NCBI GenBank assembly: GCA_949710005.1
Contig: OX453275.1
Location: forward strand, 17,941,259-18,005,258
DNA from: Ricordea florida
Taxonomy: Eukaryota; Cnidaria; Anthozoa; Corallimorpharia; Ricordeidae
Length of the DNA: 64,000 nt
Reading direction: 5' to 3'
Below, piece after piece: positions 1 through 64,000 of this stretch. The notes beneath the pieces were generated by a model. That model searched no databases. It saw only the letters and a program-made list of their open reading frames with translations, and was not told where the DNA came from. Both the position numbers and the translations under genes were made by a program. The stretch's first letter is position 1, and every line of letters starts with the position of its first letter.

Positions 1-3000
1 ATTGTAGTCAATTTTGAAGACAAGATACAATACCAAGAGATGGTTGCAAGGAAAGTCAGCCTTACAGATTTTTGTCAAAACACCATATAAGAGATTGTAT
101 GCGCAGAAGGAACGTCATTTAAGGGGGTAAGTTATCAAATCATTTGGAATGTTTTATCTATATGTAATAGTAGGATATAGAGTCAGGTTTAGGTAAGGAA
201 TAAAATTTTAGTTGCAACGATTAGATTTCCGAGTGATTTAAGGGAAATAAACTTTTTGTTACTACGCATGCGCATTTCCACCAATTGGCTATAACCCTTA
301 AAATGATAGTTATTCTATTATACCTCGGCCTGCAGAATCTTTGCAATTCTTAAACATTGCAGATTTGTAGTATTACAACAGGATAATATCCACGTAAAGA
401 ATGAAATTGTTTGTAATTCGCAATCGTATTGTATTTTGGCTGTCAAGATAATTGCTGAAGGCAGCTATTTCTATAGCATACTGCTCAGAGAGTACTCAAG
501 TTGAACAAATCAGTTCTAGATACACAGATTAGTGATGGACATGCAATTTTTACCATCTTGTAGCATTAAAAATGTAAAATAAAATCCATTTTATGTCGCG
601 ATTGTAGCCATTTTTGAAGACAAGATACAATACCAAGAGTTAGTTGCAAGGAAACTCAGCCTTACAGATTTTTGTCAAAACACCATATAAGAGATTGTAT
701 GGGCAGAAGAACCCTCATTTAAGGGGGTAAATTATCAAATCATTTGGAATGTTTTATCTATATGTAATAGTAGGATATAGAGTCAGGTTTACGTAACGAA
801 TAAAATTTAAGTTGCAACGATTAGATTTCCGAGTGATTTAAGGAAAATAAACTTTTTGTTACTACGCATGCGCATTTACACCAATTGCCTATAACCCTTA
901 AAATGACAGTCATTCTATCATACTTTGGCCTGCAGAATCTTTGCATTTCTGAAACATTGCAGATTTGTAGTATTATAACAGGATAATATCCACGTAAAGA
1001 ATCAAATTGTTTGTAATTCGCAATCGTATTGTATTTTGGCTGTCAAGATATTTTCTTAAGGCAGTTAGTTGTATAGCATACTGCTCAGAGAGTACTCAAG
1101 TTAAATAAATCAGGTCTAATTACACAGATTAGTGATGGACATGCAATTTTTACCATCTTGTAGCATTTCAAATGTCATTTAAAATCCATTTTATGTTGAC
1201 ATTGTAGCCATTTTCTAAGACAAGATACAATACCAAGAGTTGGTTGCAAGAAAACTCAGCCTTACAGATTTTTGTCAAAACACCATATAAGAGATTGTAT
1301 GGGCAGAAGGACCATCATTTAAGGGGGTAAGTTATTAAATCATTTGGAATGTTTTATCTACATATAATAGTAGGATATAGAGTCAGGTTTAGGTAACGAA
1401 TAAAATTTTAGTTGCAACGATTAGATTTCCGAGTGATTTGAGGGATATAAAGTTTTTGTTTCTAGGCATCCGCATTTTCACCAATTGCCTATAACCCTTA
1501 AAATGAAAGTCATTCTATTATACCTCGGCCTGCACAATTTTTGCAATTCTAAAACATTGCAGATTTGTAGTGTTACAACAGGATAATATCCACGTAAAGA
1601 ATCAAATTGTTTGTAATTCGCAATCGTATTGTATTTTGGCTGTTAAGATATTTGCTTAAGGCAGCTAATTCAATAGCATACTGCTCAGAGAGTACTCAAG
1701 TTGAACAAATTAATCCTCATTACACAGATTAGTGATGGACATGCAATTTTTACCCTCTTGTAGGATTTAAAATGTAATTTAAAATCCATTTTATGTCGTG
1801 ATTGTAGCCATTTTTGAAGACACGATACAATACGGAGTTATTTGAAAGGAAACTCAGCCTTACAGATTTTTGTTCAAACACCATATAAGAGATTGTATTG
1901 GCAGAAGGATCGTCATTTAAGGGGGTAAGTTATCAAATCATTTGGAATGTTTTATCTATATGTAATAGTAGGATATAGAGTCAGGTTTAGGTAACGAATA
2001 AAATTTTAGTTGCAACGATTAGATTTCCGAGTGATTTAAGGGAAATAAACCTTTTGTTACTACGCACGCGCATTTCCCCCAATTGCCTATAACCCTTAAA
2101 ATGACAGTTATTCTATCATTCCTCGGCCTGCAGAATCTTTGCAATTCTGAAACATTGCAGATTTGTAGTATTAATAAAGGATAATATCCACGTAAAGAAT
2201 CAAATTGTTTGTAATTCGCAATCTTGTTGTATTTTGGCTGTCAAGATATTTGCTTAAGGCAGCTAATTCTATAGCATACTGCTCTGAGAGTTTTCAAATT
2301 CAACAAATCAGTCCTCATTACACAGATTAGTGATGGACATGCAATTTTTACCATCTTGTAGCATTTGAAATGTTATTTAAAATCTATTTTATGTCGTGAT
2401 TGTAGTCATTTTTGAAGACAAGATAAAATACCAAGAGTTGGTTGCAAGGAAACTCAGCCTTACAGATTTTTGTCAAAACACCATATAAGAGATTGTATGG
2501 GCAGAAGGACCGTCATTTAAGGGGGTAAGTTATGAAATCATTTGGAATGTTTTATCTATATGTAATAGTAGGATATAGAGTCAGGTTTAGGTAACGAATA
2601 AATTTTTAGTTGCAACGATTAGATTTCCAAGTGACTTAAGGGATATAAACTTTTTGTTACTATGCATGCGCATTTCCACCAATTGCTTATAACCCTTAAA
2701 ATGACAGTTATTCTATCATACCTCGGCCTGCAGAATCTTTGCAATTCTGAAACATTGCAGATTTGTAGTATTACAGCAGGATAATATCCACGTAAAGAAT
2801 CAAATTGTTTGTAATTCGCAATCGTATTGTATTTTGGCTGTCAAGATATTTGCTTAAGGCAGCTAATTCTATAGCATACTGCTCAAGGAGTTTTCAAATG
2901 CAACAAATCAGTCCTTATTACACATATTAGTGATGGACAGGCAATTTTTACCATCTTGTAGCATTTAAAATGTCATTTAAAATCCATTTTATGTCGTAAT

Positions 3001-4070
3001 TGTAGCCATTTTTAAAGACAAGATACAATACCAAGAGTTGGTTGCAAGGAAACTCAGCCTTACAGATTTTTGTCAAAACACCATATAAGAGATTGTATGG
3101 GCAGAAGGACCGTCATTTAAGGATGTAAGTTATGAAATCATTTGGAATGTTTTATCTATATGTAATAGTAGAATATAGAGTCAGGTTTAGGTAACGAAAA
3201 AAATTTTAGTTGCAACGATTAGATTTCCGAGTGATTTAAGGGAAATAAACTTTTTGATACTCCGCATGCGCATTTCCACCAATTGCTTATAACCCTAAAA
3301 ATGAGAGTTATTCTATTATAACTCGGCCTGCAGAATCTTTGCAATTCTGAAACATTGCAGATTTGAAGTATTACAACAGGATAATATCCACGTAAAGAAT
3401 GAAATTGTTTCTAATTCGCAATCGTATTGTAATTTGGCTGTCAAGATATTTGCTTAAGGCAGCTAATTCTATAGCATACTGCTTAGAGAGTACTCAAACT
3501 CAACAAATCAGTCCTCATTACACAGATTAGTGATGGACATGCAATTTTTACCATCTTGTAGCATTTAAAATGTCATTTAAAATCCATTATATGTCGTGAT
3601 TGTAGTCATTTTTGAAGACAAGATACAATACTAAGAGATGGTTGAGAGGAAACTCAGCCTCACAGATTTTTCTCAAAACATCATATAAGAGATTGTATGG
3701 GCAGAAGGACCGTCAATTAAGGGGGTAAGTTATCAAATCATTTGGAATGTTTTATCTATATGTAATAGTAGGATATAGAGTCAGGTTTAGGTAACGAATA
3801 AAATTTTAGTTGCAACGATTAGATTTCCGAGTGATTTAAGGGATATAAACTTTTTGTTACTACACATGCGCATTTCCATTAATTGCTTATAACCCTTAAA
3901 ATGACAGTTATTCTATCGCACCTCGGCCTGCAGAGTCTTTGCAATTCTGAAACATTGCAGATTTGTAGTATTACAACAGGATAATATCCACGTAAAGAAT
4001 CAAATTGTTTCTAATTCGCTATCGTATTGTAATTTGGCTGTCAAGATATTTGCTTAAGGCAGCTAATTCT
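1..4070. repeat. Tandem array of a 600-bp unit, about 6.8 copies
   Basis: The same landmark (ATTGTAGYCATTTTTGAAGAC) recurs at 1, 601, 1201, 1801, 2399, 2999 and 3599, so the period is 600 bp with one 598-bp unit. The last copy is cut off near 4070, where unrelated sequence starts. Copies differ by scattered substitutions and a few 1-2 bp indels. Both strands are full of stops, so it is not coding. The left edge lies outside the window. It is AT-rich and shares no obvious sequence with the 205-bp satellite at the other end. Confidence 0.97.
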
Positions 4071-4299
4071 AACGTCTTGATAGAAGTACGGTCTACTTGT
4101 AAATTCCACAAAGTGTTCGACCTTACTCATGTCAAGACGTACGCGGTGCTTGGTTGTAACTTCAGCGCTTGTACCAGGGCCGCTTAGATTTAGCATGGGA
4201 GCGTGCTTGCTTTTTTTCCCATGTGGATAGTTTTCCGTATGGTTGGTGAATTTTTTGCAGCATGCTTATGGGATATCTATAAGCGTAAAGGCTTAGTAC
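4071..4299. other. Junction between the 600-bp array and a gene fragment
   Basis: Unique-looking sequence between the last 600-bp unit and the end of the exon below. It holds a short inverted pair, ACGTCTTGA near 4071 and TCAAGACGT near 4132, which could fold into a hairpin with a loop of about 50 bases. The splice donor of the minus-strand exon (GTACTAAG) lies at its right edge, so this is the start of an intron whose next exon is not in the window. Confidence 0.5.
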
Positions 4300-4983
4300 C
4301 TGTCTCTAAATTCTTAGTCTTAGCGTTCTTGTATGCAGTCATAAGTACCACTAGATTACCAGGTGGTGAATCGTCAAACTTTTCTCCTTGTGTAGACTGA
4401 GCCATGGACTTGAAGAGCTCCTCGCCATTTCCTGGTACTATTGCACTACACACTAGCAAACAGTCTTCACTAGCCTTTTGTACAACATTCAACTGTTCCA
4501 CTTTGCTCAAGTTGTTCAAGGGGGTTTTCAGTTGGGAGATAAGAGGCTCGCGTTTTGTTTCTTGTGCAGTGAGATTTGCAATCTTGTTCATAGGTGAGTT
4601 ATACACACGAACCGTATCTGTGACTAAGGGTGTTGGAGGAGACGCGGCATCTGTTCTCGGAGTCCCGCATGGAGTCGAGGCGATATTCTGAGGAGGTGGA
4701 GGCTCACGGAATGGGGTCGAGGTGACGAGGAGGCCGATGGTTTTCTTGGCAGCCTCTTTGGCAGGTCTATGAAAATGTAAAAGCAAGTACATTAGTCAAG
4801 TCACGTTACGCTATTAACAAATGTGACAGTAAAAGTGATTTTTCACCCTTTCTTTTTCAAAACGGATTGCACTCGCTACATACCTTTGATGGGATGTCTT
4901 GCCTTCAGGTTCCTTGGGGTACAGCCAGTCTGTTTTTTGAGCCACGTCTTCACTGTGTTGCTTCCTGCACGTTGTGCAGATTG
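4300..4983 (-). CDS. Two-exon fragment of an uncharacterised cnidarian multi-copy gene
   Basis: Exon 1 (4983-4884) is bounded by TAG on the left and GTATGT on the right; exon 2 (4766-4300) by CATAG and GTACTA. Removing the intron (4883-4767) keeps one open frame of about 188 residues. The start has a Cys-x2-Cys pair followed by a charged stretch; the middle is Pro/Ser/Thr-rich (EPPPPQNIASTP); the end is helical with two cysteines. I recognise the style of a multi-copy coral protein family but know no function. Upstream exons are not securely identified, and the downstream exon is missing because the tandem array begins about 230 bp after the donor. It may be a retained piece of a transposon-borne or dispersed gene. 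No stop codon or frameshift lies within the two exons. Confidence 0.6.
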
Positions 4984-6930
4984 CTAGTATAACAAAAATA
5001 AATGTTAATAAACTTCCTCATAAGGGTTTGTAAAATACCTAGAATCTGCAGCATGAAGATCACAGAATTACACACCACGCCCACCTGCCCCCATCCAAAA
5101 CGAAAAAACTCGTAAACCCTGACCAACCAGCCGGAAGTTGTATTGCTAAGCAGCTTTGTAAAAAAATGAGCATGTTTTGTTAATGTTGTTGTTTTAAATT
5201 TTGTGTAATATTCGTATTCAGAAAAAACTATGTTTCATTGCGGCAGGGTGTCCGATAATCTCCCAAACCGCACTCGTGCAATGACTCATGGGAAAATGAA
5301 GTCTGCATTACCATAAGGGCATTCAAACGTAAACAATAGGCAGTGGTTACAAAATAAAATCTTCAAAGTTGAAACTTACGCGAATTTTGAAATCTAGAGT
5401 CTCGGAAATCGTATTTACATCATTCTCCGCGACATACTTCTTGAAATAATTAGCCTGGATAAAGCGTAAAATGAAAGGTACTTTTAATGCTTACAGCAAT
5501 ATTTTGGAGGTTATTTCTCAGCGCAGCCTTCCGGTCTCCAACGCTAACCTGCGGTTTTTAGACACAAGCTTCCCGTCTGTGGGAAGGAAGCACACGCTGA
5601 GAAAATGTTAAAATTACGTAAACGCGAAACTTTTCCGACGAGGCTTGTATAAAGTTGTAGGTTAAACAAAATAAAATGTCATCCTCCTCAAAAGTGGGGG
5701 GGCTAAAGCCCCCCCAGCCCCCCCGGCTCCGCCGTCCCTGCTTCCGCACGTGCCACTTGTAACTGCTGAGAAGGAACACGATTCTGCCATTGCAAACAGC
5801 AAAAACGACGCAAAGTGCAAAAAATAAATTTATCTCTTGCGTAAACTGAGTAAAACGCTGGCCACGTCAGACTTCTACAATTTGCATAATTTAATTTTAG
5901 CACAAAGGGCTATGCAAAAATAGCAACACGAAAAAAAAAAACTGTCGAATAAAAAAGGGAAAGCTTCTAAGCCATTTCTAAAATCAAATAAACAGGAAAA
6001 TAATTTATTTCTCAAGTATTGCTTTTTAACGCGCAATGCAAAATAAACAAAACCTGGATTAGGAGAGCTGCCAAAATAGCTTTGACATTCCAGTGTGTTT
6101 GCCGACTGAAATCGACATCATCTTATCTGTACATCTGAGGTACATTCGCAGTACACTGTTATTTTTTTTTCTTGCCAATAATCATATGGCAAACACTTTT
6201 TCTTAAATATGTTTAATATGGACTTTTTGTATAGTACAAGGCCTGTGATGACCCAATTTCAGCAATTGTGTTTAGGCGAAACTTAGGCAACTCACGCCGG
6301 AGTAGTTGATTAGCTTAAAAATTCCCAATTTTGGAGGAATCTTTGGTGAATTCAAGGTTACTCATGCCTTATCCCGAACAAAGGGTGCGTTTTGAAAATA
6401 TTTGCTTCAAGGTAATATTATTTTATGCGAAAAACGTAACAATTTATGCGGAAACTTGGGAAAAATAATCGTTGAAAAACTGTCACGCAAGCTTTCGCGT
6501 CTGAATATTAGCTATGTTGATCGTACACCTATAGTTCCAAAAGGTTAGTGCCCAAAGCTTTTTTTCCTGTTCTCGGTACACCAGTCCTAGTACTAAACAT
6601 GAGTATTAGTCAGGGCTCCAGATCACGTTATACTTTTGAGAGACACTTCTTCAACCAGCAGCATGCCCGCTAAAATTTTGCAAAGGCTATCTGTAGGGCA
6701 TTTTCAAAACATCATAATTAATTTTTATTGAACCCGATTTTAAATATTTTACCGTTAATCGAAAGAAAAAACATGAAATAAAATTATCTGTAAGTTTTAT
6801 TGTATTTGAGTAAAAGCGTAATATTTCAGCTCCTTCGGCGCAACGCCTAAATTTGACTTGAAACAGAACGGTTCTTACGGTTCTGGACCGTACTCGGAAA
6901 TCGTCGCCAGAAATATTGAAAAATAGCACT
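4984..6930. other. Non-coding stretch with a G/C-rich repeat
   Basis: No convincing gene. Around 5690-5760 there is a very G/C-rich block (runs of 7 G or C around CTTTAGCC-type palindromes) of the kind found in short interspersed repeats. An imperfect inverted pair (TCTCAGCG near 5516, CGCTGAGA near 5595) flanks it on the left. The rest is AT-rich and carries only short chance ORFs. Confidence 0.45.
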
Positions 6931-7758
6931 TCAAGCCAAATTATTGCTGTTTTTGTTTATCATATGGACTAACTGAAGAAATTCTGTTTTCGGCCGAAAA
7001 TCGAGTGGTCGGTTCTTACACGGACAGCCTCTTAAATCATCAGAAAACGATTTAATACTTAAGTCGTTGTTAGATATGATTTCTAGTCTATTGTAAGTCC
7101 AATAAATACATTGACCGCAACTTACTTTGTCTATGAATGTAAATTTTGTTCAGTCAGCATTCGGAGAAATCGAAAAAAATTCAGTCATTAAATCTTCTCG
7201 ATGACCAATATCACTTGTTCCATTGTTTTCTGGTTTCTTCATTAATTCCAAAATCCCTAAATCTATTTTCAGCAGCTCTAGATTGTCACCTGAAACACGG
7301 TTGAATCAAATTAATGGATCTGGTAATGCTATAATTGCACCAGAAAAAACAATAAACCAATTACCATCTTTATTCCAAAAGATGACTCCAAATATTGTCA
7401 AACTGACTTGTCCGAACTTAAACTTGGATATATCTGCTTTTGGATATTGTCTATTAAATTCATTACGTATCAGGTCTTCCACATCTATAAATCCTAATTT
7501 AACCATCTGTCGGAATTTTTCTTCCTCGTTTAAAGGTTCAGTAATTATTCCCAAATCTACTCTTAGTTGTAATTTTTGCTCTGCGGTTGAAGTGTCATCA
7601 ACTATACGAGTCACCCCCAAATGCTCCGAAAAAACGATTATATAACTTCCATTTACGTACTCATACATAATTGTATAACCACCTTCTCTTTTCTGATAAA
7701 TAAACTTCTGTAAATTAGCATTAGGGTACTTTCTAACGAAATCATCCCTCAACGTCAT
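6931..7758 (-). pseudogene. Virus-like element: protein with three copies of a ~45-aa domain, two in-frame stops
   Basis: From ATG at 7758 the frame gives 150 residues, then TGA at 7306-7308, continues open for about 70 codons, has a second TGA near 7154, and ends at TGA 6931-6933 (275 residues counting through the stops). Three segments share one pattern: an acidic Leu/Phe helix, then P-N/K-A-D/N, then KF or KF-like and an alternating aromatic/hydrophobic strand pair ending in IVFS or similar. They start near residues 1, 97 and 190. No known enzyme motif is visible. The AT-rich coding style matches the other minus-strand genes to 26.2 kb, so I place it as the last surviving gene of the virus-like element. 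Function unknown. Confidence 0.55.
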
Positions 7759-7781
7759 ATACTAAATGAACAACCCAAATC

Positions 7782-8957
7782 TTTAAAGAGGGGCCGTAAG
7801 GGGGGGGGGGGGGGGGGGTAGTGCGCACAGTTCACGACTATTAAAGATGGAAAATCACGAATCACGGCAATTAATTTTCGAGTTTCACAATTCACGGAAA
7901 ATAACATCATAGACAAGGAACTCTTGTGCACTTACTCCTCCATATTGAGTGTCTTCACTCGTACAAAAGCCATCAATCATTGATATGTTAATGTTTCTTT
8001 CCGAAGTTATTATTTATGCCGAGGTAATGGGCCGGGCTCCTGTTTATGAACTTGATAATCGGCAATTTTGCAATTTTGCACAAAGGTTACCGGCGAACAC
8101 AATGTTAGCTAAATGTAAGGTCATCTAAAATAAACAAGTACCTCATCCATGGGGAACTGGACCTGCCAGCTAAACTTTGATGTTACTCGAACAGTTCGTC
8201 CGCTACGAGTTGTCACGGCTCGAAGAAAAGTCATTTCGTCCTCCTGGTCTATTTCTACAGTTGCTTGAAGTTCACTTTCAGAGTCTGTGTCATACTCGGA
8301 TTCTTGTTCATCATCTTGTTCTGTGACTTCTGTCCCTTCGTGGTTTTCTTCTGTTTTTTCGCTGTCTTCGCTGTCTTGAGTGGGATCCTGACTCGTTCTT
8401 TCCCTCCGAGGAAACTCAGTGATCCTGCAGAGTTTGGATCCACGTAGAAAACGGCATCTTCTATAACAGAAATTTGTTTGTCGCCCTCGACATCCATTAC
8501 TTTTTGACACTGAATTCTAGCGTGAGCTTGGCCAAAATGATTTACAATGATTGCGTGATTTTTAAAACATGCAAGGGACATCGAATAGAATGACATCGTT
8601 GTCTTCTCTTGTCATCTGACCCCTTGATTCGGCTTCTGGTATCAAAGTGCATGTTTGTTTTACAATCTTCTTTCAAGTCGTCAAGTACGGTACTAAAAAT
8701 CGCGTCTAGTCGGTCAGACACGCAATTTGAAAACATCATAAAGGGTCACGTTTGCACGGTAGGTCGGTTTTCACGGAAAAAGTGAAGAATTTTATTCAAG
8801 TTTCACGGTTATCGAAAAATAATTTTTTGCTTTCACGTGTCACGACAAGCATGTTATTCACAGTTCACGGATTTTAATATTTCGTAATCACAGATCACGG
8901 AGAATAAAAACATGCGATCACGTTTCACGAGAAACCCCCTTACGGCCCCTCTTTAAA
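7782..8957. mobile_element. 1.18-kb terminal-inverted-repeat DNA element
   Basis: GAGGGGCCGTAAGGGGG at 7788-7804 is matched exactly by its reverse complement at 8935-8951, and both are flanked by TTTAAA (7782-7787 and 8952-8957). The target duplication is TTTAAA or its core TTAA. Both subterminal regions (7830-7900 and 8755-8935) are dense in TCACG and CGTGA motifs, often as TTCACGGTT or ATCACGG, which look like transposase-binding repeats. A long G tract (7800-7819) follows the left repeat. No transposase is recognisable, so it is probably non-autonomous. It sits between two virus-like genes without breaking either one. Confidence 0.85.
8121..8510 (-). CDS. Acidic ORF inside the 1.18-kb TIR element
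   Basis: A 129-codon open frame with a Cys/Arg-rich start, a long Asp/Glu/Ser/Thr tract in the middle and a C-terminal segment with TTRSGRTVRV followed by a Trp-containing hydrophobic end. Overlapping frames upstream (to 8739) are also open, so the true exon may be different. I do not recognise it. It could be a captured host or element fragment, or a chance ORF within low-complexity sequence. No start context or splice signal decides between these. Confidence 0.25.
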   Translation of the reverse strand: MSKSNGCRGRQTNFCYRRCRFLRGSKLCRITEFPRRERTSQDPTQDSEDSEKTEENHEGTEVTEQDDEQESEYDTDSESELQATVEIDQEDEMTFLRAVTTRSGRTVRVTSKFSWQVQFPMDEVLVYFR

Positions 8958-9060
8958 AACAAAAATATTTAAAACCATATACATCGCATTTTAATTTTCC
9001 GTTATTTGACTTTACTGTTTCAGCACTTTCGCATTTAGTACGTAATACATGATTTTTAAT

Positions 9061-9321
9061 TTATTGAATAAGTACTTCTTGTATTCTATCCGTTAGATGT
9101 TCACCTGTCATGCATAAGCTATAAGGCCCGCTGAAAATAATCCAACTTATACAACTTAGTCCTTTAGAACAACATTGTGCTAAATCTTCAAGATCACGAT
9201 TTAAACCACATGCAATAGCTTCCGCATTTGTAATAATAGTATAACCTCTCGTATATCCCACTTCAACTTTCGGCATTCTATAAAGATTATAGGGATCTTC
9301 TGAACCATTTATATTTATCAT
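9061..9321 (-). CDS. Virus-like element: 86-aa conserved-looking small protein
   Basis: An intact 86-codon ORF. Its ATG lies inside the end of the upstream gene (35-bp overlap with 9287-9934), a compact arrangement typical of viruses. The protein has a Tyr-rich N-terminus (YTRGYTIITNAEAIACGL), a Cys-Cys pair (AQCCSKGLSC) and an aromatic middle (SWIIFSGPYSLC). Five cysteines in 86 residues suggest a structured or disulfide-bonded fold. There is no membrane segment. I believe this belongs to a family seen next to the same neighbours in other cnidarian copies, but its role is unknown. Confidence 0.6.
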   Translation of the reverse strand: MININGSEDPYNLYRMPKVEVGYTRGYTIITNAEAIACGLNRDLEDLAQCCSKGLSCISWIIFSGPYSLCMTGEHLTDRIQEVLIQ

Positions 9322-9934
9322 TATTACCTAATAGAAGATCAATGTATCTAAATAGAAGCCAAGCTAAACCACCCATTGCAATAATGACCACAATTAGATT
9401 CAACTCATGTTGAGTTGTAGTACTACTGGGTTGACTAACTTGTGGTTTATCAGTTGGTTTTTCATCTTCAGTTTTATCTTTAACAACGACTGGTTTTTGA
9501 TCTTCTTTAACTTCAGCCGGTTTTTTATTTTCCTTATCCTCTACTGTATTAGGTAAACTGACTTTACTACCACCTACATTACGTTTAATTCCAACATTTT
9601 TGGTTATTGTATTTAGTAATGCATTGCATTCAAATTTCATATCACTAGTGGCTTTCATTAACTTATTATTATAACCCACTACACTTTGTGTATTGATAAT
9701 AACATGACTTCGCATTAACCATAATCCTGGAGCAACAGCCAAATCTAACCGTAATTTTGCTTCCTGAACAGCTATCTGGTAATTTTTAACGGATTTTGAA
9801 ATGTCGTTTTCAATAACACTGGATTCAAATAAATTTAGAAATTCTTGTTGAGTTTCAACTGCCCCTCCCCCGCTGCCAGCGATTGGTGACCGGGTATTAA
9901 ATTGTGATCCCAAAACACAGTAAACGAATGCTTC
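9287..9934 (-). pseudogene. Virus-like element: C-terminal part of a split structural-like protein, membrane-anchored
   Basis: About 215 codons open from the insertion point at 9934 to the stop at 9287-9289. The order is a short Gly-Ser-rich linker (about residues 17-24), a helical segment (about 25-60), a conserved-looking block with Asn-Thr-Gln-Ser-Val and paired tyrosine/asparagine (about 75-100), a Lys/Glu/Pro/Thr-rich tract (about 125-165), and one transmembrane segment close to the C-terminus (VVIIAMGGLAWLLF). The N-terminal part lies at 17002-17724. The two are separated by a LINE insertion that carries a second element. The reading frame on each side of the 5-bp duplication GAAGC is compatible with one original ORF. 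Role inferred as structural or membrane-associated; this is not proven. Confidence 0.65.
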
Positions 9935-10110
9935 AAGCGTAAACTCAAAAATTGGCTGTTAAAACTAATGGAAATTGAGGAGATGAATGTTGATTTACGC
10001 TGCACGGAAATTTGCAAATATCTCTTGTCCGCTAGTTAAAGTTGTAATTAAAGTAACTTTTTGATCAGTCTAAATTTAAATTCAAAACTGATCATTTTAA
10101 ATTGTAATCA

Positions 10111-10153
10111 TAGTTGAAAAACATGGCTAATGATTAGCCATGTTTTTCAACTA
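10111..10153. repeat. Perfect 20-bp-arm hairpin at the TIR element's insertion point
   Basis: TAGTTGAAAAACATGGCTAA (10111-10130), loop TGA, then the exact reverse complement to 10153. It lies in the LINE 3' region and ends two bases before the left terminal repeat of the 6.6-kb element (10155). The TAT target copy (10152-10154) overlaps the foot of the stem. Confidence 0.9.
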
Positions 10154-10501
10154 TTAGTCCATGGGCCAATCGTGATTTTGGTACCAACTCGAAGGACAAA
10201 GGATGATTGCTGCGAATTGATAGCACATACGGTGCAGATTGAAAATTTGTATGATAACCTTTCTGTAGGAGTAGCTTTCAGGGTATTTTTTTCATGTAAA
10301 AGTACGGGAAATGACCTTTGAGATACCAACCAGCCAACTAAATGTGCACTTAATGTGTTCTATATCTTTTGTAGTTTAATTTATTATGAGACATGAGAAG
10401 TTTTTTGTTGTGTTTTTCATATTAATTGTTCTGAATTTAACCAAAGTAGAGCGAGGAAAACTCAAAAGTAGCCCTCGAATAGCATTATGGGTAAATTCAA
10501 A

Positions 10502-13500
10502 ATGGCGGCTGCCATGGAGGGTGAGTGGGTTCTTGATTTGCAGGATTAATAGCCATTTTACCGTGTAAAACGCAATAATTTCACGAAAAGTCAGTAAAAT
10601 CATCTAGTTTATACAGCGCTCAAACTTTTTGATGCAAAAGTCTTTGAAGTTTTGACTTAATAAGCAGAATTTAGGAAATACTTACAGATCTTGTAGAATG
10701 TTTTCTTCGATAATCCGATAGAAATTGAAGTATAATTTTCGCTCATATCAATCATACACATCTGTTTTTAAACATTATTTGAATTATCGGTTATTCGTTA
10801 ATGAAAATTCCATATGATATGCCATTTTTAATGCATACATGGTTGCATAATGGTTTCTTTAAACACGCTAAAATCATCAGTCTAAAAAAGTTAAGTGAAG
10901 TAAAAAGGATATAAAGACTACACATACCTGAATGGCTTACATGATTATCGTGTGCCGGGAATCAGAAAACTAGGAGAGCTAACAGGTTTCTTTCCCTTTT
11001 GAACTGACTTAGCGATGTTGTTCTTTGTATGTTTGTTGTGGTAACTCATTCCAAATCGTGGCACCGCTATGGTGACAAAAAAAACTTTTGGAAGTGCAGA
11101 TAAGGTTTCGTAAATTATAATATACCGTATATGTGCTGTTATGTCCCCGTCTCAGTTGCAGTTGCATTGCAACTTAAACGCTGAAAAATATTCATCTGAT
11201 ACAAATAGGGTCCTCATCTAAGAGACGTGTTGATGATGCTGAGGAGTCAAATGCAGTCAAACGATTCTGCAAGAAGAAGTGTATCATTCACTGCACCGAC
11301 GATAGCAGTAATTTAGTTAATCCTAAAGATGAGGAGTCGTGGAAAACCTTGCTACGAGCAGCACAGATTCGAAATCATCAAGAAATCGTAGAACTTTCGA
11401 AGTCTTTAAGCGAAGGAGAAGTCCTGCTGATTTACTACCATCGAAAGTGTCGAAGCATTTTTACAATGAAGAAGTTATTAGATAAATTATTCCAGCAATA
11501 ATCCAATAGCCTGACTCAACCAGAACAAGTGGCTATGAGAGTGTCTATTCGAGGATCTTCCAATATTTCCACAACATATGAGCGCATTTGTATTTTTTGT
11601 GAAAAGCCAAGATATTTCAAGGGTACAAGGAATCGTGAGCCTTTAGTACAATGCCGAGATATGCGTGCAGATAGCTCTATCAGAAAGATAGCTACACAAA
11701 AGAATGACAGCAAGATTCTTGCCCTTGTGTCGCGCGAATTAGTTGCAGCAGAGGCTTGTTATCACAGGACATGCTACAGGAGTTACACTAGACCAGAAGC
11801 AAGCAGCAGTGTGAACCCTGATGTCAGCAGTGAATCTCCGGATGACGAATATGCCCATCTAGAGTCTGATGCCTACCAGATGCTTTTTGACTTTATCAGG
11901 TCAGATGTGATAGAAAACGAGAAAGTCGTAAGGTTGTCTGAGATGACGCAGTTACTTGTACAGTATCTAATGTCATTAGGGGCTAAGGAGTGTAAGCCAT
12001 CAACAAAGAAGCATATCAAAAGGAACATAGAAGCAGAATTTAATGAGTTGATCAAGTTTGAAAACTTGCTAGACAACAACCGTGTATTCCTAATCCCTCC
12101 TAACCTAACACCAGTGCAAATCGCCAGAAATGTACTAAATATCCTTATGGCAGAAAAAGAAGACAAAGGCTCAAAAACAAAGGTCTCCAATATTCAGAAA
12201 GCTGCAGCTGACATCCGCGATGCCATTCGAAACGAAGAGAGCAAAATGTCATGGCCACCGCGCCCTTCAGAGCTCAACGAAAGCGCCATAGAGGTCCCTG
12301 AAGAGCTTAGTGCGTTTTGTATACCTTGCTGACTGGCAACAAAGATTCGTCAGAGGGAGAATGTTGTCAAAGAGTCCAGCGGTTGATGAAGTCGTTCGCG
12401 CAAGACCTAGTATTTGGAGTAACCAGAGGGAGGATTAAGCCAACTAAACAAATTCTTCTCTCGTATGCTGTAAAAACTCTCACAAACAATGTTGAGCTAG
12501 TGTCTATACTAAACCGTTATGGTCATGGTATTTCCTATTCCCAGCTTGAGGAAATTAACACCGCTCGTTGTATGCAGAAAATGGCAACAACAACAAGTGA
12601 AATTCCTCTACCTGCCAATATACAACCTCATGTTAGTACCACATTAGCATGGGATAATATTGACAGACTCGAAGAGACTCTTTCAGGTGAAGGCACTTCA
12701 CACCGTGTAAACGGCATAGCAGTACAGGCGAGACATTTTGGCCCCCATCCCCTCACTGAGCAGCCACCTGGGATCACTAAAAGTAAGCAAAGGAGTGTTG
12801 AGCCACTTGATGTTGTTGCTCTACCCATTTACAATGCAGGTGAGCGTCAAGGCCCTAAGCCAAGAGCATATGTTGAAGTAAACGACCAGGAAGCGTTAGA
12901 AAATGCCCGAAGAAAAAACCTTTTATGGGTTTTAGTGCGCCTACATGCACAGGTGAGCCAGAAAGTTAGTGGATGGACTGGCTATAACATTTTGGTGCGC
13001 AACGAAATTGAGGCTCGTGAAGACAATATCGGATACCTCCCCACTATTGATGCGCCTGCAACTAACATGTCAACTGTTAATGAGATTTTGGTCCGCTCCC
13101 AGAAGATAAGAGAAACTCTTGTACTGAAGAGCATAGTACTCGTATTTGATCAAGCTCTGTATGCCAAGGCAACAGAGAAACATCCAGACAAGTTTTCAGA
13201 TATTGTTATTCGGATGGGTGTCTTCCATACAGTGTGCACACTTCTTTCCATAATCGGAAAGAGATTCCAAGACGCTGGTTTAAGGGACGTTCGCATTGAA
13301 TCAGGGGTAATTGCTGAAGGTTCTGTGACAGGAGTTCTTGAAGGACGTAGATACAACCGTGCTGTGAGGTTTCATAAACTGATGTATGAAGCACTCCAAA
13401 GACTTATCTGGAAAGGATTTCAGACGTGGGTAGAAGTAAAGTTCCCCGAGAAGAAACAGTTTATCCAAGATTTCTTTGCCGGATTGAAACCTTTATACGA

Positions 13501-15857
13501 CAACCTGTACCAAAAGGAACAACAGAGGGTCTTGGATAGTCAAAGTTTCACAGACTTTATCACACTGTACGATGTGTACCTTGACTATCTACACAATAAC
13601 AACGGGAAACTATCTAGTTTCTGGATGTCATACATTGATCTCATGGACATTCTGCTGAATATGGTGAGAGCATCAAGAGAAGGGCATTGGGAGCTGCATT
13701 TATCTGCCATTGAACAAATGATACCATGGTGCTTTCCCTATGATAACGTAAATTATGCCCGCTATTTACCTGCATACCTGTCTGAAGAGACCCATCCTGG
13801 GGCTCATGAATGTTTTAAGTCTGGTGGATTCTCGGTCCAGATCGGTGACCAAAACCCCTTTGGTAGGGTTCCATTTGATCAAACATGCGAGGAGACGGTC
13901 AATAAGGACACCCAGACAGCCGGGGGCACCAAAGGCTTCAGTCTTAAAGCAGGAGCAGTTAGCAAGTATTATATAGTTTCTGAATTTCGCAGTATTTTTT
14001 TGAAGCAGCTGAGGGACATGCTAAATCTAAGCAAATCCAATTCTGTGCATACTGATCTTCAAAAAACAAGAAAGTGAAGTCGCTGATTGCTATGCTAGAA
14101 AGCAACTGGATAAATCCATTCAGTGCTGAGCAGCAGGATTTGGTATGTTTGTCCACCGGAAAGGTTGTCACCCAAAAGATAGAGGAAGACCTGTTGGGCG
14201 CAAAAGCTATCGGGGAAAAGGCATACAAAGAATTTCGTGCACAGCGCTTGGAGGCAAATCCGCCAGTCAAATTTCACGAGACCCTGAAGAAATCAAAGCT
14301 GAAGACATTCTCTGAACTTAACAAGAAGGTAAAATTCAAGAGCAAAACAGCAAAGGAGATCATCCTAAAAGCTGATAGAGCTCTTTTTGGTCAAATGGTT
14401 ATCATTGCAGAAAACAGACAACTTCACATAAGAGATGTCCTCTGTCATCCGTTGGGACCTCTTCCTTGGGCACTATCCACAGTAGATGGGTCACTACGGA
14501 AAACCAGCAAAGCAACACTAGCAAAGGAGCTGCAAAAGAATGCACCAGCTGCGGAGGAAATTCCTCAGCCATCTGCATGCGTCATAGATGGCATGGTACT
14601 AGTGCAAAGGTTGAAAGGTGACCATAAGAAGTTTTCAGATGTTGCCGACTCCTTGTTTGGAATGGTTCTACATGAGGGTGCGTCCTCGAAGAGAATTGAC
14701 GTTATCTTCGATGTGTATAGGGAGAACTCAATTAAGAATACAGAAAGAGAGCATCGAGGGGCTGACTATGGAAACGAATTTAGAAATCTCCAACCCGACC
14801 ATAAGGTGCAGCAGTGGAGAAAGTTCCTTCAAAATCCACAGAATAAGAAAGCCTTAACAATATTTGTGACCAAAGAATGGAAACAAGACAAGTATAGAAG
14901 AAAGCTCACAGGCAAGGTCCTATTTGAAGCTTGTGAAGAAGAGTGTCACCAAATCTCACCAGAGGCTGCCTTTATCGTTGAAGAACTTAACTCAACACAA
15001 GAAGAAGCTGATACAAGGATTCTTCTTCATTTCTCTCATGCAGCCAGATCGGATTACAGCACATTGATTGTGGCATCAGAAGATACAGATGTCTTCATTC
15101 TTTGTGTGTCATTCAAGCATTTAATCCCGTCGTCAATATTTTTCAAGTGTGGAACACAAACAAGAGTTAGATACATCAGCATCACGAGTATAGTGCAAGC
15201 CCTAGGTCAAAACTTGTGCAGCAGTCTCCTTGGCATGCACGCTTATACTGGTCGCGACACCGTGAGTGCTTTTGCTGGGCGGGGTAAGATTGGTGCACTT
15301 CGAATCGTCAAAGAACAGAGATCCTTTCAGGAAATGTTTGACCTCTTAGGAGTGGAATGGGAACTCTCAGATGATCTATTTCAGATGCTTCAGAATTTCA
15401 CCTGTCGCATGTACAGTTCCCGCCCAGGGACAAACAGCATCAATGAGCTAAGATATAGATTGTTCTGTTCAAAGAGAGGTAACATCGAGTCCGACCAACT
15501 ACCACCTTGCGCTGATTGCCTGTATAAACATGCGTGTCGAGCAAACTATCAAACAGAAATCTGGAGGCGAAGTCTTGAGAACTGCCCTGAAATTCCGAGT
15601 CCCTTCAGACATGGCTGGATTCAGGATGAGAACAAGTTAGGGATTGATTGGACGAGTGGTCAGCCAGCCCTGCAACAGTTTTAGAGCTACTCTCTTGTTC
15701 TTGCACAAAATCGTGTAGGCTCCCGAACTGCAGCTGCCTAGCAAATGGTCTTAAGTGCACAGACATGTGCCGGCTCTCCGATTGTGACAACAGGCGAGAA
15801 GAACAAGCTGTCACAGTAGACGTCGATGCTGATGATGACGAGAGTGACGAGGACTAG
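10502..15857 (+). pseudogene. Large PIN/FEN1-like nuclease protein with CXC domain, two exons, several point breaks
   Basis: Exon 1 is 10502-10520 (ATG in an AAAATGGCGGC context, donor GTGAGT). Exon 2 starts at 11209 after an ATAG acceptor, and the frame is kept. The long frame then has a TAA at 11499-11501 and frame changes at about 12315 (T run), 14040-14080 and about 15673 (C run). Order: two Cys/His clusters (11260-11450; 11580-11790), a long helical middle (12317-14077), then a nuclease-like region in 14074-15684. There, Asp172, Asp213 (VIFDVY, followed by K and R), Glu310-Asp313 (EEADTR) and Glu336-Asp339 (EDTDVF) follow the spacing of FEN1/XPG acidic motifs, and Gly-Arg-Asp395 with a GRGK loop resembles their helix-turn-helix. 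It ends in a CXC cluster (CSCTKSCRLPNCSC) and an acidic tail. Function inferred from motifs only. Confidence 0.7.
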
Positions 15858-16295
15858 AATATGTGGTCTGATTCTGTTTCTCAGCGTATTTGCCTTGGCT
15901 GTCGACATGATATATTGCCCACAGAAGAATACAGTCATTGCTAGTCGCTGCTACATTTAAACATATGACTTGCTAAATGTGCACCCAAAATACATAAAAA
16001 CAAATGATCATCGTAAGAGGAACTATAACGTTTTGCATGTCACCCTCGAACATCCAAAAAGTATGCATGCTTCGCAGAAAAACCACAATTAGTGCTTTTG
16101 CCGGAACAGTTTGCAACTATGGTCTTTTAGTTTATAGTTTTGAGAGCAGTTTCTTTCACAGCTTGAATTCTGAGGATTTTGCATGTTCCTTCCAGTTTTG
16201 ATCGTTTTGGGGCACTTCAGGGGACAAAATTGGCATGTTTGAAAATCAATGATGGCGGATCTAATATGGCCGCCAAAAAGGTAATGTCATAATAT

Positions 16296-16777
16296 TAGTC
16301 CATGGGCCTCATAGGTAGCTATAACACCTGAGTCAAACTAGTATGTAGTTGTCATCTAGAACTATCATTTAACAGTTTTTTCAAACAATTCATCTTTATT
16401 ACTTTAGTTAATATCGACCCTCTAGTTTAAAGGGCTACTTTTCTATGTTACCATGGCAACAAACACCAGAATTCATCTAATTTTGCTACAAAAGTCTCGA
16501 AAATCACTTGCAAAACAGTGGTACCATTTAATCATCTAAACGTGTCCCCAAAACATGAGTAAAAATGTAAGGAAAAACTTATGTAAGTACATTTATTTGA
16601 CATTGTAGAAAGCCGATTGACGTCATTTCATCACGTGATAAACCCTATAAAACATTTGACGTGGTTATCATACATTAAAATAAACTAGAGGAGTCATAGT
16701 TCTTTAAAATATAAGCCACTCTTTGTCCCTCTTTTTGGTACCAAATCATGAAATTTGAGGTCCTGGCCCATGGACTA
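16296..16777. mobile_element. Possible 482-bp MITE nested at the right end of the 6.6-kb element
   Basis: An extra TAGTCCATGGGCC at 16296-16308, preceded by TAT, pairs with the right terminal repeat at 16765-16777 and would define a 482-bp non-autonomous element of the same family. No ORF. It contains GTTACCATGGCAAC near 16447 and ATCACGTGAT near 16630. The alternative is a duplicated end within the large element, because the GGTACC motif next to the right terminus matches the far-left end (10155) better than this one. Confidence 0.45.
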
Positions 16778-17001
16778 TATGTTTCTTGATAATTGCGTAA
16801 TTAATTAACTGATTAATTATTTGTATGTACTTTGGGATTTCAACAGGATTTTATTTAATAATATGTGTTCAATAACGAGACAGGACTTGTTTTAGAAAGG
16901 TGGCCCGCCTAGAATAGCTTCGCTAATTGCGGGTCGCCTAGGACTGTGATGATATTGTAATGTTCACAAACAAATAAATTGATTAATTGATTGATTGCTT
17001 C

Positions 17002-17724
17002 TACAGATCTATTTAACCCGCCTAAACCGGCACTTGTTAACCCAAGTCCCGTGGTTGGAATAAACCATGCATACCGATATGTAGACGTAGCGCTATTCTT
17101 TATGAATTGAAGCAATGTCCCTTGAGATGAGCCACCCTCATCTGAGAATTTAAAATGACCATTGGGCCACGTATCTTTAACTTTCATGAATCCGACACGA
17201 CTCGCATAAATAAATAAATCACCTAATCCATGCAAATTCCCGAACCTCCATCTAAAATGCCCATTATTGGGTAAACCAAATTCTCGGCATAATTTTTTGT
17301 ACTGCATCTTATTGTATGGGTTTGCTGTTTGAGTAAATTGCAGAATGATAAACCCAATTCATATAAGATTCTTCTAATCGTAAAGTAAATATAAAATTTG
17401 ATGAATCCATCGATGACGGGTGGATAATCCATGCTTAAAGCAAGACTAATATCACATCCAGAAGTGGCACACCAAACGGCAAAATTTAACTGTTGTGGCC
17501 AATAATCAAAATTTGGGCTGTTTAACCACCTATGGCATTGTTTAGCTGACCTGAAAGTGACAACAAGTGATGTGAAAATATCTCTCATCTGTACTGAAAA
17601 TTTTTGATTTTCAGCTACATTTATATCTAATTTAGTCAATAATCTAGTATGATCATCCGCTTTTTTATAAAAAAATCAACCGCTGGAATAGGATATGGTC
17701 CGGGAATTTTCCTTGTGGTGGTAA
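17002..17724 (-). pseudogene. Virus-like element: N-terminal part of the split structural-like protein
   Basis: Minus-strand open segments in three frames: a Pro-rich start (17720-17660), a frameshift in a 7-T run near 17668, the main block 17639-17223, a shift near 17300, and a last block down to 17002, where the LINE inserted. The main block has a Trp-rich region (CHRWLNSPNFDYWPQQLNF) followed by AVWCATSGCDIS and an aromatic IYFTIRRILYEL segment. The last block has the motifs FSDEGG and GLTSAG. I recognise this as a multi-copy cnidarian family that occurs with the same neighbours, but I know no assigned function. Capsid or penton identity is possible and unproven. The C-terminal half is at 9287-9934. 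Confidence 0.6.
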
Positions 17725-17886
17725 TTAAGCTTTAACAACTGCCGGTTTACTTTTTTCCTTTGGTTTAACGACATCAGTTTTTGGTTTAACAACAGTCGGT
17801 TTACTTTCCTTTTTGGGGTCAAATGCAGGTTTACTATCTCTAATTTGCCAATGTGGATCTATGACCTGATCTCCGAACTGAAACAT
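17725..17886 (-). CDS. Virus-like element: 53-aa Lys/Pro/Val-rich ORF
   Basis: ATG at 17886 to TAA at 17725. An aromatic start (MFQFGDQVIDPHWQ) is followed by repeats of the type K-P-x-V-V-K-P. The stop is immediately followed, in another frame, by the Pro-rich start of the next block. This could therefore be the real N-terminus of the split structural-like protein, detached by a frameshift, rather than a gene of its own. Confidence 0.4.
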   Translation of the reverse strand: MFQFGDQVIDPHWQIRDSKPAFDPKKESKPTVVKPKTDVVKPKEKSKPAVVKA

Positions 17887-17895
17887 ATTAGAATA

Positions 17896-18480
17896 TTAAT
17901 GTTGGATCTTTTTAAAATCTTTCGGGAATTCTCTAACCATTTCCTTGAGGACTCCGGTTTGGATCTCGCCCATCTCTATTGCATTATTCTGAATACCTAG
18001 TTTCAAACTAATGTAATGGACTTCTTCGGATAATATCCTACTAAACTCTTCATCCCTAATCTTATCGTCGTTTAAAGATCTAGAAATTAAATCGTCGATT
18101 CGATTGATCTTAGATCTAGCTAATTGCGTAATTTTAGAGTGTTTGGATACTTTTTTTTGGAAAACTTGACTCCAGCGGTTGTATACTTATAACACCGAAT
18201 AATCCGCCTATGGCACCTATAGGTCCACCTACTATTCCTCCAAATCCTGGTAATGATAATACTAAACCAGTTACGGATAAGATAATTGAAATATTGGCGG
18301 TAGATCCAATCGCTACTTTTCTAATGGTTTTGTATCGGTCTCTGGTATTTTCGTATTTTTCGATTTCGTGTTCTAAATGTTGTAAATGTATTTCTTTTAG
18401 GTGTTTAATTAGGGTGATTGGTATGGGTTCCCATTGGGATAATCGGGGCTTTATATACCACTCCTCGTGAATATCACACC
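17896..18480 (-). pseudogene. Virus-like element: Gly-rich hydrophobic membrane protein with helical tail
   Basis: The first part (to about 18195) has an aromatic start (EEWYIKPRLSQW), an amphipathic helix with HLKEIHLQHLEHEIEKYE, then a long Gly/Ile/Leu stretch (LPGFGGIVGGPIGAIGGLFG), which is a likely membrane hairpin. A frameshift near 18195 leads to a charged helical tail that begins with SKHSKI and ends at TAA 17896-17898. This architecture (hydrophobic Gly-rich segment followed by a SKHxKI helix) is a cnidarian multi-copy family in my memory. The start is not defined, because the DIRS element begins close to 18480. A membrane-active or virion-membrane role is only inferred. Confidence 0.55.
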
Positions 18481-18537
18481 ACTTGACGCCGACCAGTTCA
18501 CTCTGGTTTAATTGCCGTTAGGTTTTCTTGTTTTAAA

Positions 18538-19294
18538 TGTCGAGCGGCGAACAAGAAACGGTTACTCGACAGGATCTAACCGAGTTCCATGCTTTCCTAC
18601 TCAAGCAGCTCAAATCCCACACTTCTGAGCTTTCCTCTAAGTTTGAGAAGGCTTCCACTGACTCTGAGTGCGCATTGACTGTGTCTAAACAGCTAAAGTC
18701 GAAAGCGAGCTGAAATTTGCCTATTCTGGAAACGAAAGGAACTATAAATTTAACCTTGAAGTCTTGGATCCTCTCGAAAGTGCTTCGAAGGAAGTTCTTG
18801 TTCAAGACTCAGCGAAAGCGTCCCTACTTGTAAGCGACTCTATTAAACTCCTCAAGGAACGCAACAGAAAGATTCGAATGGCCGATTCTTTCGAAGGTGA
18901 TTGGCTTACGGTCAAACATTACGAGAGTAACGCTGTGGCCCTTGACCTGGAGGACGATAAAAGGATCCGTGCTGCTGAAAGGTAGGCTTTGAGAGTCGAA
19001 ACCCGCACCCGTGCCAGACGCCAAAATGCTGAACGCATGCAGGGAAGATGTCCGCCGTTTTCTCAGCCATACAGCTTTCGAGGACAGTTCGAACGTAGTC
19101 AGTTCTCTTTTTCAACCTCTGTAAGGTACCAGCAACCCCCAGACTTATGCAATCGCCAGCGAGGTGCGTGCCGGTTCTGTGGCTCCTCCGGACATTGGTG
19201 GAGAGAGTGTCCCGTCAGATTGGCCCGGACCTTCACTGCTGGAAACGCCCTTCACACTGTCGGAACAAATCCCAGTGCGTCCACAACACGCTAG
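18538..19294 (+). pseudogene. DIRS gag-like protein with zinc knuckle
   Basis: ATG at 18538. Open for 58 codons, frameshift near 18705, continues through a helical capsid-like region (KERNRKIRMADSFEGDW near 18860-18900; DDKRIRAAER near 18955), then a TAG at 18985-18987, and resumes in the same frame to 19294. The C-terminal part has an Arg-rich stretch and a CX2CX4HX4C zinc knuckle (CRFCGSSGHWWREC near 19168-19210). The role would be nucleic-acid packaging of the retrotransposon intermediate. At least two breaks make it inactive. Confidence 0.75.
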
Positions 19295-20888
19295 CTCACG
19301 TTCGCAGTTTTTAGCCAACTTGTCTACAAGCGTTTCAGATTTGCTGTGCACCGGCTATGGAGCCGTTTCCACCGTCCGTCATCCTGATGTCTGGCAGGAG
19401 TTTAGGGCACTTATGGAAGATATGTTTATTGACAGTTCTTCTCTAGCGTTTTATAAACAGAATTTGCATGAGTACGAGCGAGGTAGCGCTGCGGCGGTAG
19501 TCAAAGGCCGCCTAAGGGCACACTTACTGTTCTGCTCCCATACTCGTCTTTGGGTGGGTACAGGTACAAATTCGATTTGAAATCGTGGTACCACCACATT
19601 GACATCTATCAGCCTCATCAACAGTTCTTAGGTTTTCAGTGGGCCCTTGGTGCGGCTAGAAGCCGATATTTTTGTTTCACCGTCTTACCTTTTGGGCTGT
19701 CGTCCGCCCCTTACCTGTTCACGAAAATTTTCCGTCCGCTGGTACGCTATTGGAGAGGCACAGGTATTCATTTAGTTCTTTTTTTAGATGACGGAGCTGG
19801 CTGTGAAAAAGATTTCCTCTCGACACAGTGCTGTTCCAACATTGTTCGGTCTGATTTACGCAGAGCGGGGTTGGTGCCCAACTGTGATAAATCTGTTTGG
19901 ACCCCTGTTCAACGTTTAGAATGGCGGGGTATCATGGGACCTTCATAGAGCTGTCTTGTCTATTCCTCAACCTCGTATAGACCGATTACTGTCTTTAAGC
20001 TAATTTAAAGACCACTTGCCGTCTGTCAGCCCCAGTTTCGCTGCCTCTGTCGTAGATAAAATTATCTCTTTATCGCCATGATTGGGTAAGATTTCTGCAA
20101 TCTCTTTTCGCGATGCTTGGGATGGTCCTCTGGATTTGAGTCGTTTCCAGTTTTATGCACAATGCTTGGACGAAATTGATTTCTGGCTCATGAATTGTCT
20201 CAAGCTTAACTGTAGAAAGTTATTCGAGTACTCTCGGCCAGTTTCTATTATCTGTACCGACGCTAGTGCCTTCGCATGTGGGGGGCATGCCCATTTTATT
20301 GACAAGAACGAGTTTGAACTGTTTTACAAAGCTTTTTCCTCCGCGGAATCCAATCTTGATAGCATCGGTAGGGAGTTGCTGGCTATCCTTCATTCGCTTA
20401 AGTCGTTTAAGTTGCTTATTCAGGGCAAGGTGGTCAAGTTGTACACTGACAGCAGGAATGCTTCTGTTATCGCCATTAGGGGCAGTACGTCATTGAGACT
20501 GCAGCGCCAGGCTTTGGAAATTTTTCAGTTTTGTGCCGCTCATCATGTATCGATTGAAATCGAGTGGGTCCCTAGGTCCCTTAATGGGTACGCTGATTCT
20601 TTGAGTAGAGTTGTTGATTTCGACGGTTGGAGCGTCTTTACAAGTTTTTTCGCGTATATTTCGTCTCTGTTTGGTCCTTTTACGGTCGATAGGTTTGCAT
20701 CCCCAGACTCGACCAAGTGTGCCAAATTTTATTCCAAATTTTGGTGTCCCGGGGCGGAAGGCGTCGACGCTTTCAGTGTCGATTGGGCGGATGAGAACAA
20801 TCGGATGGTGCCACCTATTTATCTCATTAGTCGTACAATTTTTTCATTTAGAAGCGTGTGGTGCCCGCGGTGTTCTCGTTATCCCTAA
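19164..20888 (+). pseudogene. DIRS reverse transcriptase-RNase H with internal deletion
   Basis: Starts overlapping the end of gag in another frame. The N-terminal linker (19164-19530) runs into VKGRLRAHL and then jumps almost directly to the catalytic core KFDLKSWYHHIDI (near 19570), so the finger part of the reverse transcriptase, usually over 100 residues, is missing. The core continues with FCFTVLPFGLSSAPY and FLDDG, the polymerase active-site motif (near 19790). After a break near 19946, RNase H follows (20082-20888): CTDASAFACGG, a GREL motif, LYTDSRNA and NGYADSLSR supply the acidic residues. The downstream TVDRFAS / FWCPGAEGVDAF block is typical of DIRS elements. Further frames are open to about 21100. 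Confidence 0.8.
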
Positions 20889-21239
20889 GCGGCTTTCAGC
20901 GGCCTTTTGGCCCACCGTTTTCCCGATGGGTGGACTGAGGCCTTCCGTTTTTCAAGTTGTCGAGTTCCCTGAGCCTTCATTTGTTTTTGCGCCTGTTCGC
21001 GATGGTCACAATACGATATTTTGCCCGTTCAGATTTAAAGTCTCCTGTTTTAGCTTTACTATTGGATGGCTCCATTCGCGGTTCCTCAGTCTCTTGTCTT
21101 AATGCCTTTTGCATTTTATTCCTGCTTGGGTCGTTCCAGTGTCATGGGATATCTCGACAGCCCTTTGGTCATAGGTTCTTCGTGCAGTTCATGGCCTTAG
21201 CTATTGTTTCACGCCTCATGGCGTTTCTTAGAGTTCTAT

Positions 21240-21440
21240 ACGCCTTTTAGCGTAGTTCTTTGCGCTTTGTAGCGTCGTAGTGCGTGCGCGTTGTTCTCTA
21301 GCAACGTGCGCTACATAACGCTGGATATTGTTGTGCGCTTCATAGCGTTAGTTATTGTGCTACTCTTCATAGCGCTAGTTATTGTGCTAGCATTTATGTT
21401 TGCACGCTTTATAGCGTTACGTATTGTTATACGGGGCATT
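21240..21440 (+). repeat. Imperfect ~28-bp repeats around TAGCGTTA/TTATTGT
   Basis: Between RNase H and the recombinase, the sequence repeats a pattern of GCGCTTCATAGCGTTA followed by TTATTGTGCT about six times with variation. No ORF. It may be a degenerated tandem repeat or part of the element's internal complementary region. Confidence 0.5.
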
Positions 21441-21763
21441 ACTGTTTAATGATCAACTACCTCATGCCTATTGTATTTCTCTCTTGTCTCTTTGTTAACA
21501 TAATCGTCATGAATTTGAGGTTATTTGTAGTTCATAGAATCTTTGACTCATGCTTCATAGCTTTTTTATTAAAGAGTGGGCGCTTGTTTTACCATGCGTG
21601 TGTTGTTACTGGCGCTCCATAGCCTCTACTTGAGTATTAGCCAGCATTACTTTTTGTTGTTAATCGTTTCCTACTGTTCGGCTTTTCCTACGTTTGGCGC
21701 TTTTTCCCCTATTTCTAGATTTTGTGGCTTGTATTCGCTGGTCACTTACTATAATACGATACG

Positions 21764-22802
21764 TTGTTTCATATTTACCCAGTGATACTTTGTTATCTTT
21801 TTACAAGTTCTTCAATTGCTTTAGGCCCGCGGTTCGACGCCTTGAAGCCTTGGGTTAAGCTTGTCCCTGATGTACTCGCTGCAAGCAAAGCTCCTTCGAC
21901 TGTTAAAGGGTACCATTTACAGTTTCAAAAGTGGAAGGCATGGGCTGCTTCTTTTCCTGGAGTCACGTTGTTTCCTGCCTCCTCTCTTCATTTTTCACTT
22001 TATCTTATTAGTCTAGTCCAGTCGGGTTATTCTTTTGCTACGATTAATTTCGCCTTTTATAGTGTAAATCTGTTCCATAATTCGTGTGGCGTTCCAAATC
22101 CATGTAACAGTAGTTTAGTTAAGGCCATTTTGGAAGGTTGTAAGAGACTTTCGGGTAATCCCGTTTCATCCAAAAAGAGACTCTCTATCTGCCCTGAGCA
22201 TTTACATGCTCTGGTTCAAAGGTTTGCTGGAGTCAACGCTAGTTTGTCCGATATCAGAGACGTCTGTCTCTGTCTTGTTTCTTTCGCTGGTTTCTTGTGT
22301 TTTGATGAGGCACGTAATATTAGGTGGTGTGACATCGATTTCAAGGAAACATAATTTTCCTTGCATATTCCTAGAAGTAAAACCGATCAGTACGGTTCCG
22401 GGTCAACCAGGGTAGTCTCTAGAACTGGTAATTCTACGTGTCCCTTTAATATGTTACACAGATACGCTCAGTTGCGCGGGGATGGTGTTGATTCCACAGA
22501 GTTCGTGTTCCGTTCTGTGTCTAAGGGTAAAAAATGGAAATTATTCCCTTCATGCGGGTAAGTTGTCTTATTCTAGGGCTAGGGAATTATTTATTGAGAA
22601 GTGTAAGGCTATCGGCCTTGATACAAAGCTACACGGTCTTCATTCCCTTAGGATCGGAGGAGCTTCCGCTGCCGCTAATAATAATGTACCTGATCGTGTC
22701 ATCAAGAAGCACGGCCGGTGGAAGTCCGAGAAAGCTCAAGATACTTATTGTAGGGAAGATATTCAACAACAGCACATAGTTACCCTTAATATTGGTATTT
22801 AG
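21764..22802 (+). pseudogene. DIRS tyrosine recombinase
   Basis: An N-terminal SAM-like domain (STVKGYHLQFQKWKAW near 21900) is followed by the catalytic domain. Catalytic residues are visible: Arg in DEARNIRWCDID (22305-22340), the His-x-x-Arg of HSLRIGG (22640-22660), His of HGRW (22710) and a candidate Tyr in DTYCRED (22740-22760). The frame is interrupted by TAA at 22352-22354 and by a frameshift near 22545. The enzyme would join a circular cDNA intermediate into the genome. Inactive in this copy. Confidence 0.85.
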
Positions 22803-23016
22803 CTCCCTAGGGCCCCCCACGCGCTTCGTTTTCTTGATCGTGGCTGGCGGCTCCCTCCACTATTTGTTGTATAGCTTGTCTCCTCCACTTATAATAAAAA
22901 TGTTTTCTATTCGGCTGAGCGAAGCGAAATAAAATAGAATGTTTCTAGCTTGTTTAAGTCCAAAATTAATTCCATTTTCTTCGGACATTTAGAATTATCA
23001 GTTAAGAATTTCTAAA

Positions 23017-24261
23017 TTATTTTTTCTTTTTTAATCGTTCAATGACTAATTCGACTAAAGCAACTATCATCAACCATGCATTTTTAGCTAAAAATCCAAC
23101 TGCTGCACCAGCAGTTCTAAACAGGAAACTAACAGCACCTATCGCGCCGGGTAAAATATTTCCAAGTTGTTTTCCCAATGCTCTTAAACCGTTACCAACA
23201 CCAGTGGCCACTCTACTCAACCCGGATCTTAGATTTGCTACTGTCACACCAATAACCACACCAACGGCACTGAGTACTGCAAAAGCAGTGAAGCCGTATT
23301 TCTTTAAATATATACTTGATTCTATCTCGTAATGGCATTTTTTCTCGTATTTCCTCGTTTTGTTTATCTAGTTCACCTATTTGTTCTTCGCTTAAATTAA
23401 TTCGTTTTCTCGCTAATTCTAAGTCTCTGACTCGTTTTAGTAGTTTCTCTCTGGTTTCTTCGCCTTTTTTTCTTTTATCTAGCTCTTTTTTTATATTAAT
23501 CTAATTCTTTAAGCAATTCTTCGTTTTCTGTTTTTGCTTGTATTTTTTGATTAACTGCGGCGTCCAAGTAGCTTTCGGATTCTGCTATTCTTTGTTGATG
23601 TTCATCTATGACTCTACGAAGTTCTTTTTCATTATTACGGTAACGTTGGACCTCGGGTTCCATGGTTTCCACTGTTGCACGTAAGCCCAATAAAGCGTTT
23701 TTTAATTCTTTGTTCTCTTCATTTAATTTTTCCAATTTTTTTTTTGACGACTCTCGTTTTTAGAAATAATTACTTCAGCTGGTTTTCCTAGCGCGTTTGT
23801 TAATGTTTTGGGTAGTCTTTTATTCAAATCTCCATTTTCATCAAATAGTAGATGCCAAACATTTCCTCCTATTATTTTAGCAATAATTCTATCAGACTCA
23901 TCGTATTTAAAAAACAAATTTAGGTTTAGCCTCAGGGAATTTTTCTACATTGAATTCCATGCTTCATGCCGTTTCATTCTTTCCTCTATGATTGCCTCGG
24001 GGGTTTGATTGTCCGTTTCGTCAGCAATTCTTTCATATGCCTTGGCATCATAGGTTCTCGGAGCACTTTAATTGTAGATGTTTCCTCATATGGATGTTAA
24101 TAAGCCGGGTCATCATCCCGTGGATCATAACCCCAAGGGTCAAAAAAAGATGTCTTTTCCTCGTTATCTTCATCGAAATCGTAAAAGTCATAGTCGTCGT
24201 CATAATCTGGGTCTTTATCATCACCCATTGGAAGTAATGGTATTTCTTCTGGTTCTGCCAT
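23017..24261 (-). pseudogene. Virus-like element: acidic N-terminus, coiled coil and C-terminal membrane segments
   Basis: ATG at 24261 starts a very acidic head (Asp/Tyr-rich, IPLLPMGDDKDPDYDDDYD) that meets a TAA near 24096. A middle segment (23917-23723) contains a KIIGGNVWHLLFDENG strand-like motif. A heptad-rich coiled coil (23735-23496, continuing in other frames to about 23340) leads to a basic stretch and then the C-terminal 80 residues (23259-23017), with GIGxxL-type amphipathic helices and a hydrophobic helix WLMIVALVELVIERL before a poly-Lys end. If continuous it would be about 415 residues. At least four stops or frameshifts, some in T/A runs. Looks like a membrane-associated fibre or scaffold protein; function unproven. 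Confidence 0.55.
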
Positions 24262-24290
24262 TTTAATTTGAGTGAATAAGAATCTTTAAA

Positions 24291-24701
24291 TTATAGGAAA
24301 CGACTAGCCAGATGACCTATGGCTAACATGCCCCCACCAACGTAAATCAATTCTCCTGTTTTTTGGTTTGGAGTAGGTCTATAATGATCCGAAAATTTTG
24401 GTTCTCTTATTTTAAAATCGGGATGTCTTTGGCTATACAATTCAAATGCCTTATCAGTATCTGATAATTTTTGACTTGCTTGGTATTGAATATCTTTTTG
24501 TTTCGAATACCAATCCATTAATTTTTGACGTTTTTCTAAATAAGCATTGTGACCTTTTTGGTATTATTCCATTGCTTTATCATGTCGCTCCTTTTCCGCC
24601 TCTGGATCTCCACCCGTGAGTGTTTTAAGTAGATAATTTCCACCAATAAAAGTGGTCGCATTTAAAATAGCTCCTCCAATCCTAAACGAAATACTCGCCA
24701 T
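24291..24701 (-). pseudogene. Virus-like element: 136-aa protein with membrane segments at both ends, one stop
   Basis: ATG at 24701 overlaps the stop of the next upstream gene (TAATG). The N-terminus is small and hydrophobic (FRIGGAILNATTFIGGNYL), the middle is a charged helix with Lys/Glu/Tyr, and the C-terminus has PKFSDHYRPT and GGGMLAIGHLASRFL. A TAA near 24568 breaks it after about 44 residues; the frame is otherwise clean to 24291. This family is very frequent in cnidarian gene lists, always short and uncharacterised. The overlapping start and small size fit a compact viral layout. Confidence 0.6.
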
Positions 24702-24946
24702 TATACATTAAAATCATGAAATACTTTTACGGATAAAATCTTTTGCGTTTCTAGATAGTCTTTTAAAGCCATACTTGAAGCTAGAACAGCGACCCATTTT
24801 GCATAATTCGTAATACTATTACTCGGATCCGTTAGAAAGCTTTGTTTCAATAGTTATTTTCCTAAATATCTAACACCCGCAGATAAGCCAACTGAAACTG
24901 AGGCATCCATGACTGTTTTCACTAACTTATTTTGATCCGTTGACAT
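24701..24946 (-). pseudogene. Virus-like element: 81-aa small protein with one stop
   Basis: ATG at 24946, stop at 24701-24703 overlapping the next ATG. Hydrophobic N-terminal third (DASVSVGLSAGVRYLG), then a helical region and YAKWVAVLASSMALKDYLE near the end. A TAA near codon 31 breaks the frame. Likely a small membrane-associated protein; unknown function. Confidence 0.5.
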
Positions 24947-24980
24947 TATATCCGTTTAAATCATGGAATCTTTAAATAAC

Positions 24981-25357
24981 CTACTCCATACCACATTTTT
25001 GTTTTTTAAGTTCTTCCACTGTTGGATTAGGTTTTGGTTTTTCTGGTTCTTTTATTCGCATTGTGTGTTTTGTATCCTGTTTAGGTTTATGAAAATAACG
25101 CAAAAACAATCTAATGCTGTTAAACCAACCGCGATGAGAGATATAGCTGTTGTTAAACTGATATCCACAATTTTGCCCGGTTTAGCCTCCATTTCTGCTT
25201 CGCGTTTGGTTTCTCTATCCAATGCTTCTCTTGCTCGTTTATTGTATTCCTGGAGTCGTTGACCAGCTTTGACTTTATTTGGATCTTTTTTCTTTTCTGG
25301 CTTTACTTCTTTCGGTTCTTTCGTTATTTGCTCAGTTGGTTCAGTATTTTCTGACAT
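24981..25357 (-). pseudogene. Virus-like element: charged protein with one transmembrane helix
   Basis: ATG at 25357. The first 65 residues are mostly Lys/Glu/Pro and helical, followed by one membrane helix (TAISLIAVGLTAL). A frameshift near 25100 then separates a Lys/Pro-rich tail that ends at TAG 24981-24983. Predicted single-pass topology with a charged N-terminal domain. Unknown function. Confidence 0.5.
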
Positions 25358-25601
25358 AGGTTATCTGGCAATCTTTAATTAACTTTTCAACGCGGTCTTC
25401 CAGTTTGTTGGCAGGTTCTTCTTCAGTGAATTTAATATGCTTAGCAACTTTAAATAATCGACTAGCAAGTGGTACGAATCTACCACCTCTTAAAACCAAG
25501 AGACCCGCAATATTGCTTTATTCTCGTTTCACCAAATCATCCTTCTGTAGATCATCGCATAAACTTTCACAGTGATCAATGGGTAATAGCTTACTGATCA
25601 T
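25341..25601 (-). pseudogene. Virus-like element: 86-aa protein with one stop
   Basis: ATG at 25601 lies inside the last codons of the upstream gene and the stop (25341-25343) lies inside the next gene, so overlaps occur at both ends. The start is Cys/Asp-rich (PIDHCESLCDDLQKDDL), followed by a hydrophobic/basic segment (LVLRGGRFVPLASRLFKVAKH) and an acidic tail. One TAA after about 28 codons. Function unknown. Confidence 0.5.
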
Positions 25602-25854
25602 TAAAGAGACCGTGTAATGCCGAATCGACTAAACCAGTGGTCACTTGCTTTCCAAGCACAACTTGATAACGGTGATATTTTTCAACTTGTTTACTGGGTA
25701 ATTTCTTTATATCTTCTAAACTCAATTCCTGACTTAGATATTCTTTAGGAGCACCAAGACTAGCAAGAATAGCAAGACTTTCTCGTTGATTTTCTAGAAA
25801 ATCTTCGACTTTATCTTTCTTTTCTTCGGGATCTAAATATTTTTCAACTGACAT
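25591..25854 (-). CDS. Virus-like element: intact 87-aa helical protein
   Basis: ATG at 25854 (MSVEKYLDPEEKK) to stop at 25591-25593. This start is preferred over upstream codons because the longer frame begins with hydrophobic, unrelated residues. The protein is almost entirely helical and charged, with the pattern SLGAPKEYLSQELSLEDIKKLP and KYHRYQVVLGKQVTTGL. It is one of only a few uninterrupted genes in the cluster. It lies just after the packaging ATPase in transcription order. Function unknown. Confidence 0.6.
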   Translation of the reverse strand: MSVEKYLDPEEKKDKVEDFLENQRESLAILASLGAPKEYLSQELSLEDIKKLPSKQVEKYHRYQVVLGKQVTTGLVDSALHGLFNDQ

Positions 25855-25903
25855 TATGAATCTATAATAGATGGTATTTCTAGATAGCAATTGAATGGAT
25901 ATC

Positions 25904-26235
25904 TTAAACATAAACAAATTTTTCGGATCGCAATAATTCTATAAATCGTTGACGAGTTTCCAAATCCAAATCTCCTGAAAAATCCTCGAACAACATTTTG
26001 GTTCCAATTTGTGATGGATTATGAAAAACAATCACAGCAGCAACATTATCTCGGAATGGTTTGGATATGGAATTGAGTTGCTGAGTTAATACCCAAACGG
26101 ATAACCCCTGGTGTCGTCCAGAAAAGGCCAAACTTATAAACTTATTGCTTCGCTGATTTTCTTCATGACTTGAAGCGCAGTCATCCAAAACTAATTAAGG
26201 TTTCTATTCCTGAAAGTAATGTTTCACAATCGGTT
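25904..26235 (-). pseudogene. Virus-like element: C-terminal fragment of a FtsK/HerA-type DNA-packaging ATPase (A32-like)
   Basis: Reads from about 26235 to the stop at 25904-25906. A hydrophobic strand with Leu-Asp-Asp-Cys (near 26185) is the Walker B position, followed by SGRHQGLSVWVLTQQ (the conserved Arg-His and the Gln sensor of A32-type ATPases), KPFRDNVAAVIVF and a helical tail. A one-base frameshift lies just before Walker B. The Walker A half is missing because an unrelated duplicated segment begins at about 26246. In viruses and Polinton-like elements, this enzyme pumps DNA into capsids. It is the best clue to the nature of the whole cluster. Confidence 0.65.
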
Positions 26236-26245
26236 AATAGCGGGG

Positions 26246-27052
26246 CTCATGGAATATGGTCAACCTCTTTTCGTTTGGTTGTCACGTGACTGACCGAGCG
26301 AACGTACGTGTCTACAGATTGTACGGGTAGGGTAGGGGAGACTATCAAAAGGGAGGGTTATCTCAGGCGTGTCTTGTCAAATCCACATCTTTTATATTGG
26401 ACATTCACAATATGGTCAATTGACAGCTGTCAAAACGGGATAGCCACTGACCAGCATCACATGACCATATTGTGGGCTCATGTGTCAACTCATCGAGGTG
26501 ACATGATTTATTTGGAAGCTGTCCGCTGACCCGTAATTGATTTACTAGATTGTGGGCTTAAGTCTCGAGTTCTGGTAGCCCGCGTATTTTTGGCGGGAAA
26601 TTGCGTTGACGACTGAAAAAGAAATTTTTAGTTCATTGTCTTTTTGAGGCACAATATTATTACTCTACACTGTTAAAGTTTTACTAAAGGATATATTGCT
26701 ATGTCAACAAACAATAGCAGAGAAAATATAATTTGCAGAACATAGGGTTCAGGTGAAGAGCAACGGGAAAGAGAGCGGAAGAGAGCAAGAATTAACTGGG
26801 GAAGAATGAGCGAAGAACATCGCCAAAGAAGGCGCGCTCGGGAAAGAGAAAGGAGACGAAATTATAGCGAAGAACGCCGACAAGCAGAAAGAGTCCGGGC
26901 TCGAGAAAACAGACAAAATGTTAACGAAGAACGACGAGAAGCGGAAAGACTCCGTGCTGTGGAAAACAGACAAAATTACAGCGAAGAATGCCGAGAAGCG
27001 GAAAGACTCCGTGCTGTGGAAAACAGACAAAATTGTAGCGAAGAACGCCGAG
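26246..27052 (+). repeat. Duplicated promoter-plus-first-exon segment, copy A
   Basis: Nearly the same sequence recurs at 27494-28288. Shared landmarks are CATGGAATATGGTCAACCTC at the start, GGTCAATTGACAGCTGTCAA, TTTTTGGCGGGAAATTGCG and the ORF start ATGTCAACAAACAATAGC. Copy A has an extra block near 26525-26570 (CCGCTGACCCGTAATTGA), and copy B has an extra CGTACGTCCGTACGTAGGTA. Copy A begins exactly where the viral ATPase is cut. Confidence 0.85.
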
Positions 27053-27096
27053 ATACCCTGCTAAAAGCCATGCAAGAGAGAAACCTCGGCTCGTAG
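26701..27096 (+). pseudogene. Arg/Glu repeat protein start, TAG at codon 15
   Basis: ATG at 26701 (MSTNNSREN), TAG at 26743-26745, then open in the same frame to 27096. The body is a 57-bp repeat that encodes a 19-residue unit of the type N-Y-S-E-E-R-R-x-A-E-R-x-R-A-x-E-N-R-Q, about 3.5 units, preceded by RERERRR. Such highly charged repeats are found at the N-terminus of some cnidarian Helitron helicases and of other element genes, but no downstream domain is present here. The same TAG occurs in copy B, so the stop (or an acceptor-like ACATAG in this place) predates the duplication. Confidence 0.45.
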
Positions 27097-27126
27097 GGTA
27101 AGGCAGCGAAGGTTATTTGCCCATGA

Positions 27127-27231
27127 TTATGAATTATAGGATTGAAGGAAACCCTGAAGTTCAGTAATAGATTCTTGTGTGCTTAATAACTTTATGATTT
27201 CATTTAATAATTCAATTTGAGTGGCATCCAT
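27127..27231 (-). CDS. 34-aa helical ORF, possible upstream remnant of the virus-like element
   Basis: ATG at 27231 to TAA at 27127: an amphipathic helix with alternating Leu/Ile and acidic residues. It lies on the same strand and just upstream of the ATPase fragment, in AT-rich sequence between the two duplicated segments. Its style resembles the small genes of the virus-like cluster, but with 34 codons it may be chance. Confidence 0.3.
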   Translation of the reverse strand: MDATQIELLNEIIKLLSTQESITELQGFLQSYNS

Positions 27232-27372
27232 AACTCAATTTAGTTATAACATAACAAAAAAGAAAAACATTTACATTTATTTTGCTTCCATGCAGGCTAT
27301 ATACTGGAACCTCGATATCAAGCTAAATTAAGTAAAAAATGCTAGCGGAACTGTGTAAATGTGTTTTTATTT

Positions 27373-27458
27373 CCTCGCCAAGCGAGGTTACTAATCATGT
27401 CGCGTTCGGTCAGACCACGTGGCTCGCAAGCCCGAGTAAATCGAGCCGAGAGTTTTTG
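27373..27458 (+). repeat. Short interspersed repeat, copy 1
   Basis: Shares GCGAGGTTACTAATCRTGTCG...CGGTCAGACCACGTGGC and AAATCGAGCCGAGAGTTTTT with 30562-30668 and 30821-30905. It begins with a small palindrome (CCTCGCNAAGCGAGG). No tRNA-like A/B boxes that I can support. Followed by the palindromic GCGGGGCTC/GAGCCCC sequence at 27461-27490. Confidence 0.8.
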
Positions 27459-27493
27459 AAGCGGGGCTCCCGCGCGCGAAGCAGAGCCCCATA

Positions 27494-28288
27494 CTCATGG
27501 AATATGGTCAACCTCTTTTCGTTTGGTTGTCACGTGACTGACCGAGCGTACGTACGTCCGTACGTAGGTACGTAGGCGTCTACAGATTGTACGGGTAGGG
27601 TAGGGGAGACTATCAAAAGGAAGGGAGGGGTATCTCAGGCTTGTCTTGGCAAATCCACATCTTTTATATTGGACATTCACAATATGGTCAATTGACAGCT
27701 GTCAAAACAGGATAGCCACTGACCAGCATCACACGACCAAATTGTGGGCTCATGTGTCAACTCATCGAGGTGACGTGATTTATTTGGAAGCTGTTCTGGT
27801 AGCCCGCATATTTTTGGCGGGAAATTGCGTTGACGACTGAAAAAGAAATTTTCAGTTCATTGTCTTCTTGAGACACAATATTACTACTCTACACTGTTAA
27901 AGTTTTACTAAAGGATAAACGAAACAATTTCTATTGCTATGTCAACAAACAATAGCAGAGAAAATATAATTTGCAGAACATAGGGTTCAGGTGAAGAGCA
28001 ACGGGAAAGAGAGCAAGAATTAACTGAGGAAGAATGAGCGAAGTACTGTACATCGCCAAAGACGGCGCGCTCGGGAAAGAGAAAGGAGACGAAATCATAG
28101 CGAAGAACGCCGACAAGCAGAAAGAGTCCGGGCTCGAGAAAATAGACAAAATGTTAACGAAGAACGCCGAGAAGCGGAAAGATTCCGTGCTGTGGAAAAC
28201 AGACAAAATTGTAGCGAAGAAAGCCGAGAAGCGGAAAGACTCCGTGCTGTGGAAAACAGACAAAATTGTAGCGAAGAAAGCCGAGAAG
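27494..28288 (+). repeat. Duplicated promoter-plus-first-exon segment, copy B
   Basis: Second copy of 26246-27052, in the same orientation, 1,248 bp downstream at its start. Its ORF start is at 27939. A 10-bp deletion after GGGAAAGAGAGC and further changes shift the frame, so the Arg/Glu repeat is read only in pieces (28034-28291 is a shifted frame). The end of the shared sequence lies within the 57-bp repeats. Confidence 0.85.
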
Positions 28289-28299
28289 TGAAAAGACTC

Positions 28300-29364
28300 C
28301 GTGCTATGGACCACAAATTTGCATAAGTTTTGTCTGCATAATATTTGCTCACTGATGCGTGACTCAGCACTCGCACTTTCCACTTTTTACTTGACTTGGA
28401 AAACCGACTTCTAAACAAACCTTCTTTAGAAAAATGATCTTCTGAATGCAACACTTTTGAATGAGAAGCAAACTGATCAAAGATTTCAAATTTTTATGTT
28501 CTTTAATCATATAAAGATCTCCCCTGTCGACGGCTAAGAAATACTCCCGCGGGAATTTTCTCTTGGCGGCAAACTGCAGAATGTAGCGCTTTCACTGGCA
28601 GCTTTTGGCGTTGTCGACGTTGTCATTTAGTGTGTCGATTGAGAACTTTGGTTTCAACGCCGTTGTTTTCGCAAAAAAATGTTCTTCTAAATTGTAAAAT
28701 GTCTCAAATGTATGTTAGTCATTCACGTGTTGTGTTGGACCAGGTCTACTTATAGTTCACACTTTTACGGTTATTTATTTCTTTTGTTAAGTAACTACAG
28801 CTGATGGTAGTGAATAAATGAAGGCAGTAATTTTTTAAACTTACAATGTAATTAAGAAAAGAATAATTAATAATTATTTTTTCATTCTCGCGAAAAATGT
28901 TTTTCGGGCTGGTAGATGTTGGTTACAGCTTGCCCGAAGGGCAATCTGTAAAATTAATTTTCTTTGCACCCTGCTTGGAGTAAACATTTATTTTACCGAG
29001 GTGTTCGTTTTATCACGAAAATGAGAAGAGTTGTGTCCTGCATTTCCCAGTAGCGTGTACAAATCTTTTAAATACATTTACGCAAATAGAATGGTTAATT
29101 TCATCAGGAATAGAATACAGTACATTGATAATTTGTGTTTTTTGTAGAATATACTCCATGACTTTGTAGGTAGAAAGACCGTACTAATAGCAGACGAAAG
29201 TTTAGACAAAAATCATAGCAAGTTAACCGACCTCGACACTTAACTATAGTTAAAAACGTTTGTGAATTCCTTCGCAATATTTTAGAATGCTTTTACAGTT
29301 TAAAGTGAAATGAAAGTACTAACGGGAGCCCCGCTTTTAGGCTTGGCTAAATCTATATGTTATA

Positions 29365-29370
<6 letters not shown>
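28300..29370. other. Non-coding stretch
   Basis: No gene seen. A CGGGAGCCCCGCTT sequence at about 29325-29339 is the reverse complement of AAGCGGGGCTCCCG at 27459-27472, so 27.46-29.34 kb could be one unit with 14-bp inverted ends. The motif is also a local palindrome and may simply recur. Confidence 0.4.

Positions 29371-29403
<33 letters not shown>
29371..29403. repeat. (TA)n microsatellite
   Basis: About 16 TA units directly before the fold-back. Similar tracts lie at 30906-30966, 31202-31217 and 31686-31730. Confidence 0.95.
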
Positions 29404-29405
<2 letters not shown>

Positions 29406-29406
<1 letters not shown>

Positions 29407-29592
29407 AGCAATAGATCACACTTTCTATGGGTTTACCGGCGTGATAACCCACGCGGGATGTTGGGAGAACACGAGAAGAGCTTGTAAATCACGAGCCGAA
29501 GGCGAGTGATTTACAAGCTTTTCGAGTGTTCTCCCAACATCCCAAGTGGGTTATCACGCCGGTAAACCCATAGAAAGTGTGATCTATTGCTT
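29406..29592. repeat. 187-bp fold-back (arms about 88 bp)
   Basis: AAGCAATAGATCACACTTTC at the left is matched inverted by GAAAGTGTGATCTATTGCTT at the right. The arms are complementary almost to the centre (GAGCCGAAGGCGAG near 29499), with only a few mismatches. No ORF. A MITE or fold-back element is likely; flanks are AT-rich. Confidence 0.92.
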
Positions 29593-30561
29593 TTATAAAA
29601 TAACTTTTAGTAGAATGGAGTCTTTGAGGTAAAAAGTATGCTTTTAGTACCGTGATCAAGTCATGTCTTCTCTCTAAAGTCATCATAAGCCAATCATGAC
29701 TCACGATTTAATAGCGCTGAACTTTCTCAAAACTCAGTTCAGTCAAACAACAAACAGCAGCACTTCAAAACACGAGTTTTTGCACTCATTTCATGATAAC
29801 TTATGAAAGCTGTTTTACAGGAAAAGTCAACACATATTCATGCGAACGTACAATGAAAGAATACGTTCGTGGTTTGTTTACTACAGAAGTAGAAATTAAT
29901 TGTACCTCGCAGCTGTATTTTGTTGAGTCGATCCGTAAGAATTTCGTGCTTACAGACGGAACTGGCAGCTATTGTAATGGAGGACTTCATTCACTTTTAA
30001 CAAGCCGCAGTGGTTTAAGATCTGTTTTCTGGACTTTATTGTGATCAAGAAATGCTGCGGTAACGACGTGGCTGCATTTGCGAAGTTGTCGCATGTAACT
30101 TTACATGCTCGTACAGCGACCGATGGAAATATGCCGAAGAAAGGCTTCTTTGCCGTAGCCACATATTGGCGTTAATATTTGTCGATTTGTGAAGTCAGGT
30201 GGTTTGAGGTAGGTTATGGCATCAATATCAAGGAATAATTTGTGCAAATGTTGGAAAAAAAACCAGCCCGAAACTCTGACATCTTTCATCATCGTTGGCA
30301 GCTTGTTTACAACCTACAGCGGCCGATTTTGAACCATATCATGATCAGAGATCTCTTTTTGGAACAATTTCTTTCATTAAGGAATTTAATTTTGACATAA
30401 AATAAATCAAGAATGCTAAAACTATCCGTTTTGTTGCTGGTTGGCACTTGGTTAAGTTTTCCTAGAGACTTTCTACACCAGAAATTCACACAGTTGTTGT
30501 CTTTCTCTGCGATTTGGCATCGTCGTGAAATGTAAACTGCTTTCCAGCTTTGTACTTTATT
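29593..30561. other. Non-coding stretch
   Basis: Nothing I can support beyond short chance ORFs on both strands. An 83-codon open frame at 29793-30044 has no motif or family resemblance. Confidence 0.4.
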
Positions 30562-30668
30562 CCTCGCGAAGCGAGGCCGAAGGCCGAGCGTAGCGAGGTT
30601 ACTAATCGTGTCGGTTCCGGTCAGACCACGTGGCTCGCAAGCCCGAGTAAATCGAGCCGAGAGTTTTT
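30562..30668 (+). repeat. Short interspersed repeat, copy 2
   Basis: Same unit as 27373-27458, with an extra CCGAAGGCCGAGCGTAGCGA near the start. It runs directly into a TATATGTATATA tract. Confidence 0.85.
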
Positions 30669-30820
30669 ATATATGTATATATATATTTAGAAAACAGTCC
30701 TAAGAAAATACGCGCGCTGATTGGTTAAAATTCGTGTTTCTATAACTCGATAGAAACACAGAACTAGCACGAGCTGTTGACGTAATGATGACGCGGGCAA
30801 AGAGAATTTACATTTTAATT

Positions 30821-30905
30821 CCTCGCGAAGCGAGGTTACTAATCGTGTCGGTTCCGGTCAGACCACGTGGCTTGCAAGCTGGGTAAATCGAGCCGAGAGT
30901 TTTTA
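30821..30905 (+). repeat. Short interspersed repeat, copy 3
   Basis: Same unit, with a small change (CTTGCAAGCTGGGTAAATCG). Also followed by TATATGTATATA, so copies 2 and 3 share their right flank and probably arose with the microsatellite as part of the unit. Confidence 0.85.

Positions 30906-30966
<61 letters not shown>
30906..30966. repeat. (TA)n microsatellite
   Basis: About 28 TA units with one TG near the start, between interspersed-repeat copy 3 and the perfect palindrome. Confidence 0.95.
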
Positions 30967-30970
<4 letters not shown>

Positions 30971-31016
30971 GATATATAGTTGTTGCGGGAGAAAAAACAC
31001 AAACAAACTACAGGTT

Positions 31017-31061
31017 TATCCCTACAAGCCTGTTTCGTGGTTGCCCACTCATCAGGGGATA
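31017..31061 (-). ncRNA. Hammerhead ribozyme, minimal type I, minus-strand copy
   Basis: Mirror image of the plus-strand copy (31060-31104) through the palindrome centre, so it has the same core and stems on the opposite strand. Confidence 0.6.
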
Positions 31062-31104
31062 TCCCCTGATGAGTGGGCAACCACGAAACAGGCTTGTAGG
31101 GATA
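31060..31104 (+). ncRNA. Hammerhead ribozyme, minimal type I, plus-strand copy
   Basis: Core CTGATGA at 31066-31072 and GAAA at 31085-31088. Stem II is GTGG-GCAA-CCAC (31073-31084). Stem III is short, ACA/TGT with a GGCT loop (31088-31097). The cleavage site would be after A31098 (GTA). Stem I is TATCCC (31060-31065) with GGGATA (31099-31104). All conserved core bases are present. Very short stem III is the known form of the hammerheads of Penelope-like retroelements, in which it works best as a dimer. No reverse transcriptase lies nearby, so this is a solo terminal piece. Confidence 0.65.
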
Positions 31105-31221
31105 AACCTGTAGTTTGTTTGTGTTTTTTCTCCCGCAACAACTACTTCGCTCTACGTTCACGTATTGAGCACTGTTTTACGATTAATCAACTTTTACACT
31201 TTATATATATATATATAGATA

Positions 31222-31432
31222 TTTAGTATAAATCTACTGGTGTTCTATCACAAATGCCGCGCTCTGATTGGCTACGCTACTCACCATCTATTCTGTGATA
31301 GATAGTGAGTAGCGTAATGGCGGCCGCTTCTTCACGTTTTCGAAGTGTCCATAAAGAAGATTTAGACAGTTTACTGGTCGAGGCTGTTCCAGAAAAGACA
31401 AAATTTTGAAGGACTAGTAGATTTATACTAAA
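31222..31432. mobile_element. 211-bp MITE with 17-bp terminal inverted repeats
   Basis: TTTAGTATAAATCTACT at 31222-31238 is exactly inverted at 31416-31432. Inside are a hairpin (TACGCTACTCACCATCTAT near 31272 with ATAGATAGTGAGTAGCGTA ending at 31316) and a short ORF that starts right after that hairpin. Confidence 0.8.
31317..31409 (+). CDS. 30-aa ORF inside the MITE, like the first exon of a coral recombinase-related gene
   Basis: ATG at 31317 in a GTAATGGCGGCC context, stop TGA 31407-31409. The peptide MAAASSRFRSVHKEDLDSLL followed by VEAVPEKTKF resembles the N-terminus of the many coral proteins with a DUF3504/Crypton-type recombinase domain, which begin with a short Ala/Ser stretch and an acidic helix ending in PEKTK. 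Only the beginning is present, so it cannot encode an enzyme. I infer capture of a promoter and first exon; recognition is from memory and not verified. Confidence 0.4.
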   Translation: MAAASSRFRSVHKEDLDSLLVEAVPEKTKF

Positions 31433-31538
31433 ACAATTAGATTATTCGCTCTCGATTTCTATGCGTGATAATTGACTCGGGCTGCGCCCTCGTCAACTAT
31501 CGCGCGATAGAAATCTCGAGCTCATAATCTAATTGTTT
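31431..31538. repeat. 108-bp imperfect fold-back
   Basis: AAACAATTAGATTAT at the left pairs with ATAATCTAATTGTTT at the right; further inside GCTCTCGATTTCTAT pairs with ATAGAAATCTCGAGC; the centre is GGGCTGCGCCC. It abuts the MITE to the left, so the two may form one composite unit. Confidence 0.85.
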
Positions 31539-31651
31539 AATATATATAGGCAATTGTGGAAAACGAGGACGGACTACTTCGAGCGAAAAAAAAAAATATA
31601 TATATACAGTAAAAAATCTAAAAAAAGTTTAAAAATTTAATAAAAATAGAC

Positions 31652-31675
31652 GTTTCGGTCAATGACCTTCATCAG
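31652..31675 (-). ncRNA. Hammerhead-core-like motif (incomplete)
   Basis: On the minus strand CTGATGA (31675-31669), a stem II of GGTC-ATT-GACC and GAAAC (31656-31652) follow the hammerhead core order. Stem I is not closed by the following AT-rich sequence, so this is a core without a visible partner strand, in line with half a dimeric Penelope-type ribozyme or a decayed one. Confidence 0.4.
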
Positions 31676-31683
31676 TTGCAGTG

Positions 31684-31685
<2 letters not shown>

Positions 31686-31730
<45 letters not shown>
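31686..31730. repeat. (TA)n microsatellite
   Basis: About 20 TA units directly after the minus-strand hammerhead-like motif. Confidence 0.95.
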
Positions 31731-31733
<3 letters not shown>

Positions 31734-31739
31734 CATATA

Positions 31740-32020
31740 CATATCTATATTTTAAAGGTGTCCGTTCGCAGGCCAGGTTACCTGGCAATAGTAGCGCACT
31801 TGAGAACTGCTGAATTTCCGCCATGGGGAATTCGGTGATGCCTTTTTGGAAGTAATGTAAATTTTGTGGAAACCGATTTCACTCGTCCTGGAAGTACATC
31901 CCAGCAAGGTGATCTCCGAGATATTCAAGAAATGTTAGCGCACGATCGTCGCCGAGTAAGTTCGAATACCGTGAAAATCAACACGAGGAAAGAACGACTC
32001 AAAGCAGGGATAGGAGTTCC
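31740..32020 (+). other. Unique sequence before the satellite, possible coding remnant
   Basis: From about 31866 an open frame encodes a charged helical stretch (STSQQGDLRDIQEMLAHDRR) that ends in the first satellite unit. No ATG is needed to keep it open and no family is recognised. It could be an exon of an old gene truncated by the array, or chance. Confidence 0.25.
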
Positions 32021-35000
32021 CTATCCAAAACAGTTTAATTTCTCAAAATCAGCCCGTACGGTCGCGTAAGCGTTAGTGTACAAAAGCTAGTCTACTTGAA
32101 AGGGCCATTTCTCGGATTGTACTGAACCGATTTGAGTGATCCATAGATCAAAATTTAGCTAAGAAGATGTAGATTGTGTGATATAATTTTCAGAGGGGTT
32201 TACTTAGCCGTTTTTGAGAACGAGCTATTCTAAAACAGTTTTATTTCTCAAAATCAGCCCCTACGGTCGCGTAAGCGTTAGTGTACAAAAGCTAGTCTAC
32301 TTGAAAGGGCCATTTCTCGGGTTGTACTGAACCGATTTGAGTGATCCATAGATCAAAATTTAGCTAAGAAGATGTAGATTGTGTGATATAATTTTCAGAG
32401 GGGTTTACTTAGCCGTTTTTGAGAACGAGCTATTCTAAAACAGTTTAATTTCTCAAAATCAGCCCGTACGGTCGCGTAAGCGTTAGTGTACAAAAGCTAG
32501 TCTACTTGAAAGGGCCATTTCTCGGGTTGTACTGAACCGATTTGAGTGATCCATAGATCAAAATTTAGCTAACAAGATGTAGATTGTGTGATATAATTTT
32601 CAGAGGGGTTTACTTAGCCGTTTTTGAGAACGAGCTATTCTAAAACAGTTTAATTTCTCAAAATCAGCCCGTACGGTCGCGTAAGCGTTAGTGTACAAAA
32701 GCTAGTCTACTTGAAAGGGCCATTTCTCGGGTTGTACTGAACCGATTTGAGTGATCCATAGATCAAAATTTAGCTAAGAAGATGTAGATTGTGTGATATA
32801 ATTTTCAGAGGGGTTTACTTAGCCGTTTTTGAGAACGAGCTATTCTAAAACAGTTTAATTTCTCAAAATCAGCCCGTACGGTCGCGTAAGCGTTAGTGTA
32901 CAAAAGCTAGTCTACTTGAAAGGGCCATTTCTCGGGTTGTACTGAACCGATTTGAGTGATCCATAGATCAAAATTTAGCTAAGAACATGTAGATTGTGTG
33001 ATATCATTTTCGGAGGGGTTTACTTAGCCGTTTTTGAGAACGAGCTATTCTAAAACAGTTTAATTTCTCAAAATCAGCCCGTACGGTCGCGTAAGCGTTA
33101 GTGTACAAAAGCTAGTCTACTTGAAAGGGCCATTTCTCGGGTTGTACTGAACCGATTTGAGTGATCCATAGATCAAAATTTATCTAAGAAGATGTAGATT
33201 GTGTGATATAATTTTCAGAGGGGTTTACTTAGCCGTTTTTGAGAACGAGCTATTCTAAAACAGTTTAATTTCTCAAAATCAGCCCGTACGGTCGCGTAAG
33301 CGTTAGTGTACAAAAGCTAGTCTACTTGAAAGGGCCATTTCTCGGGTTGTACTGAACCGATTTGAGTGATCCATAGATCAAAATTTAGCTAACAAGATGT
33401 AGATTGTGTGATATAATTTTCAGAGGGGTTTACTTAGCCGTTTTTGAGAACGAACTATTCTAATCTGTTTAATTTCTCAAAATCAGCCCGTACGGTCGCG
33501 TAAGCGTTAGTGTACAAAAGCTAGTCTACTTGAAAGGGCCATTTCTCGGGTTGTACTGAACCGATTTGAGTGATCCATAGATCAAAATTTAGCTAAGAAG
33601 ATGTAGATTGTGTGATATAATTTTAAGAGGGGTTTACTCAGCCGTTTTTGAGAACGAGCTATTCTAAAACAGTTTAATTTCTCAAAATCAGCCCGTACGG
33701 TCGCGTAAGCGTTAGTGTACAAAAGCTAGTCTACTTGAAAGGGCCATTTCTCGGGTTGTACTGAACCGATTTGAGTGATCCATAGATCAAAATTTAGCTA
33801 AGAAGATGTAGATTGTGTGATATAATTTTCAGATCAAAATTTAGAAGATGTAGATTGTGTGATATAATTTTCAAACTTAGCCGTTTTTGAGAACGAGCTA
33901 TTGTAAAACAGTTTAATTTCTCAAAATCAGCCCGTACGGTCGCGTAAGCGTTAGTCTACAAAAGCTAGTCTACTTGAAAGGGCCATTTCTCGGGTTGTAC
34001 TGAACCGATTTGAGTGATCCATAGATCAAAATTTATCTAGGAAGATGTAGATTGTGTGATATAATTTTCAGAGGGGTTTACTTAGCCGTTTTTGAGAACG
34101 AGCTATTGTAAAACAGTTTAATTTCTCAAAATCAGCCCGTACGGTCGCGTAAGCGTTAGTGTACAAAAGCTAGTCTACTTGAAAGGGCCATTTCTCGGGT
34201 TGTACTGAACCGATTTGAGTGATCCATAGATCAAAATTTAGCTAGGAAGATGTAGATCGTGTGATATAATTTTCAGAGGGGTTTACTTAGCCGTTTTTGA
34301 GAACGAGCTATTCTAAAAAAGTTTAATTGCTCAAAATCAGCCCGTACGGGCGCGTAAGCGTTAGTGTAAAAAAGCTAGTCTACTTGAAAGGGCCATTTCT
34401 CGGGTTGTACTGAACCGATTTGAGTGATCCATAGATCAAAATTTAGCTAAGAAGATGTAGATTGTGTGATATAATTTTCAGAGGGGTTTACTTAGCCGTT
34501 TTTGAGAACGAGCTATTCTAAAACAGTTTAATTTCTCAAAATCAGCCCGTACGGTCGCGTAAGCGTTAGTGTGCAAAAGCTAGTCTACTTGAAAGGGCCA
34601 TTTCTCCTGTTGTGCTGAACCGATTTGAGTGATCCATAGATCAAAATTTAGCTAAGAAGATGTAGATTGTGTGATATAATTTTCAGAGGGGTTTACTTAG
34701 CCGTTTTTGAGAACGAGCTATTCTAAAACAGTTTAATTTCTCAAAATCAGCCCGTACGGTCGCGTAAGCGTTAGTGTACAAAAGCTAGTCTACTTGAAAG
34801 GGCCATTTCTCGGGTTGTACTGAACCGATTTGAGTGATCCATAGATCAAAATTTAGCTAAGAAGATGTAGATTGTGTGATATAATTTTCAGAGGGGTTTA
34901 CTTAGCCGTTTTTGAGAACGAGCTATTCTAAAACAGTTTAATTTCTCAAAATCAGCCCGTACGGTCGCGTAAGCGTTAGTGTACAAAAGCTAGTCTACTT

Positions 35001-38000
35001 GAAAGGGCCATTTCTCGGGTTGTACTGAACCGATTTGAGTGATCCATAGATCAAAATTTAGCTAGGAAGATGTAGATTGTGTGATATAACTTTCAGAGGG
35101 CTTTACTTAGCCGTTTTTGAGAACGAGCTATTCTAAAACAGTTAAATTTCTCAAAATCAGCCCGTACGGTCGCGTAAGCGTTAGTGTACAAAAGCTAGTC
35201 TACTTGAAAGGGCCATTTCTCCTGTTGTGCTGAACCGATTTGAGTGATCCATACATCAAAATTTAGCTAAGAAGATGTAGGTTGTGTGATATAATTTTCA
35301 GAGGGGTTTACTTAGCCGTTTTTGAGAACGAGCTATTCTAAAACAGTTTAATTTCTCAAAATCAGCCCGTACGGTCGCGTAAGCGTTAGTGTACAAAAGC
35401 TAGTCTACTTGAAAGGGCCATTTCTCGGGTTGTACTGAACCGATTTGAGTGATCCATAGATCAAAATTTAGCTAAGAAGATGTAGATTGTGTGATATAAT
35501 TTTCAGAGGGGTTTACTTAGCCGTTTTTGAGAACGAGCTATTCTAAAACAGTTTAATTTCTCAAAATCAGCCCGTACGGTCGCGTAAGCGTTAGTGTACA
35601 AAAGCTAGTCTACTTGAAAGGGCCATTTCTCGGGTTGTACTGAACCGATTTGAGTGATCCATAGATCAAAATTTAGCTAACAAGATGTAGATTGTGTGAT
35701 ATAATTTTCAGAGGGGTTTACTTAGCCGTTTTTGAGAACGAGCTATTCTAAAACAGTTTAATTTCTCAAAATCAGCCCGTACGGTCGCGTAAGCGTTAGT
35801 GTACAAAAGCTAGTTTACTTAAAAGGGCCATTTCTCGGGTTGTACTGAACCGATTTGAGTGATCCATAGATCAAAATTTAGCTAGGAAGATGTAGATTGT
35901 GTGATATAATTTTCAGAGGGGTTTACTTAGCCGTTTTTGAGAACGAGCTATTCTAAAACAGTTTAATTTCTCAAAATCAGCCCGTACGGTCGCGTAAGCG
36001 TTAGTGTACAAAAGCTAGTCTACTTGAAAGGGCCATTTCTCCTGTTGTGCTGAACCGATTTGAGTGATCCATAGATCAAAATTTAGCTAAGAAGATGTAG
36101 GTTGTGTGATATAATTTTCAGAAGGGTTTACTTAGCCGTTTTTGAGAACGAGCTATTCTAAAACAGTTTAATTTCTCAAAATCAGCCCGTACGGTCGCGC
36201 AAGCGTGAGTGTACAAAAGCTAGTCTACTTGAAAGGGCCATTTCTCGGGTTGTACTAAACCGATTTGAGTGATCCATAGATCAAAATTTAGCTAAGAAGA
36301 TGTAGGTTGTGTGATATAATTTTCAGAGGGGTTTACTTAGCCGTTTTTGAGAACGAGCTATTCTAAAACAGTTTAATTTCTCAAAATCAGCCCGTACGGT
36401 CGCGTAAGCGTTAGTGTACAAAAGCTAGTCTACTTGAAAGGGCCATTTCTCGGGTTGTACTGAACCGATTTGAGTGATCCATAGATCAAAATTTAGCTAA
36501 GAAGATGTAGACTGTGTGATATAATTTTCAGAGGGGTTTACTTAGCCGTTTTTGAGAACGAGCTATTCTAAAACAGTTTAATTTCTCAAAATCAGCCCGT
36601 ACGGTCGCGTAAGCGTTAGTGTACAAAAGCTAGTCTACTTGAAAGGGCCATTTCTCGGGTTGTACTGAACCGATTTGAGTGATCCATAGATCAAAATTTA
36701 GCTAACAAGATGTAGATTGTGTGATATAATTTTCAGAGGGGTTTACTTAGCCGTTTTTGAGAACGAGCTATTCTAAAACAGTTTAATTTCTCAAAATCAG
36801 CCCGTACGGTCGCGTAAGCGTTAGTGTACAAAAGCTAGTCTACTTGAAAGGGCCATTTCTCGGGTTGTACTGAACCGATTTGAGTGATCCATAGATCCAA
36901 ATTTAGCTAGGAAGATGTAGATTGTGTGATATAATTTTCAGAGGGGTTTACTTAGCCGTTTTTGAGAACGAGCTATTCTAATACAGTTTAATTTCTCAAA
37001 ATCAGCCCGTACGGTCGCGTAAGCGTTAGTGTACAAAAGCTAGTCTACTTGAAAGGGCCATTTCTCGGGTTGTACTGAACCGATTTGAGTGATCCATAGA
37101 TCAAAATTTAGCTAAGAAGATGTAGATTGTGTGATATAATTTTCAGAGGGGTTTACTTAGCCGTTTTTGAGAACGAGCTATTCTAAAACAGTTTAATTTC
37201 TCAAAATCAGCCCGTACGGTCGCGTAAGCGTTAGTGTACAAAAGCTAGTCTACTTGAAAGGGCCATTTCTCGGGTTGTACTGAACCGATTTGAGTGATCC
37301 ATAGATCAAAATTTAGCTAGGAAGATGTAGATTATGTGATATAATTTTCAGAGGGGTTTACTTAGCCGTTTTTGAGAACGAGCTATTCTAAAACATTTTA
37401 ATTTCTCAAAATCAGCCCGTACGGTCGCCTAAGCGTTAGTGTACAAAAGCTAGTCTACTTGAAAGGGCCATTTCTCCTGTTGTGCTGAACCGATTTGAGT
37501 GATCGATAGATCAAAATTTAGCTAAGAAGATGTAGGTTGTGTGATATAATTTTCAGAGGGGTTTACTTAGCCGTTTTTGAGAACGAGCTATTCTAAAACA
37601 GTTTAATTTCTCAAAATCAGCCCGTACGGTCGCGTAAGCGTTAGTGTACAAAAGCTAGTCTACTTGAAAGGGCCATTTCTCGGGTTGTACTGAACCGATT
37701 TGAGTGATCCATAGATCAAAATTTAGCTAAGAAGATGTAGATTGTGTGATATAATTTTCAGAGGGGTTTACTTAGCCGTTTTTGAGAACGAGGTATTCTA
37801 AACAGTTTAATTTCTCAAAATCAGCCCGTACGGTCGCGTACGCGTTAGTGTACAAAAGCTAGTCTACTTGAAAGGGCCATTTCTCCTGTTGTGCTGAACT
37901 GATTTGAGTGATCCATAGATCAAAATTTAGCTAAGAAGATGTAGATTGTGTGACATAATTTTCAGAAGGGTTTACTCAGCCGTTTTTGAGAACGAGCTAT

Positions 38001-41000
38001 TCTAAAACAGTTTAATTTCTCAAAATCAGCCCGTACGGTCGCGTAAGCGTTAGTGTACAAAAGCTAGTCTACTTGAAAGGGCCATTTCTCGGGTTGTACT
38101 GAACCGATTTGAGTGATCCATAGATCAAAATTTAGCTAAGAAGATGTAGATTGTGTGATATAATTTTCAGAGGGGTTTACTTAGCCGTTTTTGAGAACGA
38201 GCTATTCTAATAAAGTTTAATTGCTCAAAATCAGCCCGTACGGGCGCGTAAGCGTTAGTGTACAAAAGCTAGTCTACTTGAAAGGGCCATTTCTCGGGTT
38301 GTACTGAACCGATTTGAGTGATCCATAGATCAAAATTTAGCTAGGAAGATGTAGATTGTGTGATATAATTTTCAGAGGGGTTTACTTAGCCGTTTTTTAA
38401 AACGAGATATTCTAAAACAGTTTCATTTCTCAAAATCAGCCCGTAGGATCGCGTAAGCGTTACTGTACAAAAGCTAGTCTACTTGAAAGGGCCATTTCTC
38501 CTGTTGTGCTGAACCGATTTGAGTGATCCATAGATCAAAATTTAGCTAAGAAGATGTGGATTGTGTGATATAATTTTCAGAGGGGTTTACTTAGCCGTTT
38601 TTGAGAACGAGCTATTCTAAAACAGTTTAATTTCTCAAAATCAGCCCGTACGGTCGCGTAAGCGTTAGTGTACAAAAGCTAGTCTACTTGAAAGGGCCAT
38701 TTCTCGGGTTGTACTGAACCGATTTGAGTGATCCATAGATCAAAATTTAGCTAAGAAGATGTAGATTGTGTGATATAATTTTCAGAGGGGTTTACTTAGC
38801 CGTTTTTGAGAACGAGCTATTCTAAAACAGTTTAATTTCTCAAAATCAGCCCGTACGGTCGCGTAAGCGTTAGTGTACAAAAGCTAGTCTACTTGAAAGG
38901 GCCATTTCTCGGGTTGTACTGAACCGATTTGAGTGATCCATAGATCAAAATTTAGCTAGGAAGATGTAGATTGTGTGATATAATTTTCAGAGGGGTTTAC
39001 TTAGCCGTTTTTGAGAACGAGCTATTCTAAAACAGTTTAATTTCTCAAAATCAGCCCGTACGGTCGCGTAAGCGTTAGTGTACAAAAGCTAGTCTACTTG
39101 AAAGGGCCATTTCTCCAGTTGTGCTGAACCGATTTGAGTGATCCATAGATCATAATTTAGCTAAGAAGATGTAGGTTGTGTGATATAATTTTCAGAGGGG
39201 TTTACTTAGCCGTTTTTGAGAACGAGCTATTCTAAAACAGTTTAATTTCTCAAAATCAGCCCGTACGGTCGCGTAAGCGTTAGTGTACAAAAGCTAGTCT
39301 ACTTGAAAGGGCCATTTCTCCTGTTGTGCTTAACCGATTTGAGTGATCCATAGATCAAAATTTAGCTAAGAAGATGTAGGTTGTGTGATATAATTTTCAG
39401 AGGGGTTTACTTAGCCGTTTTTGAGAACGAGCTATTCTAAAACAGTTTAATTTCTCAAAATCAGCCCGTACGGTCGCGTAAGCGTTAGTGTACAAAAGCT
39501 AGTCTACTTGAAAGGGCCATTTCTCGGGTTGTACTGAACCGATTTGATTGATCCATAGATCAAAATTTAGCTAGGAAGATGTAGATTGTGTGATATAATT
39601 TTCAGAGGGGTTTACTTAGCCGTTTTTGAGAACGAGGTATTCTAATACAGTTTAATTTCTCAAAATCAGCCCGTACGGTCGCGTAAGCGTTAGTGTACAA
39701 AAGCTAGTCTACTTGAAAGGGCCATTTCTCGGGTTGTACTGAACCGATTTGAGTGATCCATAGATCAAAATTTAGCTAGGAAGATGTAGATTGTGTGATA
39801 TAATTTTCAGAGGGGTTTACTTAGCCGTTTTTGAGAACGAGCTATTCTAAAACAGTTTAATTTCTCAAAATCAGCCCGTACGGTCGCGTAAGCGTTAGTG
39901 TACAAAAGCTAGTCTACTTGAAAGGGCCATTTCTCCTGTTGTGCTGAACCGATTTGAGTGATCCATAGATCAAAATTTAGCTAAGAAGATGTAGGTTGTG
40001 TGATATAATTTTCAGAGGGGTTTACTTAGCCGTTTTTGAGAACGAGCTATTCTAAAACAGTTTAATTTCTCAAAATCAGCCCGTACGGTCGCGTAAGCGT
40101 TAGTGTACAAAAGCTAGTCTACTTGAAAGGGCCATTTCTCGGGTTGTACTGAACCGATTTGATTGATCCATAGATCAAAATTTAGCTAGGAAGATGTAGA
40201 TTGTGTGATATAATTTTCAGAGGGGTTTACTTAGCCGTTTTTGAGAACGAGGTATTCTAATACAGTTTAATTTCTCAAAATCAGCCCGTACGGTCGCGTA
40301 AGCGTTAGTGTACAAAAGCTAGTCTACTTGAAAGGGCCATTTCTCGGGTTGTACTGAACCGATTTGAGTGATCCATAGATCAAAATTTAGCTAGGAAGAT
40401 GTAGATTGTGTGATATAATTTTCAGAGGGGTTTACTTAGCCGTTTTTGAGAACGAGCTATTCTAAAAAAGTTTAATTGCTCAAAATCAGCCCGTACGGGC
40501 GCGTAAGCGTTAGTGTACAAAAGCTAGTCTACTTGAAAGGGCCATTTCTCGGGTTGTACTGAACCGATTTGAGTGATCCATAGATCAAAATTTAGCTAGG
40601 AAGATGTAGATTGTGTGATATAATTTTCAGAGGGGTTTACTTAGCCGTTTTTGAGAACGAGCTATTCTAAAACAGTTTAATTTCTCAAAATCAGCCCGTA
40701 CGGTCGCGTAAGCGTTAGTGTACAAAAGCTAGTCTACGTGAAAGGGCCATTTCTCCTGTTGTGCTGAACCGATTTGAGTGATCCATAGATCAAAATTTAG
40801 CTAAGAAGATGTGGATTGTGTGATATAATTTTCAGAAGGGTTTACTTAGCCGTTTTTGAGAACGAGCTATTCTAAAACAGTTTAATTTCTCAAAATCAGC
40901 CCGTACGGTCGCGTAAGCGTTAGTGTACAAAAGCTAGTCTACTTGAAAGGGCCATTTCTCCTGTTGTGCTGAACCGATTTGAGTGATCCATAGATCAAAA

Positions 41001-44000
41001 TTTAGCTAAGAAGATGTAGGTTGTGTGATATAATTTTCAGAGGGGCTTACTTAGCCGTTTTTGAGAACGAGCTATTCTAATACAGTTTAATTTCTCAAAA
41101 TCAGCCCGTACGGTCGCGTAAGCGTTAGTGTACAAAAGCTAGTCTACTTGAAAGGGCCATTTCTCGGGTTGTACTGAACCGATTTGAGTGATCGATAGAT
41201 CAAAATTTAGCTAAGAAGATGTAGATTGTGTGATATAATTTTCAGAGGGGTTTACTTAGCCGTTTTTGAGAACGAGCTATTCTAAAACAGTTCAATTTCT
41301 CAAAATCAGCCCGTACGGTCGCGTAAGCGTTAGTGTACAAAAGCTAGTCTACTTGAAAGGGCCATTTCTCGGGTTGTACTGAACCGATTTGAGTGATCCA
41401 TAGATCAAAATTTAGCTAAGAAGAAGTAGATTGTGTGATATAATTTTCAGAGGGGTTTACTTAGCCGTTTTTGAGAACGAGCTATTCTAAAACAGTTTAA
41501 TTTCTCAAAATCAGCCCGTACGGTCGCGTAAGCGTTAGTGTACAAAAGCTAGTCTACTTGAAAGGGCCATTTCTCGGGTTGTACTGAACCGATTTGAGTG
41601 ATCCATAGATCAAAATTTAGCTAAGAAGATGTAGATTGTGTGATATAATTTTAAGAGGAGTTTACTCAGCCGTTTTTGAGAACGAGCTATTCTAATACAG
41701 TTTAATTTCTCAAAATCAGCCCGTACGGTCGCGTAAGCGTTAGTGTACAAAAGCTAGTCTACTTGAAAGGGCCATTTCTCGGGTTGTACTGAACCGATTT
41801 GAGTGATCCATAGATCAAAATTTAGCTAAGAAGATGTAGATTGTGTGATATAATTTTCAGATCAAAATTTAGAAGATGTAGATTGTGTGATATAATTTTC
41901 AGAGGGGTTTACTTAGCCGTTTTTGAGAACGAGCTATTCTAAAACAGTTTAATTTCTCAAAATCAGCCCGTACGGTCGCGTAAGCGTTAGTGTACAAAAG
42001 CTAGTCTACTTGAAAGGGCCATTTCTCGGGTTGTACTGAACCGATTTGAGTGATCCATAGATCAAAATTTAGCTAGGAAGATGTAGATTGTGTGATATAA
42101 TTTTCAGAGGGGTTTACTTAGCCGTTTTTGAGAACGAGCTATTCTAAAAAAGTTTAATTGCTCAAAATAAGCCCGTACGGGCGCGTAAGCGTTAGTGTAC
42201 AAAAGCTAGTCTACTTGAAAGGGCCATTTCCCGGGTTGTACTGAACCGATTTGAAATATCCATAGATCAAAATTTAGCTAGGAAGATGTAGATTGTGTGA
42301 TATAATTTTCAGAGGGGTTTACTTAGCCGTTTTTGAGAACGAGCTATTCTAAAACAGTTTAATTTCTCAAAATCAGCCCGTACGGTCGCGTAAGCGTTAG
42401 TGTACAAGAGCTAGTCTACTTGAAAGGGCCATTTCTCCTGTTGTGCTGAACCGATTTGAGTGATCCATAGATCAAAATTTAGCTAAGAAGATGTAGATTG
42501 TGTGATATAATTTTCAGAGGGGTTTACTTAGCCGTTTTTGAGAACGAGCTATTCTAAAACAGTTTAATTTCTCAAAATCAGCCCGTACGGTTGCGTAAGC
42601 GTTAGTGTACAAAAGCTAGTCTACTTGGAAGGGCCATTTCTCGGGTTGTACTGAACCGATTTGAGTGATCCATAGATCAAAATTTAGCTAAGAAGATGTA
42701 GATTGTGTGATATAATTTTCAGAGGGGTTTACTTAGCCGTTTTTGAGAACGAGCTATTCTAAAACAGTTTAATTTCTCAAAATCAGCCCGTACGGTCGCG
42801 TAAGCGTTAGTGTACAAAAGCTAGTCTACTTGAAAGGGCCATTTCTCGGGTTGTACTGAACCGATTTGAGTGATCCATAGATCAAAATTTAGCTAAGAAG
42901 ATGTAGATTGTGTGATATAATTTTCAGAGGGGTTTACTTAGCCGTTTTTGAGAACGAGCTATTCTAATACAGTTTAATTTCTCAAAATCAGCCCGTACGG
43001 TCGCGTAAGCGTTAGTGTACAAAAGCTAGTCTACTTGAAAGGGCCATTTCTCGGGTTGTACTGAACCGATTTGAGTGCTCCATAGATCAAAATTTAGCTA
43101 GGAAGATGTAGATTGTGTGATATAATTTTCAGAGGGGTTTACTTAGCCGTTTTTGAGAACGAGCTATTCTAAAACAGTTTAATTTCTCAAAATCAGCCCG
43201 TACGGTCGCGTAAGCGTTAGTGTACAAAAGCTAGTCTACTTGAAAGGGCCATTTCTCCAGTTGTGCTGAACCGATTTGAGTGATCCGTAGATCATAATTT
43301 AGCTAAGAAGATGTAGGTTGTGTGATATAATTTTCAGAGGGGTTTACTTAGCCGTTTTTGAGAACGAGCTATTCTAAAACAGTTTAATTTCTCAAAATCA
43401 GCCCGTACGGTCGCGTAAGCGTTAGTGTACAAAAGCTAGTCTACTTGAAAGGGCCATTTCTCGGGTTGTACTGAACCGATTTGAGTGATCCATAGATCAA
43501 AATTTAGCTAAGAAGATGTAGATTGTGTGATATAATTTTCAGAGGGGTTTACTTAGCCGTTTTTGAGAACGAGCTATTCTAAAACAGTTTAATTTCTCAA
43601 AATCAGCCCGTACGGTCGTGTAAGCGTTAGTGTACAAAAGCTAGTCTACTTGAAAGGGCCATTTCTCGGGTTGTACTGAACCGATTTGAGTGATCCATAG
43701 ATCAAAATTTAGCTAGGAAGATGTAGATTGTGTGATATAATTTTCAGAGGGGTTTACTTAGCCGTTTTTGAGAACGAGCTATTCTAATAAAGTTTAATTG
43801 CTCAAAATAAGCCCGTACGGGCGCGTAAGCGTTAGTGTACAAAAGCTAGTCTACTTGAAAGGGCCATTTCCCGGGTTGTACTGAACCGATTTGAAATATC
43901 CATAGATCAAAATTTAGCTAGGAAGATGTAGATTGTGTGATATAATTTTCAGAGGGGTTTACTTAGCCGTTTTTGAGAACGAGCTATTCTAAAACAGTTT

Positions 44001-47000
44001 AATTTCTCAAAATCAGCCCGTACGGTCGCGTAAGCGTTAGTGTACAAAAGCTAGTCTACTTGAAAGGGCCATTTCTCCTGTTGTGCTGAACCGATTTGAG
44101 TGATCCATAGATCAAAATTTAGCTAAGAAGATGTAGATTGTGTGATATAATTTTCAGAGGGGTTTACTTAGCCGTTTTTGAGAACGAGCTATTCTAAAAC
44201 AGTTTAATTTCTCAAAATCAGCCCGTACGGTCGCGTAAGCGTTAGTGTACAAAAGCTAGTCTACTTGGAAGGGCCATTTCTCGGGTTGTACTGAACCGAT
44301 TTGAGTGATCCATAGATCAAAATTTAGCTAAGAAGATGTAGATTGTGTGATATAATTTTCAGAGGGGTTTACTTAGCCGTTTTTGAGAACGAGCTATTCT
44401 AAAACAGTTTAATTTCTCAAAATCAGCCCGTACGGTCGCGTAAGCGTTAGTGTACAAAAGCTAGTCTACTTGAAAGGGCCATTTCTCGGGTTGTACTGAA
44501 CCGATTTGAGTGATCCATAGATCAAAATTTAGCTAAGAAGATGTAGATTGTGTGATATAATTTTCAGAGGGGTTTACTTAGCCGTTTTTGAGAACGAGCT
44601 ATTCTAAAACAGTTTAATTTCTCAAAATCAGCCCGTACGGTCGCGTAAGCGTTAGTGTACAAAAGCTAGTCTACTTGAAAGGGCCATTTCTCGGGTTGTA
44701 CTGAACCGATTTGAGTGATCCATAGATCAAAATTTAGCTAGGAAGATGTAGATTGTGTGATATAATTTTCAGAGGGGTTTACTTAGCCGTTTTTGAGAAC
44801 GAGCTATTCTAAAACAGTTTAATTTCTCAAAATCAGCCCGTACGGTCGCGTAAGCGTTAGTGTACAAAAGCTAGTCTACTTGAAAGGGCCATTTCTCCAG
44901 TTGTGCTGAACCGATTTGAGTGATCCATAGATCATAATTTAGCTAAGAAGATGTAGGTTGTGTGATATAATTTTCAGAGGGGTTTACTTAGCCGTTTTTG
45001 AGAACGAGCTATTCTAAAACAGTTTAATTTCTCAAAATCAGCCCGTACGGTCGCGTAAGCGTTAGTGTACAAAAGCTAGTCTACTTGAAAGGGCCATTTC
45101 TCGGGTTGTACTGAACCGATTTGAGTGATCCATAGATCAAAATTTAGCTAAGAAGATGTAGATTGTGTGATGTAATTTTCAGAGGGGTTTACTTAGCCGT
45201 TTTTGAGAACGAGCTATTCTAAAACAGTTTAATTTCTCAAAATCAGCCCGTACGGTCGCGTAAGCCTTAGTGTACAAAAGCTAGTCTACTTGAAAGGGCC
45301 ATTTCTCGGGTTGTACTGAACCGATTTGAGTGATCCATAGATCAAAATTTAGCTAAGAAGATGTAGATTGTGTGATATAATTTTCAGAGGGGCTTACTTA
45401 GCCGTTTTTGAGAACGAGCTATTCTAATACAGTTTAATTTCTCAAAATCAGCCCGTACGGTCGCGTAAGCGTTAGTGTACAAAAGCTAGTCTACTTGAAA
45501 GGGCCATTTCTCGGGTTGTACTGAACCGATTTGAGTGATCCATAGATCAAAATTTAGCTAAGAAGATGTAGATTGTGTGATATAATTTTCAGAGGGGTTT
45601 ACTTAGCCGTTTTTGAGAACGAGCTATTCTAAAACAGTTTAATTTCTCAAAATCAGCCCGTACGGTCGCGTAAGCGTTAGTGTACAAAAGCTAGTCTACT
45701 TGAAAGGGCCATTTCTCGGGTTGTACTGAACCGATTTGAGTGATCCATAGATCAAAATTTAGCTAAGAAGATGTAGATTGTGTGATGTAATTTTCAGAGG
45801 GGTTTACTTAGCCGTTTTTGAGAACGAGCTATTCTAAAACAGTTTAATTTCTCAAAATCAGCCCGTACGGTCGCGTAAGCGTTAGTGTACAAAAGCTAGT
45901 CTACTTGAAAGGGCCATTTCTCGGGTTGTACTGAACCGATTTGAGTGATCCATAGATCAAAATTTAGCTAAGAAGATGTAGATTGTGTGATATAATTTTC
46001 AGAGGGGTTTACTTAGCCGTTTTTGAGAACGAGCTATTCTAAAACAGTTTAATTTCTCAAAATCAGCCCGTACGGTCGCGTAAGCGTTAGTGTACAAAAG
46101 CTAGTCTACTTGAAAGGGCCATTTCTCGGGTTGTACTGAACCGATTTGAGTGATCCATAGATCAAAATTTAGCTAAGAAGATGTAGATTTTGTGATGTAA
46201 TTTTCAGAGGGGTTTACGTAGCCGTTTTTGAGAACGAGCTATTCTAAAACAGTTTAATTTCTCAAAATCAGCTCGTACGGTCGCGTAAGCGTTAGTGTAC
46301 AAAAGCTAGTCTACTTGAAAGGGCCATTTCTCGGGTTGTACTGAACCGATTTGAGTGATCCATAGATCAAAATTTAGCTAAGAAGTTGTAGATTGTGTGA
46401 TATAACTTTCAGAGGGGTTTTCTTAGCCGTTTTTGAGAACGAGCTATTCTAAAACAGTTTAATTTCTCAAAATCAGACCGTACGGTCGCGTAAGCGTTAG
46501 TGTACAAAGGCTAGTCTACTTGAAAGGGCCATTTTTCGGGTTGTACTGAACCGATTTGAGTGATCCATAGATCAAAATTTAGCTAAGAAGATGTAGATTG
46601 TGTGATATAATTTTAAGAGGAGTTTACTCAGCCGTTTTTGAGAACGAGCTATTCTAAAACAGTTTAATTTCTCAAAATCAGCCCGTACGGTCGCGTAAGC
46701 GTTAGTGTACAAAAGCTAGTCTACTTGAAAGGGCCATTTCTCGGGTTCTACTGAACCGATTTGAGTGATCCATAGATCAAAATTTAGCTAAGAAGATGTA
46801 GATTGTGTGATATAATTTTCAGATCAAAATTTAGAAGATGTAGATTGTGTGATATAATTTTCAGAGGGGTTTACTTAGCCGTTTTTGAGAACGAGCTATT
46901 GTAAAACAGTTTAATTTCTCAAAATCAGCCCGTACGGTCGCGTAAGCGTTAGTGTAAAAAAGCTAGTCTACTTGAAAGGGCCATTTCTCGGGTTGTACTG

Positions 47001-50000
47001 AACCGATTTGAGTGAACCATAGATCAAAATTTAGCTAGGAAGATGTAGATTGTGTGATATAATTTTCAGAGGGGTTTACTTAGCCGTTTTTGAGAACGAG
47101 CTATTCTAAAAAAGTTTAATTGCTCATAATAAGCCCGTACGGGCGCGTAAGCGTTAGTGTACAAAAGCTAGTCTACTTGAAAGGGCCATTTCCCGGGTTG
47201 TACTGAACCGATTTGAGTGATCCATAGATCAAAATTTAGCTAAGAAGATGTAGATTGTGTGATATAATTTTCAGAGGGGTTTACTTAGCCGTTTTTGAGA
47301 ACGAGCTATTCTAAAACAGTTTAATTTCTCAAAATCAGCCCGTACGGTCGCGTAAGCGTTAGTGTACAAAAGCTAGTCTACTTGAAAGGGCCATTTCTCG
47401 GGTTGTACTGAACCGATTTGAGTGATCCATAGATCAAAATTTAGCTAAGAAGATGTAGATTGTGTGATATAATTTTCAGAGGGGTTTACTTAGCCGTTTT
47501 TGAGAACGAGCTATTCTAAAACAGTTTAATTTCTCAAAATCAGCCCGTACGGTCGCGTAAGCGTTAGTGTACAAAAGCTAGTCTACTTGAAAGGGCCATT
47601 TCTCGGGTTGTACTGAACCGATTTGAGTGATCCATAGATCAAAATTTAGCTAAGAAGATGTAGATTTTGTGATGTAATTTTCAGAGGGGTTTACTTAGCC
47701 GTTTTTGAGAACGAGCTATTCTAAAACAGTTTAATTTCTCAAAATCAGCTCGTACGGTCGCGTAAGCGTTAGTGTACAAAAGCTAGTCTACTTGAAAGGG
47801 CCATTTCTCGGGTTGTACTGAACCGATTTGAGTGATCCATAGATCAAAATTTAGCTAAGAAGTTGTAGATTGTGTGATATAACTTTCAGAGGGGTTTTCT
47901 TAGCCGTTTTTGAGAACGAGCTATTCTAAAACAGTTTAATTTCTCAAAATCAGACCGTACGGTCGCGTAAGCGTTAGTGTACAAAGGCTAGTCTACTTGA
48001 AAGGGCCATTTCTCGGGTTGTACTGAACCGATTTGAGTGATCCATAGATCAAAATTTAGCTAAGAAGATGTAGATTGTGTGATATAATTTTAAGAGGAGT
48101 TTACTCAGCCGTTTTTGAGAACGAGCTATTCTAAAACAGTTTAATTTCTCAAAATCAGCCCGTACGGTCGCGTAAGCGTTAGTGTACAAAAGCTAGTCTA
48201 CTTGAAAGGGCCATTTCTCGGGTTCTACTGAACCGATTTGAGTGATCCATAGATCAAAATTTAGCTAAGAAGATGTAGATTGTGTGATATAATTTTCAGA
48301 TCAAAATTTAGAAGATGTAGATTGTGTGATATAATTTTCAGAGGGGTTTACTTAGCCGTTTTTGAGAACGAGCTATTGTAAAACAGTTTAATTTCTCAAA
48401 ATCAGCCCGTACGGTCGCGTAAGCGTTAGTGTAAAAAAGCTAGTCTACTTGAAAGGGCCATTTCTCGGGTTGTACTGAACCGATTTGAGTGAACCATAGA
48501 TCAAAATTTAGCTAGGAAGATGTAGATTGTGTGATATAATTTTCAGAGGGGTTTACTTAGCCGTTTTTGAGAACGAGCTATTCTAAAAAAGTTTAATTGC
48601 TCATAATAAGCCCGTACGGGCGCGTAAGCGTTAGTGTACAAAAGCTAGTCTACTTGAAAGGGCCATTTCCCGGGTTGTACTGAACCGATTTGAGTGATCC
48701 ATAGATCAAAATTTAGCTAGGAAGATGTAGATTGTGTGATGTAATTTTCAGAGGGGTTTACTTAGCCGTTTTTGAGAACGAGCTATTCTAAAACAGTTTA
48801 ATTTCTCAAAATCAGCCCGTACGGTCGCGTAAGCGTTAGTGTACAAAAGCTAGTCTACTTGAAAGGGCCATTTCTCGGGTTGTACTGAACCGATTTGAGT
48901 GATCCATAGATCAAAATTTAGCTAAGAAGATGTAGATTGTGTGATGTAATTTTCAGAGGGGTTTACTTAGCCGTTTTTGAGAACGAGCTATTCTAAAACA
49001 GTTTAATTTCTCAAAATCAGCCCGTACGGTCGCGTAAGCGTTAGTGTACAAAAGCTAGTCTACTTGAAAGGGCCATTTCTCGGGTTGTACTGAACCGATT
49101 TGATTGATCCATAGATCAAAATTTAGCTAAGAAGTTGTAGATTGTGTGATATAACTTTCAGAGGGGTTTTCTTAGCCGTTTTTGAGAACGAGCTATTCTA
49201 AAACAGTTTAATTTCTCAAAATCAGCCCGTACGGTCGCGTAAGCGTTAGTGTACAAAAGCTAGTCTACTTGAAAGGGCCATTTCTCGGGTTGTACTGAAC
49301 CGATTTGAGTGATCCATAGATCAAAATTTAGCTAAGAAGATGTAGATTGTGTGATATAATTTTCAGAGGAGTTTACTTAGCCGTTTTTGAGAACGAGCTA
49401 TTCTAAAACAGTTTAATTTCTCAAAATCAGCCCGTACGGTCGCGTAAGCGTTAGTGTACAAAAGCTAGTCTACTTGAAAGGGCCATTTCTCGGGTTGTAC
49501 TGAACCGATTTGATTGATCCATAGATCAAAATTTTGCTAAGAAGATGTAGATTGTGTGATATAATTTTAAGAGGAGTTTACTCAGCCGTTTTTGAGAACG
49601 AGCTATTCTAAAACAGTTTAATTTCTCAAAATCAGCCCGTACGGTCGCGTAAGCGTTAGTGTACAAAAGCTAGTCTACTTGAAAGGGCCATTTCTCGGGT
49701 TCTACTGAACCGATTTGAGTGATCCATAGATCAAAATTTAGCTAAGAAGATGTAGATTGTGTGATATAATTTTCAGATCAAAATTTAGAAGATGTAGATT
49801 GTGTGATATAATTTTCAGAGGGGTTTACTTAGCCGTTTTTGAGAACGAGCTATTGTAAAACAGTTTAATTTCTCAAAATCAGCCCGTACGGTCGCGTAAG
49901 CGTTAGTGTAAAAAAGCTAGTCTACTTGAAAGGGCCATTTCTCGGGTTGTACTGAACCGATTTGAGTGAACCATAGATCAAAATTTAGCTAGGAAGATGT

Positions 50001-53000
50001 AGATTGTGTGATATAATTTTCAGAGGGGTTTACTTAGCCGTTTTTGAGAACGAGCTATTCTAATAAAGTTTAATTGCTCATAATAAGCCCGTACGGGCGC
50101 GTAAGCGTTAGTGTACAAAAGCTAGTCTACTTGAAAGGGCCATTTCCCGGGTTGTACTGAACCGATTTGAGTGATCCATAGATCAAAATTTAGCTAGGAA
50201 GATGTAGATTGTGTGATGTAATTTTCAGAGGGGTTTACTTAGCCGTTTTTGAGAACGAGCTATTCTAAAACAGTTTAATTTCTCAAAATCAGCCCGTACG
50301 GTCGCGTAAGCGTTAGTGTACAAAAGCTAGTCTACTTGAAAGGGCCATTTCTCGGGTTGTACTGAACCGATTTGAGTGATCCATAGATCAAAATTTAGCT
50401 AAGAAGATGTAGATTGTGTGATGTAATTTTCAGAGGGGTTTACTTAGCCGTTTTTGAGAACGAGCTATTCTAAAACAGTTTAATTTCTCAAAATCAGCCC
50501 GTACGGTCGCGTAAGCCTTAGTGTACAAAAGCTAGTCTACTTGAAAGGGCCATTTCTCGGGTTGTACTGAACCGATTTGAGTGATCCATAGATCAAAATT
50601 TAGCTAAGAAGTTGTAGATTGTGTGATATAACTTTCAGAGGGGTTTTCTTAGCCGTTTTTGAGAACGAGCTATTCTAAAACAGTTTAATTTCTCAAAATC
50701 AGCCCGTACGGTCGCGTAAGCGTTAGTGTACAAAAGCTAGTCTACTTGAAAGGGCCATTTCTCGGGTTGTACTGAACCGATTTGAGTGATCCATAGATCA
50801 AAATTTAGCTAAGAAGATGTAGATTGTGTGATGTAATTTTCAGAGGGGTTTACTTAGCCGTTTTTGAGAACGAGCTATTCTAAAACAGTTTAATTTCTCA
50901 AAATCAGCCCGTACGGTCGCGTAAGCGTTAGTGTACAAAAGCTAGTCTACTTGAAAGGGCCATTTCTCGGGTTGTACTGAACCGATTTGATTGATCCATA
51001 GATCAAAATTTAGCTAAGAAGTTGTAGATTGTGTGATATAACTTTCAGAGGGGTTTTCTTAGCCGTTTTTGAGAACGAGCTATTCTAAAACAGTTTAATT
51101 TCTCAAAATCAGCCCGTACGGTCGCGTAAGCGTTAGTGTACAAAAGCTAGTCTACTTGAAAGGGCCATTTCTCGGGTTGTACTGAACCGATTTGAGTGAT
51201 CCATAGATCAAAATTTAGCTAAGAAGATGTAGATTGTGTGATATAATTTTCAGAGGAGTTTACTTAGCCGTTTTTGAGAACGAGCTATTCTAAAACAGTT
51301 TAATTTCTCAAAATCAGCCCGTACGGTCGCGTAAGCGTTAGTGTACAAAAGCTAGTCTACTTGAAAGGGCCATTTCTCGGGTTGTACTGAACCGATTTGA
51401 TTGATCCATAGATCAAAATTTTGCTAAGAAGATGTAGATTGTGTGATATAATTTTAAGAGGAGTTTACTCAGCCGTTTTTGAGAACGAGCTATTCTAAAA
51501 CAGTTTAATTTCTCAAAATCAGCCCGTACGGTCGCGTAAGCGTTAGTGTACAAAAGCTAGTCTACTTGAAAGGGCCATTTCTCGGGTTGTACTGAACCGA
51601 TTTGAGTGATCCATAGATCAAAATTTAGCTAAGAAGATGTAGATTGTGTGATATAATTTTCAGATCAAAATTTAGAAGATGTAGATTGTGTGATATAATT
51701 TTCAGAGGGGTTTACTTAGCCGTTTTTGAGAACGAGCTATTGTAAAACAGTTAAATTTCTCAAAATCAGCCCGTACGGTCGCGTAAGCGTTAGTGTAAAA
51801 AAGCTAGTCTACTTGAAAGGGCCATTTCTCGGGTTGTACTGAACCGATTTGAGTGATCCATAGATCAAAATTTAGCTAGGAAGATGTAGATTGTGTGATA
51901 TAATTTTCAGAGGGGTTTACTTAGCCGTTTTTGAGAACGAGCTATTCTAAAAAAGATTAATTGCTCATAATAAGCCCGTACGGGCGCGTAAGCGTTAGTG
52001 TACAAAAGCTAGTCTACTTGAAAGGGCCATTTCCCGGGTTGTACTGAACCGATTTGAGTGATCCATAGATCAAAATTTAGCTAGGAAGATGTAGATTGTG
52101 TGATGTAATTTTCAGAGGGGTTTACTTAGCCGTTTTTGAGAACGAGCTATTCTAAAACAGTTTAATTTCTCAAAATCAGCCCGTACGGTCGCGTAAGCGT
52201 TAGTGTACAAAAGCTAGTCTACTTGAAAGGGCCATTTCTCCAGTTGTGCTGAACCGATTTGAGTGATCCATAGATCAAAATTTAGCTAAGAAGATGTAGA
52301 TTGTGTGATATAATTTTCAGAGGGGTTTACTTAGCCGTTTTTGAGAACGAGCTATTCTAAAACAGTTTAATTTCTCAAAATCAGCCCGTACGGTCGCGTA
52401 AGCGTTAGTGTACAAAAGCTAGTCTACTTGAAAGGGCCATTTCTCGGGTTGTACTGAACCGATTTGAGTGATCCATAGATCAAAATTTAGCTAAGAAGAT
52501 GTAGATTGTGTGATATAATTTTCAGAGGGGTTTACTTAGCCGTTTTTGAGAACGAGCTATTCTAATACAGTTTAATTTCTCAAAATCAGCCCGTACGGTC
52601 GCGTAAGCGTTAGTGTACAAAAGCTAGTCTACTTGAAAGGGCCATTTCTCGGGTTGTACTGAACCGATTTGAGTGATCCATAGATCAAAATTTAGCTAAG
52701 AAGATGTAGATTGTGTGATATAATTTTCAGAGGGGTTTACTTAGCCGTTTTTGAGAACGAGCTATTCTTAAACATTTTAATTTCTCAAAATCAGCCCGTA
52801 CGGTCGCGTAAGCGTTAGTGTACAAAAGCTAGTCTACTTGAAAGGGCCATTTCTCGGGTTGTACTGAACCGATTTGAGTGATCCATAGATCAAAATTTAG
52901 CTAAGAAGATGTAGATTGTGTGATATAATTTTCAGAGGGGTTTACTTAGCCGTTTTTGAGAACGAGCTATTCTAAAACAGTTTAATTTCTCAAAATCAGC

Positions 53001-56000
53001 CCGTACGGTCGCGTAAGCGTTAGTGTACAAAAGCTAGTCTACTTGAAAGGGCCATTTCTCGGGTTGTACTGAACCGATTTGAGTGATCCATAGATCAAAA
53101 TTTAGCTAAGAAGATGTAGATTGTGTGATATAATTTTCAGATCAAAATTTAGAAGATGTAGATTGTGTGATATAATCTTCAGAGGGGTTTACTTAGCCGT
53201 TTTTGAGAACGAGCTATTCTAAAACAGTTTAATTTCTCAAAATCAGCCCGTACGGTCGCGTAAGCGTTTGTGTACAAAAGCTAGTCTACTTGAAAGGGCC
53301 ATTTCTCGGGTTGTACTGCACCGATTTGAGTGATCCATAGATCAAAATTTAGCTAACAAGATGTAAATTGTGTGATATAATTTTCAGAGGGGTTTACTTA
53401 GCCGTTTTTGAGAACGAGCTATTCTAAAACAGTTTAATTTCTCAAAATCAGCCCGTACGCTCGCGTAATCGTTAGTGTACAAAAGCTAGTCTACTTGAAA
53501 GGGCCATTTCTCGGGTTGTACTGAACCGATTTGAGTGATCCATAGATCAAAATTTAGCTAAGAAGATGTAGATTGTGTGATATAATTTTCAGAGGGGTTT
53601 ACTTAGCCGTTTTTGAGAACGAGCTATTCTAAAACAGTTTAATTTCTCAAAATCAGCCCGTACGGTCGCGTAAGCGTTAGTGTACAAAAGCTAGTCTACT
53701 TGAAAGGGCCATTTCTCGGGTTGTACTGAACCGATTTGAGTGATCCATAAATCAAAATTTAGCTAAGAAGATTTAGATTGTGTGATATAATTTTCAGAGG
53801 GGTTTACTTAGCCGTTTTTGAGAACGAGCTATTCTAAAACAGTTTAATTTCTCAAAATCAGCCCGTACGGTCGCGTAAGCGTTAGTGTACAAAAGCTAGT
53901 CTACTTGAAAGGGCCATTTCTCGGGTTGTACTGAACCGATTTGAGTGATCCATAGATCAAAATTTAGCTAAGAAGATGTAGATTGTGTGATATAATTTTC
54001 AGAGGGGTTTACTTAGCCGTTTTTGAGAACGAGCTATTCTAAAACAGTTTAATTTCTCAAAATCAGCCCGTACGGTCGCGTAAGCGTTAGTGTACAAAAG
54101 CTAGTCTACTTGAAAGGGCCATTTCTCGGGTTGTACTAAACCGATTTGAGTGATCCATAGATCAAAATTTAGCTAGGAAGATGTAGATTGTGTGATATAA
54201 TTTTCAGAGGGGTTTACTTAGCCGTTTTTGAGAACGAGCTATTCTAAAACAGTTTAATTTCTCAAAATCAGCCCGTACGGTCGCGTAAGCGTTAGTGTAC
54301 AAAAGCCAGTCTACTTGAAAGGGCCATTTCTCCTGTTGTACTGAACCGATTTGAGTGATCCATAGATCAAAATTTAGCTAGGAAGATGTAGATTGTGTGA
54401 TATAATTTTCAGAGGGGTTTACTTAGCCGTTTTTGAGAACGAGCTATTCTAAAACAGTTTAATTTCTCAAAATCAGCCCGTACGGTCGCGTAAGCGTTAG
54501 TGTACAAAAGCCAGTCTACTTGAAAGGGCCATTTCTCCTGTTGTGCTGAACCGATTTGAGTGATCCATAGATCAAAATTTAGCTAACAAGATGTAGATTG
54601 TGTGATATAATTTTCAGAGGGGTTTACTTAGCCGTTTTTGAGAACGAGCTATTCTAAGACAGTTTAATTTCTCAAAATCGGCCCGTACGGTCGCGTAAGC
54701 GTTAGTGTACAAAAGCTAGTCTACTTGAAAGGGCCATTTCTCGGGTTGTACTGAACCGATTTGAGTGATCCATAGATCAAAATTTAGCTAAGAAGATGTA
54801 GATTGTGTGATATAATTTTCAGAGGGGTTTACTTAGCCGTTTTTGAGAACGAGCTATTCTAATACAGTTTAATTTCTCAAAATCAGCCCGTACGGTCGCG
54901 TAAGCGTTAGTGTACAAAAGCTAGTCTACTTGAAAGGGCCATTTCTCGGGTTGTACTGAACCGATTTGAGTGATCCATAGATCAAAATTTAGCTAAGAAG
55001 ATGTAGATTGTGTGATATAATTTTCAGAGGGGTTTACTTAGCCGTTTTTGAGAACGAGCTATTCTTAAACATTTTAATTTCTCAAAATCAGCCCGTACGG
55101 TCGCGTAAGCGTTAGTGTACAAAAGCTAGTCTACTTGAAAGGGCCATTTCTCCTGTTGTGCTGAACCGATTTGAGTGATCCATAGATCAAAATTTAGCTA
55201 ACAAGATGTAGATTGTGTGATATAATTTTCAGAGGGGTTTACTTAGCCGTTTTTGAGAACGAGCTATTCTAAAACAGTTTAATTTCTCAAAATCAGCCCG
55301 TACGGTCGCGTAAGCGTTAGTGTACAAAAGCTAGTCTACTTGAAAGGGCCATTTCTCGGGTTGTACTGAACCGATTTGAGTGATCCATAGATCAAAATTT
55401 AGCTAAGAAGATGTAGATTGTGTGATATAATTTTCAGAGGGGTTTACTTAGCCGTTTTTGAGAACGAGCTATTCTAAAACAGTTTAATTTCTCAAAATCA
55501 TACCGTACGGTCGCGTAAGCGTTAGTGTACAAAAGCTAGTCTACTTGAAAGGGCCATTTCTCGGGTTGTACTGAACCGATTTGAGTGATTCATAGATCAA
55601 AATTTAGCTAAGAAGATGTAGATTGTGTGATATAATTTTCAGAGGGGTTTACTTAGCCGTTTTTGAGAACGAGCTATTCTAAAACAGTTTAATTTCTCAA
55701 AATCAGCCCGTACGGTCGCGTAAGCGTTAGTGTACAAAAGCTAGTCTACTTGAAAGGGCCATTTCTCGGGTTGTACTGAACCGATTTGAGTGATCCATAG
55801 ATCAAAATTTAGCTAAGAAGATGTAGATTGTGTGATATAATTTTCAGATCAAAATTTAGAAGATGTAGATTGTGTGATATAATCTTCAGAGGGGTTTACT
55901 TAGCCGTTTTTGAGAACGAGCTATTCTAAAACAGTTTAATTTCTCAAAATCAGCCCGTACGGTCGCGTAAGCGTTTGTGTACAAAAGCTAGTCTACTTGA

Positions 56001-59000
56001 AAGGGCCATTTCTCGGGTTGTACTGCACCGATTTGAGTGATCCATAGATCAAAATTTAGCTAACAAGATGTAAATTGTGTGATATAATTTTCAGAGGGGT
56101 TTACTTAGCCGTTTTTGAGAACGAGCTATTCTAAAACAGTTTAATTTCTCAAAATCAGCCCGTACGCTCGCGTAATCGTTAGTGTACAAAAGCTAGTCTA
56201 CTTGAAAGGGCCATTTCTCGGGTTGTACTGAACCGATTTGAGTGATCCATAGATCAAAATTTAGCTAAGAAGATGTAGATTGTGTGATATAATTTTCAGA
56301 GGGGTTTACTTAGCCGTTTTTGAGAACGAGCTATTCTAAAACAGTTTAATTTCTCAAAATCAGCCCGTACGGTCGCGTAAGCGTTAGTGTACAAAAGCTA
56401 GTCTACTTGAAAGGGCCATTTCTCGGGTTGTACAGAACCGATCTGAGTGATCCATAGATCAAAATTTAGCTAACAAGATGTAAATTGTGTGATATAATTT
56501 TCAGAGGGGTTTACTTAGCCGTTTTTGAGAACTAGCTATTCTAAAACAGTTTAATTTCTCAAAATCAGCCCGTACGGTCGCGCAAGCGTTAGTGTACAAA
56601 AGCTAGTCTACTTGAAAGGGCCATTTCTCGGGTTGTACTGAACCGATTTGAGTGATCCATAGATCAAAATTTAGCTAAGAAGATGTAGATTGTGTGATAT
56701 AATTTTCAGAGGGGTTTACTTAGCCGTTTTTGAGAACGAGCTATTCTAAAACAGTTTAATTTCTCAAAATCAGCCCGTACGGTCGCGTAAGCGTTAGTGT
56801 ACAAAAGCTAGTCTACTTGAAAGGGCCATTTCTCGGGTTGTACTAAACCGATTTGAGTGATCCAAAGATCAAAATTTAGCTAAGAAGATGTAGATTGTGT
56901 GATATAATTTTCAGAGGGGTTTACTTAGCCGTTTTTGAGAACGAGCTATTCTAAAACAGTTTAATTTCTCAAAATCAGCCCGTACGGTCGCGTAAGCGTT
57001 AGTGTACAAAAGCTAGTCTACTTGAAAGGGCCATTTCTCGGGTTGTACTGAACCGATTTGAGTGATCCATAGATCAAAATTTAGCTAAGAAGATGTAGAT
57101 TGTGTGATATAATTTTCAGAGGGGTTTACTTAGCCGTTTTTGAGAACGAGCTATTCTAAAACAGTTTAATTTCTCAAAATCAGCCCGTACGGTCGCGTAA
57201 GCGTTAGTGTACAAAAGCTAGTCTACTTGAAAGGGCCATTTCTCGGGTTGTACAGAACCGATCTGAGTGATCCATAGATCAAAATTTAGCTAAGAAGATG
57301 TAGATTGTGTGATATAATTTTCAGAGGGGTTTACTTAGCCGTTTTTGAGAACAAGCTATTCTAAAACAGTTTAATTTCTCAAAATCAGCCCGTACGGTCG
57401 CGTAAGCGTTAGTGTACAAAAGCTAGTCTACTTGAAAGGGCCATTTCTCGGGTTGTACTGAACCGATTTGAGTGATCCATAGATCAAAATTTAGCTAAGA
57501 AGATGTAGATTGTGTGATATAATTTTCAGAGGGGTTTTTTAGCCGTTTTTGAGAACGAGCTATTCTAAAACAGTTTAATTTCTCAAAATCAGCCCGTACG
57601 GTCGCGTAAGCGTTAGTGTACAAAAGCTAGTCTACTTGAAAGGGCCATTTCTCGGGTTGTACTAAACCGATTTGAGTGATCCATAGATCAAAATTTAGCT
57701 AAGAAGATGTAGATTGTGTGATATAATTTTCAGGGGGGTTTACTTAGCCGTTTTTGAGAACGAGCTATTCTAAAACAGTTTAATTTCTCAAAATCAGCCC
57801 GTACGGTCGCGTAAGCGTTAGTGTACAAAAGCTAGTCTACTTGAAAGGGCCATTTCTCGGGTTGTACAGAACCGATCTGAGTGATCCATAGATCAAAATT
57901 TAGCTAAGAAGATGTAGATTGTGTGATATAATTTTCAGAGGGGTTTACTTAGCCGTTTTTGAGAACGAGCTATTCTAAAACAGTTTAATTTCTCAAAATC
58001 AGCCCGTACGGTCGCGTAAGCGTTAGTGTACAAAAGCTAGTCTACTTGAAAGGGCCATTTCTCGGCTTGTACTGAACCGATTTGAGTGATCCATAGATCA
58101 AAATTTAGCTAAGAAGATGTAGATTGTGTGATATAATTTTCAGAGGGGTTTACTTAGCCGTTTTTGAGAACGAGCTATTCTAAAACAGTTTAATTTCTCA
58201 AAATCAGCCCGTACGGTCGCGTAAGCGTTAGTGTACAAAAGCTAGTCTACTTGAAAGGGCCATTTCTCGGGTTGTACTGAACCGATTTGAGTGATCCATA
58301 GATCAAAATTTAGCTAAGAAGATGTAGATTGTGTGATATAATTTTCAGAGGGGTTTACTTAGCCGTTTTTGAGAACGAGCTATTCTAAAACAGTTTAATT
58401 TCTCAAAATCAGCCCGTACGGTCGCGTAAGCGTTAGTGTACAAAAGCTAGTCTACTTGAAAGGGCCATTTCTCGGGTTGTACTGAACCGATTTGAGTGAT
58501 CCATAGATCAAAATTTAGCTAAGAAGATGTAGATTGTGTGATATAATTTTCAGATCAAAATTTAGAAGATGTAGATTGTGTGATATAATCTTCAGAGGGG
58601 TTTACTTAGCCGTTTTTGAGAACGAGCTATTCTAAAACAGTTTAATTTCTCAAAATCAGCCCGTACGGTCGCGTAAGCGTTAGTGTACAAAAGCTAGTCT
58701 ACTTGAAAGGGCCATTTCTCGGGTTGTACTTAACCGATTTGAGTGATCCATAGATCAAAATTTAGCTAACAAGATGTAAATTGTGTGATATAATTTTCAG
58801 AGGGGTTTACTTAGCCATTTTTGAGAACTAGCTATTCTAAAACAGTTTAATTTCTCAAAATCAGCCCGTACGGTCGCGCAAGCGTTAGTGTACAAAAGCT
58901 AGTCTACTTGAAAGGGCGATTTCTCGGGTTGTACTGAACCGATTTGAGTGATCCATAGATCAAAATTTAGCTAAGAAGATGTAGATTGTGTGATATAATT

Positions 59001-62000
59001 TTCAGAGGGGTTTACTTAGCCGTTTTTGAGAACGAGCTATTCTAAAACAGTTTAATTTCTCAAAATCAGCCCGTACGGTCGCGTAAGCGTTAGTGTACAA
59101 AAGCTAGTCTACTTGAAAGGGCCATTTCTCGGGTTGTACTAAACCGATTTGAGTGATCCATAGATCAAAATTTAGCTAAGAAGATGTAGATTGTGTGATA
59201 TAATTTTCAGAGGGGTTTACTTAGCCGTTTTTGAGAACGAGCTATTCTAAAACAGTTTAATTTCTCAAAATCAGCCCGTACGGTCGCGTAAGCGTTAGTG
59301 TACAAAAGCTAGTCTACTTGAAAGGGCCATTTCTCGGGTTGTACTGAACCGATTTGAGTGATCCATAGATCAAAATTTAGCTAAGAAGATTTAGATTGTG
59401 TGATATAATTTTCAGAGGGGTTTACTTAGCCGTTTTTGAGAACGAGCTATTCTAAAACAGTTTAATTTCTCAAAATCAGCCCGTACGGTCGCGTAAGCGT
59501 TAGTGTACAAAAGCTAGTCTACTTGAAAGGGCCATTTCTCGGGTTGTACAGAACCGATCTGAGTGATCCATAGATCAAAATTTAGCTAAGAAGATGTAGA
59601 TTGTGTGATATAATTTTCAGAGGGGTTTACTTAGCCGTTTTTGAGAACAAGCTATTCTAAAACAGTTTAATTTCTCAAAATCAGCCCGTACGGTCGCGTA
59701 AGCGTTAGTGTACAAAAGCTAGTCTACTTGAAAGGGCCATTTCTCGGGTTGTACTGAACCGATTTGAGTGATCCATAGATCAAAATTTAGCTAAGAAGAT
59801 GTAGATTGTGTGATATAATTTTCAGAGGGGTTTACTTAGCCGTTTTTGAGAACGAGCTATTCTAAAACAGTTTAATTTCTCAAAATCAGCCCGTACGGTC
59901 GCGTAAGCGTTAGTGTACAAAAGCTAGTCTACTTGAAAGGGCCATTTCTCGGGTTGTACTGAACCGATTTGAGTGATCCATAGATCAAAATTTAGCTAAG
60001 AAGATGTAGATTGTGTGATATAATTTTCAGAGGGGTTTACTTAGCCGTTTTTGAGAACGAGCTATTCTAAAACAGTTTGATTTCTCAAAATCAGCCCGTA
60101 CGGTCGCGTATGCGTTAGTGTACAAAAGCTAGTCTACTTGAAAGGGCCATTTCTCGGGTTGTACAGAACCGATCTGAGTGATCCATAGATCAAAATTTAG
60201 CTAAGAAGATGTAGATTGTGTGATATAATTTTCAGAGGGGTTTACTTAGCCGTTTTTGAGAACGAGCTATTCTAAAACAGTTTAATTTCTCAAAATCAGC
60301 CCGTACGGTCGCGTAAGCGTTAGTGTACAAAAGCTAGTCTACTTGAAAGGGCCATTTCTCGGGTTGTACTGAACCGATTTGAGTGATCCATAGATCAAAA
60401 TTTAGCTAAGAAGATGTAGATTGTGTGATATAATTTTCAGAGGGGTTTACTTAGCCGTTTTTGAGAACGAGCTATTCTAAAACAGTTTAATTTCTCAAAA
60501 TCAGCCCGTACGGTCGCGTAAGCGTTAGTGTACAAAAGCTAGTCTACTTGAAAGGGCCATTTCTCGGGTTGTACTGAACCGATTTGAGTGATCCATAGAT
60601 CAAAATTTAGCTAAGAAGATGTAGATTGTGTGATATAATTTTCAGATCAAAATTTAGAAGATGTAGATTGTGTGATATAATCTTCAGAGGGGTTTACTTA
60701 GCCGTTTTTGAGAACGAGCTATTCTAAAACAGTTTAATTTCTCAAAATCAGCCCGTACGGTCGCGTAAGCGTTTGTGTACAAAAGCTAGTCTACTTGAAA
60801 GGGCCATTTCTCGGGTTGTACTGCACCGATTGGAGTGATCCATAGATCAAAATTTAGCTAACAAGATGTAAATTGTGTGATATAATTTTCAGAGGGGTTT
60901 ACTTAGCCGTTTTTGAGAACGAGCTATTCTAAAACAGTTTAATTTCTCAAAATCAGCCCGTACGGTCGCGTAATCGTTAGTGTACAAAAGCTAGTCTACT
61001 TGAAAGGGCCATTTCTCCTGTTGTGCTTAACCGATTTGAGTGATCCATAGATCAAAATTTAGCTAACAAGATGTAGATTGTGTGATATAATTTTCAGAGG
61101 GGTTTACTTAGCCGTTTTTGAGAACGAGCTATTCTAAAACAGTTTAATTTCTCAAAATCAGCCCGTACGGTCGCGTAAGCGTTAGTGTACAAAAGCTAGT
61201 CTACTTGAAAGGGCCATTTCTCGGGTTGTACTGAACCGATTTGAGTGATCCATAGATCAAAATTTAGCTAAGAAGATGTAGATTGTGTGATATAATTTTC
61301 AGAGGGGTTTACTTAGCCGTTTTTGAGAACGAGCTATTCTAAAACAGTTTAATTTCTCAAAATCAGCCCGTACGGTCGCGTAAGCGTTAGTGTACAAAAG
61401 CTAGTCTACTTGAAAGGGCCATTTCTCGGGTTGTACTGAACCGATTTGAGTGATCCATAGATCAAAATTTAGCTAACAAGATGTAAATTGTGTGATATAA
61501 TTTTCACAGGGGTTTACTTAGCCGTTTTTGAGAACGAGCTATTCTAAAACAGTTTAATTTCTCAAAATCAGCCCGTACGGTCGCGCAAGCGTTAGTGTAC
61601 AAAAGCTAGTCTACTTGAAAGGGCCATTTCTCGGGTTGTACTGAACCGATTTGAGTGATCCATAGATCAAAATTTAGCTAAGAAGATGTAGATTGTGTGA
61701 TATAGTTTTCAGAGGGGTTTACTTAGCCGTTTTTGAGAACGAGCTATTCTAAAACAGTTTAATTTCTCAAAATCAGCCCGTACGGTCGCGTAAGCGTTAG
61801 TGTACAAAAGCTAGTCTACTTGAAAGGGCCATTTCTCGGGTTGTACAGAACCGATCTGAGTGATCCATAGATCAAAATTTAGCTAAGAAGATGTAGATTG
61901 TGTGATATAATTTTCAGAGGGGTTTACGTAGCCGTTTTTGAGAACGAGCTATTCTAAAACAGTTTAATTTCTCAAAATCAGCCCGTACGGTCGCGTAAGC

Positions 62001-64000
62001 GTTAGTGTACAAAAGCTAGTCTACTTGAAAGGGCCATTTCTCGGGTTGTACTGAACCGATTTGAGTGATCCATAGATCAAAATTTAGCTAAGAAGATGTA
62101 GATTGTGTGATATAATTTTCAGAGGGGTTTACTTAGCCGTTTTTGAGAACGAGCTATTCTAAAACAGTTTAATTTCTCAAAATCAGCCCGTACGGTCGCG
62201 TAAGCGTTAGTGTACAAAAGCTAGTCTACTTGAAAGGGCCATTTCTCGGGTTGTACTGAACCGATTTGAGTGATCCATAGATCAAAATTTAGCTAAGAAG
62301 ATGTAGATTGTGTGATATAATTTTCAGATCAAAATTTAGAAGATGTAGATTGTGTGATATAATCTTCAGAGGGGTTTACTTAGCCGTTTTTGAGAACGAG
62401 CTATTCTAAAACAGTTTAATTTCTCAAAATCAGCCCGTACGGTCGCGTAAGCGTTTGTGTACAAAAGCTAGTCTACTTGAAAGGGCCATTTCTCGGGTTG
62501 TACTGCACCGATTGGAGTGATCCATAGATCAAAATTTAGCTAACAAGATGTAAATTGTGTGATATAATTTTCAGAGGGGTTTACTTAGCCGTTTTTGAGA
62601 ACGAGCTATTCTAAAACAGTTTAATTTCTCAAAATCAGCCCGTACGGTCGCGTAATCGTTAGTGTACAAAAGCTAGTCTACTTGAAAGGGCCATTTCTCC
62701 TGTTGTGCTGAACCGATTTGAGTGATCCATAGATCAAAATTTAGCTAACAAGATGTAGATTGTGTGATATAATTTTCAGAGGGGTTTACTTAGCCGTTTT
62801 TGAGAACGAGCTATTCTAAAACAGTTTAATTTCTCAAAATCAGACCGTACGGTCGCGTAAGCGTTAGTGTACAAAAGCTAGTCTACTTGAAAGGGCCATT
62901 TCTCGGGTTGTACTGAACCGATTTGAGTGATCCATAGATCAAAATTTAGCTAAGAAGATGTAGATTGTATGATATAATTTTCAGAGGGGTTTACTTAGCC
63001 GTTTTTGAGAACGAGCTATTCTAAAACAGTTTAATTTCTCAAAATCAGCCCGTACGGTCGCGTAAGCGTTAGTGTACAAAAGCTAGTCTACTTGAAAGGG
63101 CCATTTCTCGGGTTGTACTGAACCGATTTGAGTGATCCATAGATCAAAATTTAGCTAACAAGATGTAAATTGTGTGATATAATTTTCACAGGGGTTTACT
63201 TAGCCGTTTTTGAGAACGAGCTATTCTAAAACAGTTTAATTTCTCAAAATCAGCCCGTACGGTCGCGCAAGCGTTAGTGTACAAAAGCTAGTCTACTTGA
63301 AAGGGCCATTTCTCGGGTTGTACTGAACCGATTTGAGTGATCCATAGATCAAAATTTAGCTAAGAAGATGTAGATTGTGTGATATAATTTTCAGAGGGGT
63401 TTACTTAGCCGTTTTTGAGAACGAGCTATTCTAATACAGTTTAATTTCTCAAAATCAGCCCGTACGGTCGCGTAAGCGTTAGTGTACAAAAGCTAGTCTA
63501 CTTGAAAGGGCCATTTCTCGGGTTGTACTAAACCGATTTGAGTGATCCATAGATCAAAATTTAGCTAAGAAGATGTAGATTGTGTGATATAATTTTCAGA
63601 GGGGTTTACTTAGCCGTTTTTGAGAACGAGCTATTCTAAAACAGTTTAATTTCTCAAAATCAGCCCGTACGGTCGCGTAAGCGTTAGTGTACAAAAGCTA
63701 GTCTACTTGAAAGGGCCATTTCTCGGGTTGTACTGAACCGATTTGAGTGATCCATAGATCAAAATTTAGCTAAGAAGATGTAGATTGTGTGATATAATTT
63801 TCAGAGGGGTTTACTTAGCCGTTTTTGAGAACGAGCTATTCTAAAACAGTTTAATTTCTCAAAATCAGCCCGTACGGTCGCGTAAGCGTTAGTGTACAAA
63901 AGCTAGTCTACTTGAAAGGGCCATTTCTCGGGTTGTACAGAACCGATCTGAGTGATCCATAGATCAAAATTTAGCTAAGAAGATGTAGATTGTGTGATAT
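32021..64000. repeat. 205-bp satellite array, about 154 copies, continues past the window
   Basis: The landmark AGCCCGTACGGTCGCG recurs every 205 bp (32051, 32256, 32461, 32666 and so on) to the end of the window. Copies are usually very similar, with recurrent variants: GGGTTGTACTG versus CCTGTTGTGCTG or CCAGTTGTGCTG; AGCTAAGAAG versus AGCTAGGAAG or AGCTAACAAG; a CTCAAAATAAGCCCGTACGGGCGCG type; and an ACAGAACCGATCTGAG type. A 42-bp duplication (AGATCAAAATTTAGAAGATG...) sits in 11 units. No open frame. The first unit starts within the sequence CTATCCAAAACAG near 32021. Confidence 0.98.

Follow-up and report, generated by a model that had tools for sequence, protein, structure and literature searches.

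Which enzyme moves the element contained in the window, a 64,000-nucleotide stretch of the Ricordea florida genome, is the question raised by this locus. The original prediction recognised one visible enzyme between its inverted ends, a flap-endonuclease-like nuclease, and proposed that this nuclease mobilises the element by a new mechanism. Our analysis removes the claim of a new transposition mechanism, as the nuclease is real but is not the sole enzyme, and the question is sharpened to the role of a flap-endonuclease-like domain inside a DDE transposase.

Ends, target sites and copies

The perfect 14-bp inverted ends (TIRs) and the TAT that flanks each of them (Table 1) were both re-read and are as first described. 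When the 537.8-Mb assembly (48 contigs) was searched, the exact 14-mer occurred 66 times, 33 times per strand, and its reversed control 0 times. Neighbouring plus and minus ends pair into 22 close pairs, the window included. We examined 21 copies, namely the window and 20 other pairs; pair C7, with ends 11.3 kb apart, was left out, and loci L001-L008 lie outside the copy-by-copy analysis. One copy, L011 (G000:C4:17128659-17135896), duplicates the whole locus of the window element in inverted orientation at a distance of ~0.8 Mb within the contig, with an element 99.5% identical and 300-bp flanks 100% and 99.7% identical to those of the window. These flanks led us to drop it as an independent copy and to regard it as a segmental duplication or an assembly artefact, and the number of independent insertions is therefore 20.

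Identical 3-bp flanks bound every copy examined (21/21), a 4-bp extension is found in 0/21, and 15 different 3-bp duplications (TSDs) occur across the 20 independent insertions. The proposed duplication thus stands as 3-bp flanks at both ends, but its sequence is not fixed as TAT. The anticipated contrast between filled and empty sites was also found, as the joined flanks of L013, with one ATT, align across an unoccupied relative of the insertion repeat in the 5' flank of L019. Because identical 3-bp flanks occur at varied sites and an empty site exists for L013, the element is mobile DNA with a 3-bp duplication that is not specific to TAT. A perfect palindrome (10110-10154; 22-bp arms and a 1-bp centre; stem 23) has an arm that stops exactly at the TSD of the window copy. 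A palindromic target preference was rejected, since such a stem is present at 1/20 independent sites (the next best stem is 7) and stems of at least 20 also occur in 3/300 random 120-bp pieces of the window.

Table 1. Features of the element in the window and of the L034 family
Feature	Position	Strand	Remark
Whole element, very probably an AcademX-type DNA transposon	10155..16777	+	6623 bp; decayed copy
TSD TAT, left	10152..10154
TSD TAT, right	16778..16780
14-bp TIR TAGTCCATGGGCCA, left	10155..10168	+
14-bp TIR, right	16764..16777	-	perfect inverse of TAGTCCATGGGCCA
Second subterminal motif GGTACCAACTCGAAGGACAAAGG, left end	10180..10202	+
Subterminal motif GGTACCAACTCGAAGGACAAAGG, right-end counterpart	16721..16742	-
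N-terminal part, two C..C/YHRxC(Y/R)xx(Y/F)T zinc-binding-like modules	11208..12317	+	by eye
DDE transposase core, RNase-H fold with helical insertion	12317..14074	+	predicted fold
Catalytic triad codons	D113 12653-12655; D278 13148-13150; E525 13889-13891
FEN1/EXO1/XPG-type PIN nuclease domain	14074..15684	+
C-terminal CXC (tesmin/TSO1-like) cysteine cluster	15687..15854	+	different frame
Right-end unit	16296..16777	+	482 bp; own left-type 13-bp end at 16296-16308
L034 family elements	L034:3154-6909; L036:1256-5028; L037:1257-5009

By eye, a GGGACAAAG-like core lies about 25-60 bp from most ends (the window, L013-like and L010/L018 subfamilies and L026), and the subterminal GGTACCAACTCGAAGGACAAAGG block is likely a second, putative transposase-binding site. 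The 13-bp end occurs a third time, directly oriented, at the start of the right-end unit, which the original prediction overlooked. Both the window copy and L015 (where it measures 503 bp, with the TSD AAA) contain this unit, which has ends of both orientations; a related small element seems to have been captured as a new right end.

The copies differ in what they retain of the gene. Matches in both the DDE and the PIN regions are found in 6/21 copies, five of them independent (the window, L011, L015, L020, L010 and L018, the last with gaps within the PIN region). Residues ~740-1417, comprising the last third of the DDE region and most of the PIN region, are absent from 10/21 copies, all with perfect ends and TSDs; nine of these measure about 4.0 kb and the other, L028, holds a nested LINE. 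PIN sequence is kept without the DDE region in 4/21 copies (L012, L023, L024 and L026), while the two ends of the gene alone remain in L017. We take the additional open reading frames in three copies to be nested retroelements: by eye and from known motifs, L023 contains reverse transcriptase, RNase H and tyrosine recombinase frames of DIRS-like type, and L018 and L028 contain LINE-like frames. Another transposase as the cause of the length of these copies was rejected, as the nested retroelements account for it.

The encoded protein

The gene of the window copy is decayed and runs through four segments with changing frame (11208-12317, 12317-14074, 14074-15681 and 15687-15854), with an in-frame stop at 11499-11501. 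The interior is thus filled by one gene, as had been proposed, but not by one frame. With one stop and three frame changes, the window copy is probably inactive, to judge from its sequence. Since a single tblastn match in L015 runs through residues 1-1243, the first two frame changes are peculiar to the window copy and L011, its duplicate, and are not a property of the family. An intact element encodes one protein of about 1550 aa.

A read-through search in which residues 480-1490 were scored yielded 196 proteins with E <= 0.001 among 7989 candidates scored, and the descriptions of homologues given here rest on the best 120 of the 196. Among the matches listed, long named homologues come from Porites evermanni (1469 aa), Branchiostoma (1467-1500), Nymphon (1554) and Oculina (1556 aa), many others measure 1450-1590 aa, and shorter ones, of 972-1127 aa or less, come from Actinostola, the fish Eleginops and Nucella; the named members in this set include cnidarians, chordates, a pycnogonid and a snail, and three carry the name 'Tesmin/TSO1-like CXC domain-containing protein'. 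The window protein is 89-94% identical to the P. evermanni homologue, in which residues 827-903 of the query have no counterpart. In rows that are long enough, the domain order is constant, with the zinc-binding-like modules followed by the 12317-14074 region, the 14074-15684 region and the CXC cluster. The CXC cluster that had been placed at the C-terminus is present and is continuous with the PIN domain in nine aligned homologues, but in the window it lies in a different frame from the open reading frame at 14074-15684. Its cysteine spacing is conserved among aligned homologues; Pfam TCR matched four of the five homologues scanned below the cut-off (E 0.11-0.42), with no match in P0001. The Pfam scan of three window frames gave nothing above the cut-off, and no helicase family was found in these scans or in those of the five homologues.

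Structure comparison of the model for 12317-14074 identifies a DDE fold, in which a helical insertion separates the fifth strand of an RNase-H fold from the last catalytic acid, and its closest DDE folds include the P element, Hermes and RAG1. The model suggests that the DDE core has P-element/hAT/RAG architecture. The nuclease, then, is not the only visible enzyme, as a predicted DDE transposase core occupies the same protein. In a whole-protein VIA-align comparison, PIN structures filled the 50 rows listed and none was DDE, after which the DDE part was modelled separately. Against a viral structure library, the DDE model gave no E below 1. An earlier DDE set (D25, D185 and E237 of P0040, equivalent to window D116, D278 and E328; kept along with every PIN acid in 70/72 rows) was rejected when structure comparison indicated D113, D278 and E525. 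Pfam DUF6589 (PF20231) weakly matches the DDE core in three of the five homologues scanned (P0002, P0094 and P0098). It may represent an Academ-type transposase core, and the literature searched made no mention of it.

In the nuclease domain, the acidic motifs initially read from the sequence were confirmed (Asp172, Asp213, EEAD at 310-313, EDTD at 336-339 and GRD...GRGK), and structure comparison of the predicted fold matched EXO1/FEN1/XPG nucleases over ~260 residues, so that a predicted PIN fold occurs along with the acidic metal-binding set. Each of nine acids (D172, D209, D213, E310, E311, D313, D337, D339 and D395) is conserved in 75 or 76 of 76 rows, while position 336 of EDTD is E in 55/76 and D in 18/76. 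The likeness to EXO1/FEN1/XPG nucleases lies in this fold and these acids; the domain differs in being part of a transposase fusion, and its sequence is 9-15% identical to theirs among the rows listed. Neither the PIN frame nor profile A4 had a match when searched against PDB sequences. In 69 of the 71 rows that have a residue at each of the 12 positions, the triad of the DDE core and the nine PIN acids are all kept together.

Class of the element and possible mechanism

With high confidence, we assign the element to the AcademX lineage of the Academ superfamily, as a decayed DNA transposon whose protein joins a DDE core to a fused FEN1/EXO1-like PIN nuclease; the assignment was set by described features, as the DDD/E core (predicted fold), encoded nuclease, 3-bp TSD and TIRs on multiple dispersed copies fit the lineage. 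The superfamily and lineage were reportedly described by Kapitonov and Jurka (Repbase) and by Kojima in 2020, and the AcademX nuclease is said to be called XPG in Repbase. A literature search for Academ with XPG, or for transposons with an XPG nuclease or CXC, gave no relevant paper among the matches listed. Excerpts of PMC10045372 give AcademX a 3- or 4-bp TSD and an encoded nuclease, and AcademH a helicase instead of a nuclease and a 9-10 bp TSD. In an excerpt of PMC9587614, Academ is listed among superfamilies with a DDD/E transposase. Excerpts of PMC10294476 include Academ among DDE/D profiles and give autonomous Academ consensus elements in bivalves an average of 5565 bp, as against 6.2-6.6 kb for the copies here that span the whole gene. 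In the features compared, we saw no difference from AcademX, which shares the status of a eukaryotic TIR element of the DDD/E superfamily with its own nuclease and whose 3-4 bp TSD accommodates the 3 bp found here. AcademH belongs to the same superfamily and differs in its helicase and longer TSD, as no helicase was detected here by Pfam in the frames and homologues scanned. The P element, Hermes, RAG1 and Transib share the RNase-H fold, in which a large helical insertion precedes the last catalytic acid. In contrast, the present protein has a fused EXO1/FEN domain and a CXC cluster, and its 3-bp TSD departs from the 8 bp of P and hAT, the P element superfamily among them, and from the 5 bp of Transib.

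The zinc-binding-like modules and the CXC cluster probably bind DNA; the DDE core would cut the transposon 3' ends and join them to the target with a 3-bp stagger and the fused PIN nuclease would process the other strand. The transposon-donor junction after nick-and-join would be a 5' flap, and 5' flaps are the natural substrate of FEN/EXO1-type nucleases. As the preferred last step, the PIN domain would cut or trim the 5' flap of donor DNA at each 5' end of the transposon, in a TnsA-like manner, and convert the nick-and-join intermediate to a simple insertion. In Tn7, the DDE enzyme TnsB acts on the 3' ends and the nuclease TnsA on the 5' ends. The analogy would lie in this proposed division of labour; TnsA is restriction-endonuclease-like and not a PIN nuclease, and Tn7 uses two proteins where one is present here. 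We therefore put forward, as a tentative reading, that AcademX transposases are two-nuclease machines, eukaryotic, single-protein counterparts of TnsA/TnsB with a P/RAG-type DDE enzyme for the 3' ends and EXO1/FEN-type removal of 5' flaps, in which PIN-CXC is maybe separable in trans.

That a FEN-like nuclease alone mobilises the element by a new mechanism, with the upstream region as an accessory, would agree with the real ends and TSDs, the near-invariant PIN acids, the 4/21 end-selected copies that retain PIN without DDE, and the amplification, with TSDs, of DDE-less families bearing a PIN-CXC frame (L034 and L035, below). However, the predicted DDE fold and conserved triad within the same protein refute the claim of a nuclease-only element here, 10/21 copies have perfect ends and TSDs despite the loss of most of PIN, so that PIN retention is not the rule, the DDE-less families look like internal deletions, and we know of no PIN nuclease that joins DNA strands; we consider it highly improbable. 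Even less credit is due to a host gene family lying between two repeats by chance. The PIN frame has at least 84 matches in its own genome, and four of seven further PIN loci have no acceptable TIR pair with TSD within the 8 kb fetched, but the matches are scattered through the genome, many of them in broken form, the other three loci have TIR pairs and 3-bp TSDs in addition to the 21 end-selected copies, and the TSDs and empty site disfavour a host gene.

A nuclease that is a passenger or regulator, dispensable for transposition by the DDE enzyme, is unlikely. The PIN-poor copies with good ends are consistent with PIN being dispensable in cis, but roughly the last third of their DDE core is missing too and they thus depend on supply in trans, and a passenger would hardly be expected to keep its nine acids together with the triad in 69/71 rows across cnidarians, chordates, a pycnogonid and a snail. 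The main rival to 5'-flap cutting is that, after P/hAT/RAG-type cleavage, the nuclease acts by opening hairpins or by resolving branched ends, which we hold to be doubtful though well above the passenger reading. Hermes and RAG1, among the closest DDE folds, form flank hairpins, and FEN/XPG/GEN1 relatives cut branched DNA; against this, flank hairpins are usually handled by host end-processing, and the present data do not separate this rival from 5'-flap cutting. Intact homologues and the DDE-less, PIN-keeping derivatives provide concrete test material for the role of the fused nuclease.

DDE-less derivatives that keep the nuclease

The three further PIN loci with TIR pairs and 3-bp TSDs are L031, L034 and L035. 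L031 has TAGTGTATGAGCCA ends, the TSD TTA and both the DDE and PIN regions. Elsewhere, inverted pairs were rejected as ends in L032, where 11 bp of the subterminal motif match, and in L033, where a 10-bp match lies within the gene, and L029 and L030 have no inverted pair in the stretch fetched.

Members of the L034 family (L034, L036 and L037; 98-99% identical; TSDs GTG, GGT and GAA) measure 3.75 kb, lack the DDE core and have TAGTCCATGAGC ends, subterminal inverted repeats of 396 bp (78%) and open PIN-CXC frames of 672, 636 and 672 aa, respectively. Members of the L035 family (L035, L038 and L039; 96-99.5% identical; TSDs TCT and ATA in two of three) measure 3.1 kb, likewise lack the DDE core and have TAGTCCGGAAGAT ends and a PIN-CXC frame of 641-642 aa that is broken in L039; at ~28% identity to the window protein, the family is a second, deeply diverged Academ-like lineage. 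Both families are recent amplifications, and their PIN-CXC part may act as a separable component in trans. By eye, the frames of both families begin within the tail of the DDE domain, as they would after internal deletion. On this ground, and because L040, 48% identical to the L035 frame, retains more of the tail, we rejected the view that these copies represent an ancient DDE-free lineage. With few substitutions to count, dN/dS is 0.33-0.58 within the L034 family and for the most similar pair of the L035 family; for the two pairs that involve L039 it is 0.83-0.99.
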